From: Gamsiella multidivaricata
Lineage: Eukaryota; Mortierellomycota; Mortierellomycetes; Mortierellales; Mortierellaceae
Direction of reading: 5' to 3'
Assembly: GCF_025024155.1 (NCBI RefSeq)
Contig: NW_026251798.1
Coordinates: 1 to 64,000 of the forward strand
Length of the DNA stretch: 64,000 bases
Within the stretch, counting starts at the first letter, position 1. Every line of letters begins with the position of its first letter. The notes under the pieces are model-generated. The model searched no databases, was not told where the DNA came from, and worked only from the letters and a program-made list of their open reading frames with translations. The translations under genes were made by a program, and so were the position numbers. Below, in pieces: positions 1-64,000 of the stretch.

Positions 1-3000
1 ATTCTTCAGGGAATGATGAACCATCGTCAGATCGCACAGCAGGAAGCTGAGAGGCTTGAGCAGGACGAGTCTGTGCCCCGTCATCACCCACAGCAGCCCA
101 GTGGGAATGTGCAGCAGAACGAGCACGCAGTCATGGAAATGCATCAATACGGCAGGCCCCACTCAACCCGCGATCAAAGACCGCAGCAACAGCAGCAACA
201 CCGTATCATGCATCCACAACAACCGCCACATGGACAGCAGGCTGGCCCAGCTCCTCATCCTCCGTATGCGTTGTCCTCAGGACAAAGTCATGCTGAGTAT
301 CCTGGATTCGATCCGCATCATGCAGCTGCGGCGTTTGCTAATAGTGGCGATGCACAGGATCGATTTCACAGCCCAATGGGCTTTCCCGCAGGTATACAAA
401 TAGTAGGATCGATGCTGCATTTAATGTATCGGATGCCTATTTTCTGACACTGATCTTGTTTTTTCCTTACACCGTTGTTTAGGTGGCCAGGATAGGGGAG
501 TGCTCGTTCGACAGCATAGGCCAGCTTTCGATAATGGTTTGGCCAGCCAAATAAATGTAACCCCTGAGGAGACCAGTAGATGGAATTCATCATCGCCCAC
601 GCACTTTCGAAGAGACGTGACGGACCCTACTTTTCACGGGCAACAGCCACCGCTTCCTCATCCGCAGCAATACTCGTCGATGCCATCCCAACAGCAGAGA
701 TCTCCTTACTCTCCTCCTCCAGCATCCCAGCCTTATTCGTGCGAGCAGTGGACGGATGCCTCAATGCCTAATCATGGCCAGCTGCACCAGAATGGCATGG
801 ATGTGAGCGCACAGCTCCCAGTCCTTTTAGTCGCAGAGCAGGGAGAGGCAGGGCTCGTACCTGCTAATCAGATAGCGCTGGCAAAGGCGAAAGTAGGCAA
901 GGGCAAGGGGAAACCGAAGAATGTTGTCAAGGTCTCAACGGAGTATGAGAGAGCCGAGGGCGTTTTGTCCGCTCCGCCCTCATCAGCGCCACCAGAGCAG
1001 TCGTTCGACCCACACCAGAACGGCTTTCCGTTGCAGGAGCAGGGAGGTGTCGCGCATCAAGGGCAAGATTCTTCGATTGAGATGGCAGCGCAGTTTCCAG
1101 TCTCAGACGATAGATATCCGGCCATGACTGGTCGAGGTAAAGGAAAGTCCAAGGCTGCTTCTCAGTTTTCGATCATCACGGACGTCCAGCGCACCCAGGA
1201 TTTTGACGGGCGCTCATCGAGTATCAGTTCCAGTCCTGCATCGGCTCGCCAGAGGTCTGTAAAGATGGAGGAGAACTTTCAGGATCGAATACCACACTCA
1301 GAGAATGGTTCGAACAGCGGCTTTACAACAGCGGGAGGTCATGACCTAGCACCTGAGAGTCTACTTTTTGGATCGGGCATGATTTTGGTCAAAAAATTGC
1401 CCGATGGGTCGTCATCATCTTCTGAGGGATCAAAGCAGTTTCCACCATCGCAGCTGTCGATCAAAACAGGGCGAGACTTCGGTATAAGGAATGAACCAGC
1501 GTCCGCGACATTGAACACCCCTACTACCCCTCTTTCAGCCAACTCTGTTAAAAAGAAGCGCTCGCGTTTGCAGCTGGAGAATGGAGAAAAGGAGCAGACT
1601 GTCTCGGCTCTTGCAGGACTAACTCCGCAGCCACAACTGTCCAAGACCGACATGGCAACACCTTCGTCCCCGCCTCCCCCACCGCCTCCTGTAAGGGGTA
1701 AGAGTGCCAGTCGACCTCGCAAGGGAGCTGCGTCCGGAAGCACGGATGCTGACATTGAGCGCAGTAACCAGATTACGCGATCGCCTGGACCTGCATGGAT
1801 GATGTTTGGCGCAAATAATACCGGCGCTTCAACCGCAAACAGCAGCAGCGTGAACTCGGCCGCGCCTGGTGGCTCATCCAAATCAGGCGACACCAGCGCT
1901 ATAACCAACAACACTGGAGTGAGGCGCCGACCCCCTTTGCCGCCTTCAAGTCTTTTGGCAGAGAACGAAAAGCGCAAGCCAAAGCGGATCAAAATCGAAG
2001 ACAAAGATGTAAGGCAGGTTCAGCGATCGTCTTCCTCTCTTACAGATGTGGGCGATAGCGACAAAAGGAACGAGGGTGAACTCAAGTCGAACAGTAACAA
2101 GCACGTCGGGCTTACTGAGGATGGCAACGATCGCGACAGCGAGGATGAAGATGAACTCGAGGATGAAGAAGATGAAGTACTGGAGGAGGGTGAGCGTGAT
2201 AATGCTGATCAAAGTGGCGCACGAAAGCGTCGATCGCCTGGGGATGATGACGACGACCATCATGGTGATAACGATACGAACCCAAGCGGCGGTGGCGGGG
2301 GTAGCAGTGGCACGAATGGTCAAAGTCAGGGATCTGGCGGAGGAGGCGCGCGCAAGAGCATGAAACGCAAATCCAACTCGAATCTCGGGGGTAGCAATTC
2401 GAACAAGAAGACCAAGGAAAAATCTAAGGGGTCCTCGTCGGCAGTGTCACAAGAAGGCGAGCTGAGCGTCAGTGGTCGTGAGGGTGAAACTCCGAAAAGC
2501 TCGGCATCAACGGAAGACTCGACTGGCATCTGCCCAGATGGACGCAGCAAAGCTGGTCGACGAAAGAACGGCAAGAACGACAAGGAGCGTAAGGACCTCA
2601 AGGCGCGCGGCACCATCAGAGCAGCAGGATCAGCCGACACCGACACTGAGATGGGGTACCTTCCAATGGAGGATGATATCGAATGCCCCCACATGTTTGG
2701 AATTGACGAGTCGGACAAAGACAAGGGGTTATCGTCTTCAGAGGACGAAGTCGAGGACGAAGATGAGGTGACGAAGGATGAGGACGCTGCGGTCAAGGAC
2801 GAACCCGAATCAGGGGTCAAGTCCTCCGGCGTTTCAACCGCATCTAAAAAGCCCAGTAGCGTTAGCAATGGCGCAGGATCTAAGGCTGGAGACTCTTTGG
2901 AGATGCCGGATGATATCCAGAAGCAGGGACGTGAATGGGTTGACCGATTGGCGATGCCCGAGTCTGCATGGGTAAGTCATTTGTGCGATATTTATGCTGT

Positions 3001-3829
3001 TGTTATTGCCGCCAACCGAAGCACTGATTTGGACGTGTTTACTAACCAACGTTGCCACTTCTGTTCTACAGGAGGAATCTTACAAGATTTACGAAAGAGT
3101 CAAGCGCCTGAAGGAGCTCAAGAACCGGCAACCGGTGCGCAAACGAGACGCCATCTTGGCTGCGATCTTATATATTGTCTGCCGAGATCAAGGATCTCCT
3201 CGAACCTTCTCGGAAATTTGCACGGCCTCTGGCGTGAAGCGCGGAGACATCGGGGCATATTATCGACTGATGCTCAAGATCCTTGAGCCCTCCAAGAACG
3301 CGACCGCCAGTGCTCGCGACACTGATGCCGAAGCCTTTATGGTAAGCTGTTTTCTGTGCTAAAGCTGCTGATCCAAAATTACGTTGAGACATTTAAACAA
3401 TGCTAATGAGCTCTTTCCTCACGCCAATACGAATAGACACGCTGGTGTGAATCGTTGTCGCTTTCGCCTCAGGTCCGACAGGCAGCCGTCCATGTGTTCA
3501 GTATTGCCAACACATTGAACCTGACCTCTGGCAAGTGTCCGTCTTCTGTCGGCGCGGCAGCCATCTATCTGTGTATTTTCGCATGGAACGATGCTCGTAG
3601 ATTGGCGAATTGTCAGCGGTTTCAGTGCTCCGGCTGCCAGTGCCAAGCGCCTCAATCACATCCTGGCCTGACGCATGACCAGGGTTGGATCAGGAAGGAC
3701 TCCAAAGACGTTGCGATCGCTGTTGGTGTTGTGAGTGCGACCCTGATGGGGTGTTTCCGGAACTTGGCCCCTGAGAGAGAGAGACTGATTCCTCCAGAAT
3801 TCTTGAGAGCCGCTGTAGAAGGCGTGTAG
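1..3829 (+). CDS. TFIIB-like protein with long disordered N-terminus (5' partial)
   Basis: Exons 1-391, 483-2971, 3072-3341 and 3437-3829 join in frame. The reading frame is open from base 1, so the start probably lies upstream. The last 250 or so residues form two cyclin-like folds of the TFIIB type: the first contains KRDAILAAILYIVCRDQG-PRTFSEIC, and the second contains QVRQAAVHVFSIANTL and ends LIPPEF, like the PDLFP-DF end of TFIIB. This predicts a factor that bridges promoter-bound TBP and an RNA polymerase in the nucleus. About 900 residues before it are low complexity: Q/H/P-rich first, then S/G/K-rich with acidic runs. No zinc ribbon is visible; it could be upstream or absent. The second cyclin fold carries a cysteine-rich insert (CQRFQCSGCQCQ) near 3612-3650. 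It could be ordinary TFIIB with an odd N-terminus or a diverged paralog of the TFIIB/Brf/Rrn7 family; I cannot say which polymerase it serves. Confidence 0.8.
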
Positions 3830-3972
3830 ACAGTTGTCATCATGTTTTGCAGATCTCAAAAATGTGAATACAACATTAAAGAGTAATATGCCTTTATTTT
3901 GTACATGTTGAGTGCAAGAAAGGATGGGAGGAAAGTGGAATGATGTAGCGAGAAATGGCAGGATGCAACTGC

Positions 3973-5540
3973 TCACTTTTTGACGCCAACGACAGGCTTC
4001 TTGCGCTCCGGTATCCTCTCCTTCAAGTTCTCTGGCTTTGTGTGTTTCCTGACATTCTCCTCTTTGACCTTTCGTGCGTTGATCATGATGGACTTCTTCT
4101 TTGTGGCAGTCTTGATAGCCTTTGGTACATTACGATGACGATTAATCCTCCTAATCTCTGGCACGTTCGCAAACTTCTCCTTGAGTTTCTCGGCATATTC
4201 GAGATGGGCTCTCTCGCGATAGTCACGGACACCCATCTTTTCAGAGGCACGGGCCTTCCAGAGACGGACGTTGCCGTCGTCAGATCCAGAGAGGACGTAT
4301 TTGTTGTCCATGGTGTAGAGCACTGAGAAGACGCGCTGCATACGGTTAGTGTGATAGATGTCGCGAGAATGTCCCTGGCGGGCGTTGAAGAGTCGGATGG
4401 TGCGGTCGTAACCTCCTGTGACAATCTCCTCTCCTGTTGGCGAGTAGTCGACCGACATTCTAGGGAACAAAAGGAAAGTAAAAGGGAGCATTAAGAACAG
4501 AAATCGCAAGCTTAGAAAATTGATCCGCTATTCGCTCCATTGATGTTGTTGAACTAATAAATGATCTCGTCAACTTACACTGCAGAGACGTGGTCCTTGA
4601 GGATGTTTTGGGCCTTATCCATATTGCGCATATCAAAGGCATAGATATTGTGATCTTCGTTCGCCGCCATAAAGTTGAATGCCTCCATTGGGTTCCATGC
4701 AATGGCGTTCGTCCTCATAGCCAGAATCAACTTTGTCACGGGCTGCGATGTCCGAAGATCATAAAGAATAATGGTTCTGTCCGATCCTGTTGAGGCGATG
4801 ATGTTGGTCTCAGTCTGGTTAAACTTGACTGTGTTGATCGTATCCACGCCCCAGTTCAGGGTCTGGACGGGTTCTGCCCTGTCATGGTCCCAGATATTGA
4901 TCTCAGATCCTGAGGTTGCAAAAACGTTGTCCGATCGATGATGTGAAATCCCACTGAACGCGTTCTTCCCCGTATAGGTCGCGACCGGTGCAATTGTTGA
5001 AGCACCTCCTCCATCCATATCATACGCCGTCATTGTTGGGTCCCAGATCTTGACCGTTCGATCGTTTGAGCAGGACAAGAACCGCTCTCCTTCCAAGAAA
5101 CTGGAGACCCCCGTGATCATCGCCTTGTGTCCGACAGTGCTCCAAATTGTCTTTTGCTCCGAGAGACTCCACAATCTCAAATCGCCATCGCCTCCGCCCG
5201 AGACGAGCCAGTCCAACTTCTTGGGGTGCTTAGCCATGGCGTAGACGCCGTCTACATGCCCTGAAAGAGCTCCGACGAAGGGCTTGGCAAACATGCGCTC
5301 GACTTTGACGGCATTGAGGGCTCGAGTATACTCGCGGGCTTTTTCAAAGGGGTGGAGAGACGGGTCGAGGTTGCGCTGGACTTTGTGGATGTCATTGGAG
5401 CGCTGGCGAGTGGACTCCTCCACGCTGCGGGAGAGAACTTTTACTTTCTGATACGAGAAGAAGCGTTAAAGCCTGCAATATTAGAATAGGTCCTTGGGTG
5501 AGTTGCTCGGTATTCATTGAAATGCAGTAAAACTCACCAT
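3973..5540 (-). CDS. SOF1: SOF1/DCAF13-like WD40 protein, U3 snoRNP component
   Basis: Exons (minus strand) are 5538-5540, 4579-5447 and 3973-4459, giving 452 residues; human DCAF13 is about 445. The first coding exon is only the ATG; after splicing the protein begins M-KVKVLSRS, which matches the DCAF13/Sof1 start. Hallmarks follow: DPSLHPFEKAREYTRALNA, FAKPFVGALSGHVDGV, repeated WD blades (for example SGGGDGDLRLW, SCSNDRTVKIWD), DHVSAVMSVDYSPTGEE across the second splice, and the C-terminal ASEKMGVRDYRER...IRRINRHRNVPK with a lysine-rich tail. In yeast and animals this protein belongs to the small-subunit processome that cleaves pre-rRNA in the nucleolus. It is transcribed away from NOC2, with 352 bases between the two start codons. 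The identification is firm; only the ATG-only exon rests on splice logic and homology. Confidence 0.95.
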
Positions 5541-5892
5541 GGAAATAGATGTGTTACGTAATAAATAGACGTGGATAGGGCGAAAATGGAGGAGAAATGC
5601 GAAATGGATGGCGAAGGAGTGGGTGCACGCTCGGAGAACAACAAAAGCAATGGAGTTTGGTCTCTCTTGGTTCCTTTAGAAGAGAAGTACAAAAAAAAAA
5701 AAAAAGTCAACAACCAAGCCACGAGCTGTGTTTTGATAACTTTTTTTTTTTTTTTTGTGCTGTCAGTCAAGCACGCACACCACCTTCGCCTCCTTTCACT
5801 CGCAAGATTAGTTCGCTTCATTCACCTCGAGTCTTCTCTTTCCTCACACTTTCCCCCTTTTCCCGTTCCGCACAGAAGACTAAACCTTCACT
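5541..5892. promoter_or_regulatory. shared divergent promoter of SOF1 and NOC2
   Basis: These 352 bases separate the start codons of two divergently transcribed nucleolar genes. The stretch contains an uninterrupted A run (5691-5705) and T run (5741-5756) about 35 bases apart. Such poly(dA:dT) tracts are known to exclude nucleosomes at fungal ribosome-biogenesis promoters. No TATA box was recognised near either gene. A CT-rich strip at about 5790-5870 precedes the NOC2 ATG and may be its start region. Confidence 0.6.
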
Positions 5893-8529
5893 ATGGCAAA
5901 GGCAACAAAGGCGACTATCAAGTATCAGAAGAAGCACCTTAAGTCGGCCATTGAGCAGCGCCGAAAGAAGCAAAAGGCCACCCAGCTCTACAAGAAGCGC
6001 AACCCCAAGAAGTTTGGTCGTGGCGCCAATGCCGAAGGTTCATCGGGTGCTGATAACGAGGATGCCCAGGACGACAATGAGGAGGAGCACGATAATGACG
6101 ACGCTGAGAATGAGAAGGGCGACGAAAAGTATGTATCACGACCCTCTTTTTCCCTTGTCCACCCTCTTGACATTTGCACTGTAGACCATGCTCATCTCGC
6201 ATCTCGGGAGTGGAAGCCAGGAAATCTAATTGCATTATCGATTGGTCTTTATTATAGGTCAAAGGGCTTGAGCGTGGACGAGTTTTTCAACAATGATCTG
6301 GACTCTGACGATGAGGAGGAATTTGAATCAGATAACGAAGACTTTGCTGGAATCGACACCATTGTTGAGGACGGTGACGGCTCAGATATGGAGGTTCCTG
6401 TACCAAAGAAGCAGACTGCCGCTGACAAGGCGAAGCAGGCTGCCAAGGCAGAGGCTAACCAGAAGATTCAGTTAGAGGCATTGAAGGAGAAGGATCCCGA
6501 GTTCTACAAGTACCTGAAAGACAACGATAGTGAGCTCTTGGAGTTTGATGGAGAGATGGAGGATTTGGCCAGCGAGGAGGAAGACGAGGATGAGGACGAG
6601 GATGATGATAACGATGAAGAGATGGAGGGAGGTGATGAAGAGATGGAGGAGGCCGAGCCAAAGGTATGCCCTATGGTCATCATTTTACAGGTGGTACCTT
6701 TTACTATCATCTTCAGTTCTCTAATACGCATCAACATTTGGTTTCTGTTTTTAATAAGAAAAAGAGCAAGAAAGCCAAGAACATGGAGGAAGAGGAGACC
6801 ATGGACGGCGTTCCGCTCGTCACAAAGGATATGGTCGCTGCATGGCAAACTGCTCTTGTGGAGAAGCACTCTCTCCGTGCCCTTCGCCGCGTCCTGCTCG
6901 CCTTCCGCGCTGGAGCCCACTTGCATGATGCAGAGGACAGTCGAACATACGCCTACAGGATCAATAGCCCCATTATCTTCAACAAGTTGGTGGTCCTCTG
7001 CTTGAAGCATGTCATCCCTACGCTCGACCACCATCTCCCCATTCAGACCACTGCCGGAGGCAAGCCAAAGCCAGTCAATTCTGGATCGAAATATACAACT
7101 CTTCAGCCCTTGATCAAGTCTTTTCTTCAAAACACGGTGTTCCTGCTCAAGGAGTTGACGGATCAGGAGATGATTTACTTTGTCATCCGCGAGTCTGAGA
7201 AGGCCATTCGCTACCTCGTTGGATTCCCCAAGGTCACCAAGGACTTACTGAAGGTATTTAATTTATTTATTTTTTGCAAAAGAAACGATCCACTTGAAAA
7301 TGATTATTTTTTAGATAACACTTACTTTTTTTTTTCTTTAGCATTTGTTGTTCTTGTGGTCGACTGCCTCAGACCGCGTTCGTATTATTTCCTTCTTGAC
7401 GATCCGGACCATGTGCCTGCAATTGGGCTCCACTCTCCTTGATCTGGCCTTGAAAGGCGTTTACCTGACTTTTGTCCGATATGCCAAGACAACAACGGTT
7501 CATACGTTGCCTAACCTGCATTTGATGCAGAACTGCGTTGCTCAACTGTACGGTCTCGATTTCGAGCGATCCTACCAGCATGGATTCGTTTATATTCGTC
7601 AACTCGCCATCCACCTCCGCAACGCCGTCTTGGTCAAGACCAAGGAGTCGTTCAAAGCTGTTTACAATTGGCAGTACCTCCACTGCCTGGGTCTTTGGTC
7701 CCAGGTAGTATCGACACATGCGCTCAACAACGCAGGACAGCCCACGCCGCTGCACGCTTTGATCTACCCGCTCGTTCAGGTCTCGCTGGGAGCTTTAAGA
7801 CTGATCCCGACTTCGACCTACTACCCTCTCCGCTTCCAGATTATCCGCAACTTGATTCTGTTGGTCGAGAATACGGGCACGTTTATTCCTCTGGCGCCTT
7901 TCCTGTTTGAGGTACTCGAGGGAGGGGAGATGAAGCGCCCTGGTCGCAAGGGAACGTTGAAGCCTCTGGAGTGGGATCTTGGATTCAAGTGTAGCAAGGA
8001 ATACAAGGGTTCGCGCGTCTATCAGGATGGTACGGGAGAGCAAGTGTACGAGTTGATGACGGAATACTATGCGCTCTTCAGCACGTCGATCTCGTTCCCA
8101 GAGTTGGCAATCCCTGCGATTGTGCAGTTGAAGCGGTTTATTAAGAAGTCGTCTCTGGTCAAGTTGACGAAACAGTTTGCGGGGCTGGTTGACAAGTTGG
8201 AGCAGAATTCGAGGTTTGTAGAGGCGGAGCGCAATAAGGCAGACTTTTCGCCAAGTGATGCGGCAGGTGTATCTGGATTCATGAGAAGTCAGGATAAGGA
8301 GAAGACGCCCCTGGGCAGCTACTGGAAGGGCGTCAAGCGGAGTGTGATGGCAAAGCGCAAGATGATTGAGGAGGCACGCAAGGACAGAGCGGAGAGGGAG
8401 GATAAGGCCGAGTCCTCGGGATCGTCAAGGAGAGGTAAGGGTGATGAGGACGAGGATGAGGGCGAGGACGAGGACGAGTCGATGGATGAGGACGATCTGG
8501 AGGAGGTCGAAGATGACTACAGCGAGTAG
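5893..8529 (+). CDS. NOC2: NOC2-like nucleolar complex protein
   Basis: Exons 5893-6128, 6258-6663, 6759-7253 and 7342-8529 give 774 residues. The start ATG opens a lysine-rich segment (MAKATKATIKYQKKHLKS). An acidic stretch with FFNNDLDSDDEEEFESDNED follows, then the Noc2 core: ITKDMV-like TKDMVAAWQTAL, LRALRRVLLAFRAGAHL, YAYRINSPIIFNKLVVLCLKH, LLFLWSTASDRVRIISFL and LHLMQNCVAQLYGLDFERSYQHGF. It ends in a mixed basic/acidic tail with runs of D/E. Noc2 pairs with Noc1 and then Noc3 to carry pre-60S particles from nucleolus to nucleoplasm. The first intron (6129-6257) is 129 bases and has no in-frame stop, so unspliced RNA would still be translatable with a 43-residue insertion. Confidence 0.95.
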
Positions 8530-9008
8530 GAATCTTGACACTCTTATCCTCTCAGACAGGCACTTTCATGCTTACACATTTTACACCCGGCATATCCATG
8601 ACACTATTTTTTTTCTCTTCATATCCTCATAACTTCATATTATCATATTAAAAAGAGGAACAAAACAACGCCTATGTGGACAGCGGAATGAACGAGCAGG
8701 TGGTGGTAATTTTGCAGTATCGAGGGGCTGAAGTTATCTGCTTTCTCAGAACTTATCCCCGCCCAAAATCAGTGTGACGAAGCGTGGGGCCCGTGTGTAG
8801 TAACTCAACGCCCAAGCCGGACAGGCCGTTAGGGACTATAAGAGCAAAAGAGGTTTATATCGTTGTCATCCATGAGCAACATTGCACTTGGTTCACTGGG
8901 ACAAACTAGTCTGTCCGCAAGAGGAGACCATAAATCGACAGAGAAAGGGAGACTCAAGAGGGTTGGATGAGTGTGGATGTATGGATGCAGGAAGAATGGA
9001 GAGATGGA

Positions 9009-9058
<50 letters not shown>

Positions 9059-9413
9059 GTTGTCGTTGTTTTCTCATGGAGAGGCTAAGCAGTTTGTTCA
9101 CGGACTAGTTCTAACGTTCAGCGAGCTGTTGCAACAGGTACAACGGTTTATTCGAGAATGATGTCATAGTCATAAGAATGCTGCGCCTAGTTTCTAGAGC
9201 ACCACTTTGCTTAGCTCTTCGAACTAGGATTAGACAGCAATCAATCGAATAAACCACTGGTTCAACCTAGAGCCTCCTGACCACTCCGACTGTTTGCAGC
9301 TATCCAATACGCTGGCAACCCTTCCCTGGTCCCTGGCCGTCTTTTGTTTTTTCCACACGACACACAATACATAGCACTCGCGCAACACACAATACGTACA
9401 CAACATACACGCA
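8530..9413. other. gene-free interval with microsatellite
   Basis: No open frame here resembles a gene on either strand. Apart from the TC microsatellite and the presumed 3' region of NOC2, nothing was recognised. A short frame on the minus strand is only the translated microsatellite. Confidence 0.6.
9011..9055. repeat. (TC)n microsatellite
   Basis: About 22 uninterrupted TC units, read directly from the sequence, lie in intergenic DNA between NOC2 and a degenerate zinc-finger gene. Confidence 0.98.
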
Positions 9414-9738
9414 TTGACGAAGGTCAAGGCCAACAAGAATCAAAAGACAGAGAATTCAGCGACACGCGACCCCTCACCAAGCAAGTGTCCTCATTGCGGG
9501 TTTACAACCATCGATAAAAGTGTTCTAAGATGCCATATCAACGATGTTCATACGCTGTTTTTCATCTGGGATCGGAACCGTCCAAAGTCGGTCAAAGTGG
9601 AACGAATTGATGGTCTTTACCGATACGATCCCTGTAAAAAGACATACGACAAGGGCGTCGTCCATGCGCTTTCATATGAAGTCCTATACTTGGTTGCCCG
9701 AGCCGGAAGAGCCTGACTCTCCAGAGCTACTGTCGTGA
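9414..9738 (+). pseudogene. decayed C2H2 zinc-finger gene fragment
   Basis: Frame 9414-9716 encodes one intact finger, CPHCGFTTIDKSVLRCHINDVH (C-x2-C-x12-H-x4-H, here quoted in parts: CPHC at about 9488-9499, HINDVH at about 9536-9553). A second finger-like stretch, YDPCKKTYDKGVVHA, follows. In it the first Cys of a C-x2-C pair appears as Tyr. The expected continuation FHMKSYTWLPEPEEPDSPE is in another frame (9544-9738), so a frameshift lies near 9668. There is no ATG at the head of the frame. I read this as the remains of a two-finger protein. An unannotated intron at the shift is a less likely alternative. The gene's target and role are unknown. Confidence 0.4.
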
Positions 9739-11275
9739 ACCTATACTTATTCAGAGTCAGAATAATCTTTTCAGAGCAAGGTGAAACAAAGCCAGGGAGA
9801 GTGATATAGTTTCTAGGAAGCAGAGTCAAAGGAAGCGTAGGAGTATATTCAAGTCACCAGATGAGGAACAAACAGGTATAGAACTATAGAGATATCTCTG
9901 CGATATTTTACCCTTATGTATTCACTTTCAGACAAGAGATCTTTATTTCCAGGGCAGACGGGCATCTTATATAGCGGTTCCCGTCTGCACCACATTAAGG
10001 GTACTCTGCTTGCACGTACTACATAGGCCAATATAGTAAAGCAGGCTTTTGAACAAAGACTGACGACGGCATCCTACTTACCGTTACGCCTGTGCTCGGA
10101 TGTTGGCAGGGTGTGTGATGTTGAACACCTGTAACGGTCAAGCAGTGCTGGTCAACACAATTGAAGTATATGGACGGATGCGATGCATTGATGCTCATCG
10201 AGAGTCGGCCAGGAATGGTACGATTGAAACGTCGTTGCCTGATCCGACCAGATCTTATCACGGCCGGGTCCTGCCCCTGACCATGGGCAATGGCGCTGGG
10301 TACGAGAAGCCAAAGTTGATTATTGGCACAGAAATGTTCGATGGCTTGGTGACGTGCTCGACTCGTTTGGATGCTGAGGAAAAAGTCGACATGCGGTCGG
10401 ACCAAGCAACGACACATTTATGCTGAAAACAGAGGAGGATTGCAGGGCTACGCGGATTTTCTTCGAGGACTGTTGTTACTTAATTTAGAGTTGATTGATA
10501 AACGTCGTGTAGATGTGGTGTATGTGGAGCCCACATCTCTTTCCTACTTATTTTTGATCCTCATGTACAGTACATCAATATATTTCAACGACGACAATGC
10601 ATACCACGTCATTGTTGGTAGTTCTCTTCACCAACTTCGACAGCTCAAGGCGGCCTTTTATGACCCCTCGACATACCATTTGTATCGGGCTTGGGGTCCT
10701 CTCACGAGCGCCCATGTCTGTCAGCCATTTTCGATCTTTACATTGCACCAGAATGCGTCGATCACCCGAGGAAATGGCCATGAACTCATGGTGTCTTCTG
10801 TTCGGGGCAGTGCCTGTGATGATAGTTAACTCGCCCTATCTAAGGATGGAGGTTGAGGCGGCATCGAAGCGGCACGATCAGGAGGAGAACGAGAGCGCAG
10901 ATGCCCCAGCTGTGGAAACATGGATGCACGGGATCTCAGGTGATAATGGGGAGATTGAGATGAAGCAGCGCGAAATGAAGGGGGCCGAGGAGAGTATTCC
11001 CTAGTTTTTTTTAGCGCCAGATTCCCCACGCGCGAGAGGCGCGTTAGTTTTGCATATCACGTGCGTGTAGACAGAGAATTTTTCTGTAACTGCATACTAG
11101 CCCTCTAATTGCATACCGCAAAAATAAACAACTGATTTTTTCAATGGGTTCAGGTCCAGCAAAGATTGGTAGCATCGAACGAGTTTACCATTGACGTCCT
11201 CCCTTTTTTTGCTTCCCTCCTTCACTCTCCTTGCATCAACTTACGCGGCAGAGGATTCAAGAAAGCTCAGCAACC
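9739..11275. other. interval without a confident gene
   Basis: Several frames of 100-150 codons exist on the plus strand (10100-10426, 10371-10829, 10597-11004). They overlap one another, have no recognisable motifs and show no clear splice-joined model. The 10100 and 10371 frames might be pieces of one broken gene, and the end of the 10597 frame (acidic, ending at 11004) looks slightly gene-like. None can be supported. The last 100 bases are the probable promoter and leader of eIF3e, CT-rich just before its ATG. Confidence 0.45.
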
Positions 11276-13294
11276 ATGTCCAGCCAATATGATCTCACCT
11301 CGAAGATGATCCCCTTCCTGGATCAGCATCTCGTCTTCCCCCTCCTCGAGTTCCTCGAGATCAACGAGGTAAAAAAACAGCCAATCCAGCCACTTGTCGA
11401 ATCTCGCTTGGATCCAGCCTTGGAATGGAGGCAACTGGACGGCTGGAGGCGACGGCAATCAACGCCTTATCCAGCCGATCGCAGCCAAATTGTTTGAACA
11501 GCTAGGAGAGTCGACCTTCAATAGCACACCCTAATCTATGTTCTTTTTGCTTTTATTCTGCGGCGTCTGGTTCATACAGCTCTTCTACACCCCTACCTCG
11601 CTGTTGGAGGCCCGCTATGAGCTGTCCTTGAAGACCAACATGATCGACTTTATTGACAAGCTTCATGGAGAGTTGGAAGACGCTGGCGTCACCCCCGCTG
11701 GTAAGCTGATCCCATGGTCAACGTGCTGTTATTTCGTCTGGAAATAATTAACCGAACAAGCTTGCTAATACGGACATATCATCTTAGCCATCGAGCTCGT
11801 CAAGAAGCGCGATGAGATTTTGGAGCGTCTGGAGGCTGCTCAGGCCGAGGCGCGCAAGGTTCTAGATGTCATTGAGAACCCCGATGTGATTGCTGCTCTC
11901 CGTCAAGATAAGCTTCAGAACTTGCAGTTCTTGAATGACAACTACAGTGTAGGTTGGCTGGTCTTTTCAGGAAATTGGGCTTGCAGATTGCCGCAGTTAG
12001 AGTGGCACCATGAAAGGACCCGTTTTGAAACACTATATGATTGCTCCGCGAGAATGACGCGTTAGCTAACATTTCACTTCTGCTTGAATGTTACGGTGAT
12101 CTTTCTAACAATAGATGACTCCCGAAATGATCCAGACGCTTTACAAGCTTGGCCAGATCCAGTACAGCTGCGGAAACTATGGTGGTGCTGCCGATATGTT
12201 GTACCATTATCGTGTGTTGGTGAGTTGCATGCCTGGATATCCAGTTCACATTATGGACGCTAGGGCTGTGGCGATGGTGATTAACATGGATATATTATTT
12301 TTGTTGTGAACTTATAAAATAGTCCACCGACGACAACCTCGGACTCTCTGCTCTTTGGGGCAAGTTGGCCTCGGAAATCTTGGTCGGAAACTGGGAGGTT
12401 GCCTTTGAGGCCGTCCAGGAGTTAAAGGAGAGCATTGACAAGACTGTATGTATTTTGCCGATTACAATTTGCAGGATCTCAGCAAAGTGAACGTTCAGGA
12501 CACAGTGGAGAATGATTTGAATGCTCATCAGGATACATCTTCACGTTATTTATTTGATTCCATAGCACTTCCCCTCTGCTCTTCATCAGCTGGAGCAGCG
12601 CACCTGGTTCCTTCACTGGTCCCTGTTCGTCTTTTTCAACCACCCCAAAGGCCGCGATGCTGTTGTCGACCTTTTCCTCCAGCCTGCGTACATCAACACC
12701 ATTCAGACCTCTTGCCCATGGATCCTTCGTTATCTCACTGCTGCTGTTATTACCAACAAGCGCCGCAAGACTCTGATTAAGGATCTCATTAAGATTATTG
12801 AGCACGAGTCGTACCAGTACCGCGACCCCGTCACCGAGTTTGTCGAAGCCCTCTACATCCACTTTGATTTCGACTTGGCGAAGAAGAAGCTGGTCGAGTG
12901 CGAGGAGGTTCTTGAGAACGACTTCTTCTTAGTGGCCATTCAGGAGGAGTTCATTCAGAACGCCCGTTGCTTCATCTCGGAGACATACTGCCGCATCCAC
13001 CAGAAGATCGATGTTGCAGAGTTGTCCCAGACGTTGAACATGACCAAGGAGGAGGGCGAGAAATGGATTGTGAACCTGATTAGGGACACCCGTGTGGATG
13101 CCAAGATTGATTTCAAGGAAAACACAGTTTTGATGAACACCAACGCCACGTCTGTTTACCAGCAGGTCATTGAGCGGACCAAGGGACTATCGTTCAGATC
13201 CCAGGTCTTGGCGACTTCGATCGATAAGCGTGAGACTGCCCAGGCCAAGGCTGCACAACACGAGAAGAGCCACCCTTCGACGGAAGCTGCCTAA
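11276..13294 (+). CDS. INT6: eukaryotic translation initiation factor 3 subunit E (Int6)
   Basis: Exons 11276-11368, 11580-11700, 11788-11948, 12115-12219, 12323-12445 and 12566-13294 give 443 residues; human eIF3e is 445. It opens [25 protein letters not shown], the conserved N-terminal segment. It continues through FQ-like [70 protein letters not shown] and the PCI domain ([44 protein letters not shown]), then SFRSQVLA. The factor is part of the eIF3 scaffold on the 40S subunit. All splice phases agree and every conserved block is intact. Fungi outside budding yeast usually keep this subunit, so its presence argues against a Saccharomyces-like yeast. Confidence 0.97.
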
Positions 13295-14579
13295 GCGCGT
13301 GTAGTTTTTGTGTCTTTGAGATCGGATTAGAGTACTTGTTGGGGGACGCAGGGGGCGGTTGAGGTTGCAGTACGGTATATATAAAAAAAAGACGCATTAA
13401 ATGTTCATGAAATTATATACAAAAACAAACGCATAAAAGCCGAAGTTTGTATGTGGATTATGAGACTGAACAGGAAGCAGACGGTCCAAGGATAAGCGTT
13501 GGTTGGCTCCGTGCCGCGTGCCTTGATAGACGGCACTTCATCGCAGCCGCATTACTTTCGCGTAGAGGTGCCTTGCACGATCGTACCCGAATTTTCTTTC
13601 CTTCACTCCACTGTCATTTTCAGATCTTTGCCACCACTCCTGGGATCCACCTCTCCATCCATCCTGTTAAGCTCGAGACAGTATATCTCCACACTCACGT
13701 CGGCTTTGTCGAGAGGGCTTCAAAGCAAGTACAAAAGTCGTCGTTTTCGCAAACGCTGCCGTTATCACATTCATTCACCACAAAGTTTGAAAATACATCG
13801 ACCACATCTGCTATCCTCGAGCATACTGTCAGTGTCTCTCTCGACGTCCAAATGACCCTCACCTCTGATTAGCCCACATTGGAGCCCTTGCTGACCAAGG
13901 AGCAGGTCCTTGTAATCGGACTCTCTCTCTCTCAACCCAGCGTCCGCCTGATCCATCTGTCGCTTAGCGAAGCGTTCAAGAACCTTTAGGATGCCACCTA
14001 AGAGCCCTTACTGCTTCCTTGTTGCTAGGAGTAGCGCGCACTGAGTTTTTCGCAGACCCTGTTGTCGCTTCTCCCCTCAGAGGACACGCCAGCCCTCACG
14101 GAGCGACTGCAGGGTGTGTCCTTTGTTCACAGCCGCGTACCTCTCGCAAAGACTTGATGGTGTTTCGACTTGGCACCAACTCGGATGTACTCAGACTCCT
14201 ACCGATATTGCAGTCTTGGAGGGACTACGCGACATATGGCGCAGTCATTGGACGGTCTATCGCTGCTTTAGGCTCTTGCAAGGTACAAAGAAATGTCGAA
14301 CCGCGATGAGCACCAAGTGTGAACTGGAAGAGGAAGAGGTCGAGGCCAAGACTCAGGAGCAGACAGCAGACAAGCTGGAGGAGCTAGAGATCGAGATAGA
14401 GGAGTGCGAGTCGAGCTACTGTTTGAACTTGAGTAGGGACAGATACTTTCAGTTAATTTGGTGGCGAACGCAATCGGCTCGGATGCACAAGAACTTAGTT
14501 TGTTGCCCTCGCATGACTTTGCTTCTTTCCATTCCTCCTTCGTTCTCTCCTCCACATTCACCACTTGTGATAGTTAAAC
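13295..14579. other. interval without a recognised gene
   Basis: This 1.3-kb stretch lies between eIF3e and the enoyl-CoA hydratase-like gene. Frames of 100-170 codons occur (for example 13447-13872, 14114-14617), but they overlap in different phases and show no family signature. The part just before 14580 is CT-rich and probably the leader of the next gene. Confidence 0.5.
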
Positions 14580-15885
14580 ATGATCAAAGAAGATCTCTCC
14601 AGGCTCGTTCTCGTTGAGAAGAGAGGGGCGACGACCATCATCACCATTAATAGACCTCACAAGCGCAACTGCGTGAATGGCCCGACTGCCAAGGCGCTTT
14701 ATCAAGCATTCCTCGACTTTGATGCAGATCCCAAGGTAATACTTATGGTGTAGAAGAGGCTCGTTTCCTTATGCAATGCTCTGAGGTCTCTATACTCAGC
14801 AAATGATTGTATCCCGTCCTCTGGACATAGGCTGCGGTCGCCATCCTGACTGGTGCAGGTATCATTCATGTTCTCTGATACGTGCTATTATGGTATTTAT
14901 AATGACTTGTTCTTCAACTAATCTATCTATCAACCACCAAACATGATGCTCTTGCCTTCACGCGTACTCAGGCGGACACTTTTGTGCCGGTGCAGGTAGC
15001 ATGATTGATGTTGATATGCTGGAGCCGGCGACATTATGCGGTACTTTTCGTTTTTTCTCACGCTAAGCTATCGTATTATGTATGAATGAAACATAGATCT
15101 GGCTGCTATCCAGAACCAAGACGATGCGAACCCAATGTCCTCAGAGTGGCCAGATACTCTTCCTGGACCTATTGGTCCCATGGGGTAAAAAAAACAATTT
15201 ATTCTTCCTTCAGCTCTACGACGTGCTGTCACCGACATTCAGGCACTTGAACTGCTTCATATCTACCCATGTTTTTAGGCCTACTCGCATGATGCTGTCC
15301 AAGCCGGTAATTGCAGCCATTTCGGGCTTTGCAGTCGCGGGAGGACTGGAGCTGGCACTGTGGTGTGATATCAGAATTGTAGATGCGACATCGACCCTGG
15401 GTGTCTTTTGCAGACTACGAGGAGTGCCGCTCATCGATGGTGGCACGGTTCGACTACCTCAGGTCGTCGGGCGCGGCGTTGCCATGGATCTAATGTTAAC
15501 CGGGTAGGAAAGAAAAATAGAGAGAGAATGTGCCTGTAAGTCTTATCAGAGTCACTCTTGCTTATTATGATCCATGTTTTCCTATTCCAGACGTGCGGTC
15601 AAGGCCCAAGAGGCACTTAAACTTCAGCTTGCCGCTTGCTATCCAGCATCTTATGAGACTGTGAGCGAGAAACCCGCCCTGGAGCAAGCCCTAACATTGG
15701 CCGCTTCGCTTGCGGAGCACCCTCAGACGTGTATGCGCAACGATCGACTGAGTGCACACCTCGCCAACCCTATTCGAGAAGCTATGCTGAGGGAATTCGA
15801 GCTGGGATTGGAGACACTGACTAGCGGAGAGTTTATGGAGGCAATTAGTAGGTTCTTCAAGCAGGAAAAATCGGCAAAGCTTTAA
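14580..15885 (+). CDS. enoyl-CoA hydratase/isomerase (crotonase) family protein
   Basis: Exons 14580-14735, 14831-14858, 14972-14995, 15097-15184, 15279-15503 and 15591-15885 give 271 residues, the usual crotonase length. It begins MIKEDLSRLVLVEKRGATT, with the TIITINRPHKRNCVN strand. The first oxyanion-hole segment, GGHFCAGADL, is assembled across two exons of 28 and 24 bases. The second is AISGFAVAGGLELALWCDIRI. The sequence VDATSTLGVFCRLRGVPLIDGGTVRLPQVVGR resembles the bacterial EchA/CaiD-like branch rather than classical mitochondrial ECHS1. The likely reaction is hydration or isomerisation of an acyl-CoA; the substrate cannot be read from sequence. No clear mitochondrial presequence or C-terminal peroxisomal SKL is seen (the end is EKSAKL, weakly SKL-like). 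The next gene starts about 100 bases downstream on the same strand. Confidence 0.88.
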
Positions 15886-15987
15886 GAGAAAGGGGGTGCC
15901 AGGTCATGTGAAAAGGTGATAATAAAAGTTAAGTCTGCCCCGTTTTTTGTTTCCTTCCTTGAGTTTCCAACCCTGACAAAGTTCACC

Positions 15988-18364
15988 ATGGCCACCATGG
16001 CGCCGAATGAACAGCATGCGCATTCACACAAGCATGAGCATGAGCACTGCCACGACCAAACGTACACTCGACTAGCAGCAGCGCTCAAAGGGAACCATAA
16101 GGCATTGGACACCGTTACCGACAAGCCCGTCCTGGAATGTTTTAAAAAGGACAAGTTGGCACTTTTGGCGACGCAATCCAACGCGGACCTCGATTCTATC
16201 AAAGCTGCATTTACGAAAGCACCGACCACCGATACCATAGCATTTTTAGATCGGTTACTTGCCTCTGGACTGGCTCCTGTACCTACTATCAGGTCTTTAT
16301 GGGAGGAAGGACACGATCAGATCGGCGGCACGTCAATTGACAGGACCAAACTCGATGACCGGTTTAAGATCGGCTTCTCCAGACTATGCGGACATGCGAT
16401 TGAATTGAACAGGGAGAACAACGCCAGCGTCAGCCGTGGTCTTAGCAAGTCTGGAAAGCTCGAATCAGGAACCTATGTCTTTGCGCGGGACGAGATGCCG
16501 TATGCCTGTGTCATTGAGAAGGTCTGGCGGGGTAGGCGCTGCGAGGAGTGTCTGAGGCCACTGCCCAAACAAAGATCGGAGATCGTGAATTGCCCCACAT
16601 GTCCAACGGTCGATTCTACTTTACCGGATAACGCCGCCGACAAGGTGCCTTCTCAGCTGCAATCAGGCCCTTCAAAGTTCTGCAGCCATGAGTGTCTCAA
16701 AGCAGCATGGACATCGTGGCATGGATTTGAATGCAGATCTGCCAAGGAGCTGAGCGAACTGAGCCAATTGACACGTCTGGCCCTTCGAGTGTACTGGCAA
16801 AATGCACGGCATGGTGTCCCAAGGATAGCATCATCATCCAAATCGCTTACCTCCGTTTCAAATGACGATATCAATTCACTCACCAGTACGGCTGCAGGAC
16901 TTTCTCTCAATAACATCAGCAGCAGCAGTAATAGCAGTTGCAGCAACCTCACGCCTCGGATCACCAGTGCGGACGGATCTGATATCCTTCCTTCGCAATT
17001 GTGCCACAATTTTGACCAGCTGGATCACACCCGCAGGATATCCTTTTTGATGACTGGATACTATCTTCAGCAGATACTCGATCTTCCAGAAGATGCGACT
17101 CTGGAATTGGCACATCTCCAGGCTATGGTACAGTTCAATTCGTTTGCGATCAAGACCCAGATTTCCGAGTCGATCGAGGGCTCGGATTCCATGACCCATA
17201 TGAACGACTACGCGATAGGATCAGCATTGTACCTGTTGGCATCTATGTTCAACCATAGCTGTGCACCCAATGCTATGGTCGTCTTTGGCAAGGATGGATA
17301 CGCGCTTAGGGGCTCTTCTAAAGGCGGACCAAATGATTCGAGGGGTCCTGATCCTCGCGCGATCAACGTTGTTACGAACAGGACCCAAAAAATCGATCCA
17401 GAACTGACGGTACTAGTTGAGATCTCGTATGGCCCCCAGGCGGGAAGAATGAAGATGGAGGAGCGGAAGGAGTGTCTGAGGAGGTCGCATCTCTTTGAGT
17501 GCAATTGCTCTGCATGCAATGATAAGTATGTGTCCGTTCTTTGTCCAAATAACAGGTCCGAAGGGCTATTTGGAGCACATATTAATCGTGGTGTGTCTTC
17601 GTAGATACGCTGAAGCAGTCCTGAAGAAGATCTACAAGTGCCCAAAGAATGGGTATTTATGCCGGCCCATGACAGAGAAGGATAGAGCGTGTCCAACATG
17701 TGGGTGCGAAATCGACATGGTATCGCGTAATAAGGTAACCATGCCCTTCTCGGAGCTACGCCTCAACTTATTTTGAACCTCTTTTCTTGTCCAAGCCGTT
17801 GTTAACGGATCCATCGTCTTTTTATTTTGTTGATATGATAGATGCACCAACAAATGGCACGACTTATCACAGAGTCTCAAGATCCATCTTTAACCCTGAG
17901 CAAGCGGCTTATTCTTCTGAAAACACTGGAGAGCATACAATCCAAGACGTTTGTCGATACATGTATCCTGTACGGCAATACTTGCGACCAGCTTGCGATG
18001 GTATATGCCGAAAGTGGGGACTTGGGCAGCTCGATTGAATGGTGCAAGAAGGCGCTCAAGGTTGTGGTGGTCCATTTCCCGCATGACTCGATCGAAGTCG
18101 CCCAGGAGACGCTCAAACTGGCGGGCCTTTTGTTCAACAAGTAAAGTTACCTTCCGCGAATACTTCATATAGGCCTAAGATCTGTTGAGCATGGATGCGA
18201 ATATTAATGTCCCATCTCTATTCTTTAGTATGCAGACAAAGGAAGCCATGAAACAGGTCCAGATCGCGATCACGCTATACAAGGGCCACTATGGCGCTAG
18301 TTCCAGGCATCCAGACTTACTCGAGCTGTATGAGATGGAGCGTTTTCTGAAGCCTCTTGTTTAA
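15988..18364 (+). CDS. SET and MYND domain protein (SMYD-like lysine methyltransferase)
   Basis: Exons 15988-17525, 17605-17734, 17842-18140 and 18229-18364 give 700 residues. The start ATG 15988 (second in-frame ATG at 15997) opens a histidine-rich head: HAHSHKHEHEHCH. The SET N-terminal part reads SRGLSKSGKLESGTYVFARDE. A MYND-type zinc module follows: CEEC, CPTC, FCSHEC, W-SWHGFEC. Then comes a serine-rich spacer, and the SET core LLASMFNHSCAPNAMVVF with EISYGPQAG. The post-SET zinc motif is FECNCSAC, and the C-terminal helices (TPR-like) begin at about 17842. This is the SMYD architecture (MYND inside a split SET), expected to methylate lysines using S-adenosylmethionine; the substrate is unknown. 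Closest in layout to SMYD4/SMYD3-type proteins. Its 3' end lies 67 bases from the end of CFAP20 on the other strand. Confidence 0.88.
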
Positions 18365-18431
18365 AGCACTCTACAGCATAGTATACCCACTAAATCTCTG
18401 TGTAATAAAGCATATTTATTGAACAAAAGCA
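18365..18431. terminator. facing poly(A) signals of two convergent genes
   Basis: AATAAA for the plus-strand SET-MYND gene is at 18404-18409. The same hexamer on the minus strand for CFAP20 is at 18415-18420. Only 67 bases separate the two stop codons, so cleavage 10-30 bases past each signal would place each mRNA's end inside the other gene's 3' untranslated or coding end. Confidence 0.7.
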
Positions 18432-18677
18432 TCACTTTACTACGGGCAGGTACAGTTTGAACTCTGCAGGCAGGTCGCTCTCTTGAACCAGTCGATCCGA
18501 AAAATAGATCCTGCGTATCCTACAGTTGGCATGGACTGTAATCCTCTGTGTTTCTACATAGGCTGTGCCATAGGCCCGCTTTGTGTAGTCTGCCAAGTTG
18601 AGCTGGATCTGGTTCCATCCTGGATCCATGCGCAGGGGCATGGTGGTGATGTAGGGCTTGATACGCGTTGTGGCCTA

Positions 18678-18708
<31 letters not shown>

Positions 18709-19646
18709 TTGAAAATGAAAATAAAAAAAAAGCGTTGTTCCAAGGAGCGAACAAAGAAGAGTGAAAGAAAAAGAAAGATATATATTTATATTGTCAGCAA
18801 GAAGACTTCATCTGTTTTCTTCCTCTTGACGGATGACAAAAATGGGTGTCCACTCGTTCAAGATGTTGAGCTGCCGTTCCTCGTAAGGATGTCGACGTTG
18901 TTTCCCATCAACGAAGTGCGCAAAGTGTTGAGACACTATCGAAAAAGAAGTTAGCAAGTTCAACTTCGTTCTTATTCGAGTTTTTTTTTTTTAAGTGTTG
19001 TTCCCGACCTGGAAGTTTGACGCTCTGAATCTGCGCTTCTCTCCACGATCGTCCAGCACCGTGACCTCGAAGCTCCAGTATTTCCCCAGATTCTTGACAA
19101 GAAACACAAGGAACGGCAACTTGATGCCTAGTGTCCTGGTGGCGAGAGACGGTGTAGTGATAAACGTCGCGGGCAAATGGGTCGATATCAGTTCCAGCAC
19201 CCGGGAGTTGAGCGTGTCATCGACGACAAAATCAACGTGTGGATCGGGCACAGGTGTTGGTGGAGGTGTCGATTGTGAAGTGCTGTCGCTGCTGGTTGTC
19301 GATGTTTGCTTTGAAGACGAGGTGGTGGATGCCGTTGGTGGTGGTCCAACACGCTTTGCCCAGAGCTGCAGAGGATCCGATCTTCATCAATAAGGTAGTA
19401 GGAAACAAGGCCAATTAAACGTTAGCGCGCCATTGATAGCGGATCCCTGAAGTCCCATGGTGACGGACAGTAATTCGACTCTACATACCCCAGACTGTAG
19501 AATATCGACAGAAAGCCGGACTATTGCAAAGGCAAAAGATCATTTTGATTAGGGTTGAATCATCCTGGACCTGAATGGGCTGCCCTCAGCTCGGCGACCT
19601 GTCTCTCCACATGGTTTGAACTTGCCTGGAAAGTGTTCTTGAACAT
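18432..19646 (-). CDS. BUG22: CFAP20/BUG22 family protein
   Basis: Exons (minus) are 19626-19646, 19489-19520, 19009-19381 and 18432-18674, giving 222 residues against 193 in human CFAP20. Splicing yields [29 protein letters not shown], nearly the family consensus. Further blocks are [64 protein letters not shown], and the end [31 protein letters not shown]. The extra length is an S/T/P-rich insert of about 30 residues after WAKRVGPPP. In ciliated organisms this protein sits in axonemal doublet microtubules and centrioles, and nuclear roles have also been reported. The first intron has a GC donor (CAG|GCAAGT), required by homology and phase. The last intron ends in a T13/A18 inverted repeat. 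It is divergent from the PHD-JmjC gene. Confidence 0.93.
18678..18708. repeat. T13-A18 perfect inverted repeat in CFAP20 intron 3
   Basis: On the plus strand, 13 T are followed directly by 18 A. In the CFAP20 transcript this is U18 then A13, immediately before the TAG acceptor, so a U/A hairpin could form across the polypyrimidine tract. Confidence 0.9.
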
Positions 19647-19845
19647 CCTTATTGTTCGCTCCTTGATGCTCGCCGGTGCTTTTTGAATGAAAGGTTCACT
19701 TGCACAAGCAACCATCACCTGTATTTTGTCTGCCTTTAAGAGGACCAGCAAGCCACTTCGATCCATTTCCACACTCAACTCGCTGTTTATACACCTTACT
19801 CTTCCTCGCACTCACAGCGTCCTACCTTTTGTTTCGTAGTCGGCC

Positions 19846-22255
19846 ATGAAGTCTGTACTTGATTGCTGAAACTGTAACAACTTGATATGACCTGCCTAAT
19901 TACCAAAAGCACGTCTAATGAACATCATCTATCAATGTATAGGAGAGTAGCGACCGCTGCGCCCTGTGCCCCAAGCGGCGGCGAGCTGTGACAAGCACCT
20001 CTATTATCTGCGAGGCGTGCCAAAAGTGGTTCCACATCGACTGCTTGGGTATCACTATCGAAGAGACTGAAAATATCAACGAGTATCATTGTGCCTACTG
20101 CGTCGACTTTGTAGGGCCAAGCACCTGTAAGTGAGAATGTCTTTCTTAGCGCCCTGGGAGGGCCTTCAGTAATGCCTTTTCTTTGCTTGTATCACGTCTC
20201 TAATTTTTTTTCTTTTCTTTTTCTACGAGTTGTGGCTAACTCCTATTGCGCGCTTTCTAGTCAAACGGACGACGCGTTCGAAAGCACTTGACGCGAGTGG
20301 GACAAGGAACTCCATCGGCACAGCAGCAGCGGCCCACAACAAATGGAAATCCATACTCGACTCTCGCAAGTTCCAAAATGAGGATTTCCCGCGTGTCTCG
20401 GGGAAGGATATCACAGTCCAATATCTGAGGGAAACAGGTTTTCGGACACCCATTTTGATCAAGCTGGACAAGGATGGAACGACGAAGGGCCTTGATATGG
20501 TGATGCCAAAGACATCGTGGACCGTGAGCGACGTACGAGACGCCGTGGGCGCAAACGTGGTTGTAAATGTCATCGATGTAGCCACTCAGTCCGAAGCGGA
20601 GCAGTGGGACATGGGATCGTGGGCAGCGTACTTTAACGGTACAAAAAGGAATCGGATTTACAACGTGATCAGTCTCGAGGTCTCGAATACACCGCTTTCG
20701 AAGCATATCAGGACACCACGCATTGTCAGGTAAGATCCGGGATCGTCTTGGAAGTACCTGGTCACGGCCGCGATTTGTATGACACTAACGCGCGGTGATC
20801 GTTGGATTATTGACATGCAGAGAGCTAGACTGGGTAAAAAACTTTTGGCCAGCCGACCTGAAGCATGGAGGTCCGCAGGTCAAAAAAATTTGCTTGATGA
20901 GTGTGAAGGGCTCGTTTACAAATTTGTAAGTGATGCGTGGAAGATGTCTGCACTCATACTACAATCATGCACTCGGACTAACTCTCTGGTTTTGCGCACC
21001 CATAGCCACGTCGATTTCGGAGGATCGTCGGTATGTCAGTTGAAATTACATCCTATTCTAGTGTCTAATGCGATTAAGGAGAGCGGACTAGAGTTGACGT
21101 CGACTTTTCTTTTTTCTTTTTCTTTTTTCTTTTTTCTTTTTTTTTAACGTCCGTTTCCATGCTTTCTTTTCTTAAAGGTCTTTTATCATATCATTTCAGG
21201 ATCCAAGATATTCCTCGTTGCAGAACCGACCCCATTCAACCTCGAAAAATACAAAGAATGGTGCAAAGAAAACTCGGCGTCTTTTTTGGGAGATCAGATC
21301 AAATGCTACAAGCTGGAACTCCAGCAAGGCGATACATTGTAAATATCGTATCGGCACCCAAGCCTACTTTGAAACAGGTTTCTGCGAACCTTTGGATCGA
21401 CTTTTAATCCACATCTTTATCTGGAACGGTTAGATTGATCCCAGCTGGATGGATTCATTGCGTCTATACCCCAGTTGATTCCATCGTGATTGGTGGCAAT
21501 TTTGTGCACTCGCTCCATATTCCGATGCAGCTCCAGATCGCGAGGATTGAACAGGTGACCAATACTCCATCCAAGTACCGGTTCCCTTTCTTCGAGAAAT
21601 TGTGCTGGTTCGTCGTTCTCGGTCATTATATTATGGAAACAGGTATGACAAGCTCCTTTGGTAAACATAGAATATATGACTATACGAGACGAGGTGCTGA
21701 TGCTGACCATCCTGCTTGATATTCTTCATATTGTCCTAATCATTCCTTCCAGACAAGTTTTCGGCTCTTTCAAACATAGAGCTGCATGGGCTTTTGGAGT
21801 TAACTGATTACTTGTTCCTGCGGCAGCAGCACCTTAATTCCGGATTGAATGTTGGATCTGAGAAAGCATCGATCAAGAAAAGTGTGCCCCCTGCAGCATA
21901 CAAGTTCAGGCCCGGCGGGCAGCTGGAACTTTTGAGGCGACTGAATTCAAAGTTATGTTCCATTATCACGGAGCGCGGCAAAACAGTGAACGAGAAACAC
22001 CGGTTACTCTCACCAAACGATTTTTTAGAAGCGCCTCCCGCATCAGCTCCCAAAGCCAAGGCGAAGAAGGCCCCTGGCCACGAAGCACTCTCATCAACCG
22101 ATGTCGTGCAGTCGTCGTCATGGTCAAATCCAGACGGGAAAGGATTGCCCAGAAAGACTGAGGAGCAAGGCATGGAGATTGTGGAGCCTCATACGAAGAG
22201 AAAGCCCACGGAGACGCAGCTGACAGCAGTCTCCAAGCGGAAAAAATCTACATAA
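19846..22255 (+). CDS. PHD finger-JmjC histone demethylase, KDM7/KDM2-like
   Basis: Exons 19943-20126, 20261-20729, 20821-20925, 21006-21030, 21178-21338, 21434-21642 and 21753-22255 are well supported. A first exon 19846-19854 (M-K-S) is the best available start, which would make 554 residues. The PHD finger reads CALCPKRRR, CEACQKWFHIDCLG, HCAYC. The JmjC part follows: FRTPILIKLDKDG, LDMVMP, VVNVIDVATQ, YNVISLEVS, LDWVKNFWP. Iron ligands are HVD in NFHVDFGGSS and the His of PAGWIHCVYTP. The order PHD then JmjC, and the phrase VFYHIISGSKIFLVAEPT, match KDM7/PHF8-type enzymes, which read methylated H3K4 and remove methyl groups from other histone lysines. The C-terminal tail is lysine-rich with NLS-like KRK and SKRKK. 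One coding exon, carrying the HVD ligands, is only 25 bases. Confidence 0.9.
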
Positions 22256-23155
22256 AAAGCAATAGCATGTTCACCACCCAAATAACCACCGTTGTCGCCT
22301 GCGCTGGAAAAATAACAATAACAATGCTGAGCGCAAGAATTTCCTTGTGTCGAAGGTGTATTTCGAATATTAAACCGCGTCAAAGACGCCGGGATTGCAT
22401 AGCAATTTACGTATGCTTTGATTCGATGAAAAAACGCGTCAATGCGTCAAGGTTTTCTAATATCAGAGTTTTTTTTGCAGTCCTGTTCAGGAGATTCATC
22501 TTCAGCATCCGTCGGGTCGTCAGGGGTTAGGCCTGCAGACGGGCCCTTTACTGCCGAACTTTGGCCAGTAGCGGGGACATGGTCGAATCGCATCGTAGGG
22601 CTCATCAGGCACTGGTGCATCCTGTGCGTTAACCGTCATCGCGAACCAAAGGACAATGCATTGTACGAAAAGGGACGTGGAGCGTATTTGAAACGATATT
22701 TTTGAGGGGCCGATTAAAGCTTTCGATCGAAATGACTGGTATTTAGGCGCAGCTTGCGAAGGCAGGGAAAATTCGAGTTAAAGTGTACGGCGGTCTGCTG
22801 TGGGAAGAACTAAACTGGGGTATGTTGTGTTGTTTGAGACGTATTAAGGCCCTCGCAGTGGTATTTATACGACAAGGTAGTGTCCGGCAGAACTACACAC
22901 TTAGAAAAATGCGCGTCGAGACTGGAATGCAGGAGGTGATAGGCAGGATGCGATACATTCAAGGGGGGGAAGGGGGGACCTGCTCATGCGTGGCTAAGTA
23001 ACAAACTCGAGCACGTCTACGGCTATCACACAAGCAGTGCAGAGAAGGGATCAAATAAAAGAATGGGGGTTTTTTTTTGCTACTAGCGGCATGTTAGTGG
23101 GCAGCTGGTTTCTTTGCCTCATCTTCGGCCTCGCTTTCAGTCTCTTGAGCTCTGC
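22256..23155. other. interval without a recognised gene
   Basis: This is 900 bases of unassigned sequence after the PHD-JmjC gene. Frames such as 22442-22705 (+) have no motif, and no splice model joins them. It marks the start of an accessory stretch reaching to about 26430. Confidence 0.5.
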
Positions 23156-23392
23156 TCAAGCTGGTCGGCACGCAGGACCGATCCCAGCATACCAAGGCCA
23201 CGGTGTTTTGGGACATGGCATCAAAGCCGAATCAAAACCGCCACTCAAATCGTTACTGGTTGATGTATCTGCCACTTCACTTGTCGCTGAAGAAGCGCTT
23301 TTGGCCCGTACTGGAAGCGCTGCGGCAGAACTGACAAGGGTTATGAAGGCCAAGAGGAAAGTGAAGGCGGAGAATTTTCGTGTTGCAAACAT
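23156..23392 (-). CDS. small secreted protein with one CP-W-GPAC peptide unit
   Basis: A single exon of 78 residues. The ATG at 23392 opens a clear signal peptide: MFATRKFSAF, a hydrophobic core TFLLAFITLV, then SSAAALPVRA. A serine/threonine/alanine-rich pro-region follows. The last 19 residues hold the unit C-P-K-T-P-W-P-W-Y-A-G-I-G-P-A-C followed by RPA and the stop. This matches the repeat unit of the gene 500 bases away (CPK...GPAC-RP), with the middle diverged. I infer a secreted, possibly disulfide-closed peptide released from, or carried by, a small precursor. No known family was recognised. A longer frame upstream to 23482 has no better start; the ATG chosen gives the best signal peptide. 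Confidence 0.65.
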   Translation of the reverse strand: MFATRKFSAFTFLLAFITLVSSAAALPVRAKSASSATSEVADTSTSNDLSGGFDSALMPCPKTPWPWYAGIGPACRPA

Positions 23393-23901
23393 TTTTGCTG
23401 GGAATATTGTAGGTAAAGCGAAGAGGCGTGCAATGACTTGAATTGCAGTGATAAATCGGAGGAACAGAGAAAGAAAAGTCAAGTGAAGGATGAGAAACGA
23501 GTGTGATGTTCAAAGCGAACATCAACGTTGCATAGAGCGAGGAGTACCTGGGAAGATGATGGGCATCACGGGGCTACTATGCGGTATTGATCTGTTTTCG
23601 GCGCTATTTTGCGGCCTGGAATCAACTTACTGCGCTGTATTTGGTAGCGAGTAGACGCGCCAACTATGCGAGAAACAGTACAAACAATACAAGGTGCCGT
23701 TGGCAAGCATCATTCAAGCGCTAAGGAGCTTTGCCGGATCCGTAGAGCGTAGATTTCACTTGAAACAGCTTTATTATTGAATGATTGGATATGCCATGCT
23801 TAATGAGAGAGATTAATATGGGATGTGTGCATGTATGAGTGTGTTAAATTATGCCGCGACCACCGAAAGGCCGCGTTAGTGCTGCTTTTATGTTCACCCT
23901 A

Positions 23902-24441
23902 TTACTGGGATTTTTTAGTAGAATCATTATATGTGGGGCGGCAAGCAGGGCCACGTCCGAATTTGGGGCTCCAGTTCTTGGAGCAAGGCAGCGGTTTCGA
24001 GTTGTCACCATTATCACCCTGAATAGGAGTGAGAGCATGGCCGACGTTCTCGCCATCAGCACGCTTAGTAACAGGCTTGCAGGCCGGGCCATGACCGAAC
24101 TTAGGGTTCCAGTTCTCGGGGCAGGGCATGAGGTTCAAGTCATTATCTTGAGCAGGATCAGGAGTAGGGTCGACGTTTCCGCTCTTGTCACGCTTGGCAA
24201 TCGACTTGCAGTTGAATCCGTGCCCGAATCTTGGATTCCAGTTTTTAGGACAATCAGGCAGCTCAACATCAGTTCGCCTGATAACAGGGTGACAGGCCGG
24301 ACCACGGCCGAACTTGGGACTCCAGTCCTTGGGGCAAGGAGGGAGAGAGAAGTCTGACTCGGCGGCAGCGATGAAGACAGCGGTGGTTGAGGTCGAAAAG
24401 ACGCTCAGGAAGATACAGACGTAGGGAAGAGAGAGCTTCAT
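23902..24441 (-). CDS. Kex2-type repeat precursor of secreted two-cysteine peptides
   Basis: A single exon of 179 residues. The signal peptide is MKLSLPYVCIFLSVFSTSTT with cleavage expected near AVFIAAAES. Four repeat units follow, each of the form C-[PS]-[KE]-[DN]-W-[SN]-P-[KR]-F-G-[RH]-G-x-x-C. They are CPKDWSPKFGRGPAC, CPKNWNPRFGHGFNC, CPENWNPKFGHGPAC and CSKNWSPKFGRGPAC. The first three are followed 3-5 residues later by RR or KR (PVIRR, SIAKR, PVTKR), classic Kex2 sites. The last ends the protein with a lysine pair near KKSQ. Acidic, Asp/Asn-rich spacers separate units. This is the layout of fungal Kex2-processed repeat proteins, which yield pheromones, RiPPs such as dikaritins, or signalling peptides. 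The unit itself is not one I recognise. Two cysteines per unit suggest a disulfide loop of 13 residues. Confidence 0.8.
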   Translation of the reverse strand: MKLSLPYVCIFLSVFSTSTTAVFIAAAESDFSLPPCPKDWSPKFGRGPACHPVIRRTDVELPDCPKNWNPRFGHGFNCKSIAKRDKSGNVDPTPDPAQDNDLNLMPCPENWNPKFGHGPACKPVTKRADGENVGHALTPIQGDNGDNSKPLPCSKNWSPKFGRGPACRPTYNDSTKKSQ

Positions 24442-26439
24442 GACGGATGTTAGAATTTGTTGTACTTGGAGTATTGTTGTTTTGTGATTGCGGGTATGGA
24501 GAAGATGGTGAGAAACACTGAAAGAGATGCAGATTACAGATTCCTTTTATTTCAACGAAGGCGGACGGTGGATGCCTTGCATGCGCGCGGAGATGTTGAT
24601 GGAGATATGATGAAGTAGTAATAGAGTGTGACATGAAGTATTAGTAGGGCAAGTATGGACGAGAGCGACGTCGGGAGGAGAAAAAGCGCTGTCTATGCTG
24701 GGCGCAATTGTCACTGTGCAAGGCGGATGTGCGAAGTCCAACACGACAGTCGAACAAAAGAAGAGCTCTAGAGCGCGGATAAAGAATAGAGGAACAAGTT
24801 GAGCAATGAAAGCCAGCCAAATAGGGGAGGGAGACAGAAAGAGGCCGTTGAGTTGCACCAATGGATAGGACTGTACAGATGAACACTTTGATGGGAGTCG
24901 CATCTGGCACGCTTTCGGCCGGACCTTGGAAAAAGGTCTGCTTTTCTGTGCAATTGCGCACGGATGGTGAAGTAAAGTTAATGCAGCCTGCTGCTTCTGC
25001 AAAAACAAAGCTTGACTCGAACGAACAAAGCATTTGGTTTTATTTCGTGTCCCGAAAACGAGGAAAACTGAGCGCAGACACGACCAACACACTGCTGCGA
25101 CGAATGCATAACGCGCTATGTCGATGAGAGGATGAGCGGAGAGCATGGCGGAGTTGCTGTCGGCTAGCTTACTCCTGGGAAAACTCGGTCTTCGCTCCAT
25201 TCGTCAACTCAGAACATTCGCTTCTACTGTGGCTCTCATTCACTCATCTTACGCCATGCAATTTGTTTCTTTGCAAAACCATACCCCGATCCAGCACTAT
25301 GGCCTTGCATGACACATTCTTGTTTCTGTTTCCTCTAGTCGCTTCTTCAGGCGCTCTCTTTCTTTCTTTCATTTCTCACGCTAAAGGCGCCTGCACATTT
25401 AATACTATCCGTGACAATATTTCTATGGTCCACGCCGATATCCTGTGCGGTCGGACCTATAACTGACATAGGGTAATGGCAGATTAGTTCATGGCCAAAT
25501 TTGGAGCTTCAATGTGTCGGGCAAGGTAGGATGAGAGCTCAAGATCGGGTACTCGCCATCGCTGACGAGCGCAAAAAACCCTTTCTTTTGTCCTTTATGA
25601 TCTTTGTCGTCACTGCTGCCATTTGCTTTCCTACTATTGCGGTCGCTGTGGAGTCTTGAATACAGTAACTGGAACCGCTGAAGTAATTGTGGTGAGACTG
25701 AGGAAGGTGAACAAAGCGTACAGACTGGACTGGGTGTACCTTGTGGCTAGAGTTTGTCTTCATAGACCAAGAACTTTTTGCATACGCATGTCGGACCACG
25801 CTTTGAACACTTGGCATGCCCTTTCATGTCTCGCGCTCTACAGCACTTGAAAGCAGAATGCCCAGTTCGCGGGAATACAGGGTGGGTCAATGGGAGTGAC
25901 GATGTAGACTATGGCTGTTGTTGCCTTTGCTCGGCTATACACAACTGCTCGAACAAAGCGTGTTCTGCGGTGCTTTGAGAGACGCGAAGGTGGACGATAA
26001 CCTAGCTTATCGACAGTCGGGGGGACGAGAAAATAGCGTGGACACTCCATATCATTTGCGCTCACTATTTCCGAATGCATCCTGACCCCATGGAAACTAT
26101 GAAGTAAACTATGCCTATTTAGTTCGTCGATACGTGTACCTTTCATTCGCCGCATGTCTTTACACGGCGAAGACGCCGGATTAATACGCGCTCCTTTTTC
26201 CATTTCGACTTCTGCCTCAAAATACTCACATAAGACCTATTCAGCTACGGGTATTGGTCTGCTTTGCACCGCATTTTGAGCAATATCGCACGTCCTGGAT
26301 TGAACGACATTTTGGTAGGAATGGATTCCCGGACAGCTTTATTTTATATTAGAATTATGCAATGTATGTGATGTATAAGATGTATTCGAGGTATACAATG
26401 TATCAAGCCCGATTCTGGCACATCTCTACAACAGAGAGT
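24442..26439. other. accessory interval with relics, no intact gene recognised
   Basis: No intact gene was supported in these 2 kb. It holds one decayed unit of the two-cysteine peptide family (25479-25526) and a minus-strand frame at about 25747-25860 with a Cys/His-rich string (CC, GHAKC, GPTCVC). That string could be a zinc-knuckle relic of a mobile element, but it is too short to identify. Long minus-strand frames at 24547-25200 lack motifs. Confidence 0.5.
25479..25526 (-). pseudogene. decayed unit of the two-cysteine peptide family
   Basis: Minus-strand translation gives P-C-P-T-H-stop-S-S-K-F-G-H-E-L-I-C. Against the intact unit P-C-P-E-N-W-N-P-K-F-G-H-G-P-A-C the two cysteines, the first CP and the KFGH core are kept. 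The tryptophan codon TGG has become TGA. No signal peptide or neighbouring unit was found around it, so it is a remnant of a third gene. Confidence 0.6.
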
Positions 26440-29173
26440 TCATTCCATTTCCTTATACAGATCTTCCTCCGAAAAAATAGAATCTAAGACTGCTGCTGCT
26501 CCTTTCTCATCTCCTGCGTGTCCCGCGCCCCAAGACTTTCTCGTGGACGACGATCGCTGGAAACGCCTGTTCAGAGAAGTGTGTGATTCGTCGTCTACGA
26601 GTGGAGAGGGATGATGTGAATGCAATGGTGTTGGATCCAATGTGTTCTTGTCGTGCATCACAGGTTTATAAGCCCCTGGCTTCCGCCTATCATTCGTAAA
26701 GGATCTGGTTAGATAAGAATTCTACTTTCCTAAGATGAACAACAAATAGCGCAGAGGAAGATGTTAGACAGCTTACATTGACACGACAGGATATCGAGTC
26801 CTCAATCGCGTGCTATTGGTCCCCCTTGATGGTGAAGCAGTGTCTGCAGGATTCATATTGCTGTTGTAGGCGCTCTCAACCTCGCTATAGTTATGGGCGC
26901 CACCACCATCTGTGAGCGTCCGGTGCCTCTTTCGCGGATCTGAGTCTGCATCATTGTCAACATTTTGCCGCGTTGGGCCACGCTTAAGAAGCGCCTCGGA
27001 ATGATCTGATTCTTCGCGCTTGATAACGGTTCGCCTCTGCGCAGACGATGTCGTTGCTGCCGATGATTCTAATGATTCGCTCGCGTGGCTCTTTTTATCC
27101 ATGGAATGAACTATTTGGCATAAAAAAGACAAGCCATTAGCTAGACTGGTCCTTTTGCACGAATTTTCCATGTTCGCTAATATGTCCGGATCCGATGTTG
27201 CGCATACCATTGCTTGCTGCCCTTGTCACTCGATTTATTAATGCCTGTGCAGTGGGCGAGACACCATTCAAATGATTCTCTGCAGATTGCTGGTCTGTGC
27301 TCAATTCAGCCGACTTAGAGCGAGAAGACTTACGAATCAATGGTTCCTCTTCTTCATCCTCATTCGTATCTGCAGCATGCTTTCTCATGCCAGGGTCGTC
27401 GTTATTGTCCCAACCATACCCATCCTGCGGATGAGACAATAGCGGAAGTCCCAGCGACCTAATGCCCCCCTCTTCCTCGGCATCCTGAAACTGACTCTTG
27501 CTCGCGACAATTTTTGTCTCGCGCTTGGTCCGTTTCGTTTGCACAGCGGTTACGGATTCTGAAACGGCGATGACTTTTGAATCCTGCTCCACTGCTGCAA
27601 TCTTGCCTCTACCCCTTCCTCGCCCTCTTCCTCTTCCTCGTCCTCGTCCTCGGCCTGCCTCAATAGTACTCGGCTCAGGTTTGACATCCTCCCTCACAAA
27701 GTCTTCGTGCTTCTTGATGTCTGACAAGTCAACCTCATCCTTACTTTCAACTACTTTACCTTCGAGTATTGCTCTCTTTCGGCGTTCTTCCTTGAGAGCT
27801 ATTAATATTAAACGTGCGAAGAAGGAAAAATGAAAATGTCAGAAGTTTGATCCGCAAGATTTTGAGCGTCTAGTTGCCCATAGTAACTGTTTTCGCATGT
27901 ACTCACCTTCCTCGAGGCTTTCCATTCGCTGCTGCAACGAATCTTTTGATTTGATTAACCGGACAATTCTATCCTTTTTTGTATTGATCAACACGCGGAA
28001 CTATCCGTTCAAGAAACGAAGAAAATGTTGGTTAGGACTCCGGCAATAGTAAGCTGCAAATGTGGCAAAAGACATATTTCTTGGATTACCTTCTCCATCA
28101 TGTTAATCTGCGACCGCAGCTTGTCCAATTTCAAGTCCGCGAGTAAACTCCTGCTCTCTTTATACTGAGTATCGAGTATGACCATATGACCTCTCAGATT
28201 ATCGCTCAAACACTGCAATGCGCAAATAAGAAATAAGTATGAATTAGCCTTAGATCTCCACATGCGCGTACAGTGCAGTGTCGAAAGACAAGTCGAAGCA
28301 TACCTTGAACTTTTGCCGCTCCTCGATAGTACTCTTGACCCATTGTCGCAGGATCGTTTGCGACTCTTCTGGCGAAACCTTTTCTAATTTCATGCTTCCA
28401 AGAATTGTCTATTTGGAAATCCAATGGACCAGCCGAATAAGTTCTGGTTTGCGAATGATTTCCCAAAAGACACAAGCAATACATTCTCCTACAAGGTTCT
28501 CACCTTTTGCTGAAAGGTTTTCCCTGCAACAGTGTTAGTTACTGAGCCGGCCCACGTCAGCTACGTTGATCCATGCAGAAGTTTGAATATTTGCATCCAT
28601 ACTCAACTTTAAGAGTATGCACGATAATTTCACAATGAATGGCCGCTTCTTACCTCCAAATCATTTGGCACCACTGATGGTCGAACACTCAGTGTCAGGT
28701 CCCATTTATCCCCATCCTTTTTGGGGACTCCTTTGAAGGCGACCTTGGTCAGACTTTCGTACAACTCCTTACTGACCATATCTTCACATCGAGTCTGTCG
28801 CTGTGCCTCCCAATCCTGTCGCGTCACTAAACATTCATTTGAACATAAAGCGAGAGAGGTACATGGGTTCTAGTGGGTGATAATGCTTAGGAACGCACAT
28901 GAGTAGTTGAGGAGACTGAAGCTTACGTGTGCCTTTCCAGAAGGAGGAATAGTCCATAACAAAAATCCTGCACTGCCTCTCTTTCTCACCACGTTTTCTC
29001 CCACCGACACTGCTACTTGCATTGTCCGTAGCGTTGTCACTGCTTTCGCTACTACAGACGGATTCCCAGATTGTTTGAATAGCATGGTCGGTTTTGAGGG
29101 TTCCCGCCCGATGGTTCTTGCCATTCGAGACATACCCATGAATGTGAAATATCGATACCTCTTGGCTGCTCAT
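26440..29173 (-). CDS. XRCC4: XRCC4-like non-homologous end-joining protein
   Basis: Exons (minus) are 28927-29173, 28654-28826, 28504-28560, 28304-28384, 28090-28212, 27907-28000, 27208-27798, 26777-27110 and 26440-26686, giving 648 residues. The head domain contains CRIFVMDYSSFWKGTL...EDMVSKELYESL, matching the W-x-G...M...Y..L pattern of XRCC4. WDLTLSV is a head strand. The coiled-coil stalk runs VSPEESQTILRQWVKSTIEERQKFK, then LRGHMVILDTQYKES, then FRVLINTKKDRIVRLIKSKDSLQQRMESLEE, closely like human YKRFILVLNEKKTKIRSLH. XRCC4 dimers bind DNA ligase IV and XLF at double-strand breaks in the nucleus. The tail is long, disordered and basic, with a (GR)n run at about 27600-27655 and NLS-like KRHR. 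The two small exons near 28504-28384 are the least certain part. It is divergent from the DMAC1-like gene. Confidence 0.82.
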
Positions 29174-29649
29174 CCTAGTGAGATAAAAAGTGGAGCTTTA
29201 GTTACTGCCGTTCTCTTTATGTTGTTAACTCTGTAGCTAGTGGCGAACAGTAGAATGTAACACACGTTGCTTTTTTCAATGGAATTTGCCAGTCGACATC
29301 GAAAGCTGAATGGTGTGAAGTGCAGGACAGGTTGAAGCGAGGTGCAGCAAAGGAATGTTGAATAGAGATGTAAGAAGCGGACTGGCGCGCTGCTCACCTG
29401 TATGGGCTGAGAGCAAGCACGCACGCGTTGGTGGCAAAAAGCCTTTGCCACTGAGAACAGTCCCTTCTCGGACGACCAGTGTGATCAGTGTGCACTGCTT
29501 CACGACATTCTTTTCACAACGATGCCGAAAGAAACACTCCCCATGGCGATCGAGGTACCGGAGCGCAAGATCAACAGGAAGCATAAGCTTACATGAATGG
29601 ATGAATGTTCGATACCAGACACTCAATTGCTGGATATTACATACGATAG
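29174..29649. promoter_or_regulatory. divergent promoter interval of XRCC4 and the DMAC1-like gene
   Basis: These 476 bases lie between two divergent start codons. No TATA box or recognised factor site was seen, and no open frame fits a gene. Confidence 0.4.
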
Positions 29650-30058
29650 ATGAGGCCCACCGTAATCAGTCAAGGCACAGCAGAGGCTCCAGAGAACATG
29701 TCCCAATCATCACAGTGTCAGGCACCTTCAACTCGCCTGCAAAACCAATATCAGCAACAGCAGCAGCAGCAACTCCCTGCAGATTGCCTGCCTTGCAAGG
29801 TCGTAGGCTGCGTTGGATTCAGTGGCCTTGGCCTGTACTCCTTTTACCAAGCACAGCAGTTGCCCAGGAACCTGGTAGCCCGAAGGCTTGGTCTCGGACT
29901 CATGGGAACAGGTACATATCTTCGTCACTCTTTAAATCGAAGCGAAACGTTTGCGGAAACCACTCCTAACAGCCTTTTTGTCAGTGTTCATCGGAGCGGC
30001 TGTCTACAGGTTAACTATGCCCACAAACCAGGAATTATCATCGTTATCGAAAAAGTAA
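29650..30058 (+). CDS. DMAC1/DUF4536-like mitochondrial membrane protein
   Basis: Exons 29650-29911 and 29985-30058 give 111 residues; a second in-frame ATG at 29698 is an equally good start. After a Q-rich head comes the domain: DCLPCKVVGCVGFSGLGLYSFYQA, then ARRLGLGLMG, then across the splice GTVFIGAAVYRLTMPTN. Two short hydrophobic helices with the C-x2-C before the first are typical of the DUF4536 family. In animals its member DMAC1 (TMEM261) helps assemble the distal membrane arm of respiratory complex I in the inner mitochondrial membrane. Fungal members are less studied, so the role is inferred. It is divergent from XRCC4. Confidence 0.75.
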
Positions 30059-30308
30059 ACCGTTCCTGTATCTTCAGCTCATTGTTTCTTCATGATTGAA
30101 AAAAATATATTTCTTTGTAAAAAAATTTTAAGTGAATAAACGGTGTATAGACCTAGATAAATGTGTAGTATGGTGTATGTGCGTGTCTCCTTCTTAGTGC
30201 TTTCCCTCCTGGGCACGGAAAGAGCTGCTGCTCCATCGTGTTTTTGGTATTTTTTAAAGATTAGAAATTAGAAAATTATTTTTTGGGTAAAGAGAACGGG
30301 CGAGTTCT

Positions 30309-33300
30309 TTATGTCTTGCCAAAGTAGACCTCGCGCAATGTCTCGTGCGTGTAACGCTTCTCGGCATCGACTTCCAGCAATCCCCTGATAGCCTGGCGGG
30401 CATCGTCTTCCCGGACGGCGTCCAAAGCAGGCTCGAATTTAACTCCGTCGTCGTTCGTCAACTGGAACTCGGCGAACGCGTTCGAAGAGAAGTAGGTCTT
30501 GCGGGCGTGCAACTCGTAGATAATCAATCCCAGGGACCAGCGATCCATCGAGACAGACGACAGGACATTGGCATCACTCTTCTTGCGTCCGTTCAAGATC
30601 TCAGGGGCAGCATAGGTGACCGTTGTAACAGAGGTATCGACGGTCTCACCGACAAAGCGTGCATGGCCGAAGTTCCAAAGCTTCCAGATCAGCTGTCCGT
30701 TGCTGTTCTTCGCATCCTGTCCAGGAACACCCTCGAGGTAGAACGAAGCAGGGCGGACGTTCAGGTGAACAACATGATGCTCGTGGCACCAGCGGAGAGC
30801 ATCCGAGAGCGAAGCGGTCAATTGACGGATCTGGATCGACGACAGCTGCTCTGTCTGCATGTAGGACTCCAAGGTACGAGAGAAAGAGCCCAAGATCGAG
30901 ACATAGCGGTATTCGGCAAACGTTGGCAGTGAGTACAGGGTATAGAGGTCGCAGATATAGCGGTCAGACTTGAGGTGCTGAAGCATACCAGCCTCACGCT
31001 TCCAGTGGGCCTCGGTCTTCATCCACTTGATCGTGCGACGAGCGTTGGGGGCTTTAACCTCCTCAACGTGCGAGTAAGCAGTGTCCTCAATGTTGACATC
31101 ACCGGGTGCGAGCATCTTGAATTTAGAGAACATGACGGCGCCAACAGCGGCGTTAGGGACGGCAGCAGAGGCGTCAGCACGCTCGTAGCGCATAATGCTC
31201 AACTTGAGAGTGATCTGGGTCTTGTTCGCGGCCTGCTCAGCGGGGGTCAAAGTACCACCTCCAACAACACGGGTCGTGGTAGTGGTCTGGTGGTTGTTTC
31301 CAACCAAGGTGGCTCCAGCTCCGACAACAACGGCGCCTCCTGGGATGCGGAAACCGCCATCCTCGGTGCGCTCAACAACAGTGCGGATCTCCTGTCCGTC
31401 GGGTCCGTTGGTAATCTGGTAATAACGGGTCTCTCCGGACTCATTACGCTCAGCAACGATGCGGGTCTGGGTCGAAGTCGAAGCACCCTCAGGGACAACG
31501 CCTCCAGAGACGGTACGGGTGGTCGTGGTAACATTTCCGGTAATGACGGCGCCAATGACCTTGCGGATCTCACCGGACTCGGTTCTCTCCTCAGTCACAT
31601 AGCGCAGCTCACCCTCGGGCTCCTTAACTGGGATATGGACCCACTCGCCGGTCTCCACGTTGCGCTCAAACTTGGTGCGGATAGCGTTGCCGTTGTACTG
31701 ATCAATAATCACATAGCGGATCTCGCCAGTCGAGGTGCGCTCGGTCACAATGCGGGGTCCCATAATCACGCGAGTAATCGTAGTACCGGAAATGATGCCT
31801 CCGACAATGTAGCGGGTCTCACCAGTCTCGGTGCGCTCAGTAATGACATGGCGAAGCTCACCGGTCTCCTCGTTCGTGGGGGTCATGCGGGTCTCTCCAG
31901 ACGAAGTACGCTCAATAATGACACGGATAGCGTTTCCGCTGAAGCCACCAATAATGATGTAGCGGATCTCACCAGTCGAGGTACGTTCGGTCACAATGCG
32001 GGTCGATGAGGTAACAGAGCAGACGCCTCCAGGGATGACGCGGGTGCTGCCAGACTCGGTGCGCTCGGTAACAGTGCGGATTGCTCCTCCAGCAATGATA
32101 CCGCCAATAATGTAACGGGTATCGCCAGACTCGGTGCGTTCAGTGATAACATGGTGGAGTTCTCCAGTGGGCTCGTTGGTAGGGATCAGGCGGGCCTCGC
32201 CAGACACGGTGCGCTCGGTCAAGACACGGATAGCATTGCCGCTGAAGCCGCCAACAATAACATGGCGAATCTCTCCAGTGGAGGTGCGCTCAGTGATGAT
32301 ACGGGTCGAAGAAGTCGTAGTCGTAGTTCCACCGGGAATGATGTGGGTGGTCTCTCCAGAATTAGATTCAGTGCGCGAAGAAACGATATGACGAACGATA
32401 CCAGCGCCGGCAGCGCCAGCAATAATTCCTCCAATGATGTAGCGGATCTTGCCGTTATGGTCGCGCTCAGTGATAATCTCGCGCTCCTCGCCCTCGGGGG
32501 CATCAACAGGGATGAGGATGTCCTCGCCAGTCTCGGTACGCTGAGTGATGGTGCGAACAGTGGTAGTGTCAGGAACAACACCGGTCAAGACGTGACGAGG
32601 GGAACCATTTTCAGAGCGTTCAGTAACCACAGTGCGGCCACCAGTGCCGGTCGTGGTGTAGATGCGGCCGCCGTTCTTGGTGGTCGTGACAGTGGTCTTG
32701 CTGGTTATCGTGGTCGATTCGTTAGAGTCAGAGCGCTTATTACCGGCAAGGACAGCACCGGCACCGAGAACAGCGCCGCCCAACAAGACGTTTCTGCCGA
32801 GGTGGCTATCAGAGGAAGTCTCCTCAACCTCCTCAGTTGTCTCGGTAGTGGTCGTGCCTCCAACAGGGTACACTCCACCAGGGCCGGTAGGTCTCTTGGT
32901 CGAGTTATCAGAGGTAGGTCCGCCGGGAACAGGAACAGGAACGGGAGCACCGCGACCATTCTGGGTCTCAGTGGTGTTGTCATTTGGACCGCCAGGAACG
33001 GGAGCAGGGGTAACATGGCCATGGGAAACCTCTTCACGGTCATCCTTGTTCTTACGATTAGCAGCGGCAGCACCAAGGGCACCGGCACCAATAAGACCGC
33101 CAGCGATCGCACCAGGGTGCATACCGTGACCAGATCCAGAGGGACCAGAAGGACCACCGGGATAAGCACTGTTGTTGGAAGGACCACCGGGGTAAGTGTT
33201 GTTGCCGGAAGGACCGCCAGGAGGGAAGCTTGAGTCGCCGGAAGGACCACCGGGGTAACGAGAATCATTAGAAGGACCACCGGGAACAGGGACAGGGGCA

Positions 33301-36300
33301 ACATGACCATGGGAAACCTCTTCACGGTCATCCTTGTCCTTACGGTTAGCGGCAGCGGCACCGAGGGCACCGGCACCAATAAGACCGCCAGCGATCGCAC
33401 CAGGGGGAATACCGTGACCAGATCCAGAGGGACCACCAGGAACAGACGAGTCACCAGAAGGACCACCAGGGTAGGCGTTGTTACCGGAAGGACCGCCAGG
33501 CAAGTCCTTGTCTTGAACAACAACGTCATCCAGATCACCGAAAGGACCAACAGGAGCCAGAGGTGGGATTCCGCCATGAGCAGAGCTGTACTCGGAGTGA
33601 CCAGCACCGCCAATACCTCCAGCAGCATACTCCTCCTCCTGGTGTCTTCTGCGACGACGGGCAAAGATGAACAGCAAAGCAATCAGGCAGATCAGGGCCA
33701 GAAAACCGAGAATGCCTCCGATGATAGCGCCAGTGTGATTTCCGCCGCCAGAGGTCTTGGAACCGTCGCTGCCGCCAGGGAGAATAGGACCAGTAGGAAC
33801 GACGGAAGAACCAGAGGAAGTGGATGTGGGAGGAACGACAGTAGGGCCACCAGATGGGGCACCAGTGGGGACGTCGGGGCCTGGGGCTGGGATCCAGACT
33901 CCACCACCAGAGCCACCACCACCGGATCCACCGTCGCCAGATCCACCACCACCGGTTCCTCCACCTCCAGATCCACCGCTACCGGTTCCTCCACCTCCAG
34001 AGCCACCACCACCGGTTCCTCCGCCTCCAGATCCACCACCACCGGTTCCACCACCACCGGTTCCACCACCACCGGTTCCTCCGCCTCCAGATCCGCCACC
34101 ACCGGTTCCACCACCACCGGTTCCTCCGCCTCCAGATCCACCACCACCGGTTCCTCCACCTCCAGATCCACCACCACCGGTTCCACCACCACCGGTTCCT
34201 CCGCCTCCAGATCCGCCACCACCGGTTCCACCACCACTGGATCCTCCACCTCCAGAGCCACCAGATCCGCCGCCACCGGATCCACCTCCTCCGGATCCAC
34301 CGGTACCAGGGACGTAGATTACGGTGGGAGGAGTGATGGTACCTGGAGTAAGGGACTCACCAGGTTTCAGGTTGGTCGAACATTTATCAGCGGAGGCACA
34401 GCCACCATAGACAATGATACCCGTACCGCAGTTGGCGACGCCAAAGTCTCCAGAGATGGGAGCTCCCTGGGACTCGGGGACGATGGTATAAGGTGCACCG
34501 ACAGTGGTGTTAACGCTCCAGACACCGACACCAGCATCGTTCTATTTTGACGACAAGGCAAAAGACAAATGCAATAGCGTTTAGTTTTTGATTTCAATGA
34601 ACACGATGTTGAGATACGCGACATGTTGGTAGGAAGTATTGGAGAGACACGCCAAGGAAAGAAGAACGAGCGATAAGGATGGGGATAAGGCTAAGCGAGA
34701 CTACATCTGATTGTCTGAAGATCGATTGTGGCACCATCCATTGTGCTCAAGGCGTGTCCAACTCAACGTCAAGAGCAAAATTAAGAGAACAAACAACAAC
34801 CACCACCCAATTTTTTGTCCATGTTTGACATCGTATTACCTTGCCAAAGACATAGATAGAGCCTTCCCAGTTAGCGGTGCGAGGCACGGTAACGTTCAGG
34901 GCAGGCAAGGGGTGGAACTCGCTTGTGGTCGAGACAGGCTTGTCCGAGGGAGTCGTGGCTGAGTCGATGTCGTACCAGCCAGAGCCCTTGGGTCCAAAGA
35001 GGAAAAAGGTCTTGCCATCCTTGGGTGACGCGGCGACTCTCATGTCGGCGGGAACATTACTATTTGAAATAGTGGAAGAGGAAATATACATATCGGGCAG
35101 TTAAATCGTTGTTCACATAGGGCATACACCAAGTCGCGCCACCACACAACAACCAAAAGAAACTTACGAGGTCGTCAGTTGGTTGCAAGAGTGCACAGTG
35201 TCGTTGAGCAACTGGACGCCGGTCAAGTGAGCACCCTGAGAATCCTGCCAATGAATCAAGATGTCATCAATGGTAGACTGGGTGTTCTGGTAGACAACGG
35301 CAGCGTTGTTAGGGTAGGTCAATGTGCAAGGAATGGGCTGGTAGGTCCAGGTACGGGCCCAATGGTCCCAGACGGCAATGCCACCCTCGTATTGGACACC
35401 GAAGTGGTTCTTCGACGTCAGGAAACATTGTTCGGTGTGGTAGGGCTTTCCACCTCCAGGATAGGGCAATGAGGTCCAGATAACACTTGACCAGTCGGAA
35501 GAGCACGTCGACTGCTGGACAAAGTTGAAGACCAGGTCGCCCCTGGAGTCGTAACCGATCATGTAGGTCATGTTATTGGCGGAGTCAATGACAATACATG
35601 GGTGTTGGAGCACTGGTGGTGGCTCAGCGTGCCATTTGCCCACAACCGCGCCGGCTAAAGATACAAACCCAGAAAACAGAGTGACGGATGTGGTAAGCAC
35701 CATGCAGCCATTTGGGAATATGTGATGTAGGATACCATCTGGAAAGGCGCTTAAGAGCGCCAGATGTGTATGGCTGTGAATTTTTTTTTTTTTTTTTAAT
35801 TGATCGAGAGCAGTTACAACACCAAAAGATAATAATAACAGGCGGGTGTAATATGAGCATTTTGTACTGGTATATGAGCGATAGGGAACAGAGAGTGAAC
35901 AGGACTAAGAGGCGGTCTGGAGCAGCAGAGAGCGAGAGCGAAAGTAAATCCGACATCATACTACCTCCCTTTGGTGGCCAATTGCAAGAGAAGTTAAAGG
36001 TGTAGAAGATCGCAACAAAATGGAGGAGTGGAGTGGCGGGACAAGCGCCCTGTGCTGAAGGGAGAGGGAAGCGAAATCTAGACCTGAAACAAGAAACCAT
36101 ACGAGTGGTGCCCTGAATCCCGTTCCTGAAAGTAAATAACCTTAAAATATTCATAGCAACAGGGGTCATTGGGACCGTTGGCATGCCCATGATAAAGCAC
36201 CCTATGTACATACTGATTCTTCCGAGGAAGAAGAAAAAAAGATGATGGACATCACCTCACATCCCGAGGGCGCACAATCAGTCTGGTATAAAAAAATAAA

Positions 36301-36855
36301 ATAGAAAAAATCGCACCAGCGCGTGCATGCACCAGGGATATGTGTGCAGTTAGCAGCGGACGAAATGCAGTGGCGAGTAGAGGGGATGTGGATAGGGGAA
36401 AGACATGCACCAGTACCGACCTGCCACAAAACCAAAAAAAACCAAAAAAAAAAAAACCAAAAAAAAAAGACCATAGGCAATGCCCCTTATCGGCGCATTT
36501 GCAAAGCAGTGGTATATTGTGGTCGATGCCCAATTTTTTTCTAGTCCAAAATGCTTGCTAAAGAAAACAACTGCAACGGCTGTTCCTTTTTTTACTTTGA
36601 TACTGACTTTGTGATCAAAACGAATAAGACTATTGTCTTTGTGGGTTGGAAAAGGGCGGCCCTCAAAGAAACACCCCGAGGATGCATGGTGTATACGTGT
36701 GCAATGGATAGACGGGAGAAATAAAGGGAGGGGGGGGGGGGGCGGCGGAGGGTGTGCTTACGATCAATCTCGACTTGAGCCAAGGCGGGTGCGGCAGCGA
36801 GCAAGAAAGAGGTCAAGAACGATGCCATTGCGGCCTTGTTCTTTTGGCTATCCAT
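30309..36855 (-). CDS. giant single-pass membrane protein with cytoplasmic repeats and C-terminal pseudokinase
   Basis: Exons (minus) are 36762-36855, 35168-35654, 34840-35059 and 30309-34541, giving 1,677 residues. Exon 1 encodes a signal peptide (ASFLTSFLLAAAPALA). Residues about 33-340 form an ectodomain with beta-rich, Kelch-like phrases (GGKPYHTEQCFL, WEGSIYVFGK, GTGIIVYGGC). Residues about 345-470 are a Gly-rich linker of GGGGS/GGGGT type. One transmembrane helix (about 537-558, IIGGILGFLALICLIALLFIF) is followed by RRRRR, so the rest is cytoplasmic. Next come P-G-G-P-S repeats, two copies of a glycine-zipper segment (GAIAGGLIGAGALGAAAANRK), many ERT-x-[ST]-G-E-x-R units, and a kinase fold (about 1380-1677). 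In the kinase fold the HRD motif reads HLN and DFG reads NFG, while APE is kept, so catalysis is doubtful. I know no named family with this whole layout; a cell-surface sensor or adhesion receptor is my inference. Confidence 0.8.
33000..33440. repeat. direct duplication of about 145 bases inside the pseudokinase gene
   Basis: Positions about 33000-33150 and 33288-33440 are near-identical in DNA. Both encode the EEVSHGHV segment, the glycine zipper, the NRK-[ND]-K-D-D-R-E-E motif and GSGHG. The stretch between them encodes PGGPS repeats. Synonymous differences show the copies have begun to diverge. Confidence 0.85.
33925..34310. repeat. tandem DNA repeat encoding Gly-Ser/Thr linker
   Basis: A degenerate tandem array built from CCACCACCGGTT, CCTCCGCCTCCAGAT and CCACC-type blocks. 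On the minus strand it encodes runs of GGGGS, GGGGT and GGGS between the ectodomain and the membrane helix of the pseudokinase protein. The plus-strand frames across it (proline-rich) are shadows. Confidence 0.9.
36730..36742. repeat. G13 run in intron 1 of the pseudokinase gene
   Basis: Thirteen consecutive G on the plus strand are C13 in the transcript, about 20 bases inside the first intron after its donor at 36761. Confidence 0.9.
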
Positions 36856-37009
36856 TGTGAAGTAAGCGCTGCCCTCTTTTTAGAGTTATGTGGAACGAAG
36901 AGGGTAGGGGCCCAATGGATAGGATGAAAGAAATAAGGGGGGAAGGGGTCTTTAAACGTGTATAGGGTATATGAGTGTGAAATTAACTGAACCTCCCCGC
37001 AAGGTTGAT

Positions 37010-37045
<36 letters not shown>

Positions 37046-40000
37046 AGAGTCGGAAGAGGAGATGAGGGAAGGAGGGAAGGAGAAGCGATGAAGGGAAAGG
37101 ACCAGGGGGATGAGTAAAGAGGAAAGAAGAAAGAAGTGAAAGAGGGAAGGGAGAAGAGAAAAAGAAAAGAGCGTTGAAAGGGGAAGGGGGAAGGGGGAAG
37201 GGATGAGCAACAGAGGAGAAAGAAAGCGAGGAAGCGTGCGGAAGCGGTACAAAAAGACTTGCTCGACTCATCTGCTTTCCCTTAGTCTCCAGCCTTCCTC
37301 TTTTCGCCCGAGGAGTAAAAATAAAAGAGCTACATGGAGACCAAGCAGGGTGCCTGAATGTATAATTGTGGTCACGGTTTTACGTTCGGAATGTGGACTG
37401 GGCCTGGTCGGCCATCATGGGCCCCGCTCCTCGGCCTTGGTTCCTGGTTCATGATGTGGAATCCGCAAAGTGACGATGAACAAGCCGTCGGGACAGTCTA
37501 CCGTACCCAGAGTGGGATGGAGATGTGTCTGAAAATCGGATAGCGTAATGGATCTAAGGACTGGCATAGGGTGCGGGACTAGGACTCGGACTGGACTGGA
37601 CCGAGGCAATGGCAGTAGAAATGAATGGTACCACGCAGCAATTGAATAAGACCAAATAAATTGTCGACTGATGAAAATTTGTGGTGCGGTGGAGTGTGAA
37701 AACCACTCGTCTGCCGTTCTGTGCTCTCATTAATGCTTTTTATATCTCCTGCGCCTATTAGACTACCTGTTAGACTACCTATCAGAGAGCCGCGACGGTT
37801 ATGGATTCATTCTCTTTGAATCAAGTCTACACCTTACATTTAGAACACTGCTCCTCGCTCTGTCGGTTCTTTGTCGGTTGGGCTTAGAATGCAATAAGTT
37901 GCATAGCAGATAAAAATGTGACCAACGGTAGCTGCTGCTACTACATCTCACAGCACGAATGTATGGTCAAGGCAACGCACTTGTGAGCTCTGCTATTGAA
38001 CGATAACTCGCCCAATGCTTCTCTGCCCTTCTTCTTCACGCGCGTGTAAACTATATGTGTAGGCGAAGTTCTATGTTCTAGTGGGTGCATATCCTACGAC
38101 CCATCGCCTCTTTCCCGAACAGACAGGATTGGACACTGCATTGCGCTAGATCTCCATCTGCTTTTGTCTTCCTATCTCTCGCAGCCAGAATTAGCAAAGC
38201 AGCCAGGTGCAAAAACAAACCGTCCGTTGGTTTCTTTTTGATTGCCATGATTTTAGAAAGCATAGGTTTCAAAGCATAAATAAAAGCTTCAACGTACATG
38301 CGGAGAACATCCAGAACTAGCGAACACAATACGAAAAAGTCGTGCTTAGGAACCCGGAGATGGTTCTCATAAAGCTTCTTTTCCAAAGATCCTGGTCCAT
38401 TGTACGATTGACGCTGCTTTTGCAGGACTGTAGGTACATCCAAGGCAGAAATGGTGGCAGAAACTCCAAGTCGTGTCTCCGCCCATACGCTGCATGTATA
38501 GGGGGAGAGTCAGACCGCAGGATTGCAACTGAGTTTCACCCTTCGCGTCCTTCTCTCGTTGGAATCTAGGAATATACGATGGCATCCGGCAACAGCTTAT
38601 GCTGCTTGTCGTTGCACAAAATATGCAGATACCTATCATTGAAATACAGACCTATCCTGCAGCGCATGTATGTAGACTAACGCGAGGCGAACAACTATGG
38701 ATCGCGGTGGTTGTTTTTTGGTCAGACTTTTTTCTGCTATCGTGCCCGACTTTCCTTCCCTGTTCTCCTGTTGCGACCTGCGGCGATCTAAAATAAACTT
38801 AAAAAAAAAGGTCGTTCTAGCTTCCAAGACTATCCGTCTGCACGGTGTTCGCTATGCCTGGGATTATTTTTTTGGAGTCCATTTTTTTCGCCTTCCGCGC
38901 GCGCCATCCCCAGCCATGCAAGCCTTACTTTTTACTATTCCGCTCAAATGTTGTCTAGAATGCTCAGTAGAATACCTGACAAATATGACCATTTATACCA
39001 TGACAATTTTGGCCACATGTACATTTTTCACTCAATCGCATTTCCCTTAAACTAGTACCGGGCCTATCCTATCCTGGTTGTCAATCCCCTGTGTTTTTTG
39101 TACCATGAACATAAACATTTCTATGGGAAGAAAGGAAAGGGATGAGGACAGGGGGTAGTGCGACCATGGGCACCTCACAGCCTTGTAAAACAATTACAAG
39201 ATCACGCGTCACAAGCCTCCATCCTTTGTGATGGACAATCCGCTAGTGTAGCGATGGCTCGGGTTCTGGTACCACATGGTCACCTTGACAATCCAGCGCA
39301 CGTTGCCCATCCACTAGCAGCAATACAACGGTGTAACGAACACCGACCATAAGCGAGAAAGAGTTATCATGGAAACATCCAGGATATATCTAATTCGCAC
39401 GCTGTATCTCGCTCCCTCCAAGTCCTCTATCAATTGTTCGTCAATAGTCTATAGCCCCCTCTTCAGACCCCTCTTCAGACACCCGGCAGATATAGTTTAC
39501 GAGGGGTTTGCTGCCTGGATCGCTGAACTTTGCGGTATTTTTATCATGTGCCTCCTGCATTCACCCAACAATAAAATGCCATACAAAAATGTTCATTTCT
39601 AGGTAGGGACAGACCAAGAGGATGGACCCAGCACCCAGCGCCCACCACCTCATCTCGCATCTTTGTGGGTAGACAAAAAAAAAGTACATGTACAAACAAG
39701 GCAGATCAAAAAATAGATCAAGGGTGGGTGCGCACCTGCAGCTCCAACATGCACGTTTTGCATTGGCGTAGTCTTTTTTTTTTTTTTTTTTCCACCGTTG
39801 TTCTTGTTGTGTATGGGTAACTCTCAGGGGGTTGCCCAGAAAGAAAGACAAAAGATTGAGAGGGGGCGATCATCATCATCAACAGCAGCAACAACAAATC
39901 CCCAGAAGGGCAGGGCAGGCCTGCATGGGATGATAATTGACATACATGTAGCAATGACTTTGACCCGGTACAGATGCCAGAAAGACAGGCACACGGCGTA

Positions 40001-40307
40001 TCATCCGCGTCTTTCCGCAGCTGGTAGTATGACCTAAGCCAATGGCACGACGCATCCCGCTATCAAGATACCGTCTGAAGATTTCCTAAGCGCATTGCTG
40101 CTCATGACGGGAAAGACCCAACGCGTCCCTGACATGGTTTACAGCACATAAACACACGCGACCAAAGATCGAATCGACTCCACCGTCTGGGAAATTCCCT
40201 GCACGCCGTTCTGTAGAATGGTCATAGTAAATAAACGCGCCCTGCATCAGGTTCAGGTCGCGCATATTCATCATATTTATCATAGTAATCGAAGATCATA
40301 TTGTGCT
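36856..40307. other. 3.4-kb interval without a recognised gene
   Basis: The longest gap in the window. It includes the presumed promoter of the pseudokinase gene, a purine-rich strip with a GA microsatellite (37011-37200) and a T16-type run near 39774-39790. A 121-codon minus-strand frame (38078-38443) begins at TTG, lacks an early ATG and shows no motif. Confidence 0.5.
37011..37048. repeat. (GA)n microsatellite upstream of the pseudokinase gene
   Basis: An imperfect GA run lies about 160 bases upstream of the minus-strand start codon at 36855, inside a longer purine-rich strip (to about 37230). On the coding strand this is a CT-rich leader or promoter element. Confidence 0.85.
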
Positions 40308-43300
40308 CTAGAAGCCTTTACCGCCATACCGGTTCTCCAGATCCGAATATAACGTCGCTTCAAATCCTACTGCGCCATCTATACCTCCACCCGCACTTCT
40401 AGACCCAGCGGTGCTCTTACCGTTCGAGCATACACTCTCACCGACCATCTCAGGTGTAAGGAACGACCCCGCTGCCTCTGCACCCGCGATACCTGAAGGA
40501 TATAACCCCGAATAGTTCATCGTCAGCCCGACTCCCATATCCGTGAACCGAGCCATCTCGCACTGCCGGATACGCTCCAGCTGACATCTTAGCAACTTGA
40601 TACCGTCCTCGGCAGCCGTCAGACTCAAGTGATGGTGCTTCTTGGCACCCGCTGCAACTCCTGGCGTAGAGCTGATCGACGATGTGCTCGCACCGAAAGC
40701 TCCATTGCTATTTGCCTGTATCGTCGTCGAGCTCGAGGTACTCTCTCCAATTGGTATCACACTCAAAGAGTTCGGTGCGATGTTGGCGACGTTGAGATTG
40801 CTGCTACTACTGTTGGCAGAAACACTCATGATATGATGCTGACTGTTATGGCTATTGAGGCCATGCTGCCCAACAATCGCACTGATCACCTCGTCCTGAC
40901 CGTCAGCCGTCCACAATCTCACGCGTTCACGATCCAAAAGTGTTGACACCAATTTCAGATTACGGTCCTTGACTACTGCGATTTGCTTCTTGTACTCGGT
41001 GATGGTAGATAAAAGGTGCAGATGCACAGACCGTAACTTGTCCATTTCTGCAGAGATCAACGCGTGTCGATCCAACTCGGATGTCTCTGAAAAGTCATGG
41101 CTTGCTCTAGAAGGCGGCATGCTCATTGGTTCTTCGTCGTTCTCGGACAGAACTGGTGGGGATGGGATCCTACGGAGGACAGACGCGCGCTCAGCTCTCG
41201 AGATGGAAAGGGACCGGGTCACAACAGAATCACGATTTCCACCAGAATTTGAGCCTTCACCTTCACCGATACCACCGCCGTTACCGCTTATAGAGATGGC
41301 CGCAATCTCCTTCCCGCCTTCAACCGCATTCACAGCTAAAGCGGCAGAGTAGCGCGAGGAACTCGCCAATGCCCGGGACTGGATAGATTCACTCTTATGG
41401 TGAGTATCTGCACTCGAGACCGATACTTCGTCGTCATCTTCCATGGACCTGTTCACACCATTACCCGTAATCTTGACCTCGCCAACGATCTCCCAGACCT
41501 TTTCCACCTCAGCCTTGCGGTGTTGTATCAGCTGGTCGAGCTCTTGCTGCAGGCCACGCAGCTGCTTTCTCAGCGTACCCACATCGTCGTAGAGACTGGC
41601 GATCTGGTCATTCAGATTCGACAGCTCCTGATCTGCCAAGACGAGCGAGGCCCGAGACTCCGCTAACGAAGCTTTGAGACTGACAATTTGATGAGTCGTT
41701 GTCATCTGGAGAGCATATAGCGTCGAGCAAAGCGACTGGATAAATAACTTGTGGTCACTAATTGAGCAGGACTGAGTGTAATGGTCGATAGAGGCCGTTG
41801 ACAGTCTGGAGTCAATCGCATCCTGCATATCTCCCTCGTCAACCACGCTACAAGAGTTTCGCCACAGATGCGAGGCAACACGTTCGCTCGAATTGCTCTC
41901 CTCAGCTGCCATCTCAGCGGCAAGCTCCATTCCCTGCGCCACTGCCGCCGCGATGGCCTCACGACGTGCTTGGACTGCCGGGTCATCTGGATTGGCGCCC
42001 TCGAGCTTAATCAGCAAACCTCTGAGTAGCTCCTGTGGTCCGATTTTGCGCATCAGCTCTCGGACGTGATCGAGTTCCCGAAGCCGACTCTGCTTCTCCT
42101 CCTTGTAGTCCTCCAGGTCCTGCTTCAATCTGTTATACAGATCAGTCACTGACTCCGCTTGCTCCATCAGATGGTTTAACTGGTTCTGCAGTTTGAGTTG
42201 CTCCTCCATGAAATTCGGCTGCGTATCCGCCTTGAAGGGTCGCGAGACGATCTTCTCCACATTCTCATCCAGGGCCTTTTGGAGTCCATCAAGATAGAGA
42301 CATTTCTGATAAATCTGTTCCTTGGCGCGGTTGCATTCATGTAGTCGAAGATCCGCCTCTTCTGCGTCTCGAGAGATCTCAGCCAGGTTCGCCATCAGGA
42401 TCTCGAAAACCAGCTCGATCTCCTCCAATGTCGGTATCTCCTCTTGAAGGTTGCCTGCATCGTCCAGAGTGAGCATGAGTGGCTCGTCCTGCGGTTGATT
42501 GGGCTGCCTTGAGACAAAGACCTTGGTCACCCTGGGTGTTACATCTATCAGCACAGTCGACGTGGACTGACCGACTTCTGTGCCACCTACGCTGCTGTGT
42601 TGGTCGCAGTTGGCCGCCTCTGAGACACGGATGTCCTCCAGCTCCTTCATGGCCTCACTCCACCGGTCCTGCAAACTTGCGTTGGCGAGCTCTAGTCTTG
42701 CGGTCTGAGCCTTAGAAAGCTCAAGTTCATGCCTCAGTGAAGCCACAATATCCTGCCCACCTTTATCCGTCAAGATGCCGTTGGGGTCGGAAGCCTTCAA
42801 AAGGAACGACCAATCTCCCAAAGAGTGCCTTGAAATGTTGTTGCTCTCGCGGGACTGAATACTGCTCTGGATGCGCTGTCCTTTGGCCTTCTCGTCCTCC
42901 TGGACCATTACCTTAACAGCCAGCTCGTCGACAAGGGCTTGCATATGTTCGCCCTCCTCAGCTCGACGCAGGATATTCGCAAGACTGTCAATCCGCTCCT
43001 TTCGCGACTCGATCTCGCTATCGAACGCCTTCGATTGTTCTTGAATTAGCTCTGTGAGCTCGTTGACAAGGAGATCTCGCTCCTTGATGTCGCAAGTCTT
43101 GGAGGAAAGCTCCTGCTCGAGTAGAGACACCTTCTGCGATAGGACCGCGATCGTGTGCAAAACGGGTTCGCTTTCGGTCGATATGCTGGCCTGCGTCGGA
43201 GAGGTCGGCCTTGCGATCATCAACCCCTTCTCCTCCAATGCCGCTCCGTTCTCGTTCTCCAAAGTCAATTTCTCGTCAGGACCTGTACTATTCAAAGCAC

Positions 43301-46300
43301 CCTGCGGGGCCAGGACCATGGCAGGTCGAGGAAGACTATCGACCTTGGTAGCTGAGTCCCGAGATAGCTGCTCCTCATCCAGGGCTGTAGTAGTCAGCGA
43401 ATCTTGTTTCATCCTCCTCGCTACCGCTTTATGCTTCGCTAGGGTAATGCTGGTGCCATAACGGGTTCCAGTCCACTCTCCACCCATCGCTCCGTGGACC
43501 AATCTGCCTAGGCTAACAAGCCCACGTCTCTTCTTCTCCTCCAATTCCGTCTTAAGCCCCTCATTCTCGGCCTCCAGTTCCTCCAGTTGCTCGCTGAGTC
43601 GCGTATAGACCGAATACAGCCTTGTGACCTTGGACTTTTCAGAATCGTAAGCTGTCAGGACCACCAAGTTCTGGCGCGTCATGTTATCTAACTCGGATTC
43701 ATAGAACGTAATCACATCCCGATACTGCTCTTCTGTAATCATCAGCAGCTCGTAGGTGCTCTCGAGCTCGTACTTGAGGTTCTCCAAACTTGCAATCAGA
43801 TCTGTGTTGTATTCTTCCTGGGACTGCCCATGTCCGTTTGCACCCTGGTTGTCAGGGGACCACCCAAGGAGGATCTGATCCGTGATATATTGGAGTGAGG
43901 TCTCGATTGACACGGATGTGTGGTTCTGGTAGTGCTCCAAATTCTGGAGAACTTGGTTGAACTGAAAATCGACCTCGTGCAGTGTCTCCGGCAGGTTCAG
44001 AGGCTTGAGGATGCTGTCGCGTGCTTGATAGGCTGGCACCACAGCATTCGAAGGTGTGGTCCCGTCCTTATCACCATCACCAGTCGTCCTCGCTCGTCCG
44101 CTCTCTAGCAACAGTCATGGGCGAAAAGAATGAATATCAATGAATGACACTCTCACGCTAAAAGCCAACCATCGATGATGGGGAAAATGGCATATTCACT
44201 CACCAAGGATGCGTCGCATCTCCTCTGACTGTTCTCCTCGAACGACATCCAGGGGTTTCAACCCTTTGGTATTCCGCAGCTCAATATCCGCACCCTCCTT
44301 GACCAGCACGCTAACAACCTCTAAGACGCCTCCATATTCGACTGCAAAATGGAGAGGCGTATTCCCATGTCTATCAGGAATGTTGATAAGTGATCCTAGC
44401 CGCAAAAGCAAGCGACAACAATCCGCCAGGTGCTTGGACGCTCGCTGGATTTCCTCTGGCGGAGCCAGCTTAAGCGCTCCATTGTCCATAAGTCCTCCGT
44501 GATATCGTGGCCCTGTCGATGATAGGTCGTTCGAAGAGGTCGTCGACGCTGCAGAGGACCCTGGAATCTCTTTGCCGTTGGGCGTCAAATGGTTTGATCC
44601 TGCAGACCCACTTGTTTCAGTCCTGTATCGGGTTTTTTTCCGATTCGGCGTAGGCTCCTCTACCACAGGTCCTGGTGGCGTACCCGATGACTGGCCATTA
44701 GACCCGACAATTGACGAGCCTGCTGCAGAATCATTGCCAGAAGCATCATCGTTCAAGGGTGCCAAAGCGTGTTCCAGACTAAAGCGACAGAGGTGATGTA
44801 ACGCTGTTCGACCATAATGGCTCTGCGCATTCATGTCTGCTCCTGCCTGATATAAAATCTTGACCGTCTCCATTGAGGGCAATGGTCGTGTCCTGAGGGC
44901 ATGATGTAGAGGTGTCAGCCCTGTCTGCAGGTCATGATGGTTAACGAGCGCCACGTTAGCCAAGCTTCCGCCTACTCCTGATCCTGATCCTCCACCGATA
45001 CCACTATCGTTCAGTGAAGGCGGGGCCATCAGAAGCGACTGCAGCGACATGAAATCGCCCAGCTTGATTGCCTCCAGCATCGCGGTATGAGTCGTCCGCT
45101 GGATCTGCTGCAGATGAGCGCCCTCTGCGGACTCGTTCATATTCGCTCCCAAGGTAGCAGAAACTGCTCCTTCTGATTGATTAGTTTGTGAGGCAGGCAG
45201 CGAGGAGAGCAAGGAGGAGAGTTTGGAGTAGTAGAGGGGGTAGCGGACAAGACTTTGCGAAAGCGCATAGGGTAGGGTCGTATTGCTTGAACCGTCGGCT
45301 GACTTATCCAAGGCTGAAGTCGTTGTTCGCAGTTGAGGGGACCCGGGGGGCGTCAACAGGTGCTATGCAGATAACCCATGGCGGCATGAATACAAGGGAA
45401 GATGATCGTTTAGGGATGGCTTTCTCATATATTTTTTCTGGGGACGTGCAGTAGATCCTGCCATTCATGCGCCATTCCTATGGTGACCTTACCAGGACCT
45501 CTGGCCGTTTGCATCGTAGCGTCTCCTCAAACATTTGGACAATCTCAGGATACATCTGCCCGTATTGGATCGAGGACCATCCGTTACTGTCTGTCAAGTC
45601 GGGGGATGCGCCATGCCTCAGCAGAGTTTTGACTACCGCCATGTGTCTATCTCGTGCTGTGCACAGAGCACACACGGGAGGGGTTTAAGTTTTTTTTTTT
45701 GTTAGATGCCATTGAGCGACGTGATGCTTTTCTTGGTCAGGGTTCTGTTACATGTCGCCTACCAGCATACATCAGGGCAGTCGCGCCCTTTCTGTCGGTG
45801 GCATCAACATCGACTTTCCCAGCCTCAAGCAGGCACCTGACGACCACCTCCTTGCCCAGATAACTGGCCAAGCAGAGCGGCGTGATGCCCTTGATCTCAT
45901 CCTGAGGCGCATTCAATGTCGACAGCGTGATGGAAGGGTGGGGCAGGATGCAGTTTCGCAGAATAGAGAGATGAGCCGGAGATGTTTGGGAGATCAGGGC
46001 TAGGTTGGCTGGCGTGATCGTCAGTGTATCCAGACCGTAGACTGCACAAAGAAGCGGTGTCCTAGTCGTACATTGACAACAGGTACGGCAGTGTATACCA
46101 TGCAGAGGAAGATGAGTTGCGGCATTGTTAGAGGGGTGAAGGAGCTAAGATTATCCTTCCTAACGAGCCCCACTCCTCGCTTGGGCCCTTCGTTTCATGG
46201 TTCGTCTGTTTGTCTGCATAGCGTTCAATCCTCGAAGCCTCCTTGAATGCTCTCAATCATCCAACTTCCCGTGTGTTGTCCGATCCATGGACCACGAAAA

Positions 46301-46701
46301 GGGCGCTCTGACAACCCTGTCGCTTGAGCCGCCCCCCCATCCCCTCTTTTTACAAGGGGGACAAAGGGAAGGGGAAGGGAAATGCAAGAAGTTGCGCAAA
46401 GTGACTGGAGGCAATCGCTGCTTTACCTTCCTCGGCCATCCTTCTTGTTCAGGTCTGCACCGGCATCGATCAAGGCCCGGACAATCTCCTGGTTGCCGTT
46501 CAAGACCGCCAGGTTTAAAGGTGTGGCTCCGTAGAGGATATCATCGGGCTCAAAGTTCGTCGCTTGGCCTATGATCGGCTGCACAGCATAGGCTGATTGG
46601 CGAGGGCTGCAGGCGAATGTCTGGTTAGGATCATGGCCGTTCCTGCAGAGTTCTCTGACCAATCCCAGGTCGTTCGACGCGACCGCCTGTGCCAGATTCA
46701 T
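40308..46701 (-). CDS. ankyrin-repeat protein with long coiled-coil C-terminal half
   Basis: Exons (minus) are 46427-46701, 45763-46061, 45493-45656, 44204-45362 and 40308-44104, giving 1,897 residues. The ATG at 46701 begins MNLAQAVASNDLGLVRELC, itself an ankyrin helix pair. More ankyrin units follow: ATPLNLAVLNGNQEIVRALIDAGADLN, TPLCLASYLGKEVVVRCLLEAG, ARDRHMAVVKTLLRHGASPD, LTPLHHALRTRP, GRTALHHLC, NTPLHFAVEYGGVLEVVSVLVKEGADIELRNTKG. The last exon is mostly coiled coil, with heptad-rich stretches around residues 700-1100 and 1250-1500, separated by S/T/N/G-rich linkers. No catalytic or lipid-binding domain was recognised. The architecture suggests a scaffold or tether that binds partners through ankyrins and dimerises through coils; this is inference. 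It is not a recognisable Osh1 or Pho81, since no ORD or SPX domain is present. Confidence 0.82.
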
Positions 46702-47492
46702 TTCAAGGACAGAGACTTGAGGCGGGTTCGAAAAAAAGAAAAAGAAAAAAAAGAATAAGGTATTCCCTGATGTGGAGAAAAGAGATAAAGATCAGGTTAC
46801 TGTGTGGTTGTTCGATCCCAATTAAACCTTGAGGGAGACGCGCTTGAGATAAAGTAATTAGGGATGTATATTAGTCTAGAGTAACGTGCTTCAAGAGATC
46901 TCCCTTGAACTCATTCCTCATGTGCAATGGGCAACAAAAAAAAAAACTGGCGGCAAAAGACAACAACAACAACAAAAGGAGGAAGAGGGGATGAAGAAAA
47001 GAGAGTGTGAGAGAATTGCAAAATACAAAAAACAAGAAACAAAAAACAAAAAAGAAGAAACGAGTATCAGCATGGATAAGAAAAGAAAAAAGAAGGGGTT
47101 GAGCTCATTGCGTGCAACCGCCACAATGCTATCTACCTGTAATGCACACTGCATGGGTCGTTGGCTGTGTTGGTAACACCGTTCTACTCCTTTCTTTGCC
47201 GCTCCCGCTCTATCCTCTTCATCCCTGAAAATAAATCAAGCTTGAGCAGCAAGGGGGTTCTCCTTGTCCAGATACATGAAAAGGTTTGGTTCAACATGGT
47301 AGCACCCGCACCCACTCATTGTTGCAATTTAAGCCAAGTAACAGGATCAGTCCTGCAATCGCGTACTGTGTTAAAATATGAAGCAGTAGGGGCTACTTGT
47401 AAATAGGCAATGCGAACAAGTCTTTATGGGATGAGATATCTTTCTATGTATACTACGCGTCGCACCAACTGCAGTTGAAATTATGTAAAACT
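46702..47492. other. interval between the ankyrin gene and VWA8
   Basis: No gene was recognised in these 790 bases. They hold A-rich and purine-rich tracts (for example 46937-47090) and should include the ankyrin gene promoter and the VWA8 3' untranslated region. Confidence 0.5.
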
Positions 47493-50400
47493 CTACTTGA
47501 CCATCGACGACAAAAAGATCGACTTGATGATCTGGGGCAAATCCTTGGTGTCCAGGCACACATGCGCATGCGATCCCAGAGCGCTCTTCAGCTTCTCGGC
47601 CTGGTCTGCCAATGATCCGATAAAGATCATGGACGAGGTCACTCTGTCGTCTGATCGAAGAACTAATGTTTATGATGCCAAATTAAAAAGAAAACGCGTT
47701 AGTCCTCAATGCACCCTTCAATTGCGATAATCAACAGCTTCAAGACGACAAAAAAAAAAAAAAAAAAAAAAACGTACTGCGAGCAAGGTCCTCGGGCTTG
47801 ATGTTGTACTGTCCAATGTTGGCATCTGATAGCACCACGACAATATAGTCGTCCGCATCCTCCTTAACAATCTCACGCATCGCCATCGATGTGGCCGAGA
47901 GCGTGTTATCGCCCGAGAGACAGTACTGTGAATGGGCACTCATCTGCGAGATGACCTTGAACACATCCTTCTCCGTCTTAGGGTACCGTCCTTCCTTCAC
48001 AAACTCCAGGTTGGGCGAATCGCCCGAGTGACCGATGATCGAGTATGCAAATTTGTGCTCAAAGTTGCGGAACGACTCCATGATCATCAGCGCGACCTCC
48101 ATAGATCGCTCCAACCGTCTGTCGTGGTTATTGAACCTGAACATACTGGCCGACAAATCAAACACAAAGAACATCTTCTTGGGCTTTTGCTGGAAGCCCA
48201 TCTCGGGGTCCTGGTCACCTCGTAGCTTGTAAATATTATGGTCACCCGTCAAACCCTCGATCAGCTTCGTGTCATCCAAATCACCAGAGCTCTGGTTCTT
48301 AAGCCACACGCGCTCCTTATTCTTGGCCTCGATCGACTCCAAAATTACCCGCAGCTCACGAATCTCGCGCTGCACGTTCTCCATGTATGACATATAGATC
48401 TTGGCATCTGCTGCGGTCATATCCATCGAGGCAAGGTGCTTTCTCATTGTCATGTTGTGCATCTCGATCTGGGCGTCCGAGACCAGCTTGGGAGGAGGAG
48501 CATTTGTGCGCTATTTGAGTGGTAGATCAGAGTTCAGAAACCCAGTCAGTCAATCAATACCCGTATACTTCACATTTACAGATCACCGTGGAAATAAAAG
48601 CAAGACTTACGATATCCAATTTAGAAACATCGTCAAAGCTGGGTTTGCGACCCTCCTGGGGTGCTCCCGTACGCTCTCCAGAACCCCCTCCCGAGCCGTT
48701 GCCATCGCCGTCACCACTTCCGTCGCCATCTCCGCTTCCCCCCCCTCCGCCGCCACCACCACCACCGCCACCGCCACCGCCGCCGTCACTGCTAGAGCTA
48801 TCGCCAGAGGCCTCCATGCCTGGCGGCAGATCGCCCACCTCACCTTCACCGCCCATGGGGACCACTTTACCGTCAGGTCCCACAAGCTGACCATCTGCGT
48901 TCACATATCGACCCTGCTCATCCTTGTAGAGGATCGCCAACGTACGCGAGTCAAGAGTGCCGACAAGCTTCTTCCAGGTGCTCGCGGACTGGAACAGATC
49001 CGCAGCATCGACCTGCCAAACACGGACAAATCCAGAATTATCCATGGTCAAGAGCGAACCGTCTGCGAGTTCTGACATGGAGGCCACTGTGCGATCCTGC
49101 TGTACGCCCTTGAAGCCAGTGACGGGGGCATCCGCACGCAAGGTACTGGTGACCGGAATCGAAAGAGGGATGAGTACGCGCCAGATACGTCGTTCCGAGG
49201 GCGAAAAGAGTTCCAAGTGACCTTCACCCTTTCCGCTCTAGTGGCATGAGAAAAGAAACGACAGAGTGTATGGTTAGATGCCAATAGCTCATCAAGAAAT
49301 GATTTCTTACAGATATCAAGCATGAATATCTTACAGGTGAGGGAATGATCTTGGCCATCTGCTGGGTCTTGCTCATATACAAAGACGCGCTTTGGAGGTT
49401 TGAGTACATGTTTCTAACATTCTCGTCCGAGATCGGTCTCATGAACGAAAACACGTCCATTGAAGCCTCAGGATCCTTTTCAAGAACGCGTTCCATGTTT
49501 TTAGTCATTGCCATGACAACGCCATCATTGGTGGTGTGCATCATACGAATGTTATCACTGAAGAGTTAAGGGCAGATATGAAACGAATGTCAGTAACGCG
49601 CAGTGCTTATTTCTCACCAGATAATAGACGATCTTCCTTTGTCTTTACCTGTTGCTGGTGCCTGGCTCGATAACGGGCTGCGAGACAAAGGTCAGACGAT
49701 GCTTCGCCTTGGCACCCATTCCAGTAATCGACACACGTTGGATACGATCAGGAGTGGGAACATCTGGGCTCGACGCATACACCAAATAGTAATCGCCGTT
49801 CTGACAGTCCTTAACCAGCCATAACTTGGGGTCCAGCATATGGAAGCCTGAAATCTGAACAGGCAACTCGACCGCGTGTTGAATACCCGTGTTGAAGTCC
49901 ACGACCACGATGTTAGCTCGACTCTCTTGGAAGAAGGCAATGTATCCAAGATGGGCCAGAGACTTGTCCATCAACGAGGCCACTGGAGCCAGGCCGTTCA
50001 ACATCACCGAGACAATCGAGTCCTTCTGAGTGTCCAGGGAAAGGAACGAGTTGTCTGCAGGATTATGCATGCACAAGAATCGACCGCCTGCGTGCGTCTG
50101 CACAAGAGCAAGGCGCAGTCTCGGTGGTGCCCTCTGCAGAGGGAAATATTCGTACATGTCTGCGCTCCTGACCGTGCGGTGGGCAGCATCGATAAAATGA
50201 AGTGTCACCGGGTTAGTCGAGATTGCGTACAGGTTGCCCTTGTCGGTCGAAATAATATCCAGAGCCTCGCCACGTGTAGGGATCTTGAAGTGATACAGCT
50301 GCTCCGAAAACACGACCGAACGGCCCTCAGACCTCTCCAGATCTCGGGCCACTCCAGGGGTCACATTCCATCCGCCGCGAAAGACAATCGGTTGAGACTT

Positions 50401-53400
50401 GACCTTGCACTCGACCGCGCGCTCGTCGGCGGCCTTCTTCCAAGTCTCTGTCAAGATGGGCTCGCTGACCTCGACCTGCTTACCGAGCTGGATTGTGAAC
50501 TCGGACTCGAGACCCACAGGGATACCGTGCTTCTGGAACGTCTCGATTAACATGTCCTTCGAGTCCGCATCGTATTGATCGAAATCAAACACGTTCTGCA
50601 GAATGCGTGAGATGCCCTCCTCAGGGTAGATCTGCATATGTTTAACGACATTGACCAGCTCGCGCGTCGAGTACGGATACGACAACAAACCCTCGTCCAC
50701 CAGCACACGCAAGTCCTCGAAGGCTGCAGTCAGCTTCAACAGCAGTTCCTCAGGGACATCAGGCCCGTACTTGCGGAGCAAAAACATCTCCGATTCGGCA
50801 TCCGGATTGTCGACGGCATGACAACTGAATACATCGCCAACCTCTCTGAAAAAGTCGTTTCCGAGGAAAGGGAATCCAGGTCGATTGGCTAGGACCATCA
50901 TGCGAAAGTCGGGATGGATCACAATTTCCACCTCGTCTGCACCCTCTGTAGGCTTGGAGACAATTCGGCGACCATCGCTAAGCACCATCTGACCATCCTC
51001 GAGTAAGTTACGAATAACGCTCGTGACATAGGTGGGCGCCTTATCAGCCTCGTCAATGACAAGGATGTATCCATCTCGGACAGACTTGACCAAGGGCGAG
51101 TCGTCATACTGCAGGACACCGTCAACAATCGAGGGGGTGGCGGTCAAACTTTGCACAGTGGTATCGCGATGCAGCTGAATGTACTCTCGAGGCAATCTGA
51201 GGAGTTGAAGGAAATAGTCCGCCAGCTTGTTCTTGCCTACTCCCTGATTACCAATTAGAAGCAAGTGCTCTCCAAGCTGGAAGTCCTTGAGCATCTCCAT
51301 CAAAATCTCTGTTTGCTTGGGATTTTCGTGGAAGATAATATTGGGGATCAAGACAGGGTTTGAATCCTGGCGAACAGGCTCTTCGATTGGTCCAATGCGG
51401 AGCGATCGCGGCTGTTCTCTGTTTGGGAGGACTTGAATCTCAAGCTGCAAACAAAATGAGTGAACGTAAAAGAGTAGATGTTAGGTAACGTGGGTTACCA
51501 GAGCTAACGAATGTTGTTTTTCAGTCATGATCTCTTACCTCGTTGGCTTTGTAAGGCTTGGGCTTGGGCGTGATTCCATTGGTAGCAAGAAGCTGGTTCA
51601 GAGCATCCTTTGCGATCGAAGGCAGGAACCGGGAGAGCGAGACCTTGTGAACAGCCTCATGCAAACTTTCGTTAGGGAAGACTGCCAAGCGGCGACAGAT
51701 ACGGATCAATTGGCTGAAGAGATATGTGATATACAATGCGTTAGTAAGTGTATGCCAAATAATATTTAGACTCATCAAGGAGCAGAAAAAAAAACGCATA
51801 TCTTACCGAGTGGACATGGCAGAGGAGAGCGTCTTGATAGTCTCGTCGGGCGAGTTTCGAAGATGATTTGCAAACTTGAGAAGAAGGCCCAGACTCTCAG
51901 GGGAAACGCCTGGCGACAATGTCTCCAGCAACTGCGTCTCTTCCTGGAGAGAAAGAGGGCGAACCGTAACAAACTGGAACATGCTGACAATCTCAGGTGC
52001 CAACCACGATCCGGGCTTGCCACCCTCCGTTCCATTCGAAACAGGTCTCGCAAGCGCCACGATACGGAAAGAAGGTGCGATGCGTAACAGACCCTTTTTT
52101 TCCATCTGCTCCTGGCCCCAACCGTACTTGGCCTGCAACTGGTCATAGTGAGAGGGTCGAAGCAGCTTGCGTCCATCTGGCATGGCCGTCTCGCGCTCGT
52201 GAATCAAGCGCTGCAGTGAGACCATGGTACCAAAGGATAATGTATCGATTCCATCCATAACCGCCAAAGCGCCCGACATTGCAGCCTTGACAAGAGCCGA
52301 GTTCTCCCAGACAGTATCTCCCGAGAAGGTCGTACTTCTGCGCTGGAGCAGATCGCGCGAGGACATGTCCTTATACAGAGGGATAAACTCGACCTTATAT
52401 CCCAAGTTTTTGCCAAAATGGCGCATCAGCGCACTCTTGCCCACACCTTTGGAACCAATCACACAGAAATCGCCAACAGAGTGCGCCAACAGCATACTGA
52501 CAAGCGTCGATATGTGGTAGGGTGTCTCCACAAAGTACTCGGCCGGCTCGAATGGGTAGGCACCGCAGTGCAGATCAACCGACGCGGGCTTGCCAGAGAC
52601 ATGTTCAAAGGTTGCGCGTGCGATCGTAGGTCCGGAGCGTTCAATTTTGGCAATCTTGTAGTTTGAATCGCATTGGCGAATGACGGTGCCCTGATCCTGA
52701 TCGAACCTCTCCTCTTCGCGTCCTAGTCCCAGAAAACCGAAGCGCTGATACGTGGACTCGATCAAGCTGCGCTGCTCAGCCTCACATGTAGACAGAAGCG
52801 ACCAGGGGTAGACAAGATCCAACACGAAGCGAGGCTGGGCATCCTGAAAGTTGTTCAGCATCTTGATGGCGCCTTCGATCGATACGGGGAATTCAGGGAT
52901 AGTGACGTTACTGACCATCGACGCTGCTGCGGAGGAGTCGTTGCCTAGGTTCTGATAATGCTGAGAGCCCAGAACCATGGCAACAGAGAGAAGGCGCTCC
53001 AACATATCCTGGGGTACACTTGGTCCCAGTGTCCTGAGTTGCTGCATCTGTGACTCGAATCCTGGCGCCTTGACATCGCGAGACTGAAAACGCGAGCGAA
53101 GTGGAGGGTCCAAGGGATGACCCACATACTGAGGGACAGGGAGACCTAGGGCGATGACTGTAAAATCATCGCTGACCTTGACCAGCTTGTGCTTCTCCAT
53201 AGTGTCAATGGCAGACTGACCCCCCTCCTTGACAAGTATGTCGAAGCGCTTGGGATTGACAAGGAATCGACCGTCCTCGAGCGCCATCTCTCGGTTTTCC
53301 AGCAAGTTGTTGAGAACAGGCAACACATTACGTTCCGCCTTCTCAATTCCATCCAGGATTAAGATACGACCCTCTGTCGCAGCACGAACACAGGCCTGAT

Positions 53401-54451
53401 CGACATAATATGCGGTGCCGCCGACAATCTCCCTACGCTGCTTAAGGTCGCTCTCAGTGACATCCTTTGACAGCGGAACGTACTCAACCTCACGATTGGT
53501 TCTATATTTTTTGACAACGCGGTAGCATTTAGCAAAGCAAATTCGCTTCCTGGCAACACATTACTAACATTCAGCTCTACTCCAATACATCCTCTCATAC
53601 TTACAATTCCGCAAACTTGAGGGCAATCGATCGGCGGAGATGGCCAGGTGGACTATGATATGGTTTGGAGTGGCAATTGAGCTAAGTATTTCGTTTGTGA
53701 AGCAAAAACATAGCGACATAGCTTTGCTGAAAACATACCCGATTAAGAACATGTCCTGGCGCAATTTGTCCTTTTGCATCATCCTACACATAATCATATC
53801 GGACGATCGAAAGACGGATTAGCCGAGTTGAGTGGTCAATGACAGAGTACGGCCGATATAGGGCCTGATATTACCATCTCAAGTGACGCAGGACTTCCTA
53901 TTAACGTGAATGGGGTGGATACAGACTCCTAATTAACTTCGGCATTCAACTTCAATGTAGCAAACGCAAGGTAATGCCTGTCAAGTCCTTACCTGCGAAT
54001 CCTCGAAGAGAGGCTGATCGTAGCTCGGGACGAACTCGGGGTTCAGTGCAGGGCTGACAGCAACGGTGACATCGCCAATCTTAACCTCTCCATATTCTGC
54101 AAAGGTAAAAAAAAAAAAAGTGATCGGCAAATCAGTATCCGAAGCCATGAGAGTACAGGTGCCTGATACAAATTTTAAAAATTCCACGTGAAATGGAAAC
54201 ATTCCCCGCAAGCCGAACGGTTGAACGGATCAGGAAGGATCGTCCCTTGTCTTTGGTCCGAAATGGTCGCTTTGCACTGTAGAAAAAAGCGATCTTTCTT
54301 CCTTACCAAGCCCAGAATAGTTCTTTGTGGCAGAAATGATCAGTCCTCCTGACCGGTTTGGATCCTCAGCAATTACATAGTCCGCCGTGTGTGACAAGGC
54401 CCTGGAGAGCTGCTCCAGACGCAAGCGCGCCGTTTCTGTTTTGGGATCCAT
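47493..54451 (-). CDS. VWA8: VWA8-like AAA+ ATPase with C-terminal von Willebrand A domain
   Basis: Exons (minus) are 54307-54451, 53993-54096, 53875-53897, 53739-53783, 53605-53652, 51807-53501, 51539-51713, 49649-51444, 49335-49557, 48611-49237, 47778-48510 and 47493-47662, giving 1,927 residues; human VWA8 is about 1,905. Splicing of three tiny exons gives EVLRHLRW|MMQKDKLRQDMFLIG|PPGHLRRSIALKFAEL, matching human HLRWIMQKDLLGQDVFLIGPPGPLRRS. Later P-loops are GSKGVGKSA and GNQGVGKNK, with Walker B LVIDEADKA. A glycine run lies at about 48715-48795. The vWA domain near the end has the MIDAS motif FDLSAS and ends SIFLSSMVK. VWA8 is a matrix-side mitochondrial ATPase in animals. Here the N-terminus (MDPKTETARLRLEQL) does not look like a strong presequence, so location is uncertain. 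Confidence 0.93.
47750..47772. repeat. A23 run at the donor end of the last VWA8 intron
   Basis: Twenty-three A on the plus strand. In the VWA8 transcript the intron begins GUACG followed at once by U23. Confidence 0.95.
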
Positions 54452-55237
54452 GGCGTTGCTGCCTTGCTAATCAGGGAGAGTATTCCAAGAGAGGACAGGC
54501 GAGAAGAAGTGATCGAGATCTACGTGGGTGGTAAAAAAGTTATGGTACAAAGGACTATGGTACAGCAGCAATTGAAGTTGAACAGCTTGCTATTCCTTCA
54601 ACCAAGCGACTCTGACGAGTAAAAGAAGTGGGGAGGAGCAAGATGTCGTATTCTCAACTGCTGTCTCTATGAACAGAATGAGTGAAGAGTAAGAAAGAAG
54701 GGCGGAGATGTGAAACGAATGAAAAGCAGGGAAATAAAAGAACAAAAGGGTATTGAGGGACAGGTGTTGCTTGGGAGATGAGCCGCTTTCTCCGGAACAG
54801 GGGCTCGAGTGTGGGGGGGAAGCGAAGTACAAGAGCAGCAGTGCGGCCGGAACCCCACTTTCTCCATCGCCGCGCACCATTCGTTGTTCGCTTCAACAGA
54901 TGCTGGCCGAAAAGGCGATCGGAGTCACGTGGAAGCTATCCATCCTTGATTCCTTGGCCAATCTCAGCCGTGCCCGAAACTTTTGAAGCATACTCGGCAG
55001 AAAGTTTGCTGCGCTTAGGAGGATGCACATGCGCCAAAGTCGTGGTCTACACAGCGCCTATCCGAACAGCTTTCTACCCAACTGAGATACAGCACATTAT
55101 AGAGCAAAGACGAGTTTTAATGCATTTGTTTTTATTGTGCTGCTAAGAGACGTGCATAGTAGCCAAGAATAAAGGATGTATTTCGATGGCTTCCTGTCAT
55201 TCGTTCATTTCGTATGCTAACGTGTCATTTTCCTTGT
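54452..55237. other. interval between VWA8 and the choline transporter-like gene
   Basis: No gene was supported in these 785 bases. The part next to VWA8 is its likely promoter. Overlapping frames at 54590-54896 (-) and 54753-55146 (+) have no motif. Confidence 0.45.
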
Positions 55238-56911
55238 TTAATCATGCTGGACATAAATGCCGCGGACATTGCGGGTCACTTGGGGATAGTGCTCCGCAAT
55301 GGCGTGGTACAGGTCGGGCTTCGTCCTGTAGAGCGTCTGAGGATCCTCCGCTAGGGCGACAAAGGTGGTTGTCACTCCAGAATCAATAACGTTGTTGGGA
55401 ACCGACATCATCACTGCACCAAGGATCATCTCGACAATGACTACAATGAATACAACCAGCGTCTCGTCATCCTTATCATAAAAGCCGGGCTGAACCAACT
55501 TGATAAAGAGGTAGCCATAGAGACCGCTCGCAAGGGCGACCGAGAGCGTGCCCATGCCCAGGACATTGCCGACCAAGTTGTCGTTCACGAGCGCATCCAC
55601 GCCGCGGTCCTTGACCAACTCCCAAGTGTCGTGTGCAGCCTTGACGAATGGCTTGCCGTACATCGCCACCTGAGTGAATGCAAACTTGTTGAAGATCTCA
55701 AAGAGACCCTCGAGGCACGAGAGGATGCAGTCCGCACACATGGCCAAAAAGGCCATCAGACCGTTGTCTGAGTCTGACCTGAGCGATTGACAGACGTAAC
55801 GCAGAGTCTGGAGGAGCGCAATCAAGAGCGATCCAAAACAGATACTTCCAAAGGACGTTGTCAGCGCACGCTTAGCCGATCCAAGAGTGGGCGAAGAGGG
55901 TGCGCCTGCAGCAGAGCCCTCAAAGAAATAAAAGACGCCAAAGACTCCTGAGATGGTGACATGGACAACGTTCTTGATCACTTCTGTGTTCCAGAACATG
56001 ACGAAGTTGAGGTAGACCATGACCAAGTATAGACGGTTGTCGTCGCAGACCATCTTGCTTCTTCCGTCCTCGACCTCCTCGACCCTGCAATTGGAGATGC
56101 GCTGGAACACTGAATAGTTGATCATCAAGGAGAAAATCCAGAGCGAGGACCATGCAATCTGAGTGAACAAACCAGAGAATGCGACCTAGAACAATAAACC
56201 GCCGAGATGTTAGCACGTTGATGAATTCATATGGTCATTTCGTTCAATGCAGGGTCAGTTGACCAGCAAGTAAATTCCGTTAAAAATCGTTGCATGAAAA
56301 GAAACAGAGATGTAAACACGTACTGCCAGAGTACCAGGGTACTTGCGCGTGACAGAGGTGATGGTCTGCAGAAGAAGAATCGAGAAGGGCATCCGTGAGG
56401 CCCACAATTTGTAACAGAAGAGGACGACGAGGCCAGTGGCCAGGCAAAGTCCTCCCCAGAAGATGCTGCCGGACATGATCTGGATGATGCCCAGGCCAAT
56501 GGTAAGGAAGATACTAAAGAAGAACGAGAACTTGACAAGGAAGGCGGTTTGGCGTTGGATGAGAATGAAATAGCCAAACGCAAGGGCAAAGGTGACGGCA
56601 ATCGAGGACAGGGCCAAGACTGAGAGCGAGTGGTCGATAGCAAAGGCGTTGGTGGCGACCTGGGTACCGTCGTCGAGGATTGTGAAGGGGTTGGAGAGGT
56701 TGTGGGCGTAGGCCTTGAAAGAGTAGACGTTCAGACCCGTGAAGGCGGCCATGTTGAGGATAAACAGACCGGTGGCCCAGACATCGTTGTAGCGGGCCTC
56801 GGGGGCGAACTTGCCCTCGGTGTTACTCTTGGGGATAAGGGGGGCGTTTTCCTCATGGACGTAGCTTGGGGGCAGACTGCTGCTGCCGGCGCCGTAGTTC
56901 GGTGCTTCCAT
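55238..56911 (-). CDS. PNS1: choline transporter-like protein (CTL/SLC44, Pns1-type)
   Basis: Exons (minus) are 56324-56911 and 55238-56185, giving 511 residues, the size of fungal Pns1. A hydrophilic N-terminus (MEAPNYGAGSSSLPPSYV) is followed by about ten membrane segments. Family signatures include RYNDVWATGLFILNMAAFTGL near the first helix and, in the second half, WNTEVIKNVVHVTISGVFGVFYF, GSICFGSLLIALLQTLRYV, FEIFNKFAFTQVAMYGKPFVKAAHDTWEL, and FIVVIVEMILGAV. The C-terminus has VALAEDPQTLYRTKPDLYHAI. Animal members move choline or ethanolamine; yeast Pns1 sits in the plasma membrane and its substrate is unsettled. It is divergent from ERG3 across 1.5 kb. Identification as family member is firm, substrate is not. 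Confidence 0.93.
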
Positions 56912-56999
56912 GGCAATCGAATCAGTCAGTCAAACAATTAGTCGGCCGATGGGGGTGCGTGGGAATGCAAAGCGCGAATGAAGAAAAAAGAGGGAAGAG

Positions 57000-57007
57000 A
57001 GAGAGAG

Positions 57008-57057
<50 letters not shown>

Positions 57058-57070
57058 TGTGTGTGTGTGG
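57000..57070. repeat. compound (GA)n(GAAA)n(GA)n(GT)n microsatellite
   Basis: GA units, GAAA units, GA units again, then about eight GT units are read directly, lying about 90 bases upstream of the PNS1 start codon on the minus strand. Confidence 0.97.
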
Positions 57071-57352
57071 AGGTATGACCGAGGAAAGGAAGAAGGAAGG
57101 CTTTTCTCCGCGTAGAAAAAAAAAAATATGCCAAGGCAGAAAGAAAGTCACAGAACGACTCTTACGAGAGCCAGCACAGCATATCTGAGGGGAACCAGGC
57201 GTGTATAACAGCACAGTAACACTGCAAGGTCATCCCTCTATTCACTCGTGTCTACAGGGAGTCTTCTTCGCTCCCTCCACCAATACTCCCGCCCAGGAAG
57301 AGGGTGGAGAAAACCCCGTCGCCAAAAATCCTAAAAAACCCTAAACGCACGC

Positions 57353-57379
57353 TTTTTTTTTTTTTTTTTTTTTTTTTTT
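57353..57379. repeat. T27 homopolymer
   Basis: Twenty-seven consecutive T in the PNS1-ERG3 spacer. This is the longest homopolymer in the window and a likely site of assembly error as well as nucleosome exclusion. Confidence 0.95.
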
Positions 57380-57598
57380 GGTGCATGTGTGGCGGCAATA
57401 ACCTCAGCATCGCGCATGGTAGGTAGTCTATATATCTTTTTTTCCCTATTCACACAAATGTTCTATGGTGCCACAAGTGTAAGATACTTGAACGGTACCC
57501 TGACATCCTGCCATTCGCGTTTTGCATGCATGTACCTCTGCACACTTTCATGATACATATGGATTGGGCAGATACTGCAGCCCCGCACGCTGATAACA

Positions 57599-57630
<32 letters not shown>
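57599..57630. repeat. (TA)n-(TG)n microsatellite
   Basis: About eleven AT units are followed by five GT units, read directly. Confidence 0.95.
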
Positions 57631-57631
<1 letters not shown>

Positions 57632-58454
57632 GGAGAGAGGGAGGGGGGGTATGAGAATGGAAATGGGATGATTCCTGTCTATGAGTCGCATTGTCTTCCA
57701 GACTGGTTGGTGAGAGATCGGGTGTGCCTTATAAAGGACGCACCCTGGTCGACTAGAGCATTGACTACAGGATTGTCTCACATGAATGGGTGGTGTGTCT
57801 GCAATTCTGCACCTTCATCGTGGTACGTTCCCATCATTGGGCGTAGTTTCTAGATCCTGATCAGCAGAGGGACGAAGAGAGGGCGGCGTTCATGAAGGAG
57901 GTGGGATGATTTTCTATATTATTTTAGTTGGTCTAGCGTTGTTTAGACAAGAAGGATCTGGTAAGGAATAAAGAAAAAAGGGCTGGCCTATGGGTATCTT
58001 GCGGTGCTTCCATGCCTCTGTAAAAGATAGTAATGGGAGGGCACTTGTAGAAGGAGCAAGAGGGTATGCAGCAGCGCAGTGTGTGGATGTGTGTGAGTGA
58101 TGGATAGTGCGTAAAAGTGTGCATGCTGTCCATTAGTTCCTGTTGTTGTCTGTTGCTCTGTGTCGTCTGTCTGGCAAATCAATTCGCCTTGAGAAATGTG
58201 GGCTGATGTTTTTTTGCGTGCGTTTTGTGTGCAGACCCGCAGAGAAATCAGAAACCCGTTTTCTTCAGGCACCATCCCCACTCTCCCAGGAATCGGGGCC
58301 TGTCTCATAAAATAGCCCTTTTCTATAACATAACAAGACAAGACGCCCCACTTCTCACACTTCTTGTCTCTATTCTCGCTCTTCCTCTCTTCTTCATCCC
58401 AGCCTATCCCAGCCCATTGTCAATTCCACCGTTCACAATCAGATCTCCTCCACC

Positions 58455-59991
58455 ATGGATGACATCCTGAACCTGGCGGACCAGTACGTCTTCAACAACG
58501 TCTACCCGTCCCTTCCCGCCATCCCCATTCCTGATCTCATTGCTGGCATTGCTGCCATTCCCAAATGGTCAGACCTGCACACTCTCCTCTCCTCAACTGC
58601 ATCCACCCCTCTCGAGACCCTTGCCTCCCTCGCAACTTCCGTCGCCTCTTCCTCCCTGGCCTCCAATATGACCCTCAACACCCTCCCCGCCGATCACATC
58701 CTCCGTCAGATCCTCTCTCTCTTTGTGATCACCTATGTGGGAGCCCTGCTCATGTACTTCAGCTTCGCCTACCCATCCTATCTCTTCGTCTTTGACCAGA
58801 ATCACAAGAAGCACCCCAAGTTCCTCAAGAACCAGGTCGCACTCGAGATCAAAATGTCTATGAAGGCCCTTCCAGGAATCGCCGTTATGACCGTACCCTG
58901 GCTCCTGGGTGAGGTCCGCGGTTGGAGTCAACTGTACATCCATATCCACAGCAGAGATAACATCCCCTCCATCGCCTTTAATCCACCAACCTCGGTCATC
59001 CAAGAAACGGTCGCTGCTGCTGTCGCGACCGGCACCGGTATCAATGCTACAGCTGCTGCCGCCGCCTCCGCTGCCGCCGCCGCCGCCGCTGCAAAGACTA
59101 CTGCCCGTGCTGCCATGCTTGGACCACTCGCGCCATTGGTCGAACCATTCATGGATGGATGGGGTTATACTGCAGTGAGCATTGTCTGCTTTCTGCTGTT
59201 CACCGACTTTGGTATCTACTGGATCCATCGCTGGTTGCATCATCCACTTCTCTACAAGCGTCTCCACAAGGTATTGTCAACGTAATGGCTGGGTATTTGT
59301 CGTTTTTATTTCGCGCTGTTTTTTGTAATATCCGCTTGTTTGATTTTCCAGGGACGATCAGGGAAACAATAACGCTAATGGTTAATAACTGGGAGGAGAG
59401 GAAGACAAAACAACAACAACCAGGGGTCCACCGAATTGCATTCCTCTGCGATATGAGCGAAACGTACATGCAGCTGCACATAAGCGCACTCCCTCCTAAC
59501 TCCATATCATCTTACTTTCTCTGTAGCCTCATCACAAGTGGATCATCCCAACACCATTCTCATCTCACGCTTTCCACTTCATGGACGGCTATCTTCAGTC
59601 CGTGCCCTACCACTTGTTTGTGTACATGATGCCAATGCAAAAGTATATCTACCTGGTCATGTTTGCTTCCGTCAACTTTTGGTCCGTTCTCATCCACGAT
59701 GGCGAATACCTCGTCTCCAATCCCGTCATCAACTCTGCAGCCCACCATGCCGTTCATCATCTGTACTTCAACTACAACTATGGACAATATCTCACCCTCT
59801 GGGACCGTATCGGACTTTCCTACCGCAAGCCTGATGCATCCATGTACGACCCCTCTCTGAGAATGGACAAGACCGTCTGGAAGAAGCAGGCAAAGGACGT
59901 CGACAACTTTGATGACAATGGAAAGCCCACAGCGGCCTCGGATCAGACCTTCAAATCGAATGCTCAACCAAAGACTACCAAAGTCTTATAA
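58455..59991 (+). CDS. ERG3: C-5 sterol desaturase (ERG3 type)
   Basis: Exons 58455-59270 and 59527-59991 give 426 residues. The fatty-acid-hydroxylase histidine boxes are all present: HRWLHH near the end of exon 1, LHK|PHHKW across the splice, and HHAVHH in exon 2, with HDGEYL between. Membrane helices include ILSLFVITYVGALLMYF and AVSIVCFLLFTDFGIYWI. The enzyme introduces the C5-C6 double bond in episterol-type intermediates of the ergosterol pathway in the endoplasmic reticulum, using a di-iron centre and cytochrome b5. The unusual part is an alanine-rich insert of about 25 residues (59041-59100) in the loop before the GWGYTAVS helix. The gene ends 218 bases from the end of the FIGNL1-like gene (convergent). 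Confidence 0.94.
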
Positions 59992-60209
59992 AGAAAACTG
60001 GACTCTTCCAATTTTACCCTTCACACATATCATCTTCTTCATCATCCGAATTATTGCTCATAGAAAATAAAGTATTTGGAGCAACGTGTAACAATTGTAA
60101 TGCCAAAGAAAGCAATCGAAGGAGCTTCTCAAGAGTGGATTGATGGCGAATAAAAGCGATTTGGAGAATTGAAAGGTATATTTGTCTTGTGCGTGCAGCG
60201 GTCTTCCCT

Positions 60210-62885
60210 TCATCCTTTAGCCATCGATCCATATTCCATGTCCCAATTCCTATACAGATTCAAATCCCTATCGCTCACACTAGCGCGAACCTGCGACAGT
60301 GCTTCCAAAAAATCGCTATGGTTGATCGGTCTCAGCGCATCAAGTCCAATCTCCAAAATATCCCCCTGTATTGCCCGTACAGGTCCCAAAGCTGCCTCTC
60401 GACAAAGTCCCGTCATATCCGAGCCTGAGTACCCCGCTGTACGTTCACAGATATCCAAGATCTGCTCCGGTGTCAAATCATGCGGCTGGGTCGCCAGCAG
60501 CCTCATCATCAAACTATGACGGCCCTGATTCTCTGGTAGCGGGATATACAGGCGTTTCTGAAACCGACGACGTGCAGCTTCATCGATTTCCTGTGGTCGA
60601 TTCGTAGCCCCAACAATCAGAATCCTGTCCTCCTCTCCACCAACGCCGACGCCGTCAAACTGGACGAGAAACTCTGTCTTGATCCTCCGCGAAGCTTCGA
60701 CTTCGCCATCACTGCGCTGTGACAGCAGAGAATCAATCTCGTCCATAAAAATCACCGCTGGCTGGTGACACCGCGCCACAGCGAACAACGCCCGAACCAT
60801 CTTTTCTCCATCGCCGACCCATTTCGATGTCAAAGAGGAGCTACTGATGCTGAAAAACGTTGCCTTCGACTGACTTGCGATACACTTTCCGATCATGGTT
60901 TTTCCAGTGCCAGGAGGTCCAAATAACAATAAGCCCTTGGGAGGTCGCCGGAGGCCAGTAAAGATGTCTGGGCGCAGCATTGGCCAAGTAATAGTCTCCT
61001 TGATAGATTTTTTGGCGTGCTCTAATCCAGAAATATCGTCCCATGTCACGACTGGCAGCGATTCCATAATCTAGCAATGCAAGAAAACAATTGTCAGCAA
61101 ATTGCAATATCCTGTAAATGCCATGAATTGACGAAAAGCGATCGAGCAAGCTCACCTCGTTGTTGATAGCCTCCACCATCTTAGGATCAATATTCCTCAG
61201 TCTTTCGTCCACTGGCTCGTCAGCTTTGTTCGACCCCTTTGACTGTCCTGCCTTCCCTGTATCGTCAGTGTTCGCCGCGCTGTTCCTGTTGATTGGCGAT
61301 TTGAATTTGGGCCTTTTTGTTCCAAGCATTTTGGATTTCAGCGTTGCGGCAGCGTTGGCTCCTGCTCCAGTCCCATTCAGTCCAGTGCTCGTGTTCATAT
61401 TCGCGGCTCCATAACCATTGCCACTGCCGTTGATATAAGAATTATGCACAGGCGGGTTGTATCCAGTCCGATTAAGATAGTGGCTGGCCCGTTTTTCTTC
61501 TTGATGCTGCTCCTCAATTGCCTAGCGATTCAACGTGCGGACAAAATTACTTTCGGTTCCGATTGTACCGCGATATTGAATAGTGAAGATAAAATCAATA
61601 TTGGATCACATACCATCTGCTCCTTTGCTGTGATAAACTGCATGGCCTTTGTGCTATGTTCGTTTGATCCCTCCGCTCTTGGCTAATCGTTTTGGAAGGT
61701 TAGAGAAAATTGAGATTGAAGGTGTGAATACACCATCCAGATGGCTTCATAGTGCTGAATATACTCAGTGGAAATGACCGGAGATGGCCTTACCCTCTTT
61801 TTGGATGTGCGGTCCACACCGTTTGAAAAATTCGCTGCGGGCCTGAAATCTGGTACGGGAACCGGGTCGCTTCGTTCTTCCTCCTCCTCATCGTCTCCAT
61901 AGTCAGCATATTTCGGTTTCGACGGTTGGGGTATCGATAGAGCTGATTGCGACGGTATATTCGGCGCAAAACTCGTTATTTCGTTCCCGACTTTTCTCGG
62001 TGGGGATGTCGCTCCAGTGCTGGCTCTTTCATCTGACTTGACCTTGTGGATGTAATTGTATAGTGTATGTTCTGCTGTCCTAATGTCAACCTCCTTAGGT
62101 TTCGTTGTGGGTAACGGAGTATGCATAGGACTATGGTATTGAGCGGGACTGTTGAAAGACTTAGGGCTGGTAGTCACTGCGGTGTCCATCTTTGTTGGAT
62201 CCTTGTCTGTTGGCTTTAGTGCTTCGATGGCTATTAATGGCTCCGTTACTGTTGTTGATGTTGCTGCCGCTGCTGCATCTGTCTTATACTGGTCGAACCT
62301 CTCTTTGAGCGATTCAAGCGTCTCCGGGGCAGGGAGGAGATCCAGTTCTGGTTCGCAGCTCTATCGTATAGATAGCATATTGATCAGTCTTCTGAAAAGA
62401 CGAGTTAAGTGGGAAGGCCCACAGTTGATCCTAGTACCAATGAAGTTCCATACCAGTACTAAGAGATCCTTGAGGTGCATCTTATAATCAGGCTTGTCGA
62501 CTTCGGCTACATTGATGGAGGATACAAATCCGCTCTTTGTCTGTTTCCGCTCCAATGTTTTGTCGACCCTTGCTCGGACTCGATCAATAACACTTTTACC
62601 AGCATCCGTTAATGCATTCAAACCCCTGCTACTGGTTGTAGCTGGCTCAGAGGAAATGCTCCTGTGAAGACAGTTTTCGACATACTGTTGATGGTAATGT
62701 TGCTGGAGGATCCTGGCGTTCCTGCGCTGTAGTGGCGTCAAAAGAGCGTCGCTCGCCTCCGTAGAGAGAATGAGATGCAGCGCACGGTGATGTGCTGCCG
62801 AGATGAATGGCAGGGATCGTGTTGCTTGTGCGCTGATAGCATGTGCATTCGTTTGTCTTGTTCGGGTGTCCATGCCGGATGCCAT
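60210..62885 (-). CDS. FIGNL1: fidgetin-like AAA ATPase (FIGNL1 type)
   Basis: Exons (minus) are 62454-62885, 61794-62360, 61614-61682, 61156-61521 and 60210-61070, giving 764 residues. The ATG at 62885 is the first in frame. The meiotic-clade AAA module starts with the hallmark linker [37 protein letters not shown]. It has Walker A GPPGTGKT, the pore loop [15 protein letters not shown], Walker [12 protein letters not shown], arginine-finger region [13 protein letters not shown], and a Vps4-type C-terminal helix after NHSDF. The N-terminal 450 residues are mostly disordered with acidic and basic patches. FIGNL1 removes RAD51 from DNA during homologous recombination; spastin/katanin relatives sever microtubules, but the linker and SGLEHAKK sequence favour FIGNL1. 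Confidence 0.92.
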
Positions 62886-63177
62886 CACCTGAAGTGATGC
62901 TCGAGTGTGCGGAAAGTCAAGCAGGAATCCTTTTCAAACATCGGTGGCAAAATGTTGTTCACAAAATCCATGCGTGACTTTGAACGATCTGAAGCTTCGA
63001 TGTGGTGCATACGAGCCATGGCCGCGTCCAGGTGGACCAGGCATCAGATATCATCGACCAATGTCTCTATATCCATTTAAAGTGGAAAAAACCCCAGTCT
63101 TCATTACAATTTCTTTTTTTTTTCTGCTGATCTCGTCCGATGCCTATGTATGTGCTGAAAAATTCTTTCTCCTCTAT

Positions 63178-63995
63178 TTAACCGATAATAACCTTGTTGC
63201 CCTCCTCGAACGAGTAGGCAGGGATCTCAAGGTTCAATGGCGCGGGTCCCTTGCGAATACGACCAGAGATATCATAATGAGATCCGTGGCAGGGGCAGTA
63301 CCATCCGCCATAATCACCTGCCTCGCCAATTGGGACACATCCCAAGTGAGTGCAGACACCTAGCATGACCAACCACTCGGGCTTCTGGACACGGTCGGCA
63401 TCGTTCTGGGGATCACGGAGCTCAGCGATGTTGATAGCATTGGCTTCTTCGATCTCGTCCTGAGTGCGATGTCTGATGAAGACGGGCTTTCCACGCCACT
63501 TGATGGTGACATTGCGTCCCTCAGGGATGGTGCTGAGGTCAACTTCGACCTTGGCCAAGGCCAAGACATCGGCTGATGCAGACATGTTGGCCAAAAAGTC
63601 AGCAACGGTCGTCTTGGCTCCCATAACGGACAAGGCGCCAGTGGTGCCGACCATGAAGTAGGAGAAGGCGCGGTTGGAGGTGTCGCCCGATCCACTCTTG
63701 TACTTGCTAAAATCGGGAATGTCGGTCGTGTCGCGAGCAGAGGTGTGATTGAAGCGCTTCTGCTGGGAAATACCAGCGGGAACTATGTGATGTGGATACA
63801 AATGGAGATATATAAGCACATTGTGAATGAGTGCTTCCAGAATGCAGCGGGCATTATCGTGCGGAGGTAGAGTCGAAGCTGGGCCGTCAAGTACGTCTAG
63901 AACTGCGACGACAATGGACGTGCAAAATCACGTATTGAATGTTGTATGCGCAAAGATCCAAACAAGCGGTGCAGGTCTTTGTTGAAGCGCGCCAT
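63178..63995 (-). CDS. RIP1: Rieske iron-sulfur subunit of the cytochrome bc1 complex
   Basis: Exon 2 (63178-63782) is certain; exon 1 (63932-63995) is my best candidate, with a weak donor GTGATT but correct phase. The model gives 222 residues, normal for fungal Rip1. Exon 1 reads [20 protein letters not shown], an Arg-rich amphipathic presequence. Exon 2 has [24 protein letters not shown] (the single membrane helix), [26 protein letters not shown], and the cluster-binding motifs CTHLGC and CPCHGSHYD, ending [14 protein letters not shown]. The protein carries the 2Fe-2S cluster that takes electrons from ubiquinol in mitochondrial complex III. If exon 1 is wrong, the true first exon lies to the right of the window. 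Confidence 0.92.
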
Positions 63996-64000
63996 ATCGA

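What the first reader, a model, noticed from the sequence alone, without database searches (positions are those of the whole stretch)
30309..36855. Receptor-like fungal membrane protein ending in a pseudokinase
Signal peptide, ectodomain, Gly-rich stalk, one membrane helix with a following arginine cluster, long repeat region and a kinase fold. HRD reads HLN (near 30751-30768) and DFG reads NFG (near 30662-30680), so both catalytic aspartates are Asn, while APE is kept. Single-pass receptors with kinase folds are rare in fungi, and this combination may be an undescribed class of surface sensor.
Basis: partly seen in the sequence, partly recalled or inferred. Interest (0 to 1): 0.88.

Follow-up and report, generated by a model that had tools for sequence, protein, structure and literature searches.

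The report
Fungal receptor-like pseudokinase with propeller ectodomain
This soil-fungus gene seems to make a protein that reaches out of the cell on a long flexible stalk and carries a dead kinase on the inside, a layout familiar from plant and animal receptors but one that I did not find described in fungi.

The parts
36762..36855 (-). exon 1: start codon and signal peptide
   Evidence: open frame, hydrophobic core KD 1.75, donor gtaagc; CT-rich stretch upstream
35168..35654 (-). exon 2: first half of the ectodomain (KWHAEPPPVLQHPC...)
   Evidence: 52% to the subfamily B relative P0045; ectodomain as a whole 76-77% to orthologues P0012 and P0018
34840..35059 (-). exon 3: middle of the ectodomain
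   Evidence: splice sites and orthologues
34353..34541 (-). exon 4, end of the ectodomain (to about residue 330)
   Evidence: orthologues; propeller-like model of relative P0045
33897..34307 (-). Gly-rich stalk, (GGGGS/T)n
   Evidence: 22 GGGG[S/T] units; 70% Gly over residues 345-500; length varies in relatives
33660..33731 (-). transmembrane helix, residues 538-561
   Evidence: KD peak 2.96
33645..33659 (-). arginine cluster RRRRR after the helix
32793..33644 (-). Pro/Gly-rich juxtamembrane region with PGGPSG repeats and two copies of a Gly/Ala-rich stretch
   Evidence: 54% and 67% to two orthologues
31353..32705 (-). ERTxxGExRY repeat region
   Evidence: 12 units by pattern, 77% to each of two orthologues; a 326-residue part has no PDB sequence match at E up to 1
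30312..31232 (-). pseudokinase domain, residues 1371-1677
31026..31028 (-). beta-3 lysine (VAIK position), kept
30993..30995 (-). alpha-C glutamate, kept
30759..30767 (-). HRD motif reads HLN
30666..30674 (-). DFG motif reads NFG
30600..30608 (-). APE motif, kept

Best explanation
A type I, probably single-pass surface receptor whose cytosolic domain is a catalytically dead kinase; a member of a Mortierellaceae family of receptor pseudokinases. Proposed working: the propeller-like ectodomain, held out through the cell wall by the Gly-rich stalk, binds a ligand (most plausibly a glycan or another surface protein); binding clusters or shifts the receptors; the pseudokinase, strongly conserved although dead, acts as an allosteric dock that recruits and switches on an active cytosolic kinase or an adaptor, with the ERT repeats as spacer or second docking surface. 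Shown: sequence anatomy, kinase fold (model), loss of catalytic residues, conservation, family membership. Inferred: surface location, ligand, partner and direction of signalling.
For: Signal peptide, ectodomain with 8 Cys and 4 N-x-S/T motifs, stalk, helix and basic cluster in one protein. Kinase fold by model and structural match. Of the segments compared with two orthologues the dead kinase is the best conserved: 85% and 89%, against 76-77% for the ectodomain, 77% for the repeats and 79-82% for the helix. HRD Asp missing in 24 of 26 covered subfamily-A, 18 of 18 B and 43 of 43 C proteins; DFG Asp missing in 25 of 25 covered A and 12 of 18 B. A strong helix lies between residue 40 and the kinase in 14 of 18 B and 39 of 43 C models; with a Met start and hydrophobic N-terminus as well in 2 of 18 B and 13 of 43 C. 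Three more membrane-anchored relatives in this genome. Family on one side of a branch, support 100/99, against 18 sampled kinases and again against 15. Model of the relative's ectodomain matches propellers, among them a fungal fucose lectin and kelch domains.
Against: No public subfamily-A model carries signal peptide, helix and kinase together: of 27, 3 have a strong helix after residue 40 and none a Met start with hydrophobic N-terminus; P0013, P0014, P0016, P0017, P0019 and P0021 begin in or just before the helix, so truncation is likely but unproved. Two subfamily-A proteins (P0005, P0010) have Asp at the HRD position. 43 of 43 C and 6 of 18 B keep the DFG Asp. The ectodomain model has pLDDT 66.5 and is of a relative. 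Weak hydrophobic stretches after the helix leave the topology open. Pseudokinases outside the family also occur here (3 of 18 sampled), so a dead kinase alone is not special. No expression, localisation or binding data.
Confidence: 0.6

Rival explanations
1. A cell-wall sensor or adhesin in the style of Wsc/Mid2 (recalled), in which the stalked ectodomain feels wall stress and the dead kinase is only a tether for cytosolic partners; no ligand-gated switch.
For: Long flexible stalk and single strong helix; Gly/Ser-rich stalks of varying length in relatives.
Against: No WSC or other Pfam domain in the ectodomain at E up to 1; propeller-like model suggests specific binding; the pseudokinase is the best conserved segment.
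Confidence: 0.2
2. An endomembrane sensor comparable with IRE1 or PERK (recalled): luminal beta domain, helix, kinase fold.
For: Same order of parts; strand-rich N-terminal domain.
Against: No RNase domain PF06479 among the Pfam matches of the protein and a separate gene with that domain in the genome; a Gly stalk of about 137 residues has no obvious use in the ER.
Confidence: 0.1
3. An unorthodox but active kinase.
For: Beta-3 Lys is kept in the window protein and in 24 of 24 covered subfamily-A rows; two relatives have HLD.
Against: Both catalytic aspartates are Asn here and no GxGxxG is seen; subfamily B has Arg at the beta-3 Lys in 17 of 18.
Confidence: 0.06
4. Gene-model artefact: exon 1 and the ectodomain belong to another gene.
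For: Intron 1 is 1,107 bases; public model P0046 omits exons 1 and 2.
Against: End of the ectodomain, stalk, helix, repeats and kinase lie in one open stretch of 1,410 codons; P0012 and P0018 join ectodomain to kinase independently; 2 of 18 B and 13 of 43 C models do so with a hydrophobic N-terminus.
Confidence: 0.04

Closest known systems
Plant receptor-like kinases with dead kinase domains (recalled; DRIK1 seen only in search listings)
   Same: Signal peptide, ectodomain, one helix, cytosolic kinase fold without catalytic residues; relatives without a helix
   Different: Ectodomain, kingdom, stalk and ERT repeats; the tree here holds no plant sequence, so kinship was not tested
Animal receptor pseudokinases such as PTK7 or ErbB3 (recalled; PTK7 seen in a search listing)
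   Same: Receptor layout; signalling through partners
   Different: Best PDB sequence matches are Ser/Thr kinases (AMPK, CaMK1D, ULK1); kinship with tyrosine kinases not tested by a tree
Fungal IRE1 (recalled)
   Same: Type I membrane protein with a kinase fold
   Different: No RNase domain found; catalytic residues lost; a gene with the IRE1-type RNase domain lies elsewhere in the genome
Fungal Wsc/Mid2 wall sensors (recalled)
   Same: Stalked single-pass surface protein
   Different: No WSC domain found; large pseudokinase inside
Oomycete LRR receptor kinases (PMC2939053; abstract and passages read)
   Same: Receptor kinase layout in a hyphal osmotroph
   Different: LRR ectodomain; oomycetes are not fungi; that survey of 101 species reports a lack of LRR receptor kinases in fungi (no Mortierella in its text)

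Membership tests
Protein kinase fold | Pfam Pkinase above the curated cut-off, and the fold | tested here: met
Pseudokinase | loss of one or more of beta-3 Lys, HRD Asp, DFG Asp | tested here: met
   HLN and NFG; Lys kept
Pseudokinase | no phosphotransfer | not testable with these tools
   needs the purified domain
Receptor kinase layout | signal peptide, ectodomain, one helix, cytosolic kinase fold | tested here: met
   at sequence level only; weak extra hydrophobic stretches noted
Receptor kinase layout | plasma-membrane location and a ligand | not testable with these tools
   needs experiments
IRE1 | C-terminal RNase domain PF06479 | tested here: not met
   absent from the Pfam scan at E up to 1; present elsewhere in the genome
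Wsc sensors | WSC domain | tested here: not met
   no Pfam family at E up to 1 in the ectodomain
Kelch propeller | kelch repeats | tested here: inconclusive
   of 9 sequences scanned (8 relatives and the window's exon 2) Kelch_1 in 3 at best E 0.77, Kelch_KLHDC2 in one at 0.0013; the P0045 scores lie under the cut-offs
Beta-propeller | fold | tested here: inconclusive

The most novel reading that the evidence does not exclude
Mortierellaceae evolved their own surveillance system convergent with plant RLKs and RLCKs: one pseudokinase module mounted on several ectodomains as surface receptors, and on C2, HEAT and other cytosolic scaffolds, filling the gap left by the missing pattern-recognition receptors of fungi.
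Probability: 0.3. Interest if true: 0.9.

Novelty: new variant of a known kind. Interest (0 to 1): 0.73.

Why it matters
How fungi sense other cells and surfaces without receptor kinases is open; [quoted passage not shown] A conserved family of receptor pseudokinases in soil fungi gives named genes to delete, tag and bait. It also offers an independent case of kinase-dead receptor signalling.

Tried and rejected
IRE1 membership: rejected on the missing RNase domain and a separate gene. WSC sensor membership: rejected on Pfam. Homology of the subfamily A/B and C ectodomains by profile: hhalign probability 5.2% (its E-value 0.0076, 137 columns), undecided. In the genome the window's exon 2 finds only itself and C1. 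Solved relatives of the ectodomain by sequence: none at E up to 10; of the ERT repeats: none at E up to 1. Control for other membrane kinases in the genome: only 6 stretches upstream of Pkinase matches, out of 159 matches counted, were looked at. The longest frames showed no peak of 2.5 or more; two had weak peaks (2.0 and 1.96). Four of the six were under 300 residues and the kinase frame was not checked for each, so this control is weak. Placing the C2-bearing relative with C25: p-AU 0.07, undecided (whose second part stopped with an error and was run again). A clade of the membrane-anchored members alone has 91/86 support, and 81/68 with three long rows left out; long branches are in play in both trees. 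For the tree 20 kinase regions were fetched and 18 used; L064 and L065 were left out beforehand. Counts are of proteins, not genes: P0059 in subfamily C is the C137 gene of another Gamsiella record, and some species appear twice. Foldseek search of the kinase model never ran; VIA-align was used. Kwon 2019 on pseudokinases is not held and was seen only in a reference list.

Full report
Gene and organism. The minus strand from 36855 to 30309 codes for 1,677 residues in four exons. The window lies in a contig of 133,374 bases of a 37.5 Mb genome. Protein P0046, named for Gamsiella multidivaricata, is 100% identical over the 31% of the kinase query that it covers and comes from a contig of the same length. 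Gamsiella is in Mortierellaceae, Mortierellomycota. P0046 starts in exon 3, has a shorter stalk and leaves the frame inside the kinase, which explains why no kinase domain is listed for it.

Anatomy. Residues 1-26 read as a signal peptide. The ectodomain (to about 330) has 8 Cys and 4 N-x-S/T sites. The stalk holds 22 GGGG[S/T] units. The helix peaks at 2.96 and is followed by RRRRR. The juxtamembrane region has PGGPSG repeats and weak Gly/Ala-rich hydrophobic stretches (1.27-1.73). The ERT repeat region has 12 units by pattern. The kinase is residues 1371-1677. Signal peptide and helix come from hydropathy alone; no dedicated predictor was at hand.

Family. Two public searches with the kinase gave 9 and 38 proteins. 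Leaving out P0046 (this gene) and P0049 (two ordinary kinase domains), 27 form subfamily A and 18 subfamily B. A third search with the relative on contig C137 gave 43 proteins, subfamily C, among them P0059, the same gene of another Gamsiella record. The named sources are of genera listed under Mortierellaceae; some rows have no name. HRD Asp position: A 24 N, 2 D, 1 not covered; B 11 S, 5 N, 1 C, 1 G; C 43 N. DFG: A 25 N, 2 not covered; B 12 N, 6 D; C 43 D, all DFT. Beta-3 Lys: A 24 of 24 covered; B Arg in 17 of 18. So loss of the HRD Asp marks the family, with two exceptions; the rest varies.

In the genome itself there are four relatives: C1 (subfamily B; HLS, NFG), C25 (HLS, SFG) and C137 (subfamily C; HLN, DFT), each with a strong helix ahead of the kinase, and C116 (HLN, DFE; motifs), with no strong helix in its 1,318-residue frame and upstream exons that join to a C2 domain (Pfam 1.8e-14). 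Reverse searches with the C25 and C137 kinases return the same set ahead of other kinases. Only C1 shares the window's ectodomain by sequence. A tree with 18 other kinases of the genome puts the 11 family rows on one side of a branch, 100/99, and again with three long rows left out. The 18 come from 159 matches and were picked for a long match in one open frame.

Other contexts. The same pseudokinase ends proteins without a strong helix: P0028 with HEAT repeats (Pfam 1e-22), and P0024, P0025, P0026 and P0036 with N-terminal regions in which Pfam finds nothing above its cut-offs. They are single gene models; P0025 and P0026 look alike in two sources. If real, the module moves between surface and cytosol.

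Literature. Nine paper searches were answered. Passages of PMC8778642, PMC2838846 and PMC10234402 and abstract plus passages of PMC2939053 were seen. None describes such proteins. PMC2939053 reports a lack of LRR receptor kinases in the fungi surveyed and suggests novel classes of receptor; its text does not name Mortierella.

Judgement. Anatomy, fold and loss of catalytic residues are shown at sequence and model level; conservation of the dead domain above that of the ectodomain argues for a docking role. Surface location, ligand and partner are inferred. The limits are the moderate ectodomain model, the absence of a complete public subfamily-A model, possible extra membrane segments, a weak control for other membrane kinases, and searches that cannot show absence in other fungi.

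Noticed in passing
window 24441-23902 (-): Small secreted-looking protein (179 residues) with four copies of a C-x3-W-x-P-x-FG-x-G-x2-C motif, the first three each followed by RR or KR: looks like a Kex2-processed repeat peptide precursor.
   Followed up: partly
window 29650-30099 (+): DMAC1/Dmo2-like small protein (Pfam 1e-8), tail to tail with the receptor gene.
   Followed up: partly
P0046 (public model of this gene): Leaves the frame inside the kinase and is cut at the 5' end.
   Followed up: yes
P0005, P0010: Two subfamily-A proteins have Asp at the HRD position (HLD) with NFG or NFA.
   Followed up: no
L060, L062, L063: Three of 18 sampled other kinases also lack the HRD Asp (HRH, HRH, HMN; read by eye), so pseudokinases are not rare in this genome.
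   Followed up: no
window 33404-31240 (-): Gly/Ala-rich stretches in the presumed cytosolic part resemble glycine zippers and could touch the membrane.
   Followed up: partly
L029 (G000 contig C116): Relative that joins a C2 domain to the same pseudokinase; its C-terminal part resembles by eye the N-terminal part of P0024 and P0036.
   Followed up: partly
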